DNA of 64,000 nt from Alicyclobacillus mali NBRC 102425 (lineage in GTDB: Bacteria > Bacillota > Bacilli > Alicyclobacillales > Alicyclobacillaceae), in NCBI RefSeq assembly GCF_001570745.1, contig NZ_BCSG01000014.1, forward strand, positions 1 to 64,000. Direction: 5' to 3'. Below are positions 1 to 64,000 of this stretch, in pieces (the first letter of the stretch is position 1; each line of letters begins with the position of its first letter). The translations under genes were made by a program, and so were the position numbers. The notes beneath the pieces were generated by a model. The model was given only the letters and a program-made list of their open reading frames with translations. It had not been told where the DNA came from and ran no database searches.

Positions 1-595
1 TCATGACATCAGATCGATCATATCGATTCTGAATGATCTGTGACATGGTGGACACGTATTCACTCTTATGCGATTTTGGCACGCCTTTTGGATGGCCTGA
101 GGTTCCAGACGTATAAAGCATGACGGCCGGATCGTCATCCTCGATCGGAACAGCGTCAAACGAAGGTGTTCCGTTGCGCACAAGTTCGCCCCACGTGACG
201 TCACCATCATCCGGGTCAAGACTTACATAAATAGGTTTTTCAAGAAGATTAATATATCTCAGAGCGTTCCTCGTGGCGCGCTCGAAACAGATGAGCTTCG
301 GTTCTACATCCAGAATGCAGCGTTCCAGATCTCCGGGTGCCATATGATAGTTGAGAGGCACGAACACGGCACCGAGCTTCTGCACGGCCCAGAAAAGTAT
401 CACGGTCTGTTGCCGATTTTTCATCAGGGCTATCACGCGATCTCGCCGCCGGACACCAAGCTTGTGCAGCGCGTGAGCGACGCGGTTCACCGCTGCATGC
501 AGATCACGGTAGCTCAGGGCGTGATCGCCCTCAATGAGCGCGATGGCCTGAGGCTCCCTCGCCGCCGCCATCTCAAACATGCGCGCCAGATTCAC
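1..595 (-). CDS. AMP-dependent acyl-CoA synthetase/ligase, N-terminal part (cut by window start)
   Basis: N-terminal 198 residues of an ANL-superfamily adenylate-forming enzyme; the rest lies outside the window. The AMP-binding P-loop YTSGTSG..PKG is visible at residues 161-171, preceded by the usual region seen in fatty-acid and aromatic-acid CoA ligases (for example FWAVQKLGAVFVPLNY near residue 68). The family activates a carboxylic acid to acyl-AMP and then acyl-CoA. The start is taken as GTG at 595, eight or nine bases after a GGAGG in the end of the upstream gene; only 15 bp separate the two genes, so this is the last visible gene of the seven-gene operon. Substrate cannot be read from the fragment. 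Inference: it activates the acid made by the upstream alcohol and aldehyde dehydrogenases, or the imported acid itself. Confidence 0.88.
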   Translation of the reverse strand, partial: MNLARMFEMAAAREPQAIALIEGDHALSYRDLHAAVNRVAHALHKLGVRRRDRVIALMKNRQQTVILFWAVQKLGAVFVPLNYHMAPGDLERCILDVEPKLICFERATRNALRYINLLEKPIYVSLDPDDGDVTWGELVRNGTPSFDAVPIEDDDPAVMLYTSGTSGHPKGVPKSHKSEYVSTMSQIIQNRYDRSDVM

Positions 596-610
596 CGCGC
601 ACCGCCTCCA

Positions 611-1753
611 TCACCAGAGAGACTCCACCAAACTCAGAACATCCCGCTCGCTCGCCGGGCGGGGATTGTGGCTCAACTGGACGCTCGACAGGGTTTGACG
701 CGCGATACTCCCCAACGCGTCCTTGGTCACTCCAACGTCGCGCAGCCTCGAGGGCAGCCCTATGGCGCGAGCAAGTCGTTCGACGATCTCGGCCGCATCA
801 CCACCTCCGATTCTCTCGCCTTCCATGAGAATGTCTGCCGCGCGACGATACTTTTCAACACACACCTGTGCGTTATATCGAATCACAGCTGGCAGGCAGA
901 TTCCGATCGCAACCCCGTGCGGCACATGCGCATGCCCCGATACTGCGGCCGCGATAGCGTGGGTCAGTCCAAGATACGCGTGATTGAACGCAATTCCTGC
1001 ATAGAGGCTTGCCTCCGCCATGGCCCGGCGCGCCCACGCATCCGTTCCGTCCACGACAGCCCGAACTAGGTTCGCCCCCACAAAGTCCATCGCCCGTTCC
1101 GCAAGCGCATCCGAAAAAGGCGTCGCTTGCCGCGATACGTACGCCTCCAAGGCGTGCGCCAACACGTCGATCCCACTCGCGGCAGTCACTTTAGGCGGGA
1201 CACTGTGAGTGAGCAGCGGATCCACCAGCGCCACATCCGCCGCGAGATACGGGCTTGTAACCGTGACCTTCACCTGATGCTCCCAGTCGGAGTACACGCC
1301 AAAGAAAGTCACCTCGCTACCAGTTCCAGCGGTGGTCGGAATGGCGCACAATCGCATGCGAAGCGGTCCCGGAATCATCTCCGCGCGGATCCCAGCGAAC
1401 CTGCGAAGGTCGCCTCCGAGCTCTGCCACAACACGAGCCCCCTTCGCGACGTCGATCGCGGACCCCCCGCCGACGGCCAACAACACTTCCACTCTTGCTT
1501 CGCAGCACAGGGAGGCCACGCGATGAACTGTCTCCACGCTTGGATCGGGCTCCACATCCGCGTAGACATACACATCATGACACGCCTCACGCGCCAAGGT
1601 CTCCACTTGGCTCGCGACACCAGACTGCATGAGGCCGGGATCCGTTACGACCATCGCCCGTGAAGCCCTCATCTCGCGCAGCACACGAGGCAATTGTTGG
1701 GTGACGCCCTCACCAAATGTCACGCGTGTTGGGATGTGAATTCCGTATGCCAT
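611..1753 (-). CDS. Iron-containing alcohol dehydrogenase family protein
   Basis: Group III (Fe-type) alcohol dehydrogenase of 380 residues, the normal family length. The NAD-binding GGGSAIDVAK is at residues 95-104 and TTAGTGSE at 140-147. Metal ligands are present: Asp196 and His200 in GIDVLAHALEAY, His265 in GLTHA and His279 in the VPHG motif. The family covers alcohol dehydrogenases, lactaldehyde reductases and maleylacetate reductases, so direction and substrate are open. It lies 18 bp after the aldehyde dehydrogenase and 15 bp before the acyl-CoA ligase, and is co-directional with both. Inference: it handles an alcohol/aldehyde step of the same pathway; a maleylacetate reductase role is the main alternative. 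Confidence 0.9.
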   Translation of the reverse strand: MAYGIHIPTRVTFGEGVTQQLPRVLREMRASRAMVVTDPGLMQSGVASQVETLAREACHDVYVYADVEPDPSVETVHRVASLCCEARVEVLLAVGGGSAIDVAKGARVVAELGGDLRRFAGIRAEMIPGPLRMRLCAIPTTAGTGSEVTFFGVYSDWEHQVKVTVTSPYLAADVALVDPLLTHSVPPKVTAASGIDVLAHALEAYVSRQATPFSDALAERAMDFVGANLVRAVVDGTDAWARRAMAEASLYAGIAFNHAYLGLTHAIAAAVSGHAHVPHGVAIGICLPAVIRYNAQVCVEKYRRAADILMEGERIGGGDAAEIVERLARAIGLPSRLRDVGVTKDALGSIARQTLSSVQLSHNPRPASERDVLSLVESLW

Positions 1754-1771
1754 AGGCTCATCTCCATTAGC

Positions 1772-3217
1772 TCACACGTCCAGCGTGAGGTGAATATGCT
1801 TCAATTCGGTGAACTCGTACAACCCCTCGATACCCCGAGAACGGCCGAGCCCACTCATCTTGTAGCCGCCGGACTCTGCCTCCGCGTAATTCCGGTTATA
1901 GCCGTTCAACCATACGGTCCCAGCTTGCAGATCACGGGCCACCCGGAAAGCCCGATCTAAATCCTTCGTCCAAATGCCTGCCACCAGCCCGTAGCGCGTG
2001 GCATTCGCAAGGCGAATCGCTTCCTCTTCCGATTCAAACTTCTCCACAACCAGCACAGGCCCGAAGATTTCCTCTTGCACCACCGAACAATCGACGGGTA
2101 CGTCCGCGATCACGGTTGGCTCTATAAAATGGCCGCAATGGTAAGGCGGCTGCGAGAGACGCCTCCCACCGGCGATGACGCGGCCTCGGCGACGCCCTTC
2201 CTCGATGAACGCAAGAATGGCCTTTAGTTGCGTTTCCGAAATCACAGGCCCCATGTCTGTCGATTCGTCCAGCGGCATGCCGACCCGAAGCGACTCCGCG
2301 TAAGACTTCGCAAGCCCCAATGCTTGCTCGTACACCGACGCCTCTACCAAAAGTCGGGATCCAGCCATACAGATTTGGCCGCTGGTCATAAAAACGGACC
2401 TGCATGCGGTGGACACAGAGCGCTCAAGATCGCAGTCAGCAAACAAGATGTTGGGGGATTTTCCCCCGAGCTCTAGAGCGACCTTCTTCACGTAACGGCT
2501 AGCCTTAGCCATGAGTTCTTGTCCGATTTCAGTGCTCCCGGTGAACGCGATCATATCGACATCGGGATGATCCACCAGAGCAGCACCCACGATGCTGCCC
2601 TTGCCCGTGACGAGTTGCAGAATGCCCGGCGGAAAGAGACCGAGATCCGCAGCAAGTTCGACCAAGGCTGCTGTGACTGCACCCGTGCGTTCCGCCGGTT
2701 TGATAATGGCGGCGTTTCCGGCAGCAAGGCAGGGCGCAAGATCGCGCAACAACAGGAGAACCGGCCAGTTCCAAGGCGTGATTACTCCCACAACACCGAC
2801 AGGTTCCCGCATCAAAAAGCCATATGCGTCGCGAGACGGTTGAAACGTTCGCCCGCATACATTGCGAGCCATCACGCTGTTGTATCGCAATGCGTCGACA
2901 GCACTCGCGATCTCAGCGCGAGCTTCGCGGATGGGCTTGCCGTTTTCGTGGGACAAGAGATGTGCCAGATTCTCCTGCTTGCTCTCGATGGCATTCGCCC
3001 ACGCAGCAAGGGCCCGTGATCGCGCGTGTGAGTTCATCGCCCAATCCGTAGCGTGGAAAGCGGAGCGAGCCGCTGCCACGGCCCGCTCCACGTCATCCTT
3101 CGTGGAGGACTGCGTCCTGGCGACAAGGTGGCCCGTCGCCGGGTCAGTCGAGTCACACGTCTCTCCTGAACTCGATAACTGCCAAGTGCCTGCAATGTAA
3201 TTCTGATAGGTCTTCAT
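1772..3217 (-). CDS. NAD(P)-dependent aldehyde dehydrogenase
   Basis: Classical aldehyde dehydrogenase of 481 residues that oxidises an aldehyde to a carboxylic acid. Catalytic Cys283 lies in TSGQICMAG, the general-base Glu249 in ELGGKSP, and the substrate-stabilising Asn150 in TPWNWP; the glycine-rich FTGSTEIG follows at about 225-232. The ATG start has a GGAGGATT Shine-Dalgarno five bases upstream. It is 27 bp downstream of the MFS carrier gene and 18 bp upstream of the iron alcohol dehydrogenase, so it sits mid-operon. The overall motifs resemble benzaldehyde, betaine-aldehyde and vanillin dehydrogenases, but the substrate cannot be fixed. It would turn an aldehyde from the UbiD/R2lox steps into an acid for the CoA ligase (inference). 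Confidence 0.93.
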   Translation of the reverse strand: MKTYQNYIAGTWQLSSSGETCDSTDPATGHLVARTQSSTKDDVERAVAAARSAFHATDWAMNSHARSRALAAWANAIESKQENLAHLLSHENGKPIREARAEIASAVDALRYNSVMARNVCGRTFQPSRDAYGFLMREPVGVVGVITPWNWPVLLLLRDLAPCLAAGNAAIIKPAERTGAVTAALVELAADLGLFPPGILQLVTGKGSIVGAALVDHPDVDMIAFTGSTEIGQELMAKASRYVKKVALELGGKSPNILFADCDLERSVSTACRSVFMTSGQICMAGSRLLVEASVYEQALGLAKSYAESLRVGMPLDESTDMGPVISETQLKAILAFIEEGRRRGRVIAGGRRLSQPPYHCGHFIEPTVIADVPVDCSVVQEEIFGPVLVVEKFESEEEAIRLANATRYGLVAGIWTKDLDRAFRVARDLQAGTVWLNGYNRNYAEAESGGYKMSGLGRSRGIEGLYEFTELKHIHLTLDV

Positions 3218-3244
3218 TGGGTAATCCTCCTGCCAGGCGTCAAC

Positions 3245-4558
3245 TTACTCGAAGTGCCCCCGAGTCTCCGGAATGACCAGTGCGCCGATTACGTACAAGG
3301 CCAGCGCCGCCATGAGAAAAATCGTGAGTGCTGTCGGGATGTTGGAGGTGGTACCCGCTGCTAACGACACAAAAGTTGGAAGCATTCCGCCTACGGCAAA
3401 GCCCATATTCCACGACAATCCAGTACCCGTCGAGCGCACTTTTGTGGGAAAGCGCTCGTTCAAGAACGCCACGATGGGCGCATACGCTGCATTGCCGAGG
3501 AAGACCAAGATCAGTGCATACGCTATCAATGCTCCCGGAGCATGTGTGGTTGCCATTCCATGGTAAAGGAATGGAACAGCGACAAGCGCGATCACGCCGG
3601 TTGTCAAAAACACGGGTTTTCTCCCGACGAGTTCGCTGAGATGTCCCACCAATACAGCCGCAAGGATGACGACGAGACTGGCGGCAATTAACGCCATGGA
3701 GGCGGTGGCATGCGGAGGTTTGTTGACGACTTTGAAGAACGTAGGAAGGTAACCAGACGTGAGATAATAACCGCTTCCTCCGCCAACCGTGATCATTAGG
3801 TTGACAAACAGGATCCGCCGGTACGTCGTGAAGACCGAGCGAACGGGCGCTTTCGGGGCCTCCTGAGCTTCCACGTGTTTTGCCTGCTGCCAAAGCGGAG
3901 ACTCTTCGAGCGAGTTGAACACAAACACCCCGAGGAGGCCGCTCAGGATACCGGAGAAAAACATGCATCTCCATCCCCAGACGTCAAATGCCGGCCCCGG
4001 AAACACGGAGGACCAAATCGCATAAACAATGGAGGCGATGAGTGAGCCTATCCCCGCTCCTCCGCCGCCGATGAGTCCTGACACCAGCCCACGCCATTTC
4101 GGCGACACCGACTCGGTTCCAATGGTGTGCGTGGACGCGACGACGCCTCCAACGCAGATCCCTTGGCAGAGGCGGAGGAATAGGAATAGAATCGGCGCCA
4201 AGGCTCCTATCTGGTGAACCGTAGGGAGTGCTCCAAAGAGCGCTGTTAGAATACCCACGCCGACCACCGCCGTGATCATCGCGCGCTTGCGGCCGAACCG
4301 GTCGGCAAACGATCCGAATAGCCCACTTCCGAGCGGCCGCATTAACAGGGTGACGGCGAAGGAGCCGTAGACAGACGCGAGCGAAAGCGTGGGATTGCTG
4401 GATGGGAAGAACAGCTTCCCGACGTCTGGCGCAACATATAAGAGGACAAACAGGTCGAACAAGTCCAGAGACCAGCCGAGAAGGGACGCAATGGTCGCCG
4501 TCACCACTTGCTTTCGTGTTGGTTGAACGGCGTATGGGCTAGCCGTCGAAATGGACAT
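3245..4558 (-). CDS. MFS transporter, aromatic acid/metabolite:H+ symporter type
   Basis: Twelve-helix major facilitator protein of 437 residues. The cytoplasmic loop motif appears as GSFADRFGRKRA after helix 2, and a second copy, GHLSELVGRKP, in the C-terminal half. The PExRG-type end (IPETRGHFE) and overall pattern are those of the metabolite:H+ symporter (MHS) and aromatic acid:H+ symporter branches, which import benzoates, shikimate or dicarboxylates. The ATG start follows GAGGAGG by six bases. It is 25 bp downstream of the R2lox gene and 27 bp upstream of the aldehyde dehydrogenase. Inference: it imports the carboxylic acid that UbiD decarboxylates. Confidence 0.9.
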   Translation of the reverse strand: MSISTASPYAVQPTRKQVVTATIASLLGWSLDLFDLFVLLYVAPDVGKLFFPSSNPTLSLASVYGSFAVTLLMRPLGSGLFGSFADRFGRKRAMITAVVGVGILTALFGALPTVHQIGALAPILFLFLRLCQGICVGGVVASTHTIGTESVSPKWRGLVSGLIGGGGAGIGSLIASIVYAIWSSVFPGPAFDVWGWRCMFFSGILSGLLGVFVFNSLEESPLWQQAKHVEAQEAPKAPVRSVFTTYRRILFVNLMITVGGGSGYYLTSGYLPTFFKVVNKPPHATASMALIAASLVVILAAVLVGHLSELVGRKPVFLTTGVIALVAVPFLYHGMATTHAPGALIAYALILVFLGNAAYAPIVAFLNERFPTKVRSTGTGLSWNMGFAVGGMLPTFVSLAAGTTSNIPTALTIFLMAALALYVIGALVIPETRGHFE

Positions 4559-4583
4559 TCAAATCCTCCTCATCGTGAAATTC

Positions 4584-5447
4584 CTACTCCAACGCTCCTT
4601 GCCAGTGTGTACCGAATATGTCGCGCATGCGCCGTTCATACATTTCCATCAGTCGCTCAATGCCTCGCTCCTCCACCGGTGGGTCATAACAGACCCCGTC
4701 CACCTCGATGGGCTGGCCGTACCTCGAACGTATGAACGGCAAATACGCCTGATAGATATCGCGGATTCTCGCCGCGAGCACCGCATCCCGCTCGGCGTAA
4801 TGGCGTAGAACCCGCATGCCGAACCCCACGTGTCGACCTTCGTCGCGCTGAATGTTTCGAAAGCCCTGGGAGAGTCCGGGAAAGAGACCGTGCTTACCAA
4901 ATACGTGCACAAAGATGTGGTAGCCCGCGTTCGCTTGGACACCTTCGATGATGCCTTGATAGTGCGTAAACGCTTCCACCAGACGCGTGGCTCTCTCTCC
5001 TTCTGGGGCTTCCAGGCTGGCAAGCAATTGTCGCGAGCGTTCATACAATGAGTCGTGTACGGGGTTCGCGAGTCTGCGTTTTGGACTGGAGACCCCGAAA
5101 ACTTCTTCGAAGTACCGGGAGAAGAAATCTGTGTGCTTAAACTCTTCAACCAGTTGTGTGCTCAAATACGCTTGCTGCCAGGTTGAAGACACGGACATAA
5201 TCCAAGGACAGAAGAGCCGAGCCACATTCTCCTCGGCGTGATAGAAGGCCCCGCAGAAAGACTCCAAATAGGCGCGCATCCCTGGGCTCAGGCGCTGATA
5301 GTCCAATTTGTCCTGAGACAGATCGATTTTTGAAGGGTCCCAAGTTCCAAAAGCAACCGCCTTTCGCCAGAGTCTGCGAGCCGCCTCATCCAGTGAATCC
5401 TCTGGATGGCCAAGATCGACATCTTCGACATCCATCATGTTGCTCAC
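4584..5447 (-). CDS. R2-like ligand-binding oxidase (R2lox), Mn/Fe family
   Basis: 287-residue ferritin-like protein of the R2lox group, related to the ribonucleotide reductase R2 subunit but not acting on nucleotides. All six metal ligands of the Geobacillus kaustophilus R2lox pattern can be placed: Glu72 (in EENV), Glu102 and His105 (EFKH), Glu168 (YQGIIE), Glu203 and His206 (DEGRH). The residues that form the Tyr-Val ether cross-link are also present, Val75 and Tyr163, with the exact E-x-x-V and Y-x4-E spacing. Members assemble a Mn/Fe cofactor, bind a long-chain ligand and activate O2; the physiological reaction is unknown. The start is GTG 5447, which overlaps the ubiD stop (GTGA) and follows GAGGAAGG. 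Upstream in-frame Met codons lie inside ubiD and are rejected. Its position between ubiD and an acid carrier is unusual. Confidence 0.92.
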   Translation of the reverse strand: MSNMMDVEDVDLGHPEDSLDEAARRLWRKAVAFGTWDPSKIDLSQDKLDYQRLSPGMRAYLESFCGAFYHAEENVARLFCPWIMSVSSTWQQAYLSTQLVEEFKHTDFFSRYFEEVFGVSSPKRRLANPVHDSLYERSRQLLASLEAPEGERATRLVEAFTHYQGIIEGVQANAGYHIFVHVFGKHGLFPGLSQGFRNIQRDEGRHVGFGMRVLRHYAERDAVLAARIRDIYQAYLPFIRSRYGQPIEVDGVCYDPPVEERGIERLMEMYERRMRDIFGTHWQGALE

Positions 5448-6817
5448 TCGCCTTCCTCGAACGAATTCTTCAGCCCGTATCGGCTCCAATCCATCTCTGC
5501 GAATCCCGGAATCGCGATACGTCGAAAACGAAACGAATCCGCGTTCAAGGGTACCGTGCAGTCGAGCCCCATCTTGCTGCCGACACCATCGTCCGTCGAC
5601 GGATCGAGCTTGGACCCCTGGCTGTTTGACACCAGGACCAGGTCCCGATCCGCTTGAAACCGGGTGGCGATCGCCCACTCCACCTCCTCGGGGTTGTAGA
5701 TATCCACGTCCTGGTCCACCACCACCACGTGCTTGATGTCAAAGCTGTTGGCCAGCGCCGCGAGGATCGCGTTTTTACCTTGACCTTCCTCTGTCTTGCG
5801 AATGGAAATCACCGCGTGGTATCGACAGGATCCCCCGGGCGTCATGTGAACCGCACGAACTGTGGGAACCAGTTGGCGCACGGTCTCAAACAAACTGGCC
5901 TCCCGAGGAATGCCGCCAAGCAAGAGATGCTCGTATCCCGCCGGAACAATTGTGTGATACACCGGATTTTCGCGCATCAACACCCCCGTCACTTCAATCA
6001 CGTGCTTGTCGGACCGCGGTCCGTAATAGCGAGGGAATTCGCCGAACGGACCCTCGGGCTCCCGAACATCCGGCAGAATACGTCCTTCGATGACGATCTC
6101 TGCTTCCGCTGGCACATCGACATCGACAGTCCGGCAGCGGACGACCGGAAGCGGTTCGCCGCGCAGGGCACTCGCAATCTCGAGTTCATCGACACCGAAC
6201 GGAGTACTGGCCTGGGAAGCAAGGAGAGTCGCAGGATCGACGCCGATGACCACAGCGCATTCGAGTGGCCTGCCGGCCGCCTCGGCTTGGCGAAACAGGT
6301 GAAGCGTGTGACGGGGAAGAAGCAGCACCCCCATCCTGTTCGGCCCGGTCACCTGCAAGCGATGAATCGCCACGTTCTGCTTTCGGGTGGATGGATCACG
6401 AACGATGACAAGTCCCGCGGTGATATACGGCCCCGCGTCGTGTTCGTGATGCGTCGGAATCGGAAGCGTTTTCAAGAGGTCGATCTCGTCCACTTGAACC
6501 TGATGGTACACAGGCGCCTCCGTTTCCATGACCCGCACCACCGGCACGGGTTGCTCGCATGCCTCCCGAAACTTGTGGACGAGATCAACCTGCCCACATC
6601 CGAGCGCCTCTGCAATCCAACGTCTGTGCGACACAAGTCCGCTGGCGACCGGCACGGGGGCCCCGTCCGTCCGGTGAAACAGGACAGCCTTCTGCCCATC
6701 GACCCGCTTGGCAATGGCTGCGACTTCATACCGCAAGCTCACTTCAACCTCAACATCCAGTAACCGGTCCGTGTTCCGCAAGTGTTGTAGCCAAGCCCGA
6801 AACGAAAGAAACGCCAC
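5444..6817 (-). CDS. ubiD: UbiD-family prenylated-FMN-dependent decarboxylase
   Basis: UbiD-type (de)carboxylase that removes CO2 from an unsaturated or aromatic acid using prenylated FMN made by UbiX. The prFMN/metal-binding region reads NVAIHRLQVTGPNRMGVLLLP, and the acidic part of the R-E-E active site lies in EPEGPFGEFPRYYG. From the GTG at 6817 it has 457 residues, within the family range (about 450-500). I prefer this GTG over the ATG at 6865 because an AGGGGGG Shine-Dalgarno sits nine bases before it and the extra 16 residues look non-conserved. Its stop overlaps the start of R2lox. The family includes ferulic/cinnamic decarboxylases, 4-hydroxybenzoate and protocatechuate decarboxylases and UbiD itself; no other ubiquinone genes are near, so a catabolic role is more likely. 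Confidence 0.93.
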   Translation of the reverse strand: MAFLSFRAWLQHLRNTDRLLDVEVEVSLRYEVAAIAKRVDGQKAVLFHRTDGAPVPVASGLVSHRRWIAEALGCGQVDLVHKFREACEQPVPVVRVMETEAPVYHQVQVDEIDLLKTLPIPTHHEHDAGPYITAGLVIVRDPSTRKQNVAIHRLQVTGPNRMGVLLLPRHTLHLFRQAEAAGRPLECAVVIGVDPATLLASQASTPFGVDELEIASALRGEPLPVVRCRTVDVDVPAEAEIVIEGRILPDVREPEGPFGEFPRYYGPRSDKHVIEVTGVLMRENPVYHTIVPAGYEHLLLGGIPREASLFETVRQLVPTVRAVHMTPGGSCRYHAVISIRKTEEGQGKNAILAALANSFDIKHVVVVDQDVDIYNPEEVEWAIATRFQADRDLVLVSNSQGSKLDPSTDDGVGSKMGLDCTVPLNADSFRFRRIAIPGFAEMDWSRYGLKNSFEEGE

Positions 6818-6833
6818 GGCATTCGCCCCCCTG

Positions 6834-6853
6834 ACACGCCGATTGCGGCGTGT
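6834..6853 (-). other. Perfect hairpin in the ubiX-ubiD intercistronic leader
   Basis: Perfect 8-bp stem (ACACGCCG / CGGCGTGT) with a 4-base loop, ending about ten bases before the Shine-Dalgarno of ubiD. No U-run follows, so it is not a terminator. It may stabilise the downstream mRNA or set ubiD translation relative to ubiX. If the ATG at 6865 were the true ubiD start, the hairpin would be inside the coding region. Confidence 0.45.
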
Positions 6854-6938
6854 GATATGGATCATAGACGGAATTAATCATCATGTGAATCATCCATTGA
6901 TAACTCGTAAATAAAGTGAATTTTCCTCAAGCAAATCT

Positions 6939-7532
6939 TCATAGCAGGGGTGACTCGTCGGCAGCGTCCCGTTGTGAGGATGGCTCGCCCCATCGCGGAA
7001 CTGGCATCGAGAGACCAAATTGATCGAGGATACGCCCTACGATGTGGTCGATCACGTCATCCAACGTGCGCGGGCGATGATAAAATCCCAACACAGGAGG
7101 AAAGATTACTGCGCCGGCTCGCGCGAGCGCCTGCATGTTTTCCAAGTGAAGCTCGTGAAGCGGTGCCTCGCGAACCACGAGCACCAGAGGCCGCCGTTCT
7201 TTCAACGTGACATCGGCGGCTCGAACGATCAGGTTGTCGCTCAGCCCCATGCGAATGGCGGCCATGGTCTTCATGCTGCAGGGCACGATAACCATTCCGT
7301 CCGTTCGATACGAGCCACTTGCGACGGAGGCGGCTAAGTTATCCAATCGATGGACTGTCGCCGCGAGCCGATGAAGGTCTGGCAACGAAAGTTGCGTTTC
7401 AAGCTTCAACGTCGTTTCTGCCCACCGCGAGCAAATCAGATGCGTCTCCACGCCGAGATCGCGAAGAGCCTGAAGTGTACGGACCGCAAGCGGCGCCCCT
7501 GTGGCACCCGTCATACCGACCACGATACGCAT
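6939..7532 (-). CDS. ubiX: UbiX-family flavin prenyltransferase
   Basis: 197-residue flavin prenyltransferase that joins dimethylallyl phosphate to FMN, making the prFMN cofactor used by UbiD. Motifs: the N-terminal GMTGATGAPLAV flavin loop, SRWAETTLKLE, the IVPCSMKTMAAIRMGLSDNLIVRAADV core, and the substrate-binding REAPLHELHLENM. The start is the ATG at 7532 (MRIVVGMTGA), the canonical UbiX N-terminus; an in-frame start nine codons upstream is possible but lacks support. It is the first gene of the operon and precedes ubiD by about 120 bp, as in many catabolic ubiX-ubiD pairs. Confidence 0.94.
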   Translation of the reverse strand: MRIVVGMTGATGAPLAVRTLQALRDLGVETHLICSRWAETTLKLETQLSLPDLHRLAATVHRLDNLAASVASGSYRTDGMVIVPCSMKTMAAIRMGLSDNLIVRAADVTLKERRPLVLVVREAPLHELHLENMQALARAGAVIFPPVLGFYHRPRTLDDVIDHIVGRILDQFGLSMPVPRWGEPSSQRDAADESPLL

Positions 7533-7571
7533 GGTAAACCGTCTCCTGAGTCGTCTCACCGAGTAGACCTG

Positions 7572-7599
7572 AGTATACCGAAGGACGCGGTCTGTCAGT
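7572..7599 (-). promoter_or_regulatory. Probable promoter of the ubiX operon
   Basis: Reading the minus strand, TATACT at 7577-7572 is a good -10 hexamer. ACTGAC or CTGACA at about 7599-7593 gives a 15-16 base spacing to a weak -35. It lies 40 bases upstream of the ubiX start and is the only convincing promoter seen for the seven genes. Confidence 0.5.
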
Positions 7600-7612
7600 T
7601 TTCAAAACGGAC
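7594..7612. promoter_or_regulatory. Imperfect palindrome overlapping the ubiX -35 (candidate operator)
   Basis: GTCAGTTTTCAAAACGGAC is a 19-base inverted repeat with one mismatch per arm and a central GTTTTCAAAAC. It overlaps the -35 region of the ubiX promoter, a usual place for a repressor or substrate-responsive activator. No regulator gene is visible next to it, so the cognate protein is unknown. Confidence 0.45.
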
Positions 7613-7752
7613 TCGACCCAATTTTGAGATTTTGCCGCTCGAACGACGTCTGCTTCTTCCGACCTCGGATTCACAGTGCGGTACCCCCGGCATCGACCGC
7701 GACGACACAGCGACTCAGGGCATACGGTGCGATTAGGTTGGGGGGTGAGACC

Positions 7753-8103
7753 ATGTGTACAAGAGCTGAATGCGAGCGCCTCGTAGGGCGCTGGGTCACG
7801 TTTCGCACCCCATACGGACAGCATCAGGGGCTGATCGAGCGGGTGACAGCCGACGGCCGTGTGATTGTGTTGTCGCCCCGCTCCCAGGCCGTGCCGTCCC
7901 TCATTCTCGCCAGTGGCGATCCGGCAGATCTCGATCCCGCTCTCGCATACGGAGGATTTGGCGCAGGTCCCATGGGTGGCCCAGGCTATGGCGCTGCCCC
8001 TTACGGCGCCCCAGGCATGGGATACGGTTATGGAGGCGCGTGGGTGCGCTGGGCCGTGCCGTTTCTCATCATCTACGCGCTCTTCGGGCTCTTCTTCTGG
8101 TAA
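7753..8103 (+). CDS. Small glycine-rich protein with C-terminal membrane segment, unknown function
   Basis: 116 residues, not assigned to a family. Residues 1-55 look like a small compact domain (Cys2, Cys7, then ERLVGRWVTFRTPYG and a beta-rich stretch, GLIERVTADGRVIVLS). Residues about 65-95 are a flexible Gly/Pro/Tyr-rich linker, and the last 20 residues form one hydrophobic helix ending in FGLFFW. The start ATG follows GGGGGTGAG by four bases; a longer upstream reading has no RBS. The tail and linker suggest a membrane- or surface-associated protein, possibly of the spore or envelope (inference). Confidence 0.75.
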   Translation: MCTRAECERLVGRWVTFRTPYGQHQGLIERVTADGRVIVLSPRSQAVPSLILASGDPADLDPALAYGGFGAGPMGGPGYGAAPYGAPGMGYGYGGAWVRWAVPFLIIYALFGLFFW

Positions 8104-8116
8104 TCGGAAAAGAAAG

Positions 8117-8149
8117 GCGCGGGAACCCCGACACCCGGGTGTCCCGCGC
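8117..8149. terminator. Hairpin between convergent genes
   Basis: 8-bp perfect stem GCGCGGGA / TCCCGCGC with a GC-rich loop, placed between the ends of the glycine-rich protein gene and the Clp ATPase gene. The T-tract on either side is weak, so terminator strength is uncertain. Confidence 0.55.
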
Positions 8150-8179
8150 TCTTCGTTCATGCTGGTTTTGATACGTCAT

Positions 8180-10213
8180 TCATGCTGACGGCGCCGTCTC
8201 AAGTGCCCGCGCCACCAACGCATCTCCTTCGACATCCAAGCGCACGCTGCGCACCTCTTCGTCGATCAACTGGTCCGCGATGGGGTCTTCGACGTACGTC
8301 TGGATGGTGCGGCGGAGCGGCCGCGCGCCGAAGGCCGGATGATAACCGCGCGCCGCCAACCAGGGCACGGCCTCCTCGCTCCACGAAAGCGTCACCCCGC
8401 GCGCCGCCAGAAGCTCGCGCACCTCTGCGAGCATCAGCTCGACGATTCGCTGCACCTCCGCCTGCCCCAGGGCACGGAACCGGACAATGGCGTCAAACCG
8501 GTTGAGAAACTCCGGCTTGAAGTAGGCCGACAGATCGCCGAGATCGACATCGGCGCGCACTTCCTCTTCGGGCGCTATTGCAAAGCCTACATGGCTCTTC
8601 CGCTCCACCTCGCCTGCATTCGACGTCATGATGATGAGCGTGTCCTTGAAGCTCACGGTGCGCCCTTGGCTGTCGGTCAAGCGCCCATCCTCCATGATCT
8701 GGAGGAAGATGTGCTGCACATCCGGGTGCGCCTTTTCGATCTCGTCCACCAAAATGAGACTGTACGGGTGGCGACGAACCTGCTCCGTCAACTGGCCCGC
8801 CTGCTCGTAGCCGACGTACCCGGGCGGCGCGCCGATGAGCTTCGACACCGAATGCTTCTCCATGTACTCGCTCATGTCGAGCCGGATCATCGCGTCCTTC
8901 GATCCGAAGAGAAGTTCCGCGAGCCTCCGGGCCATCTCGGTCTTCCCGACGCCCGTGGGACCGACGAAGAGGAAGCTGCCAATGGGCCGGTCGCCCCTGC
9001 GCAACCCCACGCGGCTGCGGCGAATGGCGCGCGCGACTTGGCGAACGGCCTCGTCCTGGCCGATCACGACGGCGGCGAGATCGGCCTCCAGGTTCTTGAG
9101 CTTGGCCTGCTCATCGGCCTGCATCCGCGTCACCGGGATGCCCGTCTTGGCCTCGACAATGGCCGCAATCTGCTCCTCGTCGACGACGGGCACATCCGGT
9201 GCACCTGCCGCACGAGCCAGTTCCGAGCGTAGCTTCTCCTCTTCAGCCTTCAACGCGGCCGCGCGCTCGTACGCCTCCTGGCGAATGGCCATCTCCTTTT
9301 CCCTCGCGATGGCGGCGAGGCGCTCTTCAATGCTCGCGCGATCTCCGCCGTACTGCAGGTTGGCCTTCGATCCGGCCTCATCCATCAGGTCGATGGCCTT
9401 GTCGGGAAGGAAGCGATCGCCAATATAGCGGTGAGACAGCGTCACGCACGCGCGAATGGCAGCATCCGTGTAGCGCACGCCGTGATATGCCTCGTACCGC
9501 GGCCGCAGCCCGTCGAGGATGCGCACGGCGTCCTCGACGGACGGCTCGTCCACCATCACGGGCTGGAACCTGCGCTCGAGCGCCGGATCCTTCTCGATTT
9601 GACGATATTCGTCGAGCGTCGTGGCCCCAATGACCTGTATATCCCCGCGCGCCAACGCAGGCTTGAGAATGTTCCCCGCGTCGAGCCCGCCCTGCGAGGC
9701 CCCGGCCCCGACCAACAGATGGATCTCGTCGATGAACGCAATGACGTCCTGGCGAGACTCGAGTTCGGCGATGAGCTGCTTCATGCGGCTCTCGAATTGG
9801 CCCCGAATCCCGGTGTCCGCCACCAGTGAAGCCACGTCGAGCGCATAAATCGTCTTGCCCAAAAGCTTCTTCGGCACCCTCCCTTCCGCGATGCGGAGGG
9901 CGATACCTTCGACGATAGCGGTCTTACCCACGCCCGGCTCACCGATGAGGACGGGGTTGTTCTTGTTGCGCCGATTCAGGATTTCCAGCGTGCGCTCGAT
10001 CTCGTCCTCGCGGCCGATCAGCGGATCGATCTTCCCCGCTTTCGCCATCTCGGTGAGATTGCGGCCGAACTGTTCGAGCACGCCGCCGTTTCTGGCACCG
10101 CCGGACAGCATGTGCGCGGGCTGCCCCATAGGTTGGCCGCTCATTTGACGAAACAAATCATCCAGCGGGAAATTGCCGCCCAAGATGAACTCTGGATTGA
10201 TGAATGGCATCAT
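8180..10213 (-). CDS. Hsp100/Clp ATPase, two AAA+ domains, ClpE/ClpC-like without N-domain
   Basis: ATP-dependent unfoldase of 677 residues. The first AAA+ module has Walker A GEPGVGKT at 91-98 and Walker B in VIAFIDEIH; the second has GPTGVGKT near 416-423. Between them is a short coiled region with a UVR-like stretch ([23 protein letters not shown]). A VGF tripeptide near 540 matches the ClpP-docking loop of ClpC/ClpE, so it probably feeds ClpP. Unlike ClpC it has no Clp-N repeats and unlike ClpE no N-terminal zinc finger; instead there are about 60 residues with a Gly/Met/Gln-rich stretch. Start is ATG 10213 or 10210 behind GGAGG; upstream in-frame Met codons lack an RBS and overlap the operator region. 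CtsR-like boxes upstream indicate heat-shock control. Confidence 0.93.
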
Positions 10214-10317
10214 GGCCACCTCCAGCCTTACGAACATCAGCATAGACGTCAGCGGCTGAAACGCGAATCCGCGTGGTCTGAAAGACCGCGCCCGCCCCAT
10301 CTCAGCCACCGATTGAT

Positions 10318-10334
10318 ATTGACTAACTTTGACC
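10318..10334 (-). promoter_or_regulatory. CtsR operator, copy 1
   Basis: On the minus strand the sequence is GGTCAAA-GTT-AGTCAAT, two CtsR heptads in tandem with the standard 3-base spacer (consensus A/GGTCAAA-NNN-A/GGTCAAA; only the last base differs). It lies in the 5' leader of the Clp ATPase gene. Confidence 0.8.
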
Positions 10335-10355
10335 TTTTGCAGCCTTTCGGTTGAC

Positions 10356-10372
10356 TTTGTCTTTCCTTGACC
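10356..10372 (-). promoter_or_regulatory. CtsR operator, copy 2 (degenerate)
   Basis: Minus-strand GGTCAAG-GAA-AGACAAA, the same tandem heptad layout with two substitutions, immediately downstream of the -10 hexamer. Two boxes on one side of the promoter are typical of clpE-type regulation. Confidence 0.65.
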
Positions 10373-10373
10373 A

Positions 10374-10401
10374 ATTATAACACGGTGTTCCCCATTTGCA
10401 A
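10374..10401 (-). promoter_or_regulatory. SigA-type promoter of the Clp ATPase gene
   Basis: Minus strand: -35 TTGCAA at 10401-10396, 16-base spacer, perfect -10 TATAAT at 10379-10374. Transcription would start inside CtsR copy 2, so CtsR binding would block it directly. Confidence 0.75.
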
Positions 10402-10471
10402 CACTTTTTTCGCGCGCACGGTGGTTCCAAGGCGAGAGATCGCGTTATCATAAGGATACTCCACAGGCGAG

Positions 10472-11071
10472 GTGAGCCCTTTGTTGGTGATTCTTCTGCT
10501 CGTCGTGATCGTCATTCTGCTGGTGCTTCTGTTCGCTCGCCGAAACCAGAGCGGCCCCGTGTACCGCCGCGGACCATTCCAGTCGTATCAGAGCGGCCCG
10601 TACCATCAGGGCCCGTTTCAGTCCAATTACGGACCGAATTACGGCCCAACGTACGACGTGACACCGCCGTACGGCGGATACCGCCCCGGGTTTGGCGGCG
10701 CCGGTTCGTTCCTCGGTGGCATGGCGGCCGGTGCGCTGTTGTCGTGGCTGTTCGAGCAAGGCCGGATCGACGCCATGCAGTACGATATGTTCCGCCAGAT
10801 GGAAGATCAGCAGATGATCGACGCGCTTCTGCAGCAGAACATCATTCAGCAGGACGAGATCGACCAGTTGCAACAGCAGATGATGATGGACCACGGCGAC
10901 TTGTACGATCCGAACGGAAACCCGGTGGATCCGGGACAGGCTCAGGACTGGGGATCGGCTGAGCCCTGGGACAACCAGGTGGATTTTCGCGACGACGGTT
11001 TTCAGAACGGGCCGTTTGATGACAATGGGCCGTTTGACGACCCGAACAATAACGGCGGGGGCTGGGTCTAA
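10472..11071 (+). CDS. Membrane-anchored Gly/Gln/Asp-rich protein, unknown function
   Basis: 199 residues starting at a GTG behind GGCGAGG. Residues 3-22 are one very hydrophobic helix (LLVILLLVVIVILLVLLFA) followed by RR, so the bulk should face the cytoplasm or cross to the outside. Residues 30-80 are rich in Gly, Tyr, Pro and Gln with repeated GPFQS/GPNYG units; 78-95 form a second weak hydrophobic glycine-rich stretch (GSFLGGMAAGALLSWLF); 100-135 are a Met/Gln/Asp-rich likely helix; the tail is acidic and repeats NGPFDD/NGPFDDP. No family recognised. It is divergent from the CtsR-controlled Clp gene, and like the protein on the other side of that gene it combines a membrane helix with a Gly-rich linker. 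Confidence 0.75.
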   Translation: MSPLLVILLLVVIVILLVLLFARRNQSGPVYRRGPFQSYQSGPYHQGPFQSNYGPNYGPTYDVTPPYGGYRPGFGGAGSFLGGMAAGALLSWLFEQGRIDAMQYDMFRQMEDQQMIDALLQQNIIQQDEIDQLQQQMMMDHGDLYDPNGNPVDPGQAQDWGSAEPWDNQVDFRDDGFQNGPFDDNGPFDDPNNNGGGWV

Positions 11072-11086
11072 ACCCGGCCCTCTTTT
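11059..11086 (+). terminator. Intrinsic terminator overlapping the stop codon
   Basis: 9-bp stem GGGCTGGGT / ACCCGGCCC (one G-U pair), loop CTAA, followed by TCTTTT. The TAA stop of the preceding gene begins in the loop, so the last codons are part of the terminator stem. Confidence 0.75.
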
Positions 11087-11091
11087 AATGC

Positions 11092-11292
11092 CTACCGAGC
11101 GTTTTGCGCTCGCTCACTCATCAAAGAGAACAACTCTGTCCCGAGTTGCAGGACAATCTGCTGATGAAGCGGAGATGGGCTGGCGAGCATGTACGGCAGC
11201 CCTTCGAGGAGTTTCCACCGCTTGGGTCCATCCCACTCCAGGTAGTCTCGGTATTTGTATCGAACGTCGCCTTTGCGCTCCGGCTTGGACAC
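11092..11292 (-). pseudogene. N-terminal fragment of a Uma2-family (PD-(D/E)XK-like) endonuclease
   Basis: 66 residues from a GTG with GGTGGAGGG upstream. The pattern YKYRDYLEWDGPKRWKLLEGLPYMLASPSPLHQQIV is the conserved opening of Uma2/DUF820 proteins. Whole members are about 180-200 residues with the nuclease acidic residues in the missing part; here reading ends at a stop after SERAQNAR and the terminator of the neighbouring gene begins at once. It therefore looks like a remnant left by a deletion rather than a working gene. Confidence 0.65.
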
Positions 11293-11409
11293 CCCTCCAC
11301 CTCCCTCGTTCGACCTCATCATACCGTGAGAAAGAGGCACTAGATCACCGAGCAGCGAGAGACCGCGCCCATCGCGGCCAACGGGCCCGGCCTCGCGCCC
11401 GAGCGGCCA

Positions 11410-12633
11410 TCAATCGCGGATGACCGGCTCGTAACCCGCCTGGCGCAGCGTGTCGCAGATCAGGCGGATATGGGCGTGATCGCGCGTCTCAAGGTCGATC
11501 TCGACCTCCGTCTGCCCGAGGTGGATGTGCGATCCCACGCGCTGATGGTGCACCGTGAGCACGTTCGCGCGGAGCCGGGCGACGATGTCGAGCAGGTCCC
11601 GCAGCGCGCCCACGCGGTCCTGAATCGTCACGGCGAGGCGCAGGTAACGCCCCGATTCCACAAGCCCGTGTTCGATGATCCGCGACAGCACCACCACGTC
11701 GACGTTGCCACCGGACAGCACGGCCACCACCTTGCCGAGCCCCGCCGGCACCTTTTTCCCCAGCACCGCCGCGATGGTGGTGGCCGCGGCGCCCTCCACC
11801 ACCAGCTTCGACCGCTCCATGAGCAAAATCATCGCGCGGGCGATCTCGTCCTCCTCCACGACGATCACGTCGTCGATGTACCGCTTCGCAGCCTCGAATG
11901 TCAGCGCACCTGGCCGTCTCACCGCGATGCCGTCCGCGATGGTCGGCTCGCCCGGCACGGTCTCGATGGCGCCGAGATCGAGCGCGTGGCGAAATGCCGG
12001 CACGGCCTTTGCCTGAACGCCGTAGATTTTCACGTCCGGGCGCAGCGATTTGAGCGCGATGGCGATCCCCGCCGCGAGACCGCCGCCCCCCATCGGCACG
12101 ATGACGGCGCTCACGTCAGGCAATTGCTCCGCGATCTCGAGACCAATGGTGCCCTGGCCAGAGATGATGTCGGGATCGTCAAACGCGTGAATGTAGGTAA
12201 GCCCCTCGCGCATGGCGATCTCGCTCGCGTGACCGTAGGCCGCGTCGTAGTCGTCGCCGTGGAGCACCACGCGCGCCCCGTACCGCTGCGTGGCCATAAT
12301 TTTGGCGAGGCTCGCCCCTTCCGGCATCACGATGGTGCATGGAACGCCGCGCCCTCGCGCCGCGTAGGCGACGCCCTGCGCGTGATTGCCCGCGGACGCA
12401 GCGACGACGCCAGCGAGGGTGCCCATCTCCGCCAGCGCCGTGATCTTGTTCAGCGCGCCGCGCAACTTGAACGATCCCGTCTTCTGCAAGTTCTCCAGTT
12501 TGAGATAGACATCGTTGTCGGCGAGACGCGAAAAAGTTTCCGAGTAGTCGAGCGGCGTATACAGCACGCTCCCTCGAATCCGCTCTCTCGCCCGTTCGAT
12601 GTCCTGCAAGGTGGGTAGCGACCGATCCTGCAA
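11410..12633 (-). CDS. tdcB: Threonine dehydratase (ammonia-lyase), PLP-dependent, with C-terminal ACT domain
   Basis: Converts L-threonine to 2-oxobutyrate and ammonia. The PLP lysine is Lys56 in GSFKLRGA; the phosphate-binding glycine loop is the PMGGGGLAAG stretch, and ASAGNHAQG is also present. The last ~75 residues, from about 335, form one ACT domain, making a ~400-residue enzyme of the catabolic/TdcB-like type rather than the longer IlvA type with two ACT modules. Start is TTG 12633, nine bases after GGGGAGG; a TTG six codons earlier would lie inside that RBS. It is the fourth gene after prpC-prpD-prpB: 2-oxobutyrate yields propionyl-CoA, the substrate of that cycle. Biosynthetic isoleucine use is the alternative. 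Confidence 0.92.
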   Translation of the reverse strand: MQDRSLPTLQDIERARERIRGSVLYTPLDYSETFSRLADNDVYLKLENLQKTGSFKLRGALNKITALAEMGTLAGVVAASAGNHAQGVAYAARGRGVPCTIVMPEGASLAKIMATQRYGARVVLHGDDYDAAYGHASEIAMREGLTYIHAFDDPDIISGQGTIGLEIAEQLPDVSAVIVPMGGGGLAAGIAIALKSLRPDVKIYGVQAKAVPAFRHALDLGAIETVPGEPTIADGIAVRRPGALTFEAAKRYIDDVIVVEEDEIARAMILLMERSKLVVEGAAATTIAAVLGKKVPAGLGKVVAVLSGGNVDVVVLSRIIEHGLVESGRYLRLAVTIQDRVGALRDLLDIVARLRANVLTVHHQRVGSHIHLGQTEVEIDLETRDHAHIRLICDTLRQAGYEPVIRD

Positions 12634-12655
12634 CCGCCTCTTCCTCCCCAAAGAA

Positions 12656-12676
12656 GGCGGGCCCGAAAGGCCCGCC
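12656..12676 (-). terminator. Hairpin plus short U-run between prpB and threonine dehydratase
   Basis: Perfect 8-bp stem GGCGGGCC / GGCCCGCC with 5-base loop, followed on the minus strand by TTCTTT. It lies six bases past the prpB stop and would act as a partial terminator, lowering read-through into the threonine dehydratase gene, or as an mRNA end stabiliser. Confidence 0.6.
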
Positions 12677-12682
12677 CCGTGC

Positions 12683-13606
12683 TCATCCGTCCGCGCGCTT
12701 CATCGAATCCTCGAGCACCGTCTTGGCGATGTGCTCGTCGAGCGCCTCATAATCGAAATAGCGAATGGTCTTGTACAGCTCCTCGCGCGACTGCATCTCC
12801 GACAGGAAGGACTTCTGCGTTCCCTCCCGCTGAATCGCTTCGAACACGCGCTCAATGGCCTTTGCCGCCACGCGGACGCTCGTCACGGGATAAATGACCA
12901 TGCGATAGCCCCACGACTCAAACTGGTCCGCGGTGTAGTAGGGCGTCTTGCCAAATTCCGTCATGTTCGCGAGTAGCGGAACAGGAACCCGCTCCGCAAC
13001 ATAGCGAAACTCCTCTTCCGTCGTCAAGGCCTCGGGGAATACGGCGTCCGCGCCTGCTGCCACATACCGATTCGCGCGCTCCACCAGCGCTTCGAGTCCT
13101 TCCACGCTTTTGGCGTCGGATCGCGCCACCACCACAAGCGTCGGCGCCACCGTCTTCAACATGCGGATCTTCTCCACCATCTCCGACGGCTCGACGAGTT
13201 TCTTGCCGTTCAAGTGCCCGCACTTTTTGGGCATCACCTGATCCTCAATCTGCACCGCCGCCACGCGCGCTTCGACCATCTCCTTCGCGGTGCGCGCCAC
13301 GTTGAGCACGCCGCCGTACCCTGTGTCGATGTCCACGAGCACCGGCAGGCCGGAAGCCCGGACGAGATCGGCCGCGCGCTCGGCCACTTCGTTCGAGTAG
13401 ACGATGCCGAGATCCGGCAGCCCACGACTCGCCGTGTACGCCGCGCCGGACAGGTAGATGGCTTCAAACCCCGCCTGCTTGGCGATCCGCGCCGTCAGCC
13501 CGTCGTGCGCGCCGGGAATTTTGAGAATCCGCCGTTCCCGCATGCGCTCCAGGAACCGCTTGGCCAGTTCCTCCTGGCTCGGTTGCTCTTCCACCAGCCA
13601 CGCCAA
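12683..13606 (-). CDS. prpB: Methylisocitrate lyase
   Basis: Isocitrate-lyase-superfamily enzyme of 307 residues that cleaves 2-methylisocitrate to pyruvate and succinate, the last step of the methylcitrate cycle. The catalytic Cys129 lies in MPKKCGH, the family signature, and the metal site in VDIDTGYG (92-98). The SGAAYTASRGLPDLG opening is typical of PrpB rather than isocitrate lyase. Start is TTG 13606, eight bases after GGGGAGG, itself next to the prpD stop (15-bp gap). An oxaloacetase or phosphonomutase assignment is unlikely given the prpC and prpD neighbours. Confidence 0.94.
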   Translation of the reverse strand: MAWLVEEQPSQEELAKRFLERMRERRILKIPGAHDGLTARIAKQAGFEAIYLSGAAYTASRGLPDLGIVYSNEVAERAADLVRASGLPVLVDIDTGYGGVLNVARTAKEMVEARVAAVQIEDQVMPKKCGHLNGKKLVEPSEMVEKIRMLKTVAPTLVVVARSDAKSVEGLEALVERANRYVAAGADAVFPEALTTEEEFRYVAERVPVPLLANMTEFGKTPYYTADQFESWGYRMVIYPVTSVRVAAKAIERVFEAIQREGTQKSFLSEMQSREELYKTIRYFDYEALDEHIAKTVLEDSMKRADG

Positions 13607-13621
13607 GGTTCACGCCTCCCC

Positions 13622-15067
13622 TCAGATGACAAACAGATCCATGAACTCGTCGACCGGCGTCTCGTGCAGCCGGTTTGCGTCCAGACACAGGTCGAGGATG
13701 CGCTCGGCGCGCTTCTCCGGAAAGCGCGTCAGCAGGTTCGCGCGGAACTTTTCAATGACCTTCGGCAGCCCTTCCGCGCGGCGGCGGCGATGGCCGATGG
13801 GATACTCCACTTCCACCTTGTCGGTGTGCGATCCGTCGCGGAAGAAGATCTGAACCGCGTTCGCGATGGAGCGCTTGTCCGGATCGAGGTACTCCTTGCT
13901 GTAGCGCGGATCCTCGACGACCTCCATCTTCTCCCGCAGCGCGTCGATGCGCGGGTCGCTCGCCGTCTCGTCCTCGTAGTGCTCCGCCCGCAGATCCCCG
14001 TAGATGAGCCCCACGGCGACCATGTATTGGATACAGTGATCCCGATCCGCCGGATTGTGAAGCGGCCCCTTCTTGTCGATGATCCGGATGGCGGACTCGT
14101 GCGTCGTGATGACGATGCGCTCGATCTCGTCGAGGCGGTCTTTCACGAGCGGATGCAACTGGAACGCGCACTCCACCGCCGTCTGCGCATGGAACTCGGC
14201 GGGGAAGGAGATCTTCAAAAGCACGTTCTCCATCACGTATGAGCCGAGCGGCCGCGCCAGCACAATGGGCTTGCCGCCCATGACGACGTCGTTGAAACCC
14301 CACTGCGGCGCGGTCAGCGCGCTCGGGTAGCCCATCTCGTCGCGCAGCGCCATGAACGCGAGCCACACGGCGCGGCTCGTCGCGTCGCCCGCCGCCCACG
14401 ACTTGCGGGATCCCGTGTTTGGCGCGTGGCGATACGTGCGGAGCGGCGCGTTGTCGATCCACGCGTTGGAGATGGCGTTCTGAATCTGCTCCCTTGAACC
14501 GCCGAGCATCGCCGTGGTGACGGCGGTCGAAGCCACTTTCACGAACAGGACGTGATCGAGCCCGCGGCGATTCAGGCTGTTCTCGAGCGCGAGCACGCCC
14601 TGAATCTCGTGCGCCTGCACCATCCGCTCGAGCAATTGGCGCACCGTCAACGGTTTTTGGCCTCGCCTGCGCGCCTCCCGGCTCAGGTAGTCCGCCACAG
14701 CCAAGATGCCGCCCAGGTTGTCCGACGGGTGGCCCCATTCCATGGCGAGCCACGTGTCGTTGTAGTCGAGCCAGCGGATCATCGCGCCGATGTTGAACGC
14801 GGCCTGGACCGGATCGAGCTCGTACTTCGTGCCTGGCACGCGTACGCCCCCCGGCATGGCGGCCCCAGGCACGTACGGCCCGATGTGCTTCGCGCATTCC
14901 GGGAAGGAGAGCGCGAGCAAACCCACCCCAAGGGTGTCCATGAGCACGTGGCGCGCGATGTGAAGCGCCTCGTCGCTCGCGACTTCCGGCTTCATCACGT
15001 AGTCCGTCATCTGCACCATCACGTCGTCAAACGGGCGACCGCCCTGGCGATCCACGGTTCCACTCAT
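13622..15067 (-). CDS. prpD: 2-Methylcitrate dehydratase (MmgE/PrpD family)
   Basis: Iron-sulphur-independent dehydratase of 481 residues that converts 2-methylcitrate to 2-methyl-cis-aconitate. PrpD features: [17 protein letters not shown] near the start, [26 protein letters not shown], and [28 protein letters not shown] in the middle. The start ATG at 15067 has CAGGAGGATT just before it; an in-frame Met six codons upstream would place that RBS inside the gene. It is 108 bp downstream of prpC and 15 bp upstream of prpB. No acnD or aconitase gene is nearby, so the hydration to methylisocitrate must rely on an aconitase elsewhere. Confidence 0.95.
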
Positions 15068-15175
15068 CGTCAATCCTCCTGACATTTCACCGCAGGTCTG
15101 AACACAGCAAAGTGCCGGGCGGCAGCGCCGCCCGCTGATACGTTCGACTATGGAAACGTCGGCTCCCCCGCCGAT

Positions 15176-16288
15176 TTACGCCTTCAGGCCGCGCGGCCCA
15201 TTGTACAACACGCGCGGGCGGAAAATGCGGTTGTTCGCCAACTGCTCCATGACGTGCGCCGAAAGCCCCACGACGCGCGCCGCGAAGAACACCGGCGTGA
15301 AGAGCGGAACCGGGATACCGAGCATGTACATGACCGGCGCCGCGTAGTAGTCGAGGTTCGGATACAGCCCCTTCTCCTCCCGCATGATGGTCTCGCCGGC
15401 CACGCACATGTCAAGCCACTTCTTGGCCTCGGGATTCGATCCGGCCATCTCTTGCAGCGCTTCCTTCATCATCTGGGCGCGAGGATCCATTTTGCGCATG
15501 TACACGCGATGGCCGAACCCCATGATCTTCTCCTTGTGCGCGAGCTTTTCCCGGATCAGCCGTTCGAAGCCTTCCACCGTCTCGGCTTCGAGCAACATCT
15601 CCATGACCGCCTCGTTCGCGCCGCCGTGCAGAGGTCCCTTGAGCGAGGCCACCGCGCCCGTCAGCGCCCCGTACATGTCGGACAGCGTGGACGTGATGAC
15701 GCGCGCCGCGAAGGTGGAGTTCGGCAGTTCGTGTTCGCAGTAGACCATGAGCACCTGATCAAAGTATTTGACCTCATCCGAACTTGGCTCGCGGCCGGTG
15801 ATCATGTACAGTCCATTCGCGACAAATGACAGCTCTTCCTTGGGCGGAATTGGATCTCCACCGTGCGCGATGTGATGACTCGCCGCGACAATCTGCGGCA
15901 CCTGGGCCAGGAGTCGCAGTGCGCGCTCGCGGTTCGCCGCGGGAGACGGATCGTCAAGATTCGGGTCAAAGCCCGAAAGAGCCGACACGCCGGTGCGCAA
16001 CATGTCCATGGGGTGCGTGGTCGGCGGCAACTGCTTGAGGATAGCCCAGATGTTCAGCGGCACCTGGCCATGCGACTTCAGCGCGCGCTCAAATTCTCGC
16101 CGTTCCTCGTCGTTAGGCAAGCGCTTGTCAATCAGCAAGCCAATGATATCAATATACGACACTTTCTTGGCGAGATCGATCAGGTCGTATCCACGCAGGA
16201 CAATCTCTTCGTGATCGACATCCAGGAACGAGATCTCCGTCTCACACGCGATCACGTTCTCCAAACCGGGTCTGTACGCTTCGGACAT
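15176..16288 (-). CDS. prpC: 2-Methylcitrate synthase / citrate synthase
   Basis: 370-residue type-II-fold citrate synthase of the short Gram-positive kind. Catalytic histidines lie in GPLHGGANEA and GFGHRVY; the PNLDYYAAPVMYMLGIP segment carries the usual CoA/active-site region. It condenses propionyl-CoA (and usually also acetyl-CoA) with oxaloacetate. First gene of prpC-prpD-prpB, so a methylcitrate role is preferred, though it may double as the housekeeping citrate synthase. Start ATG 16288 follows GAGGAGG by eight bases; the nine residues encoded upstream overlap the RBS and are rejected. Confidence 0.93.
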   Translation of the reverse strand: MSEAYRPGLENVIACETEISFLDVDHEEIVLRGYDLIDLAKKVSYIDIIGLLIDKRLPNDEERREFERALKSHGQVPLNIWAILKQLPPTTHPMDMLRTGVSALSGFDPNLDDPSPAANRERALRLLAQVPQIVAASHHIAHGGDPIPPKEELSFVANGLYMITGREPSSDEVKYFDQVLMVYCEHELPNSTFAARVITSTLSDMYGALTGAVASLKGPLHGGANEAVMEMLLEAETVEGFERLIREKLAHKEKIMGFGHRVYMRKMDPRAQMMKEALQEMAGSNPEAKKWLDMCVAGETIMREEKGLYPNLDYYAAPVMYMLGIPVPLFTPVFFAARVVGLSAHVMEQLANNRIFRPRVLYNGPRGLKA

Positions 16289-16366
16289 GTGCGAGCCTCC
16301 TCGTCGGGCGCCCACGGGCCGTGACAGCAGACAGGCGCCTCGTTTCGATAGCGGTTACATAGCCTC

Positions 16367-16372
16367 ATTATA
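16367..16372 (-). promoter_or_regulatory. -10 hexamer upstream of prpC
   Basis: Perfect TATAAT on the minus strand, 79 bases before the prpC start. No good -35 is visible at 16-18 bases, which suggests an activator-dependent promoter, but this is weak evidence. Confidence 0.4.
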
Positions 16373-16428
16373 CAGGAACTAGGCCGAGAAGGCGGTTTGG
16401 CAGTGTGTTCAGAGAAGTTTGACGGTTG

Positions 16429-16434
16429 TATAAT
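16429..16434 (+). promoter_or_regulatory. -10 hexamer upstream of the divergent MFS gene
   Basis: Perfect TATAAT on the plus strand, 80 bases before the carrier start, again without a clear -35. It is divergent from the prpC -10, only 56 bp away, so one regulator could serve both. Confidence 0.4.
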
Positions 16435-16473
16435 GAAAGCGTGTACTAGGATTCATGACCTGCCCAGGGAGGT

Positions 16474-16587
16474 GATGAACGCGGGCGGGAAAACGTCAGA
16501 AAGCGAGGGATGGTCTTGTCTACACCCATGGTGGCCGCGCGCCTCAATCAGATGCCCCTCACGCGGTGGCACAAGCGCATCGCCGTG
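16474..16587 (+). other. Possible short leader reading frame overlapping the MFS start
   Basis: ATG at 16474 sits right behind GGGAGGTG, a better Shine-Dalgarno than that of the carrier itself, and opens a 37-codon frame (+1 relative to the carrier) ending at about 16587, 70 bases inside the carrier gene. It may be a translated leader that couples to the carrier, or mark an old start lost by frameshift. The peptide (SESEGWSCLHPWWPRA...) has no recognisable domain. Confidence 0.3.
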
Positions 16588-17895
16588 ATCGTCGGCATCA
16601 GTTTGTTCTTTGACCTGTTCGACATCTACCTCTCCGGTGTCCTCGGCACGGTGCTGACGGGCGCATTCCACATCCCCAAGTCGGAACAGGCGCTCCTGCT
16701 CTCATCCGCATTTCTCGGCATGTTCATCGGCAGCATCGGTTTCAATGCGCTGGCCGATCGCGTCGGGCGAAAAGCCGCGTTTCTCGGCATTTTGTCGACC
16801 TACTCCGTGTTCACGTTCATCGCGGCCTTCAGCCCCAATGCGGCCTTCTTGATTGTCTTCCGATTCCTCGCCGGACTTGGCATCGGTGCGCTGTTGCCAC
16901 TCTGCGACGTGTACCTGAGCGAGATCTTCCCTGCGCATAACCGCGGGCGGATCATGGCGTGGACGTATACGCTCGAATTCTGTGCGACGCCGGTGGAAGG
17001 GTTTTTGGCACGTGCCCTCGTGACCACCCACTTTCTCATGGCGGGGTGGAGATGGCTGTTTGTCATCGGTTCCATCGGCGCCATCATCGTGTGGGCGATG
17101 CAGCGGCATCTGCCTGAGTCACCGCGGTGGCTCGAGTCTGCGGGTAGGCATCAGGACGCGGAACGGATCCTCGCGCGTTTTCTCGAGGAGGCCCCGTCAT
17201 CGGCCACGCAGGTTAAGGGGCCAACAGCAAATGTGGTGGAACCGAAGCGCGTGCCGCTCGGAACGTTGTTCACGCCGACGTACGCGAAGCGGACCATCAT
17301 GCTTTGGATTTTTCAAATCCTCCAAACCTTCGGCTACTACGGCTTTGGCACGCTTGTTCCTCTGGTCCTGGCGAGCAAGGGCCTGACCATCACCACGTCG
17401 CTCACCTATGCGGCGGTCAGCTTCATCGGCTATCCCATCGGCTCTCTGCTGTCTGTGCCCATCGTGGAGCGCATCGAGCGCAAGTGGATCGTCGTGGGGG
17501 CCGCGTTTTGCATGGCCGTATTCGGCATTCTCTTCGGGATGACCGCACAGCCGGCGCTGATCATGCTGTTTGGATTCCTCTACACGTTGTCCAGCAACAT
17601 CTTCTCGAATGGCTATCACATCTTTCAGGCAGAGATTTACCCGACAGCCGTTCGGGCCACGGCTGTCGGCACGGCTTACAGCCTGAGCCGCCTGATGAGC
17701 GGCCTGATGCCGTTCATCCTGCTGCCCGTGCTGCACGCGCACGGGGCAACGGCGATGTTCTCCGTCGTGGCCGGCGCCATGGTACTCTTGATGATCGACG
17801 TGGGGGCACTTGGGCCGAAGACGACGGGACGAGCGCTGGAGGATGTCAATGAGCGCGTCATCGTTCAGGAACAGGGACCAAACGTCGGGATGTGA
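16516..17895 (+). CDS. MFS transporter, sugar-porter/MHS-like
   Basis: Twelve-helix carrier of about 460 residues. Signatures: GFNALADRVGRKAAF after helix 2, RFLAGLGIGALLPLCDVYLSE in helix 4, LPESPRWLESAGR before the central loop, and IYPTAVRATAVG in the second half. The pattern resembles proton-coupled carriers for organic acids or aromatic acids. The start is uncertain: TTG 16516 has GAGGG six bases upstream, ATG 16510 sits almost on that RBS, and ATG 16528 is also possible. It is divergent from the prp operon, so import of propionate or a precursor is a reasonable guess only. Confidence 0.88.
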   Translation: MSTPMVAARLNQMPLTRWHKRIAVIVGISLFFDLFDIYLSGVLGTVLTGAFHIPKSEQALLLSSAFLGMFIGSIGFNALADRVGRKAAFLGILSTYSVFTFIAAFSPNAAFLIVFRFLAGLGIGALLPLCDVYLSEIFPAHNRGRIMAWTYTLEFCATPVEGFLARALVTTHFLMAGWRWLFVIGSIGAIIVWAMQRHLPESPRWLESAGRHQDAERILARFLEEAPSSATQVKGPTANVVEPKRVPLGTLFTPTYAKRTIMLWIFQILQTFGYYGFGTLVPLVLASKGLTITTSLTYAAVSFIGYPIGSLLSVPIVERIERKWIVVGAAFCMAVFGILFGMTAQPALIMLFGFLYTLSSNIFSNGYHIFQAEIYPTAVRATAVGTAYSLSRLMSGLMPFILLPVLHAHGATAMFSVVAGAMVLLMIDVGALGPKTTGRALEDVNERVIVQEQGPNVGM

Positions 17896-17931
17896 GCCCA
17901 AAACGGCTTAAAGTGAATGGACTTTGAAAGC

Positions 17932-17969
17932 GAAGATGGCAGGGGCACGAATTCGCCCTTGCCATCTTC
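17932..17969. terminator. Bidirectional terminator hairpin
   Basis: 15-bp stem GAAGATGGCAGGGGC / GCCCTTGCCATCTTC with a single wobble and an 8-base loop. It separates the plus-strand MFS gene from the minus-strand MFS pseudogene and can serve both. Confidence 0.75.
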
Positions 17970-17990
17970 ATCGTGTTGGGACACTTCTTG

Positions 17991-19117
17991 TCACGCAACG
18001 GATTCTTGCGCGGCTTCTTCCAGGGGAAGGGCTCTGGTTTCAGGAAGCAAGACCCATGTGCAGACCGCCGCAATGGCACACAGGGCACCCAACAGGAGAA
18101 TGGCCGTTCCTTCACCCACCTTGGCAAATAACGGGGGAAAGACGAAGGCCGTGATGGCCGCGCCCACCCGCCCGGACGCGACAGTCCAGCCTTGGACGGT
18201 TCCTCGAATTTTGGTCGGCACCAGTTCCACGCCGAGCATGCCAGAGGCGGACACGGAGCCGGGCCCCATCTGCGACATGAGGTTCTGTGCGCCATAAAGC
18301 AAAAGGCCAATCCACGGGCCAGCGAAATGCACTCGCAGCAAACTGAGAGCACAAGGCTCACGCCCATGCCCATAAAACCTACAATTTGCATAGGCTTGCG
18401 ACCAACGCGGTCAATCAGTGCGAGGCCCACCAGTGCCCCGGGCACGGTGAACGCGAGTTCCATGACCACCTGAAACAGGCCAGACGAAACGCCCAAGCTT
18501 TTGGCGATTAGGTTGGGGCCAAACAGGATGCTGGAATAGGCGACGAGATCGAACAGGAACCACAGCAGGCACGCCGTCACGATGCGCTTCGCATGCGTCC
18601 TGAAGTAGAAGACCGCGGATGTGTCGTCCCGCTTCACGGGCGCAATGGAAGCTGGCTGACCCACGACAAATTCCACCACTCGTTCGTACTCCGCTGCACT
18701 CCCTTCCATACGCGCCACGTAGCGTGGTGTCTCTGGCAACCGGCGCCGGAGGTAGATGACCGATGCGGATGGTACGGCCCCGAGACCAAGGACGATACGC
18801 CACACCCAATCCGAAGGAACGCCGCAGGCATTCAAGAGCATGGTCACGAGGCAGGCAACCGCCGCGCCGATGCCCCACGTGAGCCCAAACCCGAGCGCCA
18901 GGCTCTTGCCGCGATCGCGCGCATTGGCGTTTTCGCCCATGATCACCGGCGACAGCACGTAGTCGGCTCCCACGCCAAACCCGAGGAGAAAGCGAATCGC
19001 AATTAGTTGATCGATGTTCTGCACGAACGCCTGAGCCAATGCGGCGATGGTGAGGACCAGCACATCCAACCCGTAGAACCGCTTGCGGCCTCGGTTGGCG
19101 AGCGGCCCGAACACAAG
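17991..19117 (-). pseudogene. MFS transporter pseudogene: N-terminus missing and frameshifted
   Basis: Homology to an MHS-type carrier begins abruptly at VFGPLANRGRKRF, the loop after helix 2, so helices 1-2 are absent. It continues in frame through GADYVLSPVIMGENANARDRGKSLALG and LVGLALIDRVGRKPMQIVG to about 18340, where the frame turns into low-complexity sequence. The conserved continuation (YGAQNLMSQMGPGSVSASGM, then VELVPTKIRGTVQGWTVASGRVG) is found in another minus-strand frame to the stop at 17991. One frameshift near 18340 plus the 5' truncation make it non-functional. The truncated end abuts the terminator of the glucan synthase gene, suggesting a deletion at that junction. Confidence 0.85.
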
Positions 19118-19172
19118 CGAACGTCCCCTTTGCAAATCGTAAAGAAAGGAAAAAGGTCAGCGCACGACGCAT

Positions 19173-19203
19173 CTCGCAAGAGGCCCTAAAGGCCCCTTGC
19201 GAG
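19173..19203 (-). terminator. Terminator of the glucan synthase gene
   Basis: 13-bp stem CTCGCAAGAGGCC / GGCCCCTTGCGAG (one mismatch) with a 5-base loop, starting two bases past the glucan synthase stop; a T-rich stretch (CCTTTTTCCTTTCTTT on the minus strand) follows about 20 bases later. Confidence 0.65.
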
Positions 19204-19204
19204 C

Positions 19205-22200
19205 TCAAACATCTGACGGCCCGTTGCGAAGCATCGCGGTTGCGGGCAGCACATTTGCGGTACTCGACGTGCGCAGCCGGCGAACCCATTCCCGAATCTC
19301 GATGGGCGACTTGCCCGCCGATAGGTCCTGCCCCTGCGACGGCTCGCCGCTCCATCGCACGAGGACGTCGTGTTCCCGGCCGTCGTCGACGAGATGGATC
19401 TCGGCCGCAGCCACGCCATCCACCGTGAGCATTCGCTCGCGCGCCGCCGCGCCTCGTGGCGCTCGCTCCACGCGAATGCGGTACAGCGTGGAACCGTACC
19501 GATACGCCACTTCAAACCCCGGCCAATCAGCGGGGATGCACGGTTCTACGATGAGCTTGGTCCCGCGCCGCCGAACGCCTAGGATGGCCGCGAGCGCCGC
19601 CTGGTACATCCACGAAGCGGCGCCTGTATACCAGGACCAGCCGCCCTGCCCCACGTTCGGCTGCTCCGTGTAGATGTCCGCCGACATCACATAGGGCTCG
19701 TTTCCGTACCTCTCCACTTCTCGCGGCGTGTCGGCGTGGTAAATGGGATTCAGCATGGAGAAGAGTTCATAAGCCTCCTCTCCCCGCCCGAGAAGGGTCC
19801 ACGCGATGATGCTCCAGATGACCCCGTGCGTGTATTGCCCGCCGTTTTCGCGAATTCCTGGCGGATAGCCCTGGATGTAGCCAGGGCTCGGGCGCAGATC
19901 TCGAAACGGCGGCTGCAAAAGGTGCGCCACACCCAGGCGCCGGTTCACGAGTTCCCGGTCGAACGATTCCATGGCGCGCACGGCCCGATCCGCCGGGGCA
20001 CCGCCCGAGAGGATGGCCCACGACTGAGCAATGGCATCGATCCGACACGCGGGCGACGCGGCCGATCCAAGCCACAACCCTTCGTCCGTCACAGCGCGCC
20101 GGTACCACTGTCCATCCCACGCCGAGTCGTTCGCCGCTTCGAGAAGCTTCTCGCGCATCGCAAGCCAGCGCCCGCGGTGCGGAGTGAACGCCGAATGGTC
20201 GATCTCGGCCACCCGCCGCAACACATCCGCCAAGAACCACGCCAGCCACACGCTCTCGCCCCGGCCCTTGGCGCCGACTCGACTCAGGCCGTCGTTCCAG
20301 TCGCCGATGCCCATGAGTGGAAGGCCGTGATGGCCGAAGTGCAGCGCGCGCTCCACGGCCCGCGCCACGTGCTGCGCGAGGCTGCCTTCCTCCTGGCTCC
20401 ACACGCTGTCCTCGTATCGTTCCAGTTCCCCGTCGCCAAGCGGAGCGCTCACGAGATACGGAACGCGTTCGTCCAGAATAGCCATGTCGCCCGTCGCCTC
20501 GAGGTAGCGCGAGACCGCGTACGGCAGCCAGAGCAAGTCGTCCGAAAAGCGCGTGCGGATGCCCTTGCCGAGCTCCTCGTGCCACCAGTGCTGCACGTCG
20601 CCCTCGACGTACTGATGGCGAGCCGCCCGCAGAATTTGATGGCGCAGCACGTCGGGACGGGCGTCGATCAGCGCGAGCGCGTCCTGCAACTGATCGCGAA
20701 AGCCAAACGCGCCACCGGCCTGGTAGAAGGCCGTGCGGGCCCAGATCCGACAGGCGAGGGCCTGGTACACGAGCCAGCCGTTCATCAGGATGTCGAAGCT
20801 GCGATCCGGCGTGCGCACCTGGACGCGCGTGAGCAGGTCTGACCAGAACTCGGTGACCTCGCGGAGCGCGCGGTCCGCCGCGTCCGGGCGCGCCAGCCGG
20901 GCGAGCCTCGCAGCCTCGTGTTCGTCAGGCGCCGCGCCGAGGAGAATGATCACCTCGGCCTCCTCGTCAGGCCCAAGGTCGAGATCGCGCGCGAGGGCCG
21001 CACAGGGCGTCGGCGTGGGGCCCTCTTCCCAGCGCCACATGTCCTCGAGCAGCGCGTCGGGCCGCGTATACGATCCGTCGCCGAGGAAGCGGGTCTTGTC
21101 GCCAAGCCACCCCGTTGTCCGCCCGGCGCCGCCTACGGCGAGAAACCCTATCGCGCCGCGAAACGCCTCCTGATACCGGTTTTCCGCGGCGATGGCGTCC
21201 ACGTCTTCCATCTTGCGCGCCACAACGAGGGGCGTGTTCGAGAACGGATCCACGCCGAGCACCCATTCGACGTACGGCACCACACGCATTCTGCGCCGCG
21301 ACTCGCTTTGGTTGCGAAGCCGGACCCGCATCCACTTCGCGGGCTCGGCAGAATCGACGAACACCTCCAGCGCCACGCGGACGCCCTCCACGTCGCTTTC
21401 AAACGTGGTGACGCCCGGACGATGCGTCACGTCGTACGTCCGTGCATCCCCGGCTGGTGAAGGGGTGGCGCTCGCGATGATCCCGCGGTCGAGATCGGCG
21501 AGATACACGGCTTCGCCGGGGGGGTCGAAGGCGGCATCGTTGTGCCAGGGCGTGAGCTTGAACTCGCGGCTGTTGCGCCACCAGGTGTAGCCTGTGCCGA
21601 GCTCGGTCACGATCGCGCCGAAGTTGGGATTGGCAAGCACGTTCGACCAAGGCCGCGGCGGCCGCTTGGCGCGCGTGACACGCATGCGGTATGCTCGGCC
21701 GTCGTCGACGAACGCCCCGTATCCATTCGCAAACTCCCCCTCCACCTGGCCGGCGTCGTGCGGCGCGCGCTTCGATTCCGGCTCCAGGCGGTCCGACGCG
21801 AGTCTCGCCGGTTCCTCGTGCCGCGCTCGCCCGCCCGCGAGCTGCGCGCCGACGCTTGGGCCACCGGCCCGCAACATTGCGACCGCCACGGCCTCGACGA
21901 GCCTCCGCTCGGCGCTGGAGAGCTGATCCGCCTTCACCACGGCGAGCCCCGAGGTATCGTGAACGCCGCGGCGCGCCATCTCCGCCCGGATGCGATCCCG
22001 CATCTCGTCTCGATAGCTCGACATCGTCTCGTCGATCACGACGAGATCGCTCGCGAAGCCCATGTGCGCAAGATACTGCGTCAGCCGCGCGAGCTTCGCG
22101 ACAAATGGGATTTCCGCCGCGGAGGCGAGCCGGACGGCGACGATGGGCCGATCGCCCGAGATGCCGTGCGCCCAGAGTCCGGATTGGCCGAGCTCGTTCT

Positions 22201-25200
22201 GCAGGATGGCCGCCCGCCGCTCGGACGAAAACGCGCGCCTGGACAAGAACCGCGACAGAAGTTCCATGGCGTCCTCGACGTCGTCCGGCGAAAGGTGCAG
22301 TTGGCGGAGATCGATCTGCGCGCGCATCCATGCGAGCTGCGCCGCGCGCGATCGGGCCGAAGGCTGGCGCATTTCAACCGCCCTCTCCACGACCTCCTCC
22401 CGCGCCTCACCGAGCGCGGTGATGACATAGAGCGCGCGCTTCTCCCCGGGCGCGAGGGCCACGGTTGTGCGGAGAATCGCGGCCGGATCGGCCACCGAGC
22501 CGGCTTCGCCGCGCAGGCGGTGCCAGAGCCCCTTCGGCGCCGCGAGACGGTCTCCGCGCCCGACGAACCGCGCCCGGTGGGATTCCCACTCGACCGGCGC
22601 GGACACTTCCTCGTCCGCGACGAGGTGAAACGCCGCGTACACGTCCGGCTCATCGTCCGACTCGGGCCTGCGCCGGGCCCAGAGCACCTGGCGCGCCTCG
22701 TCCCAGCCCGTCTCGACGAACAGACGCTGAAACGACGGATGCGCGATGTCCGCCGCTGGTTTCGCGAGCGCGAGTTCGGCGAAATAGGTGACCTCGAGCC
22801 GGCGAACGTCCTCCCCGAGGTTCTGAAGGACCAACTTCCGGATCTCCACGTCTCGGTCCGGCGCGACGAACACCGAGCACTCGCTCTCGATCCCGCCCAC
22901 CACGCGCTTCAAGCTCGACTTGTCCGGGCGAAACTCCGCCTCCACGTGACCCGCGCCCCCGTGCAACGTGGTGCGAAAGACGCCGCCGCGATCCACATCT
23001 CGCACGTACATGACCGGTCCGCGATACGGCAGGTGCCGATCCGGCCGGAAGCGCGTGACCGCGATGCCGCGCCAGATCATCCCGCCCTCGCCGCGCGCGT
23101 CGACGAAACTCGTGAGGCTGCCGTTTGAGACCGCGTTCCACGCGTCGTCGTCTCCGCTTCGGCGCCGCGCGTAGACCGGGCGGTCGAAATTCGGCGCGTG
23201 CGCAGCGTGAACCGGCTTGAGGAGCAGCGCCGGGCGCTTCGGCATGCGCTCGTACAGCATGTATTCGGCCGCGCGCACGAGCGGCAGACGGTGAAATCGC
23301 TCGACCCAAAGATTGTGCTGCAGGTAGTTGGCGATGGCAATGAACGCCATCCCCTGATGGTGGGCCATGAAGCTCTGCACCACCTTGTACCGGTCTCCCG
23401 GCGGAAGCCGGTTCGCCGTGAAGTCGACGGCCTCGTAGTAGCCGTAGGGCCCGAGCGCCCCCAACTCGCGCAGTTGCCTGAGCGACTCGGCCACCTGCTC
23501 AGGGGCAAAAGAGAGCGCCAGCATGGTGGCGTAGGGCGCCACCACGAGATGTTGCTCCAGGCCGCGGTCCAGGCCGAGCCCTGGCACGCCGAACGCCCGA
23601 TACTGGTAGTTGAGGTCGCGATCGAACGCGTAGAAGCCGCTCTCCGAGATGCCGAACGGGACGCCACGCTCGCGCGCGTAGGCGATTTGTCTCGACACCA
23701 CGCCGCGATACGTCTCCTCCCAAAGGGTGCCGGGCAGGTGGCGCATCAAAAGCGCGGGCATGAGATACTCGAACATGGTGCCAGACCAGGATAAGAGCGG
23801 CTGGTATCGGCCCGCGCGCGTCATGGTGCGGGACAGCGCGAACCAGTGGGACGCAGGCACCTGACCGCTCGCGATGGCGATGAAGCTCGCCTGGCGCGCC
23901 TCAGAGGCGAGGAGATCGTAGACGATCTTCTCGAGCTCGTTTCGATCCGCGTGAAAGCCCAAGGAAAAAAGCCTGAGATCCGGGCGGTACAGCGGTCGGA
24001 AATCCACCTCCTGCGCGAAACCCTCCATCGCGTCCGCAAGGCGACGCGCGCGCGGAGCGATGTCCGCGTCGGATTCCGCCCATTCCCGCAAGGCCTGGCC
24101 CAAGGCGAGCATCGCGCAGACCAGGTTGCCGGAATCCACGGTCGAGACGTACCTCGGCGGGAGAGGCCTGAGCGTGCGCGTGTCGTACCAGTTGAACAGA
24201 TGGCCGTGCCAGCGATCCAGGGACGTGATGGTCGCCAGGGTTTGCTCGAGGCGGAAGAGTGCGTCTTGCCTTGAGATGATCTCGAGATCCGCCGCCGCGG
24301 CGGCGCACAAGAGGTACAGTCCGATATTGGTGGGCGACGTGCGGTGCGCGATGCGCTCCACAGGCTCAAACTGCACGTTGTCTGGCGGCAGATGATGGTC
24401 TTCATCGCCGACGTAACGCTCGTAGAACCGCCACATCGCCGCGGCCGCCTCGCGCAGATGCGCCGACAAGTCGGGATTGGACACGGCGCGCCTTGCTTCC
24501 GGGGATTGCGCCAGCAGTCGTGCCACACCGTGCGCGGGCAACCACACCGCAAGCGCGAGGGCGCTCGAGAGCACCTGTTCCCCTACGCCGAAGAGCCCGG
24601 GCAGCGAGCACGCCAGTGCGACCGCATAACCCGCGGGCTCGTAAAGCAGGGGCAGGGACGATCCGTCCGCACGGTCCGCGTGGGAGGACGGGATCCACTC
24701 GAGCAGCCGCCTCCGGCTGACGAGCATCCGATACAGAGCGCGCAGGCTGGCGTCCGCCTCGACCACCGCCATGAACGGCAGCGTCACGAGCATGACCGAA
24801 CTCTGGCCCAACGCCGTCGCGGCGGCCCGCCAGGACCATTCGCCGGGCCGGGCGGCGTCAAGCTGGCGCAGAAAAGGCAAAAACACGGTGATCAGGAGGA
24901 CGGCGCCATACGCGTACGCCGGCCCGGGCAAAAGGCCGGCGCCGCCGAGGCCCATGAGCAGCACAAGCGCCGGATGGACCAGACTGTGTCGGACGTGATC
25001 GACGATGTTCCAGCGCGTGAATCCGCACAAGTCCACAGGCTGCGCCTGCCCGCTGCGATCTCGACACACCCGGCGCAGCCAGTACGTCAGCTGCCAGTCC
25101 CCGCGCACCCAACGGTGGGCTCGGCGCATGTAGGCGCGCAGCGTCGCAGGCTGACCTTCTACCACCTCGACGTCGGCGACGAGCCCCGCGCGCAAAAACC

Positions 25201-27361
25201 CGCCTTCGAGAATGTCGTGGCTCAACACTTGGTTGTCCGGGATGCGATCGCAGAGAACGGCGTGGAACGCGTCGACGTCGATGAGTCCCTTGCCGACGAA
25301 CAGGCCGCGCCCGAACCAATCCTGATACGGATTGGAAATGGCAAACGCGTAGGGGTCCACCCCCGTCTGGCCAGACCAGAGCCGCGCAAAGCGCGACACC
25401 TGCGTTGAGCGCGGACTGACGGCGACGGCCGGCTGCAGCACGCCGTAGCCCTGCTCGACGCGCGTGCCGCGGGCGTTGAGCCGGGGCCGGTTGTAACCAA
25501 GGTGCATCGTGCCCACGAGGCGCTGCACGGTGCCAATGGGAAGCTCGGTGTCGAGATCGGCGGTGAACACGTAGCGAATGGTCGGCAGGACGTTGAGATC
25601 GCCATCTTTCACGCAAAAGGTGGTGTCGCGCTTGCCGCGCATGAGCTCGATGATCTCGACCAGCTTCCCCCGCTTTCGCTCCCAGCCCATGTACACCCCG
25701 TCCGCGCGGTTCAGGACGCGGTGGCGGTGAAACCAAAAGAAGCGGGCGGCTCCGTACTTGCGGCGAAGCGCCTCAAGGCGCGCGCGCGCCCGGGCGAACA
25801 GAGGCTCATCCTCGGGCAGTTCCGGCGCGTCGGCGTCTTGCAGATCCGACAGCACCGCGAAATACACGTTGTCTCCCCGCTGCGTCAGATAATGAAGTTC
25901 GATTTTGTCGAACGCTTCGTCGACATCGGCCTCGCTCGCCCAAATGACGGGGAGCGCGACCATGGTGCGGGCGTCCTCCGGAATCCCCTCGCTGAAGTCG
26001 AGGCGCAGGATGGGCACGGGCCGAACAGCGCGGCGAATCCCCTCGTGCACGAGAGCGAGGACCCACTCGCTCACGGGACATGCGAGCAGGATGGCAAGCG
26101 CGACCGTTACTCCTAGAGGCGCGCGAAATCCACCCGTGAAACCTCCGAGCACCGCCCACAGGATGGCTGCGAACAAAAGCGCAACCCCGAGCAGGTACGT
26201 TCGCAGCGGGCGCCGGCGGAGCGCGATCTGGGGCACGGGCCTCGGATTCGCCCGTTCCTTGAGCGATTGGTGAAGCGCGTGCATGCCGTCGGGATCGCAC
26301 AGATAATGCGCCACAAACGCCTCCCGCGGCCGGTCGCTTGCTGCCGCGGGCGATCCGGCCTTCTCCCACGCGTCCCGCGCGAGTGAGACGGCGGTCTCCG
26401 CAACCATCGCCTCGGGCAGGCGGAAGGCCTCGCTGAGCCAACTGACCTGATGGGCGAGCACGTTCTGGCTCGTCGGATCGAGCCGCAAGTAATCCCCCGT
26501 CGGCTCTTCCCGCAGGCAGGCCTCCACCCGGGAAATGCGCGAAGCGATGGGCTGCCAGGACATGCGCTCCAGCGCGTGCAGGCTCTGCACCAGATTGCCG
26601 ATGAGCACCTGGATTTCGGCGTGCCACTCGGCCTCGTACGTCGTCAATCGCTCAATGCTCTCCGACGAGTTGGCGACGTGCGCCGCCAGCCACTCGCGCA
26701 ACTCCTGGCTATCCGGCTCCCACTCGGACAGGTGATGCACGAGGTGCACCACTTCCACCGCGCCAAGCCCACGTCCTTTGGAAAAGCGGTCGATGGCCCG
26801 GCGCACGGCCACCGGCCCGTCTCCTCGCTCGATCTCGTCGAGCAATCTGCCCACCGCGCGACACGTTTCATACCGATGCTGAATCTCCGCGCTCGCTTCG
26901 CCGAGCCGCGCGAGAATTGCGACGCGCAAGCCGTTGGCGAACTGATGGCATTCGAGGGTCGTCAGCACCTGCACGTCCTGGTACGCCTCGACAAAACGGA
27001 TGATGGTATCAGCTTCTACGTGTCCGCGCGTCGCATCGAGATAGGCCGCGGCGAGGGCCACGACGCGGGGCGTCCCGGTCTCGGCCATCCTCGGCAGTTT
27101 CCGCACCACGGCATTCGGCCACAGGCGCTCCGCCAGCATCTCCTGGAGTTCGAGATAGGCGGCGTGATCGATCAGCCACTCGTGCGCGGGCTCGGAGCAC
27201 GCCGCGGGTTCCCGCTCGAGTTTCGCGGCCAAGCTCCGCACGCGCGCCGTTTGCCTGCGCAGAATGGGCCACAGGTCGGTTCCCCCGCCGCGCGTCGAAC
27301 TGATGTCTTGCGTCAGCGCAAATGCATGCGCGCGCCTCTCGAGCTCTGTGTCGAACGCCAT
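19205..27361 (-). CDS. Cyclic beta-1,2-glucan synthase-like giant enzyme (GT84 + transglucosylase + GH94)
   Basis: 2718 residues, close to the ~2800 of NdvB/ChvB/Cgs. Order: N-terminal helical part (1-385); two membrane helices (~388-435); GT84 domain with DLQDAD near 502, the ADLDTELP acidic motif near 599 and R-x2-RW (RRAHRWVRGDW) near 755; more membrane helices (~790-940); a glycoamylase-like (alpha/alpha)6 domain (~1000-1450; catalyses ring closure in studied homologues); then GH94 glucan-phosphorylase-like modules ending with GIGDWNDG near 2350, where the general acid resides, for chain-length control. It polymerises UDP-glucose to beta-1,2-glucan and cyclises it, at the membrane. No glucan exporter (NdvA/Cgt-type ABC) is adjacent. 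Start ATG 27361 follows TAGGAGGACC... (AGGAGG a few bases upstream). Gene body is unbroken, with the same GC-rich codon use as neighbours. Confidence 0.92.
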   Translation of the reverse strand: MAFDTELERRAHAFALTQDISSTRGGGTDLWPILRRQTARVRSLAAKLEREPAACSEPAHEWLIDHAAYLELQEMLAERLWPNAVVRKLPRMAETGTPRVVALAAAYLDATRGHVEADTIIRFVEAYQDVQVLTTLECHQFANGLRVAILARLGEASAEIQHRYETCRAVGRLLDEIERGDGPVAVRRAIDRFSKGRGLGAVEVVHLVHHLSEWEPDSQELREWLAAHVANSSESIERLTTYEAEWHAEIQVLIGNLVQSLHALERMSWQPIASRISRVEACLREEPTGDYLRLDPTSQNVLAHQVSWLSEAFRLPEAMVAETAVSLARDAWEKAGSPAAASDRPREAFVAHYLCDPDGMHALHQSLKERANPRPVPQIALRRRPLRTYLLGVALLFAAILWAVLGGFTGGFRAPLGVTVALAILLACPVSEWVLALVHEGIRRAVRPVPILRLDFSEGIPEDARTMVALPVIWASEADVDEAFDKIELHYLTQRGDNVYFAVLSDLQDADAPELPEDEPLFARARARLEALRRKYGAARFFWFHRHRVLNRADGVYMGWERKRGKLVEIIELMRGKRDTTFCVKDGDLNVLPTIRYVFTADLDTELPIGTVQRLVGTMHLGYNRPRLNARGTRVEQGYGVLQPAVAVSPRSTQVSRFARLWSGQTGVDPYAFAISNPYQDWFGRGLFVGKGLIDVDAFHAVLCDRIPDNQVLSHDILEGGFLRAGLVADVEVVEGQPATLRAYMRRAHRWVRGDWQLTYWLRRVCRDRSGQAQPVDLCGFTRWNIVDHVRHSLVHPALVLLMGLGGAGLLPGPAYAYGAVLLITVFLPFLRQLDAARPGEWSWRAAATALGQSSVMLVTLPFMAVVEADASLRALYRMLVSRRRLLEWIPSSHADRADGSSLPLLYEPAGYAVALACSLPGLFGVGEQVLSSALALAVWLPAHGVARLLAQSPEARRAVSNPDLSAHLREAAAAMWRFYERYVGDEDHHLPPDNVQFEPVERIAHRTSPTNIGLYLLCAAAAADLEIISRQDALFRLEQTLATITSLDRWHGHLFNWYDTRTLRPLPPRYVSTVDSGNLVCAMLALGQALREWAESDADIAPRARRLADAMEGFAQEVDFRPLYRPDLRLFSLGFHADRNELEKIVYDLLASEARQASFIAIASGQVPASHWFALSRTMTRAGRYQPLLSWSGTMFEYLMPALLMRHLPGTLWEETYRGVVSRQIAYARERGVPFGISESGFYAFDRDLNYQYRAFGVPGLGLDRGLEQHLVVAPYATMLALSFAPEQVAESLRQLRELGALGPYGYYEAVDFTANRLPPGDRYKVVQSFMAHHQGMAFIAIANYLQHNLWVERFHRLPLVRAAEYMLYERMPKRPALLLKPVHAAHAPNFDRPVYARRRSGDDDAWNAVSNGSLTSFVDARGEGGMIWRGIAVTRFRPDRHLPYRGPVMYVRDVDRGGVFRTTLHGGAGHVEAEFRPDKSSLKRVVGGIESECSVFVAPDRDVEIRKLVLQNLGEDVRRLEVTYFAELALAKPAADIAHPSFQRLFVETGWDEARQVLWARRRPESDDEPDVYAAFHLVADEEVSAPVEWESHRARFVGRGDRLAAPKGLWHRLRGEAGSVADPAAILRTTVALAPGEKRALYVITALGEAREEVVERAVEMRQPSARSRAAQLAWMRAQIDLRQLHLSPDDVEDAMELLSRFLSRRAFSSERRAAILQNELGQSGLWAHGISGDRPIVAVRLASAAEIPFVAKLARLTQYLAHMGFASDLVVIDETMSSYRDEMRDRIRAEMARRGVHDTSGLAVVKADQLSSAERRLVEAVAVAMLRAGGPSVGAQLAGGRARHEEPARLASDRLEPESKRAPHDAGQVEGEFANGYGAFVDDGRAYRMRVTRAKRPPRPWSNVLANPNFGAIVTELGTGYTWWRNSREFKLTPWHNDAAFDPPGEAVYLADLDRGIIASATPSPAGDARTYDVTHRPGVTTFESDVEGVRVALEVFVDSAEPAKWMRVRLRNQSESRRRMRVVPYVEWVLGVDPFSNTPLVVARKMEDVDAIAAENRYQEAFRGAIGFLAVGGAGRTTGWLGDKTRFLGDGSYTRPDALLEDMWRWEEGPTPTPCAALARDLDLGPDEEAEVIILLGAAPDEHEAARLARLARPDAADRALREVTEFWSDLLTRVQVRTPDRSFDILMNGWLVYQALACRIWARTAFYQAGGAFGFRDQLQDALALIDARPDVLRHQILRAARHQYVEGDVQHWWHEELGKGIRTRFSDDLLWLPYAVSRYLEATGDMAILDERVPYLVSAPLGDGELERYEDSVWSQEEGSLAQHVARAVERALHFGHHGLPLMGIGDWNDGLSRVGAKGRGESVWLAWFLADVLRRVAEIDHSAFTPHRGRWLAMREKLLEAANDSAWDGQWYRRAVTDEGLWLGSAASPACRIDAIAQSWAILSGGAPADRAVRAMESFDRELVNRRLGVAHLLQPPFRDLRPSPGYIQGYPPGIRENGGQYTHGVIWSIIAWTLLGRGEEAYELFSMLNPIYHADTPREVERYGNEPYVMSADIYTEQPNVGQGGWSWYTGAASWMYQAALAAILGVRRRGTKLIVEPCIPADWPGFEVAYRYGSTLYRIRVERAPRGAAARERMLTVDGVAAAEIHLVDDGREHDVLVRWSGEPSQGQDLSAGKSPIEIREWVRRLRTSSTANVLPATAMLRNGPSDV

Positions 27362-27457
27362 AGGTCCTCCTCATGCCGCTGTGAGTCTCGTATCTCCCCG
27401 TCCAAACGCGAACAGATGAAACGGCAGCATATGTAAACATTCCCGTTTGAAGTCTGG

Positions 27458-27463
27458 ATTATA
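27458..27463 (-). promoter_or_regulatory. -10 hexamer upstream of the glucan synthase
   Basis: Minus-strand TATAAT, 97 bases before the glucan synthase start, with no strong -35 at the correct distance. Low-confidence promoter. Confidence 0.35.
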
Positions 27464-27511
27464 AATCGGTTCGCGCTGACACGGGCGCCAACAGACGTGG
27501 TAAGATGGTGT

Positions 27512-27523
27512 CAAAACGTTTTG
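27512..27523. promoter_or_regulatory. Perfect 12-bp palindrome CAAAACGTTTTG (LacI-family/cre-like operator)
   Basis: CAAAACGTTTTG with a central CG is the form recognised by LacI/GalR-family regulators and overlaps the cre pattern (TGWAARCGYTWNCW) at the core. It lies just upstream of the Shine-Dalgarno of the VOC/mannanase operon and downstream of a TAAGAT -10-like hexamer (27501-27506), so binding would block that operon. No LacI-type gene is in the window. Confidence 0.6.
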
Positions 27524-27535
27524 GGAGGAAGGCGT

Positions 27536-27994
27536 ATGGAAGCGTATCCATTGGAGACGCGGCGCGTTGCGCAGATTGGCATCATCGTGCGGGACATTGA
27601 AGCGGCGAGCGCCGCCTGGGCGAAGCTCCTCGGCTGCGACGTGCCGAAGTGGCACTGGACCGAGGCGTACGAGCAGGCGCGGACGGAATACCAGGGACAA
27701 CCGACCCAGGCGCGCGCCAAGCTCGCGTTTTTCCACCTCGAGAACCTCGACATCGAGCTCATCGAACCCGACGAACATCCCAGCACCTGGCGCGCCTGGC
27801 TCGACGAACACGGCGAGAGCGTGCATCACATCGCCTTTGAAGTCGACGGCATGGCCGCCCGCACCGAGAGCATGACCCAAGCGGGGCTTCCGCTTCTCCA
27901 GCGAGGCGAATACACAGGTGGCCGATACGCGTACTTCGACGGCGCGTCGTCTGCGCGAGCCGTGATTGAACTGCTGGAAAACGACCGCCGTTGA
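27536..27994 (+). CDS. VOC (glyoxalase/bleomycin-resistance fold) family protein
   Basis: 152 residues covering two beta-alpha-beta-beta-beta modules. The N-terminal module starts with VAQIGIIVRDIEAASAAWAKLLG; the second holds ESVHHIAFEVDGM and ends ARAVIELLEN. Likely metal ligands are a Gln/His near the N-terminus, Glu in LIEP and His in HHIAFEV, giving the general pattern of methylmalonyl-CoA epimerase or lactoylglutathione lyase-like proteins. Start ATG 27536 after GGGAGGAAGG; an upstream in-frame start would lie across the palindromic operator. It precedes the mannanase by 22 bp and is co-transcribed; the link between a VOC protein and mannan use is not explained. Confidence 0.85.
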   Translation: MEAYPLETRRVAQIGIIVRDIEAASAAWAKLLGCDVPKWHWTEAYEQARTEYQGQPTQARAKLAFFHLENLDIELIEPDEHPSTWRAWLDEHGESVHHIAFEVDGMAARTESMTQAGLPLLQRGEYTGGRYAYFDGASSARAVIELLENDRR

Positions 27995-28016
27995 GGCACC
28001 TTGGAGGTGAACTGGG

Positions 28017-28979
28017 ATGGGACGGATCGAAAGCGCATTCGATCTCGGCTTCATCCGAGGCATGACCTTTGGCTTCGTCGGCCAGCACGGGACGTGGGGA
28101 ACCGACGAGGCGCGCGCATCGATGCGTGCGCTTGCCGAACAGCCCTTCAACTGGGTGACGCTCGCCTTCGCGGGCCTCATGGAGCACCCGGCCGATCCCG
28201 CCATCGCGTATGGGCCGCCGGTCACCGTGAGCGACGAGGAGATAGCGTCGATGGCGGAGCTTGCCCACGCACTCGGGCTCAAGGTGTGCCTGAAGCCGAC
28301 CGTGAACTGCCGAGACGGGACGTGGCGAGGCGAGATCCGGTTCGAGAAGGAACACGGCCCGGACCTCGAGTCCTGGGAAGCGTGGTTTGGGTCTTACTCC
28401 GACATGATGGCCCACTACGCGCGGCTGGCGAAACGCACGGGTTGCGAGATGTTCTGCGTCGGCTGCGAGATGACGACTGCCGAGCCGCACGAAGCCATGT
28501 GGCGCGAGACCATCGCGAGCGTGCGAACCGAGTACGACGGCCTCGTGACGTACAACTGCAACCACGGGCGCGAGGAGCACGTGCGCTTCTGGGACGCGGT
28601 CGATCTCATCTCGTCGAGCGCCTACTATCCCATCGACCGGTGGCGAGATCGCGTGCCCGTGCTCCGCGAGGTGGCAGAGGCGCATGAAAAGCCGCTCTTC
28701 TTCATGGAGGTGGGCTGCCCGAGCCGCTCCGGCTCTGGCGCCTGCCCGTGGGACTACCGGCACCCGGGCGCCGTCTGTCTCGACGAGCAGGCGCGGTTTT
28801 ACGAGGCCATGTTCGCCGCCATGCCTGACGAGCCGTGGTTCAAGGGCTACATGTTGTGGGAATGGCCGTGGAAGCTTTACCCGCGCGAAGCGGCGTCCGA
28901 GGACGGAAGCTACTGCATCTACGGCAAACCGGCCGAGGCCGTCGTAGCTCGAGCGTTCTCGGCCATTGCAAATGGATGA
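28017..28979 (+). CDS. GH113 endo-beta-1,4-mannanase (AaManA-like)
   Basis: 320 residues, the length of the characterised A. acidocaldarius AaManA. A (beta/alpha)8 glycosidase of clan A that cuts beta-1,4-mannans and has transglycosylating activity in the studied enzyme. Catalytic acid/base Glu151 follows CVGC in FCVGCEMT and nucleophile Glu231 lies in FFMEVG, both at the published positions; FIRGMTFGF and WEWPW near the ends fit the family. There is no signal peptide, so it acts in the cytoplasm on imported manno-oligosaccharides. ATG start with TTGGAGGTG upstream. Second gene after the VOC protein; regulated by the same palindrome (inference). Confidence 0.95.
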   Translation: MGRIESAFDLGFIRGMTFGFVGQHGTWGTDEARASMRALAEQPFNWVTLAFAGLMEHPADPAIAYGPPVTVSDEEIASMAELAHALGLKVCLKPTVNCRDGTWRGEIRFEKEHGPDLESWEAWFGSYSDMMAHYARLAKRTGCEMFCVGCEMTTAEPHEAMWRETIASVRTEYDGLVTYNCNHGREEHVRFWDAVDLISSSAYYPIDRWRDRVPVLREVAEAHEKPLFFMEVGCPSRSGSGACPWDYRHPGAVCLDEQARFYEAMFAAMPDEPWFKGYMLWEWPWKLYPREAASEDGSYCIYGKPAEAVVARAFSAIANG

Positions 28980-29021
28980 CGGGCACATCCTGCGTCCGCC
29001 ATCCGGTCGACGGGCTACGCG

Positions 29022-30347
29022 TCACGCGGTGACGGCCATGGCCGCCCAGCGCGCGGCGCCCTGCGCGGCCTCCTCCGGATGAGGCGCGAGCCGCAAGGGA
29101 CACCCGAAGACCGCCTCCACCGCGTCGCGCAGGTGCCGGTTCACGCGCAGCGCGTTTCCCGCGCCTGCGAGGGCGCGGGGGCCGTCTGGCGCGGACGGCG
29201 GCAGGCGGCAAAATCCCTCGTACAGTTCCTCCGCCACACCTGAGATTACGCCCAAGGCGAACGCCTCCGGCACCATGGCCGCCGCGGTCCATCGCTCGAC
29301 CCGAGCGCCGTCCTCGTCGCTCAGTCTCGACCCGAAGAACGTCGGGTGCACGCGCGGGAACGGCCCGCCGCCCGATTGGCGCCAGGCCGCGATGGCCTCG
29401 TCGAGAACGTCGTAGGTGGAACGCGTCGGCGCGAGCCCGTGCATGCGGACGACGCGATCGAAAAACGCGGCCACGAGGGCGTACGCCGCTCCGCCCGCAA
29501 GCGTCGCGGCGACCGCGAGGCGCAGGTTCCCCAGAAACGGCCGCAGTTCCGCGCCAGGCGGCAGATCGGGCCTTCCCCGCACGCAGACCGACACCTGGGC
29601 GCCCGTGCCGATGTTCACCAACACGCCGCGCTCTTCCACGCCCACAGCGCCGAGGAAACTCGCCTGGTGATCGCCGAGCGCCACTGCCACGGGAATGCCG
29701 CGGTGCTCGCCCAGGATGTGGAGATCCGGCGCCAGCTCGGGCAGGAACGAGAGGTCCATTCCGGCCGCCTGCAAGCCCTCCGCGGCAAACGTCTCCTGCT
29801 CCAAATCAAACCCGCCCATGCTGTGCGCCAGCGACGCGTGTGCCCGCGGCCGCGACAGGCCGGCGAGGCGGGCCGCAAACGCGTCCGGCAGCGTGGCGAT
29901 CCACAGCGCGCCTTGGGGCACGAGGCCGTGATGCGCGAGATAGCCGTGCGTCGCAAGCCCGTAGCCGATGTGCACCGGGCATCTCGTCAGCCGGGACAGC
30001 CGTTCGGCGAACGTCTCGCCCCGCGACGCCTCTTGGCCCGCGCGCCGGTCCTGCCATGTGAAGAGCGGACTCACCGGCGCAAGATGCGCGTCCAGATACA
30101 CCACGCCGTGCATCTGCCCGGTGACGCCGATGGCGGCCACGTCGGGATGCTCCGATAACCCCTTCTCCACCATGCGCTCTGCGAGGGCCAGCATGCACTC
30201 GGCGTCCTGCATCGACGCGAGCGGATCGTCCGTCGACAGCTGGGCGCCGTGCGGACGGGACTCACACCACACCACTCGACTCGCCGCGGTGTCGTACACC
30301 ACCGCGGCGATGGAGGTCGTGCCGAGATCGACGCCGAGCGCCTTCAT
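29022..30347 (-). CDS. FGGY-family carbohydrate kinase (sedoheptulokinase/xylulokinase-like)
   Basis: 441 residues of the sugar-kinase/actin-fold FGGY family, which phosphorylates ketoses, polyols or their heptose relatives with ATP. N-terminal phosphate loop GVDLGTTSIAAVVYD; AIGVTGQMHGVVYLD near 93-107; LVNIGTGAQVSV of the second lobe; the C-terminal adenosine loop is ALAGAGNALRVNRHL. Shorter than xylulokinase (~500), nearer to sedoheptulokinase-like members. The ATG overlaps the oxidoreductase stop by four bases (ATGA), so translation is coupled. Last gene of the GH36 operon. The substrate is unknown. Confidence 0.87.
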   Translation of the reverse strand: MKALGVDLGTTSIAAVVYDTAASRVVWCESRPHGAQLSTDDPLASMQDAECMLALAERMVEKGLSEHPDVAAIGVTGQMHGVVYLDAHLAPVSPLFTWQDRRAGQEASRGETFAERLSRLTRCPVHIGYGLATHGYLAHHGLVPQGALWIATLPDAFAARLAGLSRPRAHASLAHSMGGFDLEQETFAAEGLQAAGMDLSFLPELAPDLHILGEHRGIPVAVALGDHQASFLGAVGVEERGVLVNIGTGAQVSVCVRGRPDLPPGAELRPFLGNLRLAVAATLAGGAAYALVAAFFDRVVRMHGLAPTRSTYDVLDEAIAAWRQSGGGPFPRVHPTFFGSRLSDEDGARVERWTAAAMVPEAFALGVISGVAEELYEGFCRLPPSAPDGPRALAGAGNALRVNRHLRDAVEAVFGCPLRLAPHPEEAAQGAARWAAMAVTA

Positions 30348-31468
30348 GACGGATCCCGCTGCCTCTCGCCCCGCAGGTCGAGCGCCAGCGCGGCCTCGTC
30401 GTAGCCGATGGGCCAGGGCTCGGGCCTTGCGGTGCGCGAGACAATGTCGACGTGCCGCGCCTCGCGCGCCGAAATGTGGATGGCCTCCATGATCTCGACG
30501 ACGTGCATGGCGAGATCGCCCGACGCGCGGTGCGGACGGCCGTCGCGGATGGCGAGCGCCATGTCAGCCACCGCGAGACCGCGGCGGTTCTCCGAAAAGC
30601 CGAAGAGCGCAGGAGCGGGCGACCACGCGTCCGCACCGCGGCGGCGCACGCGCACCGTGCCGTCAAAGTAGTTGGGATCCGGCACAGCAAGCGTCCCCTC
30701 AGTGCCGTAGATCTCGATGCGCGGCAGCTCGGAGTGCCACACGTCGAACGTGGTGACGAGCACGCCCGTGGCCCCGCGCTCGAACTCGAGCAGGGCCTGC
30801 ACGTGCGTCGGGATCTCCACGGGGATGCGCTCACCGAATCGATTTGGCGAGCCGATCACGCGCGTCGAAAAGGTGGTCTGCGCCGTGCCCGCGACGCGGC
30901 GCACGGGCCCCATCAGGTGAACGAGTGCCGTGAGATAGTAGGGGCCCATGTCAAACATGGGGCCACCCCCGGCCTGGTAAAAGAAGTCCGGATTCGGATG
31001 CCAGCGCTCCGGCCCATGGCTCATCATGAACGCCGTCGCGCCGATAGGCTCGCCAATCCAGCCGTCGTCCAGGAGCTTGCGCGCCGTCTGGAGGTGACTG
31101 CCGAGGAAGGTGTCTGGTGCGGCCCCGATGCGAAGCCCGCAAGAGCGGGCGAGATGGACGAGCGCTTTCGCATCGTCCGCTTGAAGCGCGAGCGGTTTCT
31201 CTGTGTGCACGTGTTTGCCCGCCTCCAGCGCCTGACGCGCAATGTCGGCGTGCGCCTTCGGCACGGTGAGATTGAGGACGAGATCCACGTCGGGATGCGC
31301 GAGGAGTTCGTCGGGCGTGAGCGCCGGAACCTGAAACTGCTCGGCGCGCGCCGCGGCCCGCTCCGCGTCGAGGTCCGCCACCGCGGCCACGGGAATGCCG
31401 AAGGATCGAAGGTTCTTCAGGTACACCTCGCTGATCACGCCACAGCCCATCACACCAACGCGAATCAC
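30344..31468 (-). CDS. Gfo/Idh/MocA-family NAD(P)-dependent oxidoreductase
   Basis: 374 residues. N-terminal Rossmann fold with GVMGCGVISEVYLKNL, a typical HTEKPLAL catalytic-lysine motif (Lys in EKP) around residue 95, and a C-terminal beta-sheet domain. The family oxidises or reduces sugars, inositols and glycosides; some members work with glycosidases by oxidising C3 before cleavage. Stop and start overlap the kinase and the alpha-galactosidase by four bases each, so the three enzymes are made together. Substrate not deducible. Confidence 0.9.
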   Translation of the reverse strand: MIRVGVMGCGVISEVYLKNLRSFGIPVAAVADLDAERAAARAEQFQVPALTPDELLAHPDVDLVLNLTVPKAHADIARQALEAGKHVHTEKPLALQADDAKALVHLARSCGLRIGAAPDTFLGSHLQTARKLLDDGWIGEPIGATAFMMSHGPERWHPNPDFFYQAGGGPMFDMGPYYLTALVHLMGPVRRVAGTAQTTFSTRVIGSPNRFGERIPVEIPTHVQALLEFERGATGVLVTTFDVWHSELPRIEIYGTEGTLAVPDPNYFDGTVRVRRRGADAWSPAPALFGFSENRRGLAVADMALAIRDGRPHRASGDLAMHVVEIMEAIHISAREARHVDIVSRTARPEPWPIGYDEAALALDLRGERQRDPS

Positions 31469-33669
31469 AGGCCATCACCTTCCCCGATTTGCTTGAGATG
31501 AATGAACACGGCCTGCCCATCGCCCATGTGGCGCGGAATGATGAGGCCGTGGCGCATGAGCGCGTCGCCGCGGAAGCTCTCGCCGAGCGCCTCGCAGACG
31601 TAGCGCGCCTCGGGCGGCAGGCCGCGCAGGGCGAGGCGCGCCGGCGGATCCATGGGATCCGGGTACGTGCAAAAATAGGCGACGAGCGCCTCGCTGCCGT
31701 CCTCGGCGGCGAACATCCAGGCCGCCTCGGGCCCGTCAAACGGCGACAGCAGCCGATAGAAGTCCCCAAACTGCACGAGCTGGCGAAGCGCTTTGTACCG
31801 CTCCACCGCTTCACGCGCCTCGCGCCGCTCCGCGTCCGAAAGGCGCCGCGGATCGAGCTCGAAGCCGAAGTTGCCGCACATCGCGACGCCGGCGCGAAGG
31901 GCGAACGGCGTCACGCGCCCCATCTGGTGGTTGGGCACGGCCGACACGTGCGCGCCCATCGCCACCGGCGGATAGACGAGGCTCGTGCCGTGCTGAATCT
32001 TCAGCCGCGAGACGGCGTCGGTGTTGTCGCTCGTCCACGTCTGCGGCATGTAGTGGAGCATGCCGAGATCGAACCTGCCCCCGCCGGAGGCACAGTTCTC
32101 AAACAGCACGTGCGGAAATCGGCTGGTGAGCGTCTGCAGGATCTCGTACAGCCCGAGCACATAGCGGTGTGCGACCTCGCGCTGGCGCTCCGGCGGAAGC
32201 GCGGCCGATCCGACCTCGGTCATCGGCCGATTCATGTCCCACTTGATGTAATCGACAGCCCCTTCTTCAATCACGCGCGACACCGCGTCCACCACGAAGG
32301 CGCGCACATCCTCGCGCGTGAGATCGAACATCAGCTGATGCCTCCGCTCCGACCTCGGCCGATCTGCCACGTGCAGGCACCAATCCGGATGCTCGCGATA
32401 CAGCTCGCTCTGCGGCGACACCATCTCCGGCTCCATCCAGACGCCGAAGCGAAGCCCGAGCGCGTGGATGCGATCGGCGAGGTGGCGTAGCCCTTGCGGC
32501 AACTTGCCGGGGTGCGGCGACCAGTCGCCGAGCGACGTGGTATCGTCGTCGCGCTGGCCGAACCAGCCGTCGTCGAGGACGAACAGCTCCACGCCGAGAT
32601 CGCGCGCCTGCTCTGCGATCTCGACGAGATCGTCCTCGTCGAACTGGAAGTACGTCGCTTCCCAGTTGTTGATGAGCACGGGGCGGGCGGCATCGCGATA
32701 GATCCCTCGGCACAGCCTCGTTCGAATGGCGCGGTGGAACACACGCGACATCCCGCCCCATCCCTCGTCCGAGTACACGAGCGCCGCCTCGGGCGTGACA
32801 AACCGCTCGCCGGGTTCGAGGCGCCACGCGAAGTCGGCGGGATGAATGCCGATCTGCGCGCGCACGTTTTGCCGCATGGGCTCCATCTCGCAGGCGCCGA
32901 GGAAGTTGCCGCTGTACACAAGGGCAAACGCGCGCACCTCGCCGCAGTCCTCCGTCGCATGCGGCGCCGCGAGGGCGAAGAACGGACTGTGCTTGTGACC
33001 GCTCGCGCCGGAGCGACTCATGATCTCATGCCGCCCAGGCGAAAGCGGCATCCGCTCGATAAACCGCTCGCGGATCCAGGCGCCGGACAGTTGGACGAAG
33101 TCCGCCTGCCGCAGGTCGAGATCGACGGACGCGGAGAGTGCCCGGCGCAGGACGAGCGATTCGGTACCCGCGTTCTCGAAGCGCACGTGGCGGCAGACAA
33201 GATCGAAGTCGCGGTAGGCGGTGTAGGAGAGGATCACGCGCAGCGAGATGGCCGGATCGACCAGCGAGATCTCGAGCGTGTCAGCTTCGAAATCGGATTC
33301 GACGTAAAACGCGGGCAAGCCCGGAAGCGCCAGCTTGCCAGGTCGGATTTGGTGCGATTCGTACACGAGCTGGGACGCGTGGCTGCCGGACGGCTGCAAG
33401 ACCTCGTAGGCGGGATCGCGGTGGTCGCCCGTCCCATACGAGGGATACTCAAGACGAAGCGAGCCGATGTCGGTGGCGCGCATGTGCTCCGGGCGCGCGT
33501 CAAGCCGCTGGCAAGCGCGCGCGATGCGGATCAGATCCGGCGCGTCTTCCAACCTGGCGCCCCAGTAGACGTGCTCCAATGTGCCTTGGTCGCCGACGCG
33601 AATCACGTAGCTCGATCTCGGCGTCATTAGGTGAAACAGGCGCTCATCCGAATGAAAGATGATGGGCAT
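31465..33669 (-). CDS. GH36 alpha-galactosidase
   Basis: 734 residues from the ATG at 33669 (MPIIFHSDERLFHL, the common start of this family); a GTG nine codons earlier with its own AGGGAGA is an alternative. Hydrolyses alpha-1,6-galactosides such as melibiose, raffinose and galactomannan side chains. N-terminal beta-sandwich; central barrel with nucleophile Asp near 477 in YIKWDMNRP and acid/base Asp near 547 in TWTSDNTDA; the FVLDDGWFGQRDDD motif near 365 is also diagnostic. No signal peptide: cytoplasmic, like the mannanase on the other side of this island. Together they could strip galactomannan oligosaccharides. Confidence 0.94.
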   Translation of the reverse strand: MPIIFHSDERLFHLMTPRSSYVIRVGDQGTLEHVYWGARLEDAPDLIRIARACQRLDARPEHMRATDIGSLRLEYPSYGTGDHRDPAYEVLQPSGSHASQLVYESHQIRPGKLALPGLPAFYVESDFEADTLEISLVDPAISLRVILSYTAYRDFDLVCRHVRFENAGTESLVLRRALSASVDLDLRQADFVQLSGAWIRERFIERMPLSPGRHEIMSRSGASGHKHSPFFALAAPHATEDCGEVRAFALVYSGNFLGACEMEPMRQNVRAQIGIHPADFAWRLEPGERFVTPEAALVYSDEGWGGMSRVFHRAIRTRLCRGIYRDAARPVLINNWEATYFQFDEDDLVEIAEQARDLGVELFVLDDGWFGQRDDDTTSLGDWSPHPGKLPQGLRHLADRIHALGLRFGVWMEPEMVSPQSELYREHPDWCLHVADRPRSERRHQLMFDLTREDVRAFVVDAVSRVIEEGAVDYIKWDMNRPMTEVGSAALPPERQREVAHRYVLGLYEILQTLTSRFPHVLFENCASGGGRFDLGMLHYMPQTWTSDNTDAVSRLKIQHGTSLVYPPVAMGAHVSAVPNHQMGRVTPFALRAGVAMCGNFGFELDPRRLSDAERREAREAVERYKALRQLVQFGDFYRLLSPFDGPEAAWMFAAEDGSEALVAYFCTYPDPMDPPARLALRGLPPEARYVCEALGESFRGDALMRHGLIIPRHMGDGQAVFIHLKQIGEGDGL

Positions 33670-33753
33670 CGGAGTTCGTCCCTTCTCATTTGCCACAGGC
33701 TCTCCCTGTAGGCGCGCTGCGTGTAGCCCGGCGGGCGCGAAGGCCGCAACTTC

Positions 33754-34602
33754 TCAGAGCTTCGCGACTTCGTCTCGCCAGTGGTAAATCGGCTGCCAAC
33801 CGAGCATTTCTTTCGCCCTCCGGTTGGCGAGCAGCGTATCGTAGCCGTTCGGGTCGACGCGGATGTCGGTGACCTCGGGGTAGCACGCCGCGAGAAGCTC
33901 GCCGTTCGTCAGATCCATGCTGGTCCAATCCGCGGCGATGTTCAGTTTGACGCACCCCAGGCCGTCCTTCTCCACGGCCAGCCGGTACGCCACCGCAGCG
34001 TCCCGCGCGTCGATGTACGACCAGAGGATGTTCTTGCGCACCTCCGGCTTTTTGACGAAGTCAGGAAAGTTTCTGTACATGTCGGGCGCAATGACGTTGC
34101 CGAGCCGGAACGACACAATCTGCATGCCGTAGCGCCGATAGAGCGTCTCCGCGGTCAGCTCGTTGACCACCTTCGACAGGCCGTAGGCGTCCTGGGGGAG
34201 CTGTGGGTGATCCTCGTCGATCGGCACGTACTTCGGCGCAAACGGATGTTTGGCGAACACGAGTCCATACGAGGACTCGCTCGACGTGATGACGGCCTTG
34301 CGTACGCCGAGCGATCCGGCCGCCTCGAGCACGTTGTACGTGGACACGCTGTTGAGCGCGAAGGTGGCCGCGTCCGTGCGGATGCCGACGCGCGGAAGTG
34401 CGGCGAGGTGAACCAGGGCGTCGGCGCCCTGCAGAACCTGGTAGCAATCTCCGAGGTACGTGAGATCTGCGAGAAGAGTGGGGCAAAGTTCCTCAGCGAG
34501 AGGACGCGTGTCGACGTTCAACACGTCGTAGCCCGCGCTTAGAAACTCGCGAATGACCCACGGGCCCAACAGGCCACTTCCTCCGGTGATGACGACGCGC
34601 AT
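33754..34602 (-). CDS. NAD-dependent sugar epimerase/dehydratase (extended SDR)
   Basis: 282 residues. Rossmann GGSGLLGPW at the N-terminus, conserved ADLTYLGD (Asp in strand 3), LVHLAALPRVGI, and the catalytic YGLSKVVNE (Tyr and Lys) near 142-150; Ser in TSSESSYG completes the triad. Family members interconvert nucleotide sugars or free sugars. Start ATG 34602, nine bases after GGGAGG; an upstream in-frame Met lies in the RBS. First gene of the alpha-galactosidase operon, 84 bp before it. A role as UDP-galactose 4-epimerase is possible but the enzyme is shorter than GalE (~330). Confidence 0.88.
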   Translation of the reverse strand: MRVVITGGSGLLGPWVIREFLSAGYDVLNVDTRPLAEELCPTLLADLTYLGDCYQVLQGADALVHLAALPRVGIRTDAATFALNSVSTYNVLEAAGSLGVRKAVITSSESSYGLVFAKHPFAPKYVPIDEDHPQLPQDAYGLSKVVNELTAETLYRRYGMQIVSFRLGNVIAPDMYRNFPDFVKKPEVRKNILWSYIDARDAAVAYRLAVEKDGLGCVKLNIAADWTSMDLTNGELLAACYPEVTDIRVDPNGYDTLLANRRAKEMLGWQPIYHWRDEVAKL

Positions 34603-34724
34603 CGCAAACATGCCTCCCATTCACAACCGAAGTGCAACCACTCCTGCCAAGCGAATGACAACGCCTTCATTGTACACCAATCGCGGTCGAGCAGGCGCAT
34701 GAAACGCTGAACGCAGGAGAGGAT

Positions 34725-35222
34725 GTGTTCAAGAGCGTGCGGAAAGGATGCGATGGGATGGACGCATTTCACCATGAGATGACGCGCATCCGCGAGCGTG
34801 GAGACGCCATCAACGTCAGGACGCACGTGGTGATGAGCGACACCGAGTGCAAAGAAGAGGCCGTTCGGCTGTTCAACGAGATCGCCAAATCCATTCATGA
34901 GGGCGATTCCGCCTTGGAGGCGAAGGTGGTGACCACCGAGTCCGTCGAGCTCGTGGTGGCCTTCGTGAATTCACACTTCTACAGCCCGCGCCTCAAAGTG
35001 GTGGCGAAGTACAAGAATGGCGTGTTCGACGTGCGGGCGAAGGACGACTTCTGGACACAGGCTCCGGGCGAAAACGGCCTGTGGGCGGACTGGAGAGACG
35101 AGGAGCAGCTCTATCACGGCGAGTTTTCCGAACCCAAGATGCGAACCGCCGTTGAGAATGCCTTTCTCGGCTGGTACAAGCGGATGAAGGAAAACGGAAA
35201 CGCCGGCCTCGCCCCACTGTGA
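34725..35222 (+). CDS. Hypothetical protein, 165 residues
   Basis: No family recognised. Soluble, mixed alpha/beta, without signal peptide or membrane helix. It begins with GTG 34725 (AGGAGAGG two to three bases upstream) or, better spaced, at ATG 34758. Features: EEAVRLFNEIAKSIHEGDS helix, LVVAFVNSHFYSPRLKVVAKYKNG strand pair, and a C-terminal NAFLGWYKRMKENG helix. Divergent from the epimerase gene and convergent with the glycosidase-like gene 20 bp away. Confidence 0.65.
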   Translation: MFKSVRKGCDGMDAFHHEMTRIRERGDAINVRTHVVMSDTECKEEAVRLFNEIAKSIHEGDSALEAKVVTTESVELVVAFVNSHFYSPRLKVVAKYKNGVFDVRAKDDFWTQAPGENGLWADWRDEEQLYHGEFSEPKMRTAVENAFLGWYKRMKENGNAGLAPL

Positions 35223-35243
35223 GGCTGGCCGGCGCATGAGAGA

Positions 35244-36458
35244 TCAGCGGTGAAAGCCTCCGAACGCGCGCTGCGCGCGTGCAGGCGCAAGCGCCTTGCG
35301 CAGCGCACCGACACAAGCGCCACACGCCCGCGCGGCGTCGAGATCATCGGCAAAGGCCCGTTCGACGTGCGCCTCGGTGATGAGGTAGGACCAGGTGGAC
35401 TCTGCACCGCGGTTCAGGTTGGGCCCCTGCGGCGTCAGGCCGTCGCAGCAACTGCCGTCGGCCGGATCGGCCATGGGCACCCGTTTGTCGTTTTCACCGT
35501 AGAACCAGCGCTGGCACTCAGCCACCAGCCGGCGATAGGCCGTGTCACCTGTCGTGCGCCAGGCCGCCTCGCATGCGACGGCGAGCTGGGCAATTTCCAG
35601 CGGCTGCTGGTCCCACATGGCGGTGAAGCCAGGTGCCGCGAAGCCGCGGTTGCCAATGGGCCGAAGCCAGCCCTCGGGCGCCCGCATGCGAGCGAGAAGC
35701 CCGTCGAGCGCGGCTTCCGCGACTTCTCTCCATCGCGCCTCACCGGTGAGGGCATAGGCTTCGAATAGCGCCCACGGCATAACCGCGTTGTCGTACGTCA
35801 TGCGGTCCTCAAACCAAGGCCAGTCGCTGCGCGCGTGTGCCTCGAAGCGAAGGACGAGATCGCGCGCGCCTCGCTCTACGACGCCCGGCAGGCGCTGGCG
35901 GACAAAGGCCCAGAAGTCGGGCACCACGTCTTCCGCAAGCTCGGTCCGCTGCGCGTGGCGCAACAGCTTTGCGGCGGTCGCCACGACGTGGGCAACGCCG
36001 CGCGTGTGCGACAGCGCGAAAGCTGCCTCCAGCCCCCGGCGAAGCACTTGCGCGTAGGCCGTCAGCCGAGCCGGATCGCGCTCCTCGCACATGCCCACCG
36101 CGAGTGCGTACACGGACCGACCTTGGCAGTCGTCCGACGGGACCTCCAGCTCAAAACGGCGGTCGTACGACACGTTGTTGTGAAACCAGCCGTCTGGCTT
36201 CTGGACCCAGGCCATGAACGCGAAATAGATGTCGATGAGCCGCGCGAGATCGGCCGCGTCCGCCTCCAGGCCCCGCTCGCGGGCATGGCGGAGCCACTCG
36301 TACGCGAGCCAGAGGGCCCGCGCGTTGTCATCGGTGGAGTACCCTTCCTGGCGACGGGGAATGCGGCCAATTGCGTGCTCGATGAGCCCTGTGTCGTCTG
36401 TCATCCGGCGCAGGTGATCCAGCGAAACCGGCAGCCCATCAGTGTGCGATGACCGCAA
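35244..36458 (-). CDS. (alpha/alpha)6-barrel glycosidase-like protein
   Basis: 404 residues made of repeated helix pairs of the six-hairpin glycosidase kind. Signatures include GYSTDDNARALWLAYEW, WVQKPDGWFHNN, WFEDRMTYDNAVMPWAL, WLRPIGNRG, FTAMWDQQPLEIAQLA, and a closing PQGPNLNRGAESTWSYL. Homologues I recall sit next to GT4 transferases and are named glycosidase or glycosyltransferase-associated proteins; the substrate is unknown. Acidic pairs DD in STDDNAR and ED/D in WFEDRMTYD may be catalytic. The start TTG 36458 overlaps the last 20 bases of the glycosyltransferase, so the two are translationally coupled. Confidence 0.75.
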   Translation of the reverse strand: MRSSHTDGLPVSLDHLRRMTDDTGLIEHAIGRIPRRQEGYSTDDNARALWLAYEWLRHARERGLEADAADLARLIDIYFAFMAWVQKPDGWFHNNVSYDRRFELEVPSDDCQGRSVYALAVGMCEERDPARLTAYAQVLRRGLEAAFALSHTRGVAHVVATAAKLLRHAQRTELAEDVVPDFWAFVRQRLPGVVERGARDLVLRFEAHARSDWPWFEDRMTYDNAVMPWALFEAYALTGEARWREVAEAALDGLLARMRAPEGWLRPIGNRGFAAPGFTAMWDQQPLEIAQLAVACEAAWRTTGDTAYRRLVAECQRWFYGENDKRVPMADPADGSCCDGLTPQGPNLNRGAESTWSYLITEAHVERAFADDLDAARACGACVGALRKALAPARAQRAFGGFHR

Positions 36459-37632
36459 ATCCCTTCACCCCCGATGCGCGGTGGCGAGCTCGCAGGGCGA
36501 CGTCTTGGAACAACTGCCAATGGCGCTCGCCCACGCGCGGCCATGTCATATCTGCCCCAATCGCCGAAATTCGCTCCGCGTATTTCGCGCGGGCATCGGG
36601 GTTGTTCAGGATCTCCACAGCCCGATCCGCCCACCTGCGCTTGTCCCCGTGTGGCACGAGCAGCTCTGGCACGTCCTTCAGCAGGTCTCGCGCATACGCG
36701 TACGGTGTCGTCAGCACGATCTGCCCTATGCCCACCGCATAGGCCAGCGTCCCGCTCGTGATCTGCTCCATGTTCGGGTAGGGCGTGACGTAGAGATCTG
36801 CCGCCGTGATGAGATTCACGATATCCGATTCGGACATGTACTGGTTCAGCATCACGACGTGATCGTCCAAATGGAGCTCATGGACGCGCTGCATCAGCGT
36901 CTCGCGGTACGCCTCGCCCTCGCGCTTGACAATCTCGGGGTGTGTCTGCCCGGCGATCACGTACAGCGCGTTGGGAACCTCTCGCACGATATCGGGCATC
37001 GCGTCCAGCATGAACTCAATGCCCTTGCTCGGGCCGAGCAAACCAAAGGTGACAATGACAGCTCGGTCCTGCCAGCCGAACTGCTTGCGCAAATCGGCCC
37101 GCGGCGTCACAGGGCGCACCGGCGTCCCGTGCGGGAGATAGTGGATTTTAGTCGGCGAAATACCGAATGCGTCCACGAGGTAATCGATAGCCTGGCGATT
37201 CATCACCACGATGCCATCGCTTCGTTCGGCAATCTCGTTCTGCACTTCGCGATACGGCGACATGGGCTTTTGGAACACGGTATGAAAGGTCGTCACAAGC
37301 GGTTTGTCGAGCGCGTCGATGAAGTCGAGGATGTATGCCCCTGCTTCGCCGCCAAAGATGCCGAACTCGTGCTGCAGGGAAACCACACCGATTCGGCTTT
37401 CGTTCACCCGCCGCGCGATGCGCGCATAATCCCGGCGTTCATCTCGGCGAAGAAACCAATACGAGCGGTTGTAGTCCTTCACGTCCTCATCCGGGGCCAA
37501 CATGGCGATGACCTGGTCGGCCGCGGATGATCCCGCTGCCCGGCGAACGCTCTGACGCAAATGATGGGTGTATGTGGCAAGTCCGCATTTCCGGGGGACA
37601 TAGGTGCTGACATATCCGATTTCCAACGTCAT
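36439..37632 (-). CDS. Glycosyltransferase family 4 (GT-B fold)
   Basis: 397 residues with two Rossmann domains. The N-terminus holds YVPRKCGLATYTHHL (glycine loop) and LQHEFGIFGGEAGAYI; the nucleotide-sugar side reads FGLLGPSKGIEFMLDAM and, near 290, PYPNMEQITSGTLAYAVGIG, where a Glu-Gln replaces the common EPFGL-type end of the E-x7-E motif. Retaining GT4 enzymes transfer glucose or mannose from NDP-sugars; acceptor unknown. ATG start with ACACAGGAGGTGG upstream. First gene of a two-gene transcript behind a promoter with a CIRCE-like element, 183-bp leader. Confidence 0.9.
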   Translation of the reverse strand: MTLEIGYVSTYVPRKCGLATYTHHLRQSVRRAAGSSAADQVIAMLAPDEDVKDYNRSYWFLRRDERRDYARIARRVNESRIGVVSLQHEFGIFGGEAGAYILDFIDALDKPLVTTFHTVFQKPMSPYREVQNEIAERSDGIVVMNRQAIDYLVDAFGISPTKIHYLPHGTPVRPVTPRADLRKQFGWQDRAVIVTFGLLGPSKGIEFMLDAMPDIVREVPNALYVIAGQTHPEIVKREGEAYRETLMQRVHELHLDDHVVMLNQYMSESDIVNLITAADLYVTPYPNMEQITSGTLAYAVGIGQIVLTTPYAYARDLLKDVPELLVPHGDKRRWADRAVEILNNPDARAKYAERISAIGADMTWPRVGERHWQLFQDVALRARHRASGVKGFAVIAH

Positions 37633-37796
37633 GTACGCACCACCTCCTGTGTGCTGTCTGGCTCCGATTCGCGACGGTTTCCAACACGTTACTGCGCGCG
37701 AGTACCTGCGGCTCGTTGGCTAGAGGAAGCGCAGGGAGAGCAGATCACGGACACACCGCGGTGGAACGTTATGGTGTGCGAGAGGGCAAGACCCTG

Positions 37797-37823
37797 TTAG
37801 CACTCGTTGAAGTCGGCTGCTAA
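37797..37823. promoter_or_regulatory. CIRCE-like element (HrcA operator)
   Basis: TTAGCACTC - 9 bases - GGCTGCTAA. The left arm matches the CIRCE consensus TTAGCACTC at 9 of 9; the right arm matches GAGTGCTAA at 7 of 9; the 9-base spacer is exact. It begins one base after the -10 hexamer of a minus-strand promoter, where HrcA repressors normally bind. Confidence 0.7.
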
Positions 37824-37824
37824 T

Positions 37825-37853
37825 ATTGTAATCCCATAGCGATCTTCTCGCAA
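37825..37853 (-). promoter_or_regulatory. SigA-type promoter for the glycosyltransferase pair
   Basis: Minus strand: -35 TTGCGA at 37853-37848, 17-base spacer, -10 TACAAT at 37830-37825. The transcript would start within the CIRCE-like element and run 180 nt to the glycosyltransferase ATG. Confidence 0.7.
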
Positions 37854-38027
37854 CGCCGTTCCCACCTCCCGACGCTCTGCGCTCTGGGCCAGCCAACGCA
37901 CGGCTGACGCGGTCGCACTTTCTGGTTTGCCCACTCCACTCTGTCGGTAGGGCCCAACCGCGCACCGGTTCTCTCCCTACCTCTTCCTCCATCTTATCAG
38001 AATCCATAGGAAATATCCACTAGAAAC

Positions 38028-38069
38028 GCGAAGTGGAGAGGTTCGCTGACGCAAGCCTCTCCACTTCGC
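38028..38069 (-). terminator. Terminator after the carboxypeptidase gene
   Basis: Perfect 14-bp stem GCGAAGTGGAGAGG / CCTCTCCACTTCGC with a 14-base loop. On the minus strand it is followed by GTTTCT. It lies 46 bases past the stop of the M14 gene and isolates it from the CIRCE-controlled promoter. Confidence 0.7.
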
Positions 38070-38114
38070 AGAATGGGTAGAATAGATTGTATTCCAAAAC
38101 AACCCTGGCGCGCG

Positions 38115-39797
38115 TCACGGGAGCGCGATGCTCGCGGTCGCCATCCCCGCCCGCGGCGCGCAAAAACGAATCTCGAGGACATCCCCTGGTGCCCCGCGAA
38201 CGACCCACTCCACGTGCGCCCGCTGATGCGCCGGAAGTCGCCATGTGCCATGGTATCCATATCCATCGAGGTGATCCAGCTCACACGGTGAGCTACCTGC
38301 GAGGACCTCCGATGCCCCGCGCAGTTCCACGCGGACGCCCTCCAGGGCGAGTTCTTTCCCCTTCTTCGTGCTCGCCGTCGGCAAAAAGCCCGCGTTCGCC
38401 ACTTCCGCCATCACGCGGTACACGCCCACCGCAACGGGTTCCACGGACAGGCCCGTCACGACAAGTCGCGCCGTCGTCAGGCCCAGCCGCGTGAGAAACC
38501 GGCCGACGCGATCGCATTCTTCTTCTAGCAACGCGGGCGGCGGATTCTGAATCACGAACTTGGGATCCAAGCCGCCAATCTCCACGCGCCCGAAATCGGG
38601 ATGGTCAAACGGCGTCCAAGGCGTATACGCATCGGGAAACTCGCGAGCCACGTAGTCGACGACCTTGCGCTCATCCTCGAGCCGCTCCTCCACCGTCAGC
38701 GACATCATCCTGCGCATGCCGATCTCGCCGTACCCTCGCGCCCCAGCGCGCCGGCGCAAATCCCAGAGTTCCACCGTAAAACTGAGCACGCCCAGGTGAT
38801 CATACATCCAGTCGTCCGCCGCGCCGGGCATGAGGACGGCCTCGTGGCCCGTCGCAAATTTCTCGTAGTTGGAGCCCGAGAAGTACCCCGTCTCCCGCTC
38901 ACCCATCCGGGCGACCTCCGTAAAGAGCGCGCGATCGAGCGGAGACAAGACTGTATCGTCGCCGGTCGAGGGCTGACGCAGGATGACGCCGCCCGAGGTG
39001 TGCAACGCGGCGTACGCGGCGATGTTCGGATGTGCCTGGACGAAGTCCGCGAGCGCCCGCAACTCCGGCTCAGAAAGCGGAAACGGCCCCGCCCCCGGCT
39101 GGCCGCTCTCCCCCGCCCAGCGAATGGGAAAATTCCGGTTGAAGTCCATGCCGTGCAGGCGCGCGTCCCGCGCGGACGAAGCAGCCGGTCGCGCCCCGCC
39201 TTGTGACGTCCGCACGACCCGGCCCTCGGGGAAGAGATGGTAGTACACGCCGCCTATCTCACCGGGCTGCCGCGGGCGCATCACGCGCGGGTCGATCTCG
39301 TCCACAGCGTAGGCCCCGTCCTCCGCCGGCACGCGCATCCACAGAATGCGCCCGTCGCCGTTGACATCGTCCTCGACAAAACCGTCGGGTGGCGACGTGT
39401 GCGGGTACAGGTGCGGACTCGAGCGAAGCCTGGCGGGCGTGGTGAGATACACCTCCGCGCCGTCGACCGCAATGCGCGGGATGGCGTAGACGGTGCGCGT
39501 CCGAAGCAACTCGCGCACGGCCGGATCGCGCTCCCGCTCTTCAACCAGGCGCTCGATCCAATACACGACGGCACTCGACGCGCACACCTCGCCCGCGTGA
39601 ATGTTGCCGTCGACCAGGACGGCCGGCTTGTCGAGGGCCGATCCCGTCACCGCGTCCGTCAGCGCAACGGCAAATAGGTCTCGCCCGAGTCGGCTCTTCC
39701 CAATGACCTCGAGACGAACGAGATCCGGCGCCAGGTCGGCGAGTTGGCGCAGGCGTTGGACGAGTTGTGAGTAGGTCATGTAGGCCGCCGTCGGCAC
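38115..39797 (-). CDS. M14-family zinc carboxypeptidase
   Basis: About 560 residues. Zinc ligands are His and Glu in GNIHAGEV (H-x2-E) near residue 67 and His in ALHTSGG; the catalytic Glu lies in FTVELWD. The N-terminus (MTYSQLVQRLRQL) corresponds to the start of the peptidase domain, and the C-terminal ~130 residues look like a beta-sandwich. No signal peptide is visible, so it is probably intracellular, unlike many M14 peptidases. Start GTG 39797 has AAGGAG eight bases upstream; GTG 39806 overlaps the RF3 stop but is too close to that RBS. Tail-to-head overlap with release factor 3 couples the two. Confidence 0.88.
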   Translation of the reverse strand: MPTAAYMTYSQLVQRLRQLADLAPDLVRLEVIGKSRLGRDLFAVALTDAVTGSALDKPAVLVDGNIHAGEVCASSAVVYWIERLVEERERDPAVRELLRTRTVYAIPRIAVDGAEVYLTTPARLRSSPHLYPHTSPPDGFVEDDVNGDGRILWMRVPAEDGAYAVDEIDPRVMRPRQPGEIGGVYYHLFPEGRVVRTSQGGARPAASSARDARLHGMDFNRNFPIRWAGESGQPGAGPFPLSEPELRALADFVQAHPNIAAYAALHTSGGVILRQPSTGDDTVLSPLDRALFTEVARMGERETGYFSGSNYEKFATGHEAVLMPGAADDWMYDHLGVLSFTVELWDLRRRAGARGYGEIGMRRMMSLTVEERLEDERKVVDYVAREFPDAYTPWTPFDHPDFGRVEIGGLDPKFVIQNPPPALLEEECDRVGRFLTRLGLTTARLVVTGLSVEPVAVGVYRVMAEVANAGFLPTASTKKGKELALEGVRVELRGASEVLAGSSPCELDHLDGYGYHGTWRLPAHQRAHVEWVVRGAPGDVLEIRFCAPRAGMATASIALP

Positions 39798-39802
39798 GCG
39801 TC

Positions 39803-41431
39803 TCACTCCTTCGAGCGCCTTCGGGACGCGTCCAGTTCAAACGACGTCTTGTGCAGGCGCACATTCGGGTTTTTGTCGAGCAGCCACTGCATGGCGAACT
39901 CCGTCTGGAACAAGAGCACCGTGCGCCCGTCGCGATCGCGCACGATGAGCGTCGCGTATCGATCGAACTGGAGTTGTTCGAGGGGTTCGTCGGACTCCAG
40001 CCACCGTGCGAACTGATACGGCAATCGGATCATCTCGACGTCGACGCTGTACTCGTGCTTCATGCGGTGGACAAAAACGTCGAACTGAAGCTGGCCGACG
40101 GCGCCGAGGATCAGGTCCTCGGTGCGGTTGGCCTGGCGAAACACCTGCACGGCGCCCTCCTCGGTCAACTCGGCAATTCCCTTGTGAAACTGCTTGTATT
40201 TCATCGCGTTCGGCACGGACACCCGCGCAAAGTGCTCTGGCGAAAACGAGGGCAGCGGCGGGAATTCCAGACTGCCTCGCTCGACGAGCGTGTCGCCGAT
40301 GCGGAACAGCCCGGGATCGTGAATGCCGATGATGTCGCCCGCGTACGCCTCGTCGACGGTCTCGCGCTCCTGGCCGAAGAACTGCTGCGGCTGCGTGAGC
40401 GCAAGGCGCTTGCCCGTGCGGACGTGCGTCACGCTCATGCCGCGCGCGAACTTGCCCGAGCAGATCCGGACAAACGCGACGCGATCCCGATGAGCGGGAT
40501 TCATGTTCGCCTGAATTTTGAAGACGAAGCCCGTGAAGACGGGATCGTCCGGGCGGACCAAGCCGACACTGCTCTCCCGCGGGCCGGGTGCGGGCGCGAG
40601 CTGAATGAACGATTCAAGGAACGACGCGACGCCGAAGTTGGCGATCGCACTGCCGAAGTACATCGGCGTCAGCTTGCCCTGGCGGACGAGATCCGCATCA
40701 AACGAGTCGCCCGCGACATCGAGCAGTTCGATGTCGTCCTTGAGCTTCTGCCAGAGGACTTCGCCGAGCTCGTCGGCTAGGGCTGGATCGTTCAGGTCCG
40801 GCACCGGTACGCGCGTCTCGTCCGCTCGGCTCGTGAAGCGCTCGAACCGCCCTTCCATGCGGTGATAGATGCCCTGAAAATCGGGTCCCATGCCGATGGG
40901 CCAAGTCACCGGACAGGAGCGGATCCCGAGCACGCGCTCAATTTCCTCCATCAGTTCGAACGGATCCTTGCCGTGGCGGTCCAGCTTATTGACGAAGGTG
41001 AAAATGGGAATGCCGCGCATCCGGCAGACCTCGAACAGCTTGATGGTCTGCGGCTCCACGCCCTTCGCCGCGTCAATGAGCATCACCGCGCTGTCCGCCG
41101 CCGCGAGTGTCCGGTACGTGTCCTCGCTGAAGTCTTCGTGGCCCGGCGTGTCGAGCAGATTCAGACGACACCCCATGTAATCGAACTGCAGCACGGTCGA
41201 CGTGACCGAGATGCCGCGCTGCTTCTCAATCTCCATCCAGTCGCTCGTCGCGTGCCTCCGCGCCTTCCGCCCCTTCACTGCGCCCGCCTCGCGGATAGCG
41301 CCGCCGAACAACAGCAGCTTCTCGGTCAACGTCGTCTTTCCCGCATCCGGGTGCGAGATGATGGCGAACGTCCGGCGGTTCGCGCAGCGCGAGCCCTCTT
41401 CGAGGAGCGCCTCCTTGTTTTCCAGTTCCAC
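39803..41431 (-). CDS. prfC: Peptide chain release factor 3
   Basis: GTPase of about 542 residues that recycles RF1/RF2 from the ribosome and aids quality control of translation. G motifs: ISHPDAGKTT (G1), DTPGHEDFSEDTYR (G3), FVNKLDRHGKDPFEL (G4). KGRKARRHATSDWMEIEKQRGISVTSTVLQF is the RF3 switch region, distinct from EF-G. Start GTG 41431 with GGAGG at six bases; ATG 41437 overlaps that RBS. 51 bp downstream of the aldo/keto reductase; overlaps the carboxypeptidase start. Confidence 0.96.
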   Translation of the reverse strand: MELENKEALLEEGSRCANRRTFAIISHPDAGKTTLTEKLLLFGGAIREAGAVKGRKARRHATSDWMEIEKQRGISVTSTVLQFDYMGCRLNLLDTPGHEDFSEDTYRTLAAADSAVMLIDAAKGVEPQTIKLFEVCRMRGIPIFTFVNKLDRHGKDPFELMEEIERVLGIRSCPVTWPIGMGPDFQGIYHRMEGRFERFTSRADETRVPVPDLNDPALADELGEVLWQKLKDDIELLDVAGDSFDADLVRQGKLTPMYFGSAIANFGVASFLESFIQLAPAPGPRESSVGLVRPDDPVFTGFVFKIQANMNPAHRDRVAFVRICSGKFARGMSVTHVRTGKRLALTQPQQFFGQERETVDEAYAGDIIGIHDPGLFRIGDTLVERGSLEFPPLPSFSPEHFARVSVPNAMKYKQFHKGIAELTEEGAVQVFRQANRTEDLILGAVGQLQFDVFVHRMKHEYSVDVEMIRLPYQFARWLESDEPLEQLQFDRYATLIVRDRDGRTVLLFQTEFAMQWLLDKNPNVRLHKTSFELDASRRRSKE

Positions 41432-41481
41432 GGACATCCTCCACCGCGCTCCTTTTAACCGAACCTGATGAATCTAGCCCA

Positions 41482-42462
41482 TCACTGGTGACCCAGGACC
41501 GGATGCGGCACGTAGTTCTCCTCGAGCTCGGCGATCTCGTCCTGCGTCAGCTGAAGCTCGAGCGCCGCCACAGCGTCCTCCAGGTGATGGAGCTTCGTCG
41601 CGCCGATGATGGGCGCCGTCACGAACGGCTTCGACAGCACCCAGGCCAGCGCCACCTGCGCCATCGGCACGCCGCGCTGTTCCGCCACGGCCTTGACCCG
41701 CTCGACGATGCGCCGATCGCTCTCCTCCGTGAGCGCGTACAGCTTGCGGCCGAATTCGTCCGTCTCCGATCTCGCCGTGCGCGTATCCCAGTCCCGCGTC
41801 AGCCGGCCGCGCGCGAGCGGGCTCCACGGAATGACGCCGATGCCATCCTCCTGGCAGAGCGGCATCATCTCCCGCTCCTCCTCGCGGTAAAGGAGATTGT
41901 AGTAGTTCTGCATCGATACAAACTTCGTCCATCCGTGCAATTCGGCCGCGTGCTGAAGCTTCATGAACTGCCGCGCGTACATCGACGAGGCACCGATGTA
42001 GCGCGCCTTGCCCGCCTTCACGACGTCGTGCACCGCCTCCATCGTCTCCTCGACCGGCGTGTTCGGATCAAACCGATGGATCTGGTACAGATCCACGTAA
42101 TCCGTGCCGAGGCGGCGCAGGCTGTTATCAATCTCCTCCAGGAGATGCTTGCGCGACAGTCCGCCGCCGTTCGGCCCGGGCCGCATGCGCCCGTGCACCT
42201 TCGTGGCGATCACGACCTCTTCCCGCCTGACGAAATCGCGCAGCGCGCGGCCGAGGATCTCCTCACTGGCGCCGAGCGAGTACACGTTTGCCGTATCGAA
42301 GAAGTTGATGCCGAGATCGAGCGCCTTGCGAAGGAACGGGCGCGCTTCTTCCTCGCGCAGCACCCAGGAGTGCGTGCCCCGCTCCGGATCCCCATAGCTC
42401 ATGCATCCGAGGCAAATGCGAGAAACCTCGAGCCCCGTCTTGCCGAGGCGCACATACTGCAT
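41482..42462 (-). CDS. Aldo/keto reductase
   Basis: 326 residues, NADPH-dependent (alpha/beta)8 reductase of the AKR family 11/YajO-like type. Signatures: YVRLGKTGLEVSRICLGCMSYGDP, FFDTANVYSLGASEEILGRAL (with catalytic Asp and Tyr), ATKVHGRMRPGPNGGGLSRKH (Lys), and VDLYQIHRFDPNTPVEE (His). The C-terminal APIIGATKLHHLEDAV gives NADP binding. Substrates of this group are small aldehydes and ketones. ATG start with GAGAGGAGTG; 15 bp after signal peptidase I. Confidence 0.94.
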   Translation of the reverse strand: MQYVRLGKTGLEVSRICLGCMSYGDPERGTHSWVLREEEARPFLRKALDLGINFFDTANVYSLGASEEILGRALRDFVRREEVVIATKVHGRMRPGPNGGGLSRKHLLEEIDNSLRRLGTDYVDLYQIHRFDPNTPVEETMEAVHDVVKAGKARYIGASSMYARQFMKLQHAAELHGWTKFVSMQNYYNLLYREEEREMMPLCQEDGIGVIPWSPLARGRLTRDWDTRTARSETDEFGRKLYALTEESDRRIVERVKAVAEQRGVPMAQVALAWVLSKPFVTAPIIGATKLHHLEDAVAALELQLTQDEIAELEENYVPHPVLGHQ

Positions 42463-42477
42463 CTGCGCTCACTCCTC

Positions 42478-43077
42478 TCAGACGTGTTGAGAGATGACGC
42501 TCATTTTGTTGAACGGATAGACCACAAATTCCGCCTCGCCCACAATCATGGAGCGCGGCACGAACTTGTGTACCCAGAGCCTGCTGTCGTCGGAGATGGG
42601 CCGGTTGTCGCCAAGCATGAAGTAGCATCCGGGCGGCACCTTCCAGGTCCCGACGACCGTGCCGTTGTACTTCGAAATATCCGGATTGTTCTCGACCAGC
42701 TTCTTGCCGTTGATGTACACGGCATTCGAGGTCACGGTCACCGTGTCGCCAGGCATGCCGATCACGCGCTTCACAAACAGTTCGCTCGGATCATCCGGCC
42801 AATGAAACACGACGACCTCCCCGCGGTGAATGGGCCAAAGCTCCGTCGCCAGTTTGTTGACGATCACGTATGCGAAATTGCGGGAGCTCGTCGCAGGGAT
42901 GGTGGGGTACATCGAAGCAGACGGCACACGCGCGGGGCTTACCACCCACATCCGAAGCGCCATGGCGATGGCCACGCCAATCAGGATGGGCAAAAACAGC
43001 CCAGAGAACCAGTTGCGCTTCGGCCTCTCTTCCATCGGTTGTCGCTGTTCCACGTTGCCACTTCCCTGCTCTGTCAT
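42478..43077 (-). CDS. lepB: Signal peptidase I (type I, S26)
   Basis: 199 residues. One N-terminal membrane helix at 25-44 follows a short charged cytoplasmic tail. Catalytic dyad Ser55 in PSASMYPT and Lys103 in FVKRVIGMPGD; GCYFMLGDNRPISDDSR is the conserved box E. Removes signal peptides from exported proteins at the outer face of the membrane. ATG 43077 has no strong Shine-Dalgarno; GTG at residue 9 or ATG at residue 15 are alternatives. Precedes the aldo/keto reductase and follows two exported-protein genes by 149 bp. Confidence 0.94.
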   Translation of the reverse strand: MTEQGSGNVEQRQPMEERPKRNWFSGLFLPILIGVAIAMALRMWVVSPARVPSASMYPTIPATSSRNFAYVIVNKLATELWPIHRGEVVVFHWPDDPSELFVKRVIGMPGDTVTVTSNAVYINGKKLVENNPDISKYNGTVVGTWKVPPGCYFMLGDNRPISDDSRLWVHKFVPRSMIVGEAEFVVYPFNKMSVISQHV

Positions 43078-43225
43078 GTCCGAAGCTACGCGAAAGGCCG
43101 CCTCGGCAGTCGCCCAACATTATACGATATCCATATCAGCTTCACATCGAGAACTTCGCACATGCATCCGCGACCGCAGCTGTGGGCGAGCGTCCCATCA
43201 TGCAAATGGTTCGATCACGCCAAAC

Positions 43226-44215
43226 TCAATCCATCACGACCCCGTACGTGTTTGCGCGGACAACCAGCACCGCGTCGGCGCTCTGCGAGGCGAGAAAAAA
43301 CGCGCCCTGCGGCGCAAGGACCACCCGTCCCGAGGCGTCCTCAATGAAGCGCCGGTTCACGATGTAGACGTGGCCGGCGTGATCGATCACCAAGCTCGAG
43401 GCGGGCACTGGCGAGGGCAATCGGCACAACGTCGTCCAAGTGCGACCGTCAAACGAGCGGACGGCAACAGCCTCCCCGCCTCCATTCAGCTCGGCACAGT
43501 AAACGGTGTTTCCCGCGCCGCGAATCAGCGCCACCCGAGACGCCAACGGGCGAAGCAGCCCGCCGCGATCCGCCCACAGGCGATGCTGCGCGTCGACGAG
43601 ATACAGCGTGAGAGCCGTTGCGGCATCGTAGGCTTGGCGGATGGAGAGGTTGGCGAGCGATTCCACGTACATGTGCTCATTCGTGTCAAAGTAGTAGACC
43701 TCATTGCTCCACGGGCCGGAGAACAGGACGTACAGATCGTTCGTGTAGCCGCTCCAGGCCATGGCTTGCCACGCCATGCCTGCCGGCGGGTGAAGCCACG
43801 CAATAGGCCTCATGACGTGATTCCAAACGTCGTACGTCTCGAGTTGCCCGCCGCCCGTGAGGATGAGCATGAGCCGGTCACTGACCCACGCCGCGCTTGC
43901 CACGCCTGATGAAATATGAAGGCTGGCCACGCTGTTCCCCGTGCGCAGGCCAAACACCACAAGCTCGCCCTTCGGCTCCACGGCAAACGCCGCGACGCGA
44001 GAAGGACTCGGATCCCACGCCCGCGAGCGCGTCAGTTCGGGGCCTCGGGCGTCCAGGTGCGCCCGCAAAATCGGTTCTGGCACCGGCTCTCGAACCACCA
44101 CCGTGTGCCAATCGACGGGCGCAGGCTGCAGACGCGCGGCTTCCTTCGCTCCCCACAGAAAAGCAGCGGTCCCCGCCAGAATCGTCGCGTAGATGCCAAG
44201 CCGCTTCAGCTTCAC
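43226..44215 (-). CDS. Exported beta-propeller-like protein, unknown function
   Basis: 329 residues. An N-terminal hydrophobic stretch (LGIYATILAGTAAFLWGAKEAA) is a signal peptide or anchor, with no lipobox. The rest is a series of four-strand repeats with aromatic ends (VAAFAVEPKGELVVFGL, AAWVSDRLMLILTGG, AMAWSGYTNDLYVLFSG, VDAQHRLWADRGG, VYCAELNGGGEAV, LVIDHAGHVYIVN), the profile of a six- or seven-bladed propeller. Start GTG 44215 after GAAAGAGG. It follows the phosphodiester glycosidase by 18 bp and is likely co-transcribed. Confidence 0.75.
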   Translation of the reverse strand: MKLKRLGIYATILAGTAAFLWGAKEAARLQPAPVDWHTVVVREPVPEPILRAHLDARGPELTRSRAWDPSPSRVAAFAVEPKGELVVFGLRTGNSVASLHISSGVASAAWVSDRLMLILTGGGQLETYDVWNHVMRPIAWLHPPAGMAWQAMAWSGYTNDLYVLFSGPWSNEVYYFDTNEHMYVESLANLSIRQAYDAATALTLYLVDAQHRLWADRGGLLRPLASRVALIRGAGNTVYCAELNGGGEAVAVRSFDGRTWTTLCRLPSPVPASSLVIDHAGHVYIVNRRFIEDASGRVVLAPQGAFFLASQSADAVLVVRANTYGVVMD

Positions 44216-44233
44216 ACGTCTACCTCTTTCGCG

Positions 44234-45121
44234 CTATTTGACCAGCACGGCCGTACCGATGTATCGCTCGCCCAGGATGTCCGTGGGCTGATTGATCAGG
44301 TGTCCATCGTAGACCAGCGTCGCGGACGAACCGCCGTCCAGATTGGCCGCCGTGACGGCCCCGAGCGAAATCATGAGGCGCGCGATGTCACCAAGGCTCG
44401 CGCCGATGTCCGCGGGCCCTGTCAGTTCGCGGCCGTCCGTCACCATGAGGATGACCGTCCCATTCGCCGTCTGCCCTATCGCCGTCCGCGGCGCATAGCC
44501 CCAGTCGCCTGCGCCCTGGATCTGGTCCACGCCATGGTCCACGAGCGTCGGGCCGAACATCAGGGCCTGCGTCACCCCCATCGCCCGCAATTCGGCGAGC
44601 GTGTAAGTGCCTGAGATGAGGCGTCCGTCCGCCGTGAAACCGATGATGCTTTCGGGACCGCTCGCGCGCTGGAGAATCCGCCCGTTGCTGATGACGATGC
44701 CCTGCACGAGCCCTCCTGTCCCTTGCCAGTTGGTGTCCGTGAACGACCCGCCGTTTACGCCCGCAACCGCGTGCCAGTCGTTCACGAACTGTTCGACCGT
44801 TTCGCCCACGTCGCCCGGATAGCGCGTCTCCACGATTTCGACGCGCCGCGGATCCCGCACCCAAAGCGCGTATGCCGTGAAGTTGGGCTCGCGGATGACA
44901 GACAGGCGCATGCCAGATGGCGGTTGGGGCGGTCTGTACAGCGGAGCGCCGAAGATCGGCTCGTCAAGCCGTGGCGACGGAAGCGCCGGACTCGCCAGCC
45001 GAACCACGCGATCCCGCCGGATGGGCGCGGGCAGATTCCAGCGGTAGACGAACGCGGCCACCGATGCGACGAGGGCCAGATACAGGGCACAGCCAAGCAC
45101 TACCAGACGTTTCTCCGCCAT
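44234..45121 (-). CDS. Membrane-anchored phosphodiester glycosidase family (NAGPA-like) protein
   Basis: 295 residues. An N-terminal helix (VVLGCALYLALVASVAAFVY) anchors it outside. The NAGPA/DUF2233 domain follows: AGVNGGSFTDTNWQGTGGLVQGIVISNG, IIGFTADGRLISGTY, RTAIGQTANGTVILMVTDGR, and the hallmark ANLDGGSSATLVYDG near the C-terminus. Family members cleave GlcNAc-phosphodiesters on glycans or wall polymers and occur with exopolysaccharide genes. Start ATG 45121; a GTG four codons upstream is an option. Operon with the exported propeller protein. Confidence 0.85.
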   Translation of the reverse strand: MAEKRLVVLGCALYLALVASVAAFVYRWNLPAPIRRDRVVRLASPALPSPRLDEPIFGAPLYRPPQPPSGMRLSVIREPNFTAYALWVRDPRRVEIVETRYPGDVGETVEQFVNDWHAVAGVNGGSFTDTNWQGTGGLVQGIVISNGRILQRASGPESIIGFTADGRLISGTYTLAELRAMGVTQALMFGPTLVDHGVDQIQGAGDWGYAPRTAIGQTANGTVILMVTDGRELTGPADIGASLGDIARLMISLGAVTAANLDGGSSATLVYDGHLINQPTDILGERYIGTAVLVK

Positions 45122-45225
45122 CGCGCCACTCACCCTCGCAGCGTCCGCCGCGCTCCATTCTGAGGTACACCCTGCATCCTTTCGCCAGGTCGTCGTCCGA
45201 TCCCTGCTCCCGGTCTCAGCTCGTG

Positions 45226-45269
45226 AAAAAGGCAAAGCGCGTGAGGGACGCTCGCGCCCCCCACGCGCC
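45226..45269 (-). terminator. Terminator after the 43-residue protein gene
   Basis: GC-rich stem GCGCGTG.../...CACGCGC (7 bp plus a GGG/CCC extension) between 45237 and 45269, followed on the minus strand by TTTGCCTTTTT. It starts six bases past the stop of the small gene. Confidence 0.7.
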
Positions 45270-45274
45270 TGCAT

Positions 45275-45406
45275 TCACTTCTTTTTCCCGAGCTTCGTTC
45301 GCAACTTCTCGCCCGGAATGCGCTCTTCGCGCTCTTCCGTCGGCAGCGTCTTGTTGGCGTCGTTATGCAGCGGCTTCGATTCGTGTCGGCTGTTCGACAC
45401 CGTCAT
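45275..45406 (-). CDS. Small basic protein, 43 residues
   Basis: ATG at 45406 directly preceded by GAAGGGGGG, stop TGA 45277-45275, and a good terminator just after the stop: a complete small transcription unit. The product has many charged residues (ending LRTKLGKKK, with PTEEREERIPGEKL in the middle), no Trp or Cys, and is predicted soluble and flexible. No family recognised. Divergent from the acetamidase gene. Confidence 0.55.
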   Translation of the reverse strand: MTVSNSRHESKPLHNDANKTLPTEEREERIPGEKLRTKLGKKK

Positions 45407-45526
45407 CCCCCCTTCGGCGTTAGTATGCTGCTCATTTCGCGATGGCCGCAGGTGAAGAAGGCCCAGATGTCAAAGACATGCATCGTCACGTCCGAAGAGG
45501 ACTAGCCTTTTCAGAGGAGGAAGCCT

Positions 45527-46441
45527 ATGTCCGCCCCCATCTACACGCTTGATCCCACGCACATCGTCTATTCGTTCGCCTCGTACCATCCCCCCGCCCT
45601 GTCCGTCCCCGCTGGCGCGGTGGTGCAAATCGAGACGTGCGACTGTTTCGAGAATCAAATCGAGCGAGAGGACCAGGACTTTGGCACGCTCGACTGGAAC
45701 CGCATCAATCCAGCCACCGGCCCCATCCACGTGCAGGGAGCCATGCCGGGAGATGTACTGGCCGTGCACGTTCTGGACATCAAGCTCGCGAAGCGCGGCA
45801 TCATGACCACCGGCCCGGGCCTCGGCGTGATGGGTGGTCACCTCGCCGAGAACGCCATTCGGTTCGTCGAGATCGAACACGGTCAAGTCGTCCTGCCCGG
45901 CGGGGTGCGCGCGCCGCTGCGGCCGATGATCGGCGTCATCGGCGTGGCTCCCGCGGATGGCGAGGTCCCGTGTGGCACCCCTGGCGATCACGGCGGCAAC
46001 ATGGATTGCACGCGCATCGCGCCTGGCGCCGTGCTGTTGCTCCCCGTCTCCGTTCAAGGCGCCCTGTTTGCGCTCGGCGATCTCCACGCAGCGATGGGCG
46101 ACGGCGAGGTCGGCGTGTCCGGCGTCGAGATCGCAGGCCGTGTGACAGTTCGCCTTGAGGTGATACGCGATGCGGCTTGCCCGGCACCCATGGTGATTTC
46201 CGCGGATGACGTCAGCGTCATCGCCTCCGCGGACACCCTCGACGCCGCGGCGGAATTGGCAACCGAGCGGGCCGCCACCTGGCTCGCGGCCGCCGCGCAC
46301 CTTCATCTCGCCGATGCCACGATGCTGCTAAGTGCATCCGGCCGGCTCCGCATCTGCCAAGTCGTCGACCCACTCAAGACGGCGAGGATGGAGATCGACC
46401 GCGGGTTGCTTGAACAGCTGCGCGTAGAACTGCCCGTCTGA
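45527..46441 (+). CDS. Acetamidase/formamidase family amidohydrolase
   Basis: 304 residues, the FmdA/AmdA family that hydrolyses acetamide or formamide to ammonia and the acid. Signatures: PPALSVPAGAVVQIETCDCFENQ near the N-terminus, GPIHVQGAMPGDVLAVHVLDI, and PCGTPGDHGGNMDCTRIAPGA, the metal-binding HGGNMD box, followed by GDLHAAMGDGEVGVSGVE. ATG start with AGAGGAGGAAGCC. Single gene with its own terminator; it may supply nitrogen, like the guanidine operon further along. Confidence 0.93.
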   Translation: MSAPIYTLDPTHIVYSFASYHPPALSVPAGAVVQIETCDCFENQIEREDQDFGTLDWNRINPATGPIHVQGAMPGDVLAVHVLDIKLAKRGIMTTGPGLGVMGGHLAENAIRFVEIEHGQVVLPGGVRAPLRPMIGVIGVAPADGEVPCGTPGDHGGNMDCTRIAPGAVLLLPVSVQGALFALGDLHAAMGDGEVGVSGVEIAGRVTVRLEVIRDAACPAPMVISADDVSVIASADTLDAAAELATERAATWLAAAAHLHLADATMLLSASGRLRICQVVDPLKTARMEIDRGLLEQLRVELPV

Positions 46442-46448
46442 ATCGCGG

Positions 46449-46473
46449 ACGGCGAGCGGACTCCGCTCGCCGT
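46449..46473 (+). terminator. Hairpin after the amidohydrolase gene
   Basis: Perfect 11-bp stem ACGGCGAGCGG / CCGCTCGCCGT with a 3-base loop, seven bases past the stop. The following TATGTCACTTTAT is only moderately T-rich. Confidence 0.65.
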
Positions 46474-46499
46474 TATGTCACTTTATCTACCATAAAACC

Positions 46500-46529
46500 T
46501 TGATCAGCGCCGAAAATTCACCCCATAAT
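46500..46529 (+). promoter_or_regulatory. Promoter of the chemoreceptor-like gene
   Basis: -35 TTGATC at 46500-46505, 18-base spacer, -10 CATAAT at 46524-46529, 38 bases before the TTG start. Fits a SigA-type promoter. Confidence 0.55.
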
Positions 46530-46566
46530 GGAATTGTACATGACATAGACGCAGGAGTTGGTCGCC

Positions 46567-47946
46567 TTGTGGACGCTGCTTCGACGCCACAGAGATGTGA
46601 GCGGCGAACCGCCTGCTCACCTCCCGCTCATCCAGGAGCTCCTGGCGGCCATCTGCGTGACGGCGGACAGGCTGGACGCCACCACGGCCTTCCTGTCGCA
46701 GTCGGTTCGTGAACTCGTCGGACTCGCAGAGCGCACAGAATCCACGGAAGTCCGCACATGCCAGCGGGCAACGCTCGCCGTGGACGAACTGGACAGATCC
46801 GCCGCGCACGTTCAAGCCGCGTTAAAAACGTTCTCAGGCGCTCAATCTTCCATGGAGCGCATTGCGCGCCGCGCGGAAGAACTGGAGGATCGCGTCCCTG
46901 CACTGGTGGAGCGCGTCCGGGAAGCCATGCAAACCGTTCGCAAGCTGTCCGCTGCCATTGAGGAGAACAACGCGCGCGTCGCGGAGATGGTCGCGGGCCT
47001 GGACCGCATCCGCGCTGTGCACGAGGCCATCCGCAGCATGAGCGAGCAGACCTCTCTCATCGCACTGAACGCAACGATCGAAGCGGCGCACGCGGGGCAT
47101 CACGGCCGCGGATTCGCCGTGATCGCGGACGAAGTGCGCCGACTGGCGGATCAGGCGAAGGATGCACTCCGACACAGTTCAAACAACTTCGCGGACATCC
47201 GCGCCCAGGTCGACGGACTCGCCGCCATCGGCGCCGAGGCTCAGTCGGCTTCCCATCTCGGGGTGGCCGCTCTGCACGCTATCAATGACTTCTTTGCCGC
47301 CACGCGCCAAGAGGTGGCTGAGATGGCATCAGACGCTCAACAGGCGCGCACGGACGCGGAGCGCGCATTTCGCCATCTGGACGACGCCGAGCGCGGCGTC
47401 CGGCAGGCGCAGGTGTCGATGCGCAACGCCACGGACGATCTCGTCTCGCTGATGGCGGAGAACGCAGCCACTCGCCAACAGATCGACGCGTTGACACAGG
47501 TCTCTTCCCATCTTCGCGAGACGGCTGACGAGCTGGCGGGCGAGATCGCAGAATTTCAGGCGTTTGTGCCCGAAGCGGCGGCGACCGTGGACACCGAGTC
47601 CTTGGAAGCGCTGAAAGGCGAACTGAAGGCCGCGTGTTCCCGCCTTCACGCCGCGGACCTGGAGCGAGCATCGGTGAAACAAATGCTTCTCGAGCTGAAG
47701 GCAAAGCACAGCCTGGGATCCATCTGGTTGAATCGCGCGGACGGATCGTTCGTGTTCTCGGATCCGCCGGCCGGATTGTTGAACGCCTCTCAGAGACCGT
47801 GGTTCACAGCTGCCTTGGCAGGAGAAGCGTACATATCTGCGCCCTACGTCTCCGCGCAGAGCCGCAGACGTTGCATCACAGTGAGCGTACCCATCACGCA
47901 TGACCAAAGAGTGGTTGGATGTGTGGGGGCAGATGTGTATATTTAG
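46567..47946 (+). CDS. Soluble methyl-accepting chemotaxis-type protein with C-terminal Cache-like domain
   Basis: 459 residues from a TTG, nine bases after CAGGAG (the TTG at 46558 touches the RBS). Residues ~40-360 are coiled-coil; the receptor hairpin tip core is at ~160-200, with [20 protein letters not shown] and [17 protein letters not shown]. The last ~65 residues ([58 protein letters not shown]) resemble the distal part of a Cache/PAS-type ligand-binding domain. No membrane helix and no N-terminal sensor are seen, so sensing is intracellular and the usual domain order is reversed. It would signal to CheA or act on another partner. Confidence 0.88.
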
Positions 47947-47984
47947 AAGGGAGAGTGATCCAGCGGCAAGGTGGTGCAAAAGCG

Positions 47985-49280
47985 TTGCTGAATTTGGACA
48001 AGCGGCTTGTGCGCGAGCGAAATCTGTGGATTCTGGTCCTTGGGTCGCTGTTTTCCGTGGGCGGCGACAACGCGTACTTCACCATCTTGAGTTGGTACAC
48101 GTTGACCATCACTGGCTCTCAGCTCGCGCTTGGCACCACCATGACGCTCGCCTCGATTCCCCGCGTGGTGTTCATGTTGATTGGCGGCGCCATTGCAGAC
48201 AGGTTCAGCCGCAAGTGGATCATGGGCATCTCGCTCGCCGCCCGGGCGGCGGTCCTTGTGGCCTTCGCGGTTCGCATCGCGCTTTTCGGCCCGCGTGCGC
48301 CTCTTTGGGCCATCGACCTGATGGCGGTGCTGTTCGGCGTGATCGACTCGTTCTATTATCCCGCGACTTCGTCCATTGTGCAGACCGCCGTCGCAGAGGA
48401 GCACGTTGCACAGGCCTCCAGCATCGTCCAGACCGTGCAACAGGCGAGCACCGTGGTCGGGCCGATGCTGGCCGCTGTGCTCTTGGCGCAACGCGACTAC
48501 CGGCTCATGTTCTTGGTGGTGGCGCTCGTGTTCACGATCGCGGCGGTCACGATGTTCTGGATCCGCCTTCGCGCGCACGGCGGTCTCGAGGAACCTGCGC
48601 AGGGCGTGTCGTCCGTTCTCCGCGACGTCGCCGATGGACTCAGGTTCGTCGCGCGAATCCGACTGCTGCTCATCGTCATGTGCCTGAGCTTGGTCGTGAA
48701 TCTGTTCTGCATCGGCCCTCTGAGCATCGGGGTTCCGGTGATGATCCGGAGCAGAGGATGGACAGGCGCTGTCCTTGGCGAATACCAGTCTGCGCTCGGC
48801 GTCGGATCCATTGTCGGCGGCGTGATTGTGGCGCTTCTGCGCGGATTTCAGGGCAAGCTCATTTGGATTGGCATGTGCGGCGCGCTCATGGGCCTGGCCA
48901 TGGCGACGGTGGGTTATTGGCAGATACGCATCGAGGGCATGGCGGCGCTCGGCCTTGTGGGCATCCTGATGAGCATTGTCAACATTCCGTTCCTCGCCTT
49001 TTTGCAGAGCAGTATCCCCGAAGAAAAGCTCGGCCGCGTGATGTCGGTCCTCATGCTCGTCAGCGTCGGGTTCACGCCCATCAGTTACGCGCTGTCCTCG
49101 TGGATCCTGCAGCAGGGCGTGGCGCCAGACGTGCTCCTGCTCGCCTGCGGCGTGGGTGTGGCAGTTGCCTTTGCCGCCCTGTATTTGACGCGCGATTACA
49201 GGCACATCGAGTCCCATCCGCTTTTGGTAAAGCGCCGTCCATCCGGTATGACTGCATCGCGAAAAATGAAGCAACCGTGA
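47985..49280 (+). CDS. MFS exporter (EntS/MdfA-like, multidrug or siderophore type)
   Basis: About 431 residues. Twelve helices; GGAIADRFSRKWIMG motif after helix 2, SFYYPATSSIVQTAVAEEHVAQA in the loop, and FLQSSIPEEKLGRVMSVLML in the second half, the pattern of EntS/macrolide-efflux MFS members. Start is uncertain: TTG 47985 has AAGGTGG ten bases upstream; GTG 47955 with GAAGGGAGA is closer. It begins about 40 bp after the chemoreceptor stop, so co-transcription is likely. Stop lies in the left arm of a hairpin. Confidence 0.88.
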   Translation: MLNLDKRLVRERNLWILVLGSLFSVGGDNAYFTILSWYTLTITGSQLALGTTMTLASIPRVVFMLIGGAIADRFSRKWIMGISLAARAAVLVAFAVRIALFGPRAPLWAIDLMAVLFGVIDSFYYPATSSIVQTAVAEEHVAQASSIVQTVQQASTVVGPMLAAVLLAQRDYRLMFLVVALVFTIAAVTMFWIRLRAHGGLEEPAQGVSSVLRDVADGLRFVARIRLLLIVMCLSLVVNLFCIGPLSIGVPVMIRSRGWTGAVLGEYQSALGVGSIVGGVIVALLRGFQGKLIWIGMCGALMGLAMATVGYWQIRIEGMAALGLVGILMSIVNIPFLAFLQSSIPEEKLGRVMSVLMLVSVGFTPISYALSSWILQQGVAPDVLLLACGVGVAVAFAALYLTRDYRHIESHPLLVKRRPSGMTASRKMKQP

Positions 49281-49300
49281 AGCCTTCGCCTCACGGTTGC
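49271..49300. terminator. Shared hairpin spanning both convergent stop codons
   Basis: 10-bp perfect stem GCAACCGTGA / TCACGGTTGC. The TGA of the MFS exporter is the last three bases of the left arm and the minus-strand TGA of the 88-residue protein is the start of the right arm. A T-rich stretch (TTCATTTTTCG) follows on the minus strand only. Confidence 0.7.
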
Positions 49301-49557
49301 TGCGCTTCTGCATCTTCAAGCGCCGCGCGGACGCGGTTCAGGTGGTCGTGAAGACCGGCCACGGCCTGGGGATTCGACGATCCGCCCGCTCCTTCGACGG
49401 CCCGCTCCGCTTGCATGAACGCTTCTTTGGCGGACATGAGGTTTGTTCGGTTGGTGTGCGAAAGCGCCTGCTTCGCCGCGCGCTCCGCCTGCGCGATGGC
49501 GTTCTGGGCTTCCGTGATGGGTGTCTGCTCTTTCGTGGACTGAATATCCTTCTTCAC
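49291..49557 (-). CDS. Small helical protein, 88 residues
   Basis: Starts at a GTG with GGGGGGAG seven bases upstream. Composition Ala/Glu/Gln/Lys-rich; two or three amphipathic helices (TEAQNAIAQAERAAKQALS, LMSAKEAFMQAERAVEG, AGLHDHLNRVRAALEDAE), no membrane part. No family recognised; possibly a spore or stress-related small protein. Divergent from the ABC importer, sharing a ~200-bp intergenic region. Confidence 0.65.
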   Translation of the reverse strand: MKKDIQSTKEQTPITEAQNAIAQAERAAKQALSHTNRTNLMSAKEAFMQAERAVEGAGGSSNPQAVAGLHDHLNRVRAALEDAEAQQP

Positions 49558-49670
49558 CGCCTGCTCCCCCCTCGCTCGCTTAGCATGCCCAGAACAAGGG
49601 CGCATGCGTCACCCCCGAGGTCCAACTCGATAGCCCAGCGGACCATAAACAAAAGATACAGACTTCTTAC

Positions 49671-49678
49671 AAGCGCTT
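49671..49678. promoter_or_regulatory. AAGCGCTT palindrome upstream of the ABC importer
   Basis: 8-bp perfect palindrome with central CG (AAGCGCTT) about 90 bases upstream of the sugar-binding-protein gene, the core of a LacI-family/cre-type operator. The flanks fit the cre consensus only partly. Confidence 0.35.
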
Positions 49679-49761
49679 CACAAAAACACAAGCCTCCCTT
49701 CAAACCCGCATCTCAAGATGGTCTTGACCCAATATTCGGGCATTCAAGGGGGAGAATTTGC

Positions 49762-51096
49762 GTGAGACGAAGCTGGGTTTTCGGCACCGCATTCGCCGCG
49801 ATTTTGGCAGGCGCGGGAACCGGTATCGCGCTGGAGCGCGCGCACGCGCAGACCGCGGTTCGCGTGGCACCTGCGGAAACGGCCAGCACAGACGGCGTGG
49901 TTCAGATCACATTTTGGAACGGGCATCCTTCGGGTGCACTGAAGAAGGAGATGCACGCCCTCGTCGACGAGTTTAACGCCACCCATCCCCACATCCACGT
50001 CACCGTAGTCGACAAGTACGCTCAGATTCAGCCCGTCACCGCGGCGATGACCGCTGGCGACGCACCGAACGTGATCATGCCGCACCTCGACGCCGCTCAG
50101 CAGTTCATGTCGGACGGGTACCTCGTGAACCTGACGCCGTACATCGACGGGCCGAGCGGTTTCACGAAGGCTCAACTCGCCTCGTTCTTCTATCCCTCTG
50201 TCTGGAACGGCCGCGCCATCGAGCCGGGCAAACAATACATTCTCCCGTTCGAGGAAAACGGGCATATGGTGATCTTCTATAACGCGGAGTTGTTCAAGAA
50301 GGCCGGCATCTCGTCGCCTCCTAAGACGTGGCAGCAGGTCGGGGCGGATGCGCGGAAGATCACAGCGCTCGGCGGAAGCATCCACGGCATTGCATGGACC
50401 CCCTCCATGGAGCAATTCCTGACGATGGTCGCAGACAACGGCGGGAAGATTTGGGCGTCCAGCAGCGAGACGCGGTTCGCCCTGAACAACCCGCAGGCCG
50501 TCGCCACCCTTTCCTTTTTGCACAATCTCGTCTCGCAAGGAGACATGATCCTCACGCAAAACTACGACTACCAATTGGATTTCGGGACGGGCAACATTGG
50601 ACTTCTCATCGAATCGTCCGCAGGGTGGACCTATGACGTGCAGTCGGTGGGCGGCAAGTTCACAGTCAAAGCGTCCCCGGCGCCCGCTGGCACCTCGGGC
50701 CGCGCGTACAACTACGTCGATGGCGACAGCCTCGCCATTCTGAACACGGGAACCAAAGCCCAGCAGGATGCGGCGTGGACGTTCGTTCGCTGGCTCGTGA
50801 GCCCGGCGGCAAACGCGCAGTGGGATCAGGCGGCGAATTACCTTCCCATTGGGCCAGCCGCGGCAGACCAGCTAAAGCCGTACTATGCGTCGCACCCCGA
50901 CCAGGAGGCCGCTGTCACGAACCCGTCGACCTGGCTGACGGACCCGGCTGCGAACGCCACGCAATACTACGCCGCGCTGACGGCCATGCAGACTGAACTC
51001 CTGAAGGCGCTCAACGGGCAGGAGTCACCGCAACAGGCCATTGCGAACATGAACAACGTCGGCAATCAATACCTCAGCGGCGAGCGCAGGAGCTGA
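49762..51096 (+). CDS. ABC transporter extracellular sugar-binding protein
   Basis: 444 residues from a GTG with AAGGGGGAG upstream. Signal peptide at 1-31 ending AHAQ|TA, without the lipobox Cys usual in Gram-positives, so release or a different anchor is expected. Family 1 solute-binding motifs: QITFWNGHPSGALKKEMHALVDEFNATHPHI, VIMPHLDAAQQFMSDGYLVNLTPY, NAELFKKAGISSPPKTWQQVGADARKI. Resembles binding proteins for maltose, glycerol phosphate or oligosaccharides. One base overlaps the start of the first permease. Confidence 0.93.
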   Translation: MRRSWVFGTAFAAILAGAGTGIALERAHAQTAVRVAPAETASTDGVVQITFWNGHPSGALKKEMHALVDEFNATHPHIHVTVVDKYAQIQPVTAAMTAGDAPNVIMPHLDAAQQFMSDGYLVNLTPYIDGPSGFTKAQLASFFYPSVWNGRAIEPGKQYILPFEENGHMVIFYNAELFKKAGISSPPKTWQQVGADARKITALGGSIHGIAWTPSMEQFLTMVADNGGKIWASSSETRFALNNPQAVATLSFLHNLVSQGDMILTQNYDYQLDFGTGNIGLLIESSAGWTYDVQSVGGKFTVKASPAPAGTSGRAYNYVDGDSLAILNTGTKAQQDAAWTFVRWLVSPAANAQWDQAANYLPIGPAAADQLKPYYASHPDQEAAVTNPSTWLTDPAANATQYYAALTAMQTELLKALNGQESPQQAIANMNNVGNQYLSGERRS

Positions 51097-52043
51097 TGCC
51101 CATGTCCGTGACCGACGCGTTCCTTCGCTGGACGGCGCAGACCGTCGCCGAACCTTCCCCAGGCCCATCCCGCCTGCGGGAAGGTCTCCTCGCGGCGTGC
51201 CTGCTCGCACCCGTCTTTTTGTTTCTCGTGGCGTTCGTCTATGCGCCGGCAGTGCTCGCCTTTGCGCTGGCGTTTCTCAACTTTCACCCCGGCGGCACGA
51301 CGGCTTACGCAGGCCTGAGCAACTTCCATGCGGCCTTGTCCGATCCGCTCTTCTGGCGATCCATGGCCAACACAGGCTTGTACGCCCTCATGATGGTGCC
51401 CTCCACCCTGGTGCTGTCCGTCGCACTGGCGGCGCTTCTGCAGTCCAACCGGCGGCTCTTCCGCTTCACGCAGTCGTTGGTGGTGCTCCCGTACGTCACG
51501 CCGGCCGTCGGCACGGCCATCGGCTGGCTTTGGATGTACAATCCAAACTTCGGCATCTTGAACGCTCTCTTGCGAGACGTCGGCTTGAGGCCCATCGGGT
51601 GGTTGAATTCGCCCCACTGGGCAATGCCGGCCGTCGTGCTGTATTCGCTTTGGCACGGTATCGGGTTCGACGTGCTGATCCTGCTCTCGGCCATGTCTCA
51701 GTTGCCGGAAGGCGTGTTGGAATCGGCGCGGGTGGACGGCGCGGGTCCTTGGACCCGGTTGTTTCGCATCACGCTGCCGCTCATCTCGCCGACGCTCTTT
51801 TTCATCGCCGTCATGACCACCATCGGCTCTCTGCAGGCCTTTGCCCAGGTCTACGCACTGAGTCTTTCGAGCGGCGGACCGGAGAACGCCACGCTGACGG
51901 CGCTTTTGTACATCTACCAACAGGCGTTCACGAACGGACAGTTCTCTTACGCTGCCGCCATGGCCGCGATGCTCGTGGTCTGCATCTTTGCAGTCACCGC
52001 CCTGACGCGCTGGATCGGTCACCGATTGACGTTTTACCAGTAA
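51096..52043 (+). CDS. ABC sugar transporter permease 1 (MalF/UgpA type)
   Basis: 315 residues, six membrane helices. The EAA loop reads LESARVDGAGPWTRLFRITLPLISPT (EAA-like, with the Gly in the usual spot), the ATPase-contact site. N-terminal helix LAACLLAPVFLFLVAFVYAP. ATG overlaps the binding-protein stop by one base (TGATG), so the genes are coupled; the second ATG at 51102 is also possible. Confidence 0.94.
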   Translation: MPMSVTDAFLRWTAQTVAEPSPGPSRLREGLLAACLLAPVFLFLVAFVYAPAVLAFALAFLNFHPGGTTAYAGLSNFHAALSDPLFWRSMANTGLYALMMVPSTLVLSVALAALLQSNRRLFRFTQSLVVLPYVTPAVGTAIGWLWMYNPNFGILNALLRDVGLRPIGWLNSPHWAMPAVVLYSLWHGIGFDVLILLSAMSQLPEGVLESARVDGAGPWTRLFRITLPLISPTLFFIAVMTTIGSLQAFAQVYALSLSSGGPENATLTALLYIYQQAFTNGQFSYAAAMAAMLVVCIFAVTALTRWIGHRLTFYQ

Positions 52044-52061
52044 TTCGTGAGGAGGATGGAC

Positions 52062-52880
52062 ATGCGTACCATCGGACACGTGTTGCGCGCCGCCTTGGCC
52101 TTGGCCCTCGGACTGGCGTTCCTCTTGCCGATTTACATTTCGTTCGTCACGTCGTTGGATCGGCCGCAGGACGTGTTTGTCTATCCGCCTCACCTCGTGC
52201 CGGACTGGAACTTCTCGGTATGGGTGCAGACGTGGCGGGGGAACACGTGGATGCTCGCCATCCTCAACACCGTCGTCATCGCCCTCGCGACCATCGCCAT
52301 CGCCCTGACGACAACCGTGCTCTGCGCGTACGCGCTCGTCTACATCCCGTTTCGGGGGAAAGCCGTGGTGTGGACCGCGCTCCTGGCTGTGCTCATGATC
52401 CCGGAACAGGCCCTGCTCATCCCGAACTTCGTGACGATGGCGAAGCTGCACCTGGTGGACACGCGCATCGCGCAGATCATCCCGTATGGCGCGAGCATCT
52501 TCGGTGTATTCCTCTTGCGCCAGCACCTCCTGACGCTGCCGCGGGAGTACCACGACGCCGCAAAGATCGACGGCTGCGGCCATCTGGCGTTCCTGTGGCG
52601 CATCGTCCTGCCGCTGTCGAGGCCTATCCTGTTCACCGTCGCGCTCTACATCTTCATCGGCTGCTGGAACTCCCTAATTTGGCCGCTCATGGTCACCTCG
52701 AGCCCTCGGGTTCAGCCCATCGAGGTGCTGTTGTCCACCTTTTTGACGCAGGATTCGTCCAACTGGCAAGGTCTGTCCGCCGCCGCGATGTTCGCGACGC
52801 TGCCGATGATCGCCCTCTTCGTGCTGTTCCGCAAACCCATCCTGCGCGGTCTCTCCAAATCGAGCGGCATCAACGGTTGA
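52062..52880 (+). CDS. ABC sugar transporter permease 2 (MalG/UgpE type)
   Basis: 272 residues with six helices and the EAA loop YHDAAKIDGCGHLAFLWRIVLPLSRPILFTVAL. Start ATG 52062 (MRTIGHV) behind GAGGAGG; upstream ATGs overlap that RBS. No ATP-binding subunit follows, so the complex must use a shared MsmX/MsmK-type ATPase encoded elsewhere, a usual arrangement in Firmicutes. Confidence 0.94.
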   Translation: MRTIGHVLRAALALALGLAFLLPIYISFVTSLDRPQDVFVYPPHLVPDWNFSVWVQTWRGNTWMLAILNTVVIALATIAIALTTTVLCAYALVYIPFRGKAVVWTALLAVLMIPEQALLIPNFVTMAKLHLVDTRIAQIIPYGASIFGVFLLRQHLLTLPREYHDAAKIDGCGHLAFLWRIVLPLSRPILFTVALYIFIGCWNSLIWPLMVTSSPRVQPIEVLLSTFLTQDSSNWQGLSAAAMFATLPMIALFVLFRKPILRGLSKSSGING

Positions 52881-52884
52881 ATGG

Positions 52885-52909
52885 GCGGGGGCCGAGGCGG
52901 CGCCCCCGC
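52885..52909. terminator. Bidirectional hairpin between importer and guanidine operon
   Basis: 8-bp stem GCGGGGGC / GCCCCCGC between the convergent ends of the permease 2 gene and the allophanate hydrolase gene, 36 bp apart. T-tract is weak. Confidence 0.6.
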
Positions 52910-52915
52910 GACCGT

Positions 52916-54625
52916 TTATGAGATGACCACCCTGCCGCGCTCGCACCACGCCCGGAAACCTCCGTAGACCGTGATGTCCTCGCGCTTCGGCGCACCCTCC
53001 TCGCAGACGAAGCCCGTCACCTCCCGCCCGTCGGAAAGCAGGATCTTTCCAAGCGCCAGGGGATGCCTGACTTTTTGCATGAACGCTGGCCACGCGCGCC
53101 GCGGCAGCTTCCAGAGTTCCAGCTCCACCTCCGCGCCGCCGTCCGCGCGCACGAGTCCGGGCTTCACCGGATCCGTGTCCAGCAGGTAGAGGCGATACAA
53201 AGGCGCGGTGCGGGAAACACCAGCGAATTCTCCGCCGAGATCGACCAACTCGCCGTTCAGCGGCATGCCTCGCATGTGCAGGCCGCAGACCGCGATGAGT
53301 TCCATCTCGTCCTCACGTGTCGCCACATCCTGGTCGGGATCAAGCCACCAGCGCGCCGCGCTCAGAAGCTCGGCCTCCCGTTGTCCAGGGACGTACAACG
53401 TGACGCCAAACGGCATTTGTTCATCCGCCTCGCCGCACGGGATCGACAAGCCGGCCAAGTGGAGCAGGTTCGCGTGCTGCGTGTACGCGCCAAGCGCCCG
53501 ATTGGTGGCAAAGGGATCCGCGCGCGCCTCGTCCCGCGTCCAGGTGCCGCCGACGGTCGGCATGAGGAGCACAGCGCCGCGCAGTTTCTCCTCCACGGAG
53601 CGGCGCAGGTCCAAAAGGCGGTGCTGTGCGCGGAAGAGATCGCTCGCCAGGCGATCCCGGCCGGACTCGAGGATGGCTCGGGTCACGGGCAGCACGTCGT
53701 CGGGATGAGCCTCGACGAAGGCCCCGAGGCTCGCCCACCGCTCCGCGATCCAGGGGCCCTCGTACAGCATCGCGCTCGCCTCGTCCAGTTCAGGCAGATC
53801 CATCTCCACCACGGCGACGCCGGCGTCCTCAAGCTTGGACAGCGCCCTGGCCCACGCGTTGCGATACGCGTCCGCCTTGGCGCCGAACCAGGCGACGAGC
53901 GATTTCGGAACCACCGCGCGATCCGGCGCGCCCTGCGCGGCAGGCGCGGGCGCGATGACCGCCTGCACCCACGCCGCGTCCGCGACGGATCGCGTGAACA
54001 CGCTCACGCAGTCGATCGTGCGACACGCCGGCACCACCCCGTCATTCGGCCAGCCGCCGACGCGGGGCTTGTAGCCGATGACGCCGTTCAAGGCCGCCGG
54101 CACGCGCCCGGAACCCGCCGTGTCGGTCCCGAGCGCAAACGGCACCATGCCGAGCGCCACGGCGACGGCCGATCCACTCGACGATCCGCCGCTCACCCAC
54201 TCCGGATGGCGCGCATTCGCCACCTCGCCATACGGGCTGCGCGTGCCGATGAGCCCCGTCGCGAACTGGTCCAGGTTCGTCTTCCCGACCGGAATGGCCC
54301 CCGCGCGGATCAGCCGCTCCACCACCGCCGCGTGCGCCGGCGCCTCGTACGCAAACGCTGGGCAGGCGGCCGTGGTCGGCATGCCGGCGACGTCGATGTT
54401 GTCCTTGACCGCAAACGGAATGCCCCAGAGCGGCTTTTGATCCATCTCGTCTGCGCAGAGCGCCTGGAGATACGGCTCGATCCTCTCCCACGAGGGCGGC
54501 GTGATCCACACGTTCCACGCGGCGTGCGACTCCGCCGCACGAATGAGTTCGTCGATCACGTCCGCCGGCGTCCGCCGCCCGGTCCGGTATGCGCGCCGAA
54601 GCGCCTCCACGGTCGTCATGCTCAA
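52916..54625 (-). CDS. atzF: Allophanate hydrolase (AtzF/DUR1,2 hydrolase type)
   Basis: 569 residues. Amidase-signature domain with the Ser-cisSer-Lys triad: Lys in PFAVKDNIDVAGMPTTAACP, serine-rich GGSSSGSAVAVALGMVPFALGTDTAGSGR. The C-terminal ~120 residues (AVCGLHMRGMPLNGELVDLGGEFAGVSRTA, LYLLDTDPVKPGLVR) form the allophanate-hydrolase C domain. Hydrolyses allophanate to ammonia and CO2. Start is TTG 54625 (TTGA overlap with the carboxylase stop, GGAGG seven bases upstream) or ATG 54619. Last gene of the guanidine operon. Confidence 0.94.
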   Translation of the reverse strand: MSMTTVEALRRAYRTGRRTPADVIDELIRAAESHAAWNVWITPPSWERIEPYLQALCADEMDQKPLWGIPFAVKDNIDVAGMPTTAACPAFAYEAPAHAAVVERLIRAGAIPVGKTNLDQFATGLIGTRSPYGEVANARHPEWVSGGSSSGSAVAVALGMVPFALGTDTAGSGRVPAALNGVIGYKPRVGGWPNDGVVPACRTIDCVSVFTRSVADAAWVQAVIAPAPAAQGAPDRAVVPKSLVAWFGAKADAYRNAWARALSKLEDAGVAVVEMDLPELDEASAMLYEGPWIAERWASLGAFVEAHPDDVLPVTRAILESGRDRLASDLFRAQHRLLDLRRSVEEKLRGAVLLMPTVGGTWTRDEARADPFATNRALGAYTQHANLLHLAGLSIPCGEADEQMPFGVTLYVPGQREAELLSAARWWLDPDQDVATREDEMELIAVCGLHMRGMPLNGELVDLGGEFAGVSRTAPLYRLYLLDTDPVKPGLVRADGGAEVELELWKLPRRAWPAFMQKVRHPLALGKILLSDGREVTGFVCEEGAPKREDITVYGGFRAWCERGRVVIS

Positions 54626-57600
54626 GCCGACACCTCCTCAATGCCCACAATCGGCCCGCCGGGCCGGAGCTCCTGACCCGGGCGCACGTGCACCGTGCGG
54701 ACGACGCCCGCGCAAGTGGCCTCCACCGGAAACTCCATCTTCATGCTCTCGATCACGGCGATGGTATCGCCCGGCCGAATGGTTTGCCCGGGCTGGACGT
54801 GCACCTTCCACACACTTCCCGGCATCTGCGCCCGGAGCACCGTGAGGCCGTCCTCCTCAGGCTCCTCTTCCTCGACCACGCCCTCGCTCGTGTACGCGGC
54901 AAGCCCCATGGCCTTCCACCGCTCCAACTCCTCGTGAAACGCCTGCTTTTGCCGCGCCTTGAAACCCGCCGCGTCGTCTCGAATCTGGTCGAGGAACGCA
55001 AGATATGCGCCGAGATCGAACTCCGTCTCTCGAATCTCGATGTCGTAGCGGCCGCGCACGAACTTCTTGCGCATCTCCTCGAGCTCCTCCGGCGTGACCG
55101 GGTAGAACTCGACCTGATCGAAGAAATGCAACAGCCACGGCTTCCCGTCCCGGAACGATCTGGTCTGCCGGAACGTGTTCCAAATCTGCAGCGTGCGGCC
55201 AAACAGCTGATACCCGCCCGGGCTCTCCATGCCGTAGATGCACATGTACGATCCGCCGATGCCGACCGCGTTCTCGGGCGTCCACGTGCGCGCCGGGTTG
55301 TACTTCGTCGTGACCAGGCGGTGCCTGGGATCGACCGGCGTGGCGGCAGGCGCGCCCAGGTACACGTCGCCGAGCCCCAGCACCAGGTATTTGGCCTCAA
55401 AGACGATCCGCTGCACATCTTCGATCCGCTCGAGCCCGTTCACCCGCCGCATGAATTCGATATTGCTCGGGCACCAAGGCGCGTCGGGGCGGACGTTCTT
55501 CTGGTACCGCTCAATCGCGAGCTGCACGGACGGATCGTCGAAGGAAAGGGGCATGCGCACAATGCGCGACGGCACCCTGGCGGTCGACAGATCCGGCACG
55601 CGGGCGTCGAGGCGGAGGACGCGGCGCGCCACCTCTTCGCTCGTCATGCGGGAGCGGTCGAAGTGGATCTGCAGAGATCGGATGCCTGGCGTCAGGTCGA
55701 TCCACGGGATGTCGCCGGCGCTGCGAATGGCCTCCATGAGCAGGTGCACCTGGAACCGATAACGCAAGTCGAGTTCCATGTCGCCGAATTCGACGAGGAC
55801 GTACTCGTCCCCTGCGGCGCGGACGCAGACGGGAAATGCGTGCCCCTCGGATTCGCGCGCGAGGTACGCGGCTTCGGCCGCCTCCGCGAAGGACGAAAAC
55901 GGCATCTCAGGAAGTGGAAGTTGATACGCCTTCCCGAATTGGGCGGGTTGTTGGAGGCATCGCGCCTGCATGGCGTCGAGTTCGCGCGCCTGCGCCAGGC
56001 TCACGAGGCGGAACCGCACCGTGTCGCCAGGGCGAAGCTGTCCGATTTTCCACATCTCCGCCGCGGGCGCGGTGACGGGACAGACAAAGCCCCCGAGGCT
56101 CGGGCCGTCCTGGCCCAAAAGGACGGCGAGATCGCCCGTGAGGTTGAGCGACCCGATGGCGTACGGGTTGTCGTGCAGGTTGGACGGGTGAAGGCCGGCG
56201 TCGCCGCCGTCCTCGCGCGCCCACACGGGCGCCGGTCCGCTCAGCCGAATGCCCGTGCGCGAGCTGTTGAAGTGGACGGTCCAGTCGGTGGACGTGAGCA
56301 TCTCCAGATACGACGGAGGCAAAAACTCGGGCGTGCAGTGCGGCCCGGGCACCACGCCCAGCTCCCAGATGCGCCCGAAGGACGGAGGCTCCACGCCTTC
56401 GTCCGCCACCTCGCCCGCCGCGGGCGAGATGCCCACCACGTCTCCGGCGATGAGCGCTCGACCTCCATGCCCGCCAAACCCGCCGAGCGCAAACGTCGAA
56501 GCGCTGCCGAGCACAGGGGCCACGTCGAACCCGCCTTGCACACACAGATACGCGCGCAGCCCTTCGGTGGACTCCCCGAAGCGCAGGACCTGTCCCCGGC
56601 GAACAAACACTGGGCGATAGCGCGGCACCGGTTGGCCCTCGAGCTCTGCGCGCATGTCCGCGCCGGTCAGGCAGATCCAGACGTCGTCTCGAAACGCGTA
56701 CGATCCGCCCCGGAGCGTCAACTCGAGCGCAGGCGCGCCTTCCGGGTTGCCGAGCAGGCGGTTGCCGATGCGCATGGACAGCGCGTCCATTGGCCCCGAC
56801 GGAGGCACGCCGACGTCCCACAGGCCGAGCCGCCCTGGAAGGTCTTGAATCGTCGTCTGCAGGCCGCCGTCCAGTACCTCCAGCGCGCGCTCCGGCGCCT
56901 CAAATCCCTCCAGCCACTTGGTATACACGCCGCCCGACGCGAACGCGTCCGAGTCCGCGATGGCGCGCAGGTAGCGGAGGTTGTTCTGCAGACCGTACAC
57001 CCGCGCCTCGGCGAGCGCGTCGCGCAGCGCCTGCACCGCCGCATCGCGCGAAGCTCCGCGCACGATGATCTTCGCGAGCAGCGGATCGTAATAGGGGCTC
57101 ACCGTCACGCCCTTGTCGATCCACGTCTCCACGCGCACGCCACCGGGCCACACCACGCCGTCCACCCTGCCGGCGCATGGGCGAAACTCGCGGCCCGGAT
57201 CCTCCGCGTACACGCGCACCTGGATGCTGTGGCCCGAGGGCGCAGGCAGTCGCGCCCCCAGGTCTGTGAGCTCCCCCGCCGCCTCCCGGATCATCCACTC
57301 GACGAGATCGATCCCGTACACCTCTTCCGTGACGCCGTGTTCGACCTGCAGGCGGGTGTTGACCTCGAGAAAGTAGAATGACGCGGACGACGGATCGTAC
57401 AAAAACTCGACGGTTCCGGCGCTCCGATAGCCCACGGCGCGCGCCACGGACAGCGCCGCCTCGTGCAGGCGCCGGCGCGTCTCATTGGAGAGCACGTGCG
57501 CCGGGCACTCCTCCACCACCTTTTGGTTGCGCCGCTGCAGCGTGCAGTCGCGTTCGCCGATGGCCACGAGCTCGCCCTGGCGATTGCCGAAGATCTGGAC

Positions 57601-58227
57601 CTCGATGTGGCGGGCGCGCGGCACGTACTTCTCCACAAACACGCCGTCGTCGCGGAAGTGCTGACCCGCCAGTCGCCGAACGCTCTCGAAGGCGTCCGCG
57701 AGCGCGTCTTCGCGCTCCACCACGCGCATGCCGATGCCTCCGCCGCCCGCCGTGCTCTTCAGGATGACGGGATAGCCTATGTCGGTGCACACGCGGCGGA
57801 GTTCTTCAAGGTCGCGGACGAGATCGGTCCCCGGCAAGAGCGGAACCCCCGCCCGCCGCGCCACGTCGCGCGCGACGTGTTTGTAGCCGAACTTCTCAAT
57901 CTGCTCGGGATCCGGCCCGATAAACACCAGCCCGCGCTCCGCGCACTGCCGGGCAAACGCCGCGTTTTCGCTCAGAAAGCCGTAGCCGGGGTGAATGGCG
58001 TCCGCGCCCGACCGAACTGCCGCGTCGAGGATCTTCTCTGCGTTGACATACGAGTCGTGCACCGGCCCCTCGCCAATCCAGAGGGCCTCATCGGCGAGAT
58101 CGACGTGCAGGCTGTCCTCGTCCGCCGTGGTGTACACGGCCACCGATGCAATGCCCATCTTCTTGAGCGTGCGTATGATGCGGACCGCGATGGCGCCGCG
58201 GTTGGCGATCAACACTTTGCGAAACAT
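54622..58227 (-). CDS. Biotin-dependent guanidine carboxylase (annotated elsewhere as urea carboxylase)
   Basis: 1201 residues: ATP-grasp biotin carboxylase domain (1-450; ILKSTAGGGGIGMRVVE glycine loop), KipI/KipA-like carboxyltransferase domains AHS2 then AHS1 (about 480-1050) and a C-terminal biotinyl domain with biotin Lys1163 in ESMKME. Carboxylates guanidine (or urea) with bicarbonate and ATP. Guanidine is preferred over urea because the operon lies under a guanidine-I riboswitch and has both DUF1989 deiminase subunits; a true urea carboxylase would not need them. Start ATG 58227 (MFRKVL), TAGGGGG seven bases upstream; ATG 58233 is a near alternative. Confidence 0.94.
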   Translation of the reverse strand: MFRKVLIANRGAIAVRIIRTLKKMGIASVAVYTTADEDSLHVDLADEALWIGEGPVHDSYVNAEKILDAAVRSGADAIHPGYGFLSENAAFARQCAERGLVFIGPDPEQIEKFGYKHVARDVARRAGVPLLPGTDLVRDLEELRRVCTDIGYPVILKSTAGGGGIGMRVVEREDALADAFESVRRLAGQHFRDDGVFVEKYVPRARHIEVQIFGNRQGELVAIGERDCTLQRRNQKVVEECPAHVLSNETRRRLHEAALSVARAVGYRSAGTVEFLYDPSSASFYFLEVNTRLQVEHGVTEEVYGIDLVEWMIREAAGELTDLGARLPAPSGHSIQVRVYAEDPGREFRPCAGRVDGVVWPGGVRVETWIDKGVTVSPYYDPLLAKIIVRGASRDAAVQALRDALAEARVYGLQNNLRYLRAIADSDAFASGGVYTKWLEGFEAPERALEVLDGGLQTTIQDLPGRLGLWDVGVPPSGPMDALSMRIGNRLLGNPEGAPALELTLRGGSYAFRDDVWICLTGADMRAELEGQPVPRYRPVFVRRGQVLRFGESTEGLRAYLCVQGGFDVAPVLGSASTFALGGFGGHGGRALIAGDVVGISPAAGEVADEGVEPPSFGRIWELGVVPGPHCTPEFLPPSYLEMLTSTDWTVHFNSSRTGIRLSGPAPVWAREDGGDAGLHPSNLHDNPYAIGSLNLTGDLAVLLGQDGPSLGGFVCPVTAPAAEMWKIGQLRPGDTVRFRLVSLAQARELDAMQARCLQQPAQFGKAYQLPLPEMPFSSFAEAAEAAYLARESEGHAFPVCVRAAGDEYVLVEFGDMELDLRYRFQVHLLMEAIRSAGDIPWIDLTPGIRSLQIHFDRSRMTSEEVARRVLRLDARVPDLSTARVPSRIVRMPLSFDDPSVQLAIERYQKNVRPDAPWCPSNIEFMRRVNGLERIEDVQRIVFEAKYLVLGLGDVYLGAPAATPVDPRHRLVTTKYNPARTWTPENAVGIGGSYMCIYGMESPGGYQLFGRTLQIWNTFRQTRSFRDGKPWLLHFFDQVEFYPVTPEELEEMRKKFVRGRYDIEIRETEFDLGAYLAFLDQIRDDAAGFKARQKQAFHEELERWKAMGLAAYTSEGVVEEEEPEEDGLTVLRAQMPGSVWKVHVQPGQTIRPGDTIAVIESMKMEFPVEATCAGVVRTVHVRPGQELRPGGPIVGIEEVSA

Positions 58228-58260
58228 CGGCATCCCCCTAGCTGACCGAATGGACTCCAC

Positions 58261-58914
58261 TCAGACCCCGCGCCGCCAGATGACAATCTCGACCGGCGTG
58301 GGGTTGTATGCGTTGCATGGGTTGTTGAGTTGCGGGCAGTTGCTCATGAGCACAATGACCCGGCTCATTGCCTCCATCTCCACGTAGCGGCCCGGGCCCG
58401 AGATGCCGTCCGCGAACTCCAGCCCGCCGTCGGGCGTCACTGGGACGTTCATGAAGAAGTTCACGTTCGGGGCAAGATCGCGCTTCGCGAGGCGCGGCTC
58501 GTGCATGGCAATCTGCAGCATGAAGGTGTCGCGGCAGTTGTGCATGTGCACCTTGTCGTGGCCGTAGCGCACGGTGTTGCTCTGGGCCGAACACGCGCCG
58601 CCCAGCGTGTCGTGCCGGCCGCAGGTGTCTTCGACAATCCGCACGAGCGGCCGTCCGGACTCGGTGAGGAGCACAGACCCAGTGGTGAGGTAGATGTTGC
58701 CCTGCGCCGCGATGGTCTTCGCAGCGCTGTAGTGGTCATAGGGGCGGTCCGCGTCAAAAAACAGCGTGTCGACGGCCTGGTTGCCCTCGAGATCCACAAT
58801 GCGCAGCACGTCGCCCGGCTGGAGCGTGCACATGAACCCTTCTCCACTGGGCAGGACCAGGCGGGTGTCGGCTGCGACCAGGTCGCGATCGCGATCAAAC
58901 GCAAGAGATGGCAT
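58261..58914 (-). CDS. Carboxyguanidine deiminase subunit (UAAP1, DUF1989)
   Basis: 217 residues, DUF1989. Signatures: RIVDLEGNQAVDTLFFDADRPYDHYSAAKT, VEDTCGRHDTLGGACSAQSN (Cys/His metal residues), VNFFMNVPVTPDGGLEFADGISGPGRYVE. Known as urea-carboxylase-associated protein 1; shown in other bacteria to form, with UAAP2, the heteromeric deiminase that turns carboxyguanidine into allophanate and ammonia. Start ATG 58914 with AAGGAGG at six bases; ATG 58920 is inside the RBS. Confidence 0.92.
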   Translation of the reverse strand: MPSLAFDRDRDLVAADTRLVLPSGEGFMCTLQPGDVLRIVDLEGNQAVDTLFFDADRPYDHYSAAKTIAAQGNIYLTTGSVLLTESGRPLVRIVEDTCGRHDTLGGACSAQSNTVRYGHDKVHMHNCRDTFMLQIAMHEPRLAKRDLAPNVNFFMNVPVTPDGGLEFADGISGPGRYVEMEAMSRVIVLMSNCPQLNNPCNAYNPTPVEIVIWRRGV

Positions 58915-58929
58915 ATACATCCTCCTTGT

Positions 58930-59664
58930 TCAGCGCAAGAGCGCGTATTGCCACACGGTGTTTTCCATCGCTCTGCGCGCCTCGTCCGTCTTGAGGCGCG
59001 GATCGCGCGGATCCGTCGGTTCGTCCTGGTAGACCGAGAGGGTGAGCGGCACGGACGGATACGGCCTGCGCGGGTCGAGCGGATGCGGCGTGTTGCTCAC
59101 AATGGCGATCACGTCCATCTCCATGCGCAGCCCGATTTCGCTTCCCTTCGGGGCAAACTCCGAGACGAAGTGCATACGGCCGGATTCGTCACACCACACC
59201 TTGGAGAACAGGTTCACGGGAGGGACGAGATCGCCCGCGTCCAAGCCGTTTCGCACGAGCTCCTTTACGGCGTTTTCGTAGCCGGAGCGGAGCATGGCGT
59301 TGCGATGGCGCTGGAAGTTGGTCTCGCCATAGCGCCGGTCGACGTCCGCCCTCGTCTGCACGCCGGAGAGCGGATCGTGCCAGCCGACCGTGTCGTGCAC
59401 GACGGTCGCCATCGCGCGCCCCTCGTCGCTCATCAGCACGTCGTACAGCGAGATCTTCGCCGTGTGCTGGGCCTTAAGCGTGTCGGGCACGTTCAGGCGC
59501 TCCGCGGGATGATCGGCGCGGTAGAGCCACAGGGCGGCGTTCGCGCCGGAGCCTTCGGCGCGCACCACGAGGCGCTTGCCGCGGCCGATGCGCATGGACC
59601 AGCGGCCGCCCGTTGGGATGGAGAGCGTGTAGAGGGGCGTGAACGACGAAAGAGCCATGGACAT
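58930..59664 (-). CDS. Carboxyguanidine deiminase subunit (UAAP2, DUF1989)
   Basis: 244 residues, the longer DUF1989 partner. Shares the IPTGGRWSMRIGRGKRLVVR opening with UAAP2 proteins, VVHDTVGWHDPLSGVQTRADVD (Cys replaced but His retained relative to UAAP1), NLFSKVWCDESGRMHFVSEFAPKGSEIGLRMEMD and the PHPLDPRR motif. ATG start with GAAGGAGG. It lies ten bases upstream of UAAP1, the normal order for this heterodimer. Confidence 0.92.
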   Translation of the reverse strand: MSMALSSFTPLYTLSIPTGGRWSMRIGRGKRLVVRAEGSGANAALWLYRADHPAERLNVPDTLKAQHTAKISLYDVLMSDEGRAMATVVHDTVGWHDPLSGVQTRADVDRRYGETNFQRHRNAMLRSGYENAVKELVRNGLDAGDLVPPVNLFSKVWCDESGRMHFVSEFAPKGSEIGLRMEMDVIAIVSNTPHPLDPRRPYPSVPLTLSVYQDEPTDPRDPRLKTDEARRAMENTVWQYALLR

Positions 59665-59716
59665 GTCTAGAAGACCTCCTTCGTGAATTGGCTGGACTGT
59701 GGGACTCGGACTCGCG

Positions 59717-61144
59717 TCAGCCGCTGACGGCGTCCTCCTGCCATTCGGCCTCGCCGTCCGCAGCCTGGCGCGATCGCCAAACCCAGCGCGACAGCGCGTA
59801 GCACGCGAGGGAAGCCGCCGCGAGCACGGCCTCGCCGAGCAGGTATTGCGCCTCCTGCGTGACGATGGCGAAGGCGGTGAACAAGGTCACCACTACGGGC
59901 GCGATGGGCCATGCAGGCATTCGATAGGGACGGGGGTCATGCCGGAACTTCACCCGGCTCCAGATGGCGGCCAGGCCGATGAAGAAGTACACGACGGTCG
60001 TGACCGTGCCGGAGAAGATGATGAGCCAGTTCAATTGGCTCATGAATAGGAGCACGGCGGTCGGCAGCCCAAGCAGGAGCACACAGAGCCCTGGCGCCTT
60101 GAAGCGGTTCACCTGTCCCACGCGGCGATTGGCCCATCGCCACCACAGGCCGTCGCGCCCGGTGGTGTAAAACACGCGTCCGAAGTACATGAAGTAGACC
60201 AGCATGGAGTTGAACAGCGCGATGCACACCCCGATATCCAGAACAATCCGGAAATTCGGGCCGAGGGACGATTCGACCGCGTAGATGACGGGACTCGCGG
60301 CGCCGAAGAACGCCTTCAAGTTGGGCGCGGTGACCACGGCCGAGGTGAGCGGGACGACAATGGCAATGGCGGCCGTCGTGGCAGCGGTGATGACGGCGCG
60401 CGCAAGTTTTTTCGGCCCGCCCACCAGTTCCTCAGCAAACCCGAGCGTCGCGTCGTAACCGTTGATGATGTTAAAGGCCGGCGCGAGACTCGCCGCCATC
60501 ATCGCGACGGTCACGGGCCGCAGTGCGCTGCCATCCAGATACACAGGGTGAAACGTCACCGCCCAGAGCGACTGATGCGGGTGGACCCAGGCAGCCACCG
60601 TGACCGTCGACAGCACGAGCAGCTCCACGAACACCATCGCCATGGTCACGTACGCGCCGAGTTCCACGCGGACGACGCCAATCGCCACGGCGACCGCCAC
60701 GGAGACGAGCGCAATCATCGGCTCCGACAGCGGCACATGAGGAAACAGGTCCTTGACGAACTGGCCAATGCCAAGCGCGATGCTCGCCGGCAGGATGACG
60801 CCCTGAATCAGGTAATTGAACAGGGTCACGAAGGCGAGGGGCGCCGGGAGAACGAAGCGGACGAGCGAGTACATGCCGCCCGCCACCGGGAACATGGACC
60901 CCAGTTCCGCGAGGCACATGGAGATGAGAATGACGACGACGCCCAGAATGACGTCCGCCCCGATGGCAAAGGTGCCGCCGATGGAAAACACGCCGGACGT
61001 CAGGAGCAAGACCGCCATCGTCGGCGAAACGTTGGCGATGGCGAGCCCCACCACGTCGCGCAAGCTGAGTTTCCGGCTCAACTGCTGTCGATAGCCCAGA
61101 TGTTCCAGGCGCGCGGCCTCGACAAAAGCCACGGAATCCTCCAC
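59717..61144 (-). CDS. APC-superfamily permease, probable guanidine/guanidinium-compound importer
   Basis: About 475 residues, twelve helices. Signatures: LSLRDVVGLAIANVSPTMAVLLLTSGVFSIGG (helix 1, substrate-binding), AELGSMFPVAGGMYSLVR (helix 3), INGYDATLGFAEELVGGPKKLARAV and the PRPYRMPAWPIAP loop. Start GTG 61144 follows GAGGAGGG; GTG 61132 with GGAGG and ATG 61162 are alternatives. First gene behind the riboswitch. Other guanidine operons have an ABC importer or EmrE-type exporter here; an APC carrier suggests import of guanidine or a guanidino compound (inference). Confidence 0.9.
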   Translation of the reverse strand: MEDSVAFVEAARLEHLGYRQQLSRKLSLRDVVGLAIANVSPTMAVLLLTSGVFSIGGTFAIGADVILGVVVILISMCLAELGSMFPVAGGMYSLVRFVLPAPLAFVTLFNYLIQGVILPASIALGIGQFVKDLFPHVPLSEPMIALVSVAVAVAIGVVRVELGAYVTMAMVFVELLVLSTVTVAAWVHPHQSLWAVTFHPVYLDGSALRPVTVAMMAASLAPAFNIINGYDATLGFAEELVGGPKKLARAVITAATTAAIAIVVPLTSAVVTAPNLKAFFGAASPVIYAVESSLGPNFRIVLDIGVCIALFNSMLVYFMYFGRVFYTTGRDGLWWRWANRRVGQVNRFKAPGLCVLLLGLPTAVLLFMSQLNWLIIFSGTVTTVVYFFIGLAAIWSRVKFRHDPRPYRMPAWPIAPVVVTLFTAFAIVTQEAQYLLGEAVLAAASLACYALSRWVWRSRQAADGEAEWQEDAVSG

Positions 61145-61198
61145 AGGAAGCCCTCCTCGCATATGTGAGTTTTTCTTTCATATCGTCGACTCAAGGGA

Positions 61199-61245
61199 CG
61201 AAAAAAGGGACAAAAACCCAAGAAAGCAGGACCTCCCGGGCTTTT
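61199..61245 (-). terminator. Riboswitch expression-platform terminator
   Basis: On the minus strand AAAGCCC (the 3' end of the aptamer) can pair with GGGTTTT to make a terminator stem, followed by TTTTTGTCCCTTTTTT. Pairing of AAAGCCC within the aptamer would prevent the terminator, so ligand binding should switch expression on. Confidence 0.65.
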
Positions 61246-61330
61246 ATCCCTCCGTGCGGCTCTCGACCCCTCGAGAGCTGGCCTCTCTCGGACCAGACCC
61301 GGTCTTGCCGGCGGAACCCTAGAGACCTCG
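61229..61330 (-). ncRNA. Guanidine-I (ykkC) riboswitch aptamer
   Basis: Minus-strand leader of the permease/deiminase/carboxylase operon. All conserved blocks of the class are seen: CTAGGGTTCCG (61322-61312), GGTCTGGTCCGAGAGAGG (61299-61282), and CACGGAGGGATAAAAGCCCG (61256-61237) leading into GGGAGG. Between the second and third lies an 8-bp hairpin GCTCTCGA / TCGAGAGC with a GGGG loop. The class binds free guanidinium. Confidence 0.95.
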
Positions 61331-61338
61331 TGTCACTA

Positions 61339-61367
61339 TCTATATCACGATCTCTCGGAAACTTCAA
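61339..61367 (-). promoter_or_regulatory. Promoter of the guanidine operon
   Basis: Minus strand: -35 TTGAAG at 61367-61362, 17-base spacer, -10 TATAGA at 61344-61339. Transcription would start just before the riboswitch 5' end. Confidence 0.75.
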
Positions 61368-61397
61368 CAGATTCGGCGTGACTTTCAGAAATATTGT

Positions 61398-61415
61398 TAA
61401 GTAAACTTACGTAAG
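61398..61415. promoter_or_regulatory. Overlapping palindromes between guanidine operon and flavin reductase
   Basis: AAGT-AA-ACTT (61399-61408) overlapping CTTACGTAAG (61406-61415), a perfect 10-bp palindrome, 89 bases upstream of the flavin-reductase ATG. Looks like a repressor site; the regulator is not in the window. Confidence 0.4.
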
Positions 61416-61447
61416 CAGATCTGAAATCGCTTTCTTCGATGTGCATG

Positions 61448-61461
61448 TACCCATACGGGTA
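61448..61461. promoter_or_regulatory. Short inverted repeat upstream of flavin reductase
   Basis: TACCC-ATAC-GGGTA, a perfect 5-bp inverted repeat with a 4-base centre, 43 bases before the ATG. May be a second site for the same control or part of a leader hairpin. Confidence 0.3.
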
Positions 61462-61503
61462 TTTGACTTTCGCCGGACGACAGGGCAAGCTGGGAGAGAG
61501 GTG

Positions 61504-62121
61504 ATGCACGTGCTGTCACGCAATCCAGAGGAGATGACGCCGCTCGAGTGCTACAAGTTCCTCATTGGCACCGTGATACCGCGGCCCATCGCGTTTGTGA
61601 CGACGCTCTCGCAGGACGGCGTGCTGAACGCGGCTCCGTTCAGCTTTTTCAACGTCGTCACGTCCGATCCGCCCATGATCTCCGTTTCTGTTCAGCGCCA
61701 GGGTGGAAAGCCGAAGGATACATCGCGCAATGCCATGGATCGAGGCGCGTTCGTCGTCCACATCGTGAGCGAGCCATACACCGAACCCATCAATCAAACG
61801 GCGGCGTCGCTGCCACCGGATCAGAGCGAAGTGGAACTGGCCGGGCTCACGCCCGTCGCAAGCGAGGTCATCGAAGTCCCTGGGGTGCGCGAGGCGCGCG
61901 TGCGGATGGAGTGCGTTCTGGAACAGGCACTCCCCCTGGGAGGGCGCGGTGGCGTGCCGGCCTGCGACCTGCTCATCGGCCGCGTCGTCCGCTTTCATAT
62001 CGATGAATCGCTGTATCACGAAGGGCGCATTGACCCGCATCAACTGGCGCCCGTCGCCCGGCTCGCGGGCAACGACTACAGCCTGCTCGGCCGCGTGTTC
62101 ACGCTTGAGCGGCCCAAGTGA
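61504..62121 (+). CDS. Flavin reductase-like (FMN-binding split barrel) protein
   Basis: 205 residues. The split-barrel FMN domain begins at YKFLIGTVIPRPIAFVTTLSQDGVLNAAPFSFFNVVTSDPPMISVSVQ, the classic opening of flavin reductase/DIM6-NTAB proteins, and has KDTSRNAMDRGAFVVHIVSE. Supplies reduced FMN or acts alone as an FMN oxidoreductase. ATG start after GGGAGAGAGGTG. It is convergent with an LLM monooxygenase, a protein class that often uses free reduced flavin, though the two are not co-transcribed. Confidence 0.9.
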   Translation: MHVLSRNPEEMTPLECYKFLIGTVIPRPIAFVTTLSQDGVLNAAPFSFFNVVTSDPPMISVSVQRQGGKPKDTSRNAMDRGAFVVHIVSEPYTEPINQTAASLPPDQSEVELAGLTPVASEVIEVPGVREARVRMECVLEQALPLGGRGGVPACDLLIGRVVRFHIDESLYHEGRIDPHQLAPVARLAGNDYSLLGRVFTLERPK

Positions 62122-62138
62122 GCGGTTCGCCCAGATAC

Positions 62139-62178
62139 GAAAAGGCCCGGGCTCCTGAGCAGGAACCCGGGCCTTTTC
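62139..62178. terminator. Strong bidirectional terminator
   Basis: 12-bp stem GAAAAGGCCCGGG / CCCGGGCCTTTTC, with A-tract before and T-tract after in both directions. Its right end overlaps the stop of the LLM oxidoreductase gene. Confidence 0.85.
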
Positions 62179-63190
62179 ACGCCCGCATGACGTCCGCGAC
62201 GATCTCGAAGGACTGCAAGCGAGCGGCGTGATCGTAAATCTGAGAAGTGATGATGACCTCGTCCGCCTGCGTCGCCTCGACGAACGCGCGGAGGCGATTG
62301 CGCACCGTGTCCGGCCCGCCGACGATGGCGAGGCGCCCGCGCGTCTGAAGGACCTGCCACTCGTACGGCGAGCACAGATCCTGCACGCGCTCCACAGGCG
62401 GCTTGAGGCGCGACGGCTTGCCGCGGATGAGCGAAAGCTGCTGAAGCTGCGAGGAAGTCGCGAGAAAGCGCGCTTCCTCGTCCGTCGGCGCCGCCACCAC
62501 CGCCGCGCCGACCATCGCGTACGGCTCCTTCAGCCATTGCGAAGGGCGGAAGTTCGCCCGGTACGTCTCGAGGGCAATCATCAGGTAATCTGGCGCGAAG
62601 TGGCTCGCGTACGCGAACGGCAGGCCGAGTTCCGCCGCGAACCGCGCGCTGAAGTCGCTTGAGCCCAAGAGCCAGATGGGGATGTCCATCCCTTCGCCGG
62701 GCACGGCGTGCACCCGGCGCGCCTCGTCCTCCGGCGGATGGAAATAGCGCATAAGCTCCGCGAGCCGCTCCGGAAAATCGTGCCCGTGGCGGTCCGGATT
62801 GCCGCCGAGCGCGCGGATGGTCGGAGCGTCGGTGCCCGGCGCCCGGCCGAGGCCGAGATCGATCCGGCCGGGAAACATCGACGCGAGCGTCCCGAACTGC
62901 TCCGCCACCACGAGCGGCGCGTGGTTCGGGAGCATGACCCCGCCCGAGCCGACGCGAATCGTCCGCGTGTGCTGCGCCAGATACGCAATCACGACGGCCG
63001 TGGCGGAACTCGCGATGCCCGGCATGCTGTGGTGCTCCGCCACCCAGAATCGCCGGTAGCCGAGCCGCTCCGCGTGCTGTGCCAGTGCCGCGCTCCTTTG
63101 AAACGCCTCCGCAGGCGTGCTTCCTTCCGTGATGGGGACGAGATCGAGCACGGACAGCGCCGTCTCGCCCTTGGTCAAACCCCAGTCCAT
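62177..63190 (-). CDS. LLM-class flavin-dependent oxidoreductase (bacterial luciferase-like)
   Basis: 337 residues, TIM-barrel of the luciferase-like monooxygenase family. Signatures: [55 protein letters not shown], the usual MsnO8/YhbW-like opening, [36 protein letters not shown], and [30 protein letters not shown]. Start ATG 63190 behind GGGAGGAGG; the residues encoded upstream lie in the RBS. No partner or target is evident. Confidence 0.92.
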
Positions 63191-63274
63191 TGAGCAGGCC
63201 TCCTCCCGGTTCCAGGCGGGCACAATCGGCCCAACGCCATTATACCCCCGGAGGCAGGCGCCGCCGAAACGGCG

Positions 63275-64000
63275 TCAGCTGACAGGCTGAGACAAGCTTG
63301 CGCGCATGCGCTGTGCCGCGTCCACCATGTTTCGCAGCGCGGCCGCGGTCTCCGGCTCACCGCGCGTCTTCAGACCGCAGTCCGGGTTCACCCACAGCTG
63401 CTCGGGGCGAATCACGCTCGCCGCCTTGCGCAACAGTTCCACCATCTCGTCGACCGATGGCACGCGCGGGCTGTGGATGTCGTACACGCCCGGGCCGATG
63501 TCGTTCTCGTAGCGGAAGTGTTCGAACGCCTTCAGGAGCTCCATGTGCGATCTCGACGTCTCAATCGAGATGACGTCCGCATCCATGGCCTGAATGGCCG
63601 GCATGATGTCGTTGAACTCCGCGTAACACATGTGCGTGTGAATCTGCGTCTCGTCGCGCACGCCAGACGACGCAATGCGGAAGCACTCCACGGCCCAGCC
63701 GAGATACGCTTCCCAGTCCGCGCGCCGCAGCGGCAATCCCTCGCGTAGCGCGGGCTCGTCAATCTGGATCATGCCGATGCCCGCCGCCTCCAGATCCAGC
63801 ACTTCGTCACGAATGGCGAGCGCAATTTGCCGGCACGTCTCCGCGCGCGGAATATCGTCGCGCACGAACGACCACTGCAAAATGGTCACCGGACCCGTGA
63901 GCATGCCCTTCACGGGCTTTTCGGTGAGTGACTGCGCGTACGTGCTCCAGCGGACCGTCATCGGCTCGGGCCGCGCCACGTCACCGTAGATGATGGGCGG
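63275..64000 (-). CDS. metE: Cobalamin-independent methionine synthase (C-terminal part, cut by window end)
   Basis: At least 242 residues, continuing past the edge: reading backward from the window end gives [15 protein letters not shown], internal to MetE, so the GTG/ATG codons inside the window are not the true start. Zinc ligands: His and Cys in [11 protein letters not shown], Glu in VISIETSRS, Cys in NPDCGLKTR; homocysteine-binding Asp in [13 protein letters not shown]. Transfers the methyl of 5-methyltetrahydropteroyl-triglutamate to homocysteine. Faces the LLM gene's upstream end, with ~85 bp between. Confidence 0.96.

What the first reader, a model, noticed from the sequence alone, without database searches (positions are those of the whole stretch)
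1..7600. R2-like ligand-binding oxidase inside a UbiX/UbiD catabolic operon
The sequence shows seven co-directional genes with gaps of at most 27 bp from ubiD on: ubiX, ubiD, R2lox, an acid carrier, aldehyde and iron alcohol dehydrogenases, acyl-CoA ligase. R2lox proteins have no assigned physiological reaction; this one keeps all six metal ligands and the Val/Tyr cross-link pair, and its GTG overlaps the ubiD stop. Context suggests it oxidises the product of UbiD decarboxylation (an alkene, styrene or phenol-like compound) to an alcohol or aldehyde, which ALDH/ADH and the ligase then process. That would give R2lox a pathway role I do not know of in published work; the chemistry is inference.
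Basis: partly seen in the sequence, partly recalled or inferred. Interest (0 to 1): 0.88.

Follow-up and report, generated by a model that had tools for sequence, protein, structure and literature searches.

The report
R2lox oxidase in furan-acid degradation operon
A metal enzyme whose natural job has been debated for years sits, in dozens of Bacillus-like bacteria, as a fixed part of the gene set that breaks down furan acids (toxic by-products of plant-sugar processing), which gives chemists a short list of substrates to test.

Summary
The operon is real and as described, but its chemistry was misread. The UbiD is not a styrene- or phenol-forming enzyme. It is an HmfF-type furan-2,5-dicarboxylate (FDCA) decarboxylase: 550 bits to Pelotomaculum HmfF against 233 for the next family, with active-site His and Arg kept. 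Transporter, ADH, ALDH, UbiX and ligase complete an HMF/FDCA pathway.

The R2lox belongs to a distinct monophyletic subfamily (37 of 37 keep all six metal ligands, the Val/Tyr pair and the cavity Tyr). It occurs in at least 12 Bacilli genera. In 399 Bacilli genomes all 17 carriers also carry HmfF (21 genomes; Fisher 2e-26). When the cluster splits, R2lox stays with ADH/ALDH and UbiD goes with the lower pathway, so R2lox probably acts upstream of UbiD. A published pathway assigns every HMF-to-furoate step without it. My best guess is O2-dependent hydroxylation of a furan side chain, such as 5-methyl-2-furoate. The substrate is inference.

Prior art: GkR2loxII (GKP26) and its ADH/ALDH/ligase neighbours were noted in 2024, without furans or UbiD; GkR2loxI was reported as an alkane hydroxylase.

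Unexpected: in this genome the Mo furoyl-CoA dehydrogenase is missing, and a nickel-pincer gene set lies in its place.

The parts
6939..7532 (-). UbiX-type flavin prenyltransferase (prFMN supply for UbiD); ORF can be read from GTG 7559
   Evidence: TIGR00421 249 bits, cut-off 109; PF02441; orthologue in G010 starts at this ATG
5444..6865 (-). UbiD-family decarboxylase, HmfF type (predicted FDCA to 2-furoate + CO2); true start probably nearer 6820
   Evidence: 550 bits to 6h6v (Pelotomaculum HmfF), next family AnInD 233 bits; His and Arg of the HmfF active site kept; 55-56% identity to proteobacterial hmf-cluster UbiD
4584..5447 (-). R2-like ligand-binding oxidase of the furan-cluster subfamily (GkR2loxII type); GTG start overlaps ubiD stop
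   Evidence: NF006200 209 bits, cut-off 194; 37/37 metal ligands, Val/Tyr and Y175 equivalents; AF2 model pLDDT 86, top Foldseek hits all R2lox
3245..4558 (-). MFS acid/H+ symporter (HmfT-like)
   Evidence: PF07690; 60% identity to the MFS of the Caballeronia hmf cluster
1772..3217 (-). [quoted passage not shown]
   Evidence: PF00171 528 bits; role by position and by analogy to PsfA
611..1753 (-). iron-type alcohol dehydrogenase (predicted HMFCA to FFCA, PsfG/HmfH role)
   Evidence: PF00465/PF25137; closest conserved partner of R2lox, near it in 25 of 26 named loci
1..595 (-). acyl-CoA ligase, N-terminal 198 aa only, cut by the contig end; rest on contig 55 (L138:10080-11018)
   Evidence: PF00501; window part = residues 1-198 and C55 part = residues 197-505 of the G010 ligase

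Best explanation
The operon is the Bacilli version of the HMF/furan-2,5-dicarboxylate (hmf) pathway. MFS imports furan acids; Fe-ADH oxidises the hydroxymethyl group of HMFCA to FFCA; ALDH oxidises the aldehyde to FDCA; UbiX makes prFMN and UbiD decarboxylates FDCA to 2-furoate; the ligase makes 2-furoyl-CoA. The R2lox, a GkR2loxII-type subfamily with an intact Mn/Fe-type site, most likely works upstream of UbiD as an O2-dependent oxidase/hydroxylase of the furan side chain, delivering the alcohol or aldehyde that Fe-ADH and ALDH take over. The particular reaction I favour is methyl hydroxylation of 5-methyl-2-furoate (or 5-methylfurfural) to HMFCA (HMF). Shown: gene identities, conserved residues, co-occurrence and synteny. 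Inferred: UbiD substrate (strong), ADH/ALDH steps (moderate), R2lox upstream (moderate), its exact substrate (weak).
For: UbiD 550 bits to HmfF 6h6v, next family 233, active-site His/Arg kept. The same cluster in sister species and on pHTA426 carries HmfABCDE-type genes (37-57% identity to the Caballeronia and Dinoroseobacter hmf clusters). R2lox in 17 of 399 Bacilli genomes, all among the 21 with HmfF at 55% identity or more, Fisher 1.8e-26; four R2lox loci traced to their genomes all have HmfF too. Operon MFS-ALDH-FeADH-R2-UbiD in over 20 named species. In G215 R2lox lies with ALDH and FeADH while UbiD lies with CoxLGMS-ligase-ECH about 18 kb away; in G111 FeADH-R2 and UbiD are on separate contigs. 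Published HMF-to-furoate needs only an ADH, an ALDH and HmfF (PMC12064950), so R2lox is the extra, O2-dependent step. No HmfH homologue in 20 of 21 genomes. Subfamily-fixed polar residues replace hydrophobic ones of canonical R2lox (F98 to Gln, L170 to Gln, V161 to His, A71 to Asn). GkR2loxI has been proposed to hydroxylate alkyl chains, with ADH/ALDH/ligase neighbours.
Against: No reductase or ferredoxin is encoded in the upper operon, which a monooxygenase would need; that fits an oxidase better. Growth of Bacilli on 5-methylfuroate is not documented in the library searched. One HmfF genome has R2lox 2 Mb from the cluster (G279) and four HmfF genomes lack it.
Confidence: 0.5

Rival explanations
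1. R2lox is an alcohol oxidase that takes the place of HmfH: it oxidises HMF or HMFCA to the aldehyde with O2 and needs no reductase.
For: HmfH (GMC oxidase) is absent from 20 of 21 Bacilli HmfF genomes and present in the Caballeronia cluster; no electron-transfer partner beside R2lox; R2lox stays next to Fe-ADH.
Against: Fe-ADH is always there for the same step, as PsfG is in Pseudomonas; G166 and G147 keep ADH/ALDH/UbiD without R2lox.
Confidence: 0.25
2. One reading: R2lox acts after UbiD, oxidising a decarboxylated alkene, styrene or phenol-like product.
For: Start codon overlaps the ubiD stop.
Against: UbiD is HmfF-type, product 2-furoate; split clusters put R2lox with ADH/ALDH and UbiD with the lower pathway; gene order varies, R2 before UbiD in most Bacilli.
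Confidence: 0.06
3. R2lox hydroxylates the furan ring of furoate or furoyl-CoA, in parallel with or instead of HmfABC.
For: Five R2lox genomes (G000, G010, G014, G091, G235) lack an HmfA orthologue.
Against: All 12 HmfABC genomes also have R2lox; the HmfABC-less ones have the nickel module instead.
Confidence: 0.07
4. R2lox is an alkane or fatty-chain hydroxylase as claimed for GkR2loxI and only travels with the cluster, or it serves UbiD (oxidative maturation of prFMN, O2 control).
For: GkR2loxI data; translational overlap with ubiD in the window.
Against: R2lox is absent from every HmfF-free genome sampled; the own genome holds a separate canonical R2lox; clusters with UbiD but no R2lox exist.
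Confidence: 0.08

Closest known systems
GkR2loxII (GKP26, WP_011229500.1), plasmid pHTA426 of Geobacillus kaustophilus HTA426
   Same: Same subfamily (51.5% identity) and same neighbours: UbiX, ALDH, Fe-ADH, UbiD, MFS, ligase
   Different: There an HmfABCDE-type lower pathway follows; the 2024 paper named the ADH, ALDH and ligase but no UbiD and no furan link
R2-like ligand-binding oxidases (GkR2loxI 4hr0, MtR2lox 3ee4, SaR2loxII 7qbk)
   Same: Fold, six metal ligands, Val/Tyr cross-link pair, cavity Tyr
   Different: 30-36% identity, own 100%-supported branch, shorter C-terminus, at least ten subfamily-fixed residue changes
hmf pathway (Cupriavidus basilensis HMF14; Pseudomonas umsongensis GO16 with PsfG/PsfA)
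   Same: HmfF/UbiX, MFS, ADH, ALDH, ligase; sister species also HmfABCE
   Different: No HmfH; Fe-ADH instead; added R2lox; in this genome no HmfABC but a nickel-pincer-type module

Membership tests
R2lox | curated family model above cut-off | tested here: met
   NF006200 209.4 bits, cut-off 194
R2lox | six metal ligands, Val72/Tyr162 cross-link pair, Tyr175 | tested here: met
   all identical in 37 of 37 subfamily members
R2lox | R2lox fold | tested here: met
   AF2 pLDDT 86; the 34 top PDB Foldseek hits are R2lox
R2lox | Mn/Fe cofactor, ether cross-link formed, bound fatty acid | not testable with these tools
   needs purified protein
HmfF (FDCA decarboxylase) | closest to characterised HmfF, with furan-specificity His | tested here: met
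   550 vs 233 bits; EHLLLGG..RE motif kept; role of that His in PMC7976604
HmfF (FDCA decarboxylase) | decarboxylates FDCA | not testable with these tools
   needs assay
complete hmf pathway (Koopman type) | HmfABC 2-furoyl-CoA dehydrogenase | tested here: not met
   own genome's best HmfA match is 33% identical, against 65-76% in 11 of the other 20 genomes searched with the G001 protein
complete hmf pathway (Koopman type) | HmfH oxidase | tested here: not met
   no match in own genome; Fe-ADH and ALDH present instead

The most novel reading that the evidence does not exclude
The lower half of this operon, on contig 55 of the same genome, replaces the molybdenum-dependent furoyl-CoA dehydrogenase by a nickel-pincer-dependent furan ring opening: LarB/LarC/LarE make the cofactor, a 480-aa protein X of no known family uses it with a two-cluster ferredoxin, and 2-furoate (or its CoA ester) is reduced by two electrons to 2-hydroxypenta-2,4-dienoate, which goes through hydratase, aldolase and acetaldehyde dehydrogenase to pyruvate and acetyl-CoA. 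R2lox, as the O2-dependent entry step, would make this a pathway with two previously unassigned metalloenzymes.
Probability: 0.28. Interest if true: 0.92.

Novelty: new variant of a known kind. Interest (0 to 1): 0.72.

Why it matters
R2lox proteins are well-studied model Mn/Fe enzymes, but their physiological substrate is contested; a 2014 review calls it unknown and the 2024 alkane claim rests on lysates with a weak mutant effect. A conserved pathway context across at least 12 genera cuts the substrate question for one subfamily to a handful of commercial furans. FDCA and HMF are bioplastic and biofuel chemicals, so an extra oxygen-dependent furan oxidase and a possible molybdenum-free furan ring opening in thermophilic Bacilli would also be of practical use.

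Tried and rejected
Single-protein scan of genome contigs found nothing; the alignment scan did. 'R2lox replaces HmfABC' was my first guess; rejected because all 12 HmfABC genomes keep R2lox. 'R2lox is simply HmfH' kept as a rival, because ADH/ALDH clusters without R2lox exist. More distant UbiD homologues (42-47% identity) in Bacilli come without R2lox and were taken as another UbiD group. LarA homology of protein X: Pfam, NCBIfam and PDB profile searches gave nothing; profile-profile probability 1-3% only, though just 1 of 150 column shuffles reaches the score: suggestive, not shown. My first residue mapping used wrong numbering, redone. Literature: no listed paper combined R2lox with furans; only open-licence papers are searched and long result lists were cut. 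Promoter scan upstream of ubiX: none found.

Full report
WHAT IS THERE. Seven minus-strand genes occupy window 1-7559: UbiX, UbiD, R2lox, MFS, ALDH, Fe-ADH and the N-terminal 198 aa of an acyl-CoA ligase cut by the contig end. From UbiD on the genes are 15-27 bp apart, and the R2lox GTG overlaps the ubiD TGA (GTGA). The block has 57.9% G+C against 64.5% for the rest of the window, so it may be acquired. The ligase continues on contig 55: the two pieces match residues 1-198 and 197-505 of the G010 orthologue, and G010 and G014 show the joined order on single contigs.

WHAT THE UBID IS. The best solved relatives are HmfF 6h6v/6h6x at 550/540 bits; the next family, AnInD, scores 233. The stretch that carries the HmfF furan-specificity His and the nearby Arg is intact (the role of that His is cited in PMC7976604, where it is numbered 297; in chain 6h6v it counts as 296). 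The pHTA426 plasmid of Geobacillus kaustophilus carries the same UbiD (65%), MFS, R2lox, ADH and ALDH, followed by molybdenum hydroxylase, ligase and enoyl-CoA hydratase genes. In sister species these lower genes are 37-57% identical to the HmfABCDE genes of Caballeronia and Dinoroseobacter hmf clusters, and the window MFS is 60% identical to the Caballeronia one. That is a full HMF/FDCA pathway, so the UbiD product is 2-furoate and not an alkene or phenol.

WHAT THE R2LOX IS. It is a bona fide R2lox by curated model, by structure search and by all diagnostic residues, identical in 37 of 37 members including the second cavity tyrosine. It is not the canonical type: the subfamily is one 100/100-supported branch apart from 22 canonical Bacilli R2lox and GkR2loxI, separated by a long branch. 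The own genome has a canonical paralogue on contig 21. Fixed differences include Phe98 to Gln, Leu170 to Gln, Val161 to His, Ala71 to Asn and Met/Leu79 to Trp (GkR2loxI numbering). These would suit a small polar ligand better than a fatty acid, but which of them line the cavity was not tested.

HOW TIGHT THE LINK IS. The alignment scan of GTDB genomes gave 26 named loci: Paenibacillus, Brevibacillus, Fictibacillus, Peribacillus, Domibacillus, Neobacillus, Aneurinibacillus, Ammoniphilus, Thermoflavimicrobium, Jeotgalibacillus, Halalkalibacterium and several Bacillus sp.. UbiD lies within five genes in 23 of 26 and Fe-ADH nearby in 25 of 26 (my count). The exceptions with UbiD elsewhere still have an HmfF in the genome. 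Among 399 Bacilli genomes HmfF (55% or more) is in 21 and the R2lox in 17, all inside the 21 (Fisher 1.8e-26; related genomes are not independent, but they span many genera and families). HmfF without R2lox: G007, G166, G147, G247. In G007 only 279 bp separate UbiD and MFS, with a weak match to the R2lox C-terminus (E 0.057), perhaps a remnant.

WHAT IT PROBABLY DOES. In P. umsongensis, HMFCA to FFCA needs an ADH (PsfG), FFCA to FDCA an ALDH (PsfA), and HmfF follows (PMC12064950). Here Fe-ADH and ALDH fill these slots, and clusters with ADH/ALDH/UbiD but no R2lox exist. R2lox is thus an added O2-dependent step. When the cluster is split (G215, G111), R2lox stays with the ADH (and, in G215, the ALDH) and UbiD goes with HmfABCDE, which puts R2lox upstream. 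An O2-activating Mn/Fe enzyme before an ADH and an ALDH most simply makes an alcohol from a methyl group: 5-methyl-2-furoate to HMFCA. The rival is alcohol oxidation in place of HmfH, which is missing; the lack of a reductase gene speaks for that rival. I put furan-pathway membership at about 0.85, upstream action at about 0.55-0.6 and methyl hydroxylation in particular at about 0.35.

PRIOR ART. PMC10867098 (2024) claims alkane hydroxylation for GkR2loxI; the ligand double mutant lost little activity. It mentions GkR2loxII/GKP26 on pHTA426 with ADH, ALDH and a '4-chlorobenzoyl CoA ligase' and asks about aromatic hydrocarbons. I found no paper that links R2lox to UbiD or furans, within the open-licence library. 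So the family and the pathway are known; the link, its breadth and the reassignment to furans are what is new.

THE LOWER HALF. The own genome lacks an HmfA orthologue (best 33%). The operon instead continues with a response regulator, LarE, LarB, LarC, a 4Fe-4S/BFD ferredoxin, protein X (480 aa, no Pfam, NCBIfam or PDB match), a QPRTase, a MoCF-domain protein, a second LarC-like and a lactate-permease-like gene; relatives add a 2-oxopentenoate hydratase, acetaldehyde dehydrogenase, 4-hydroxy-2-oxovalerate aldolase and, in several, a nickel-transporter-like protein (several of these names are my reading of the sequences). Of 21 HmfF genomes, 12 have HmfA and 8 have X, never both (Fisher 4e-5). 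In the same genus G001 has HmfA-type genes exactly where G010 and G014 have this module. Six X genomes with LarB and LarE have no LarA-type protein at all, leaving X as the obvious user of the nickel-pincer cofactor. 2-Furoate plus two hydrogens equals 2-hydroxypenta-2,4-dienoate, the substrate of that hydratase. The chemistry is inference, but the replacement pattern is solid.

Noticed in passing
L138 (own genome contig 55) 168-11018; L139, L140, L141, L144, L106: A nickel-pincer-type module (LarE, LarB, LarC, ferredoxin, protein X, QPRTase, MoCF-like) lies where sister species have the Mo-dependent furoyl-CoA dehydrogenase; X and HmfA are mutually exclusive in 21 HmfF genomes (8 vs 12).
   Followed up: partly
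own genome and G010, G014, G013, G091, G166: LarB and LarE genes are present but no Lar_N (PF09861) protein in the genome, so the cofactor's user is not a recognisable LarA; protein X is the only candidate seen.
   Followed up: partly
G000 contig 21:6244-7197 (L040): A second, canonical R2lox in the same genome, on the other branch of the tree.
   Followed up: partly
L105:1872-2150 (G007): 279-bp gap between UbiD and MFS with a weak match to the R2lox C-terminus, possibly a remnant of a lost R2lox.
   Followed up: partly
window 1-7560: G+C 57.9% against 64.5% for the rest of the window; cluster possibly acquired horizontally (it is on a plasmid in G. kaustophilus HTA426).
   Followed up: no
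window 11410-15085: Threonine ammonia-lyase, methylcitrate-cycle genes prpB and prpD in a row, unrelated to the finding.
   Followed up: no
L116-L121 and others (distant UbiD, 42-47% identity): A second UbiD/UbiX group in Bacilli, some members beside amidohydrolase-, cyclase- and purine-permease-like genes, without R2lox; substrate unknown.
   Followed up: no
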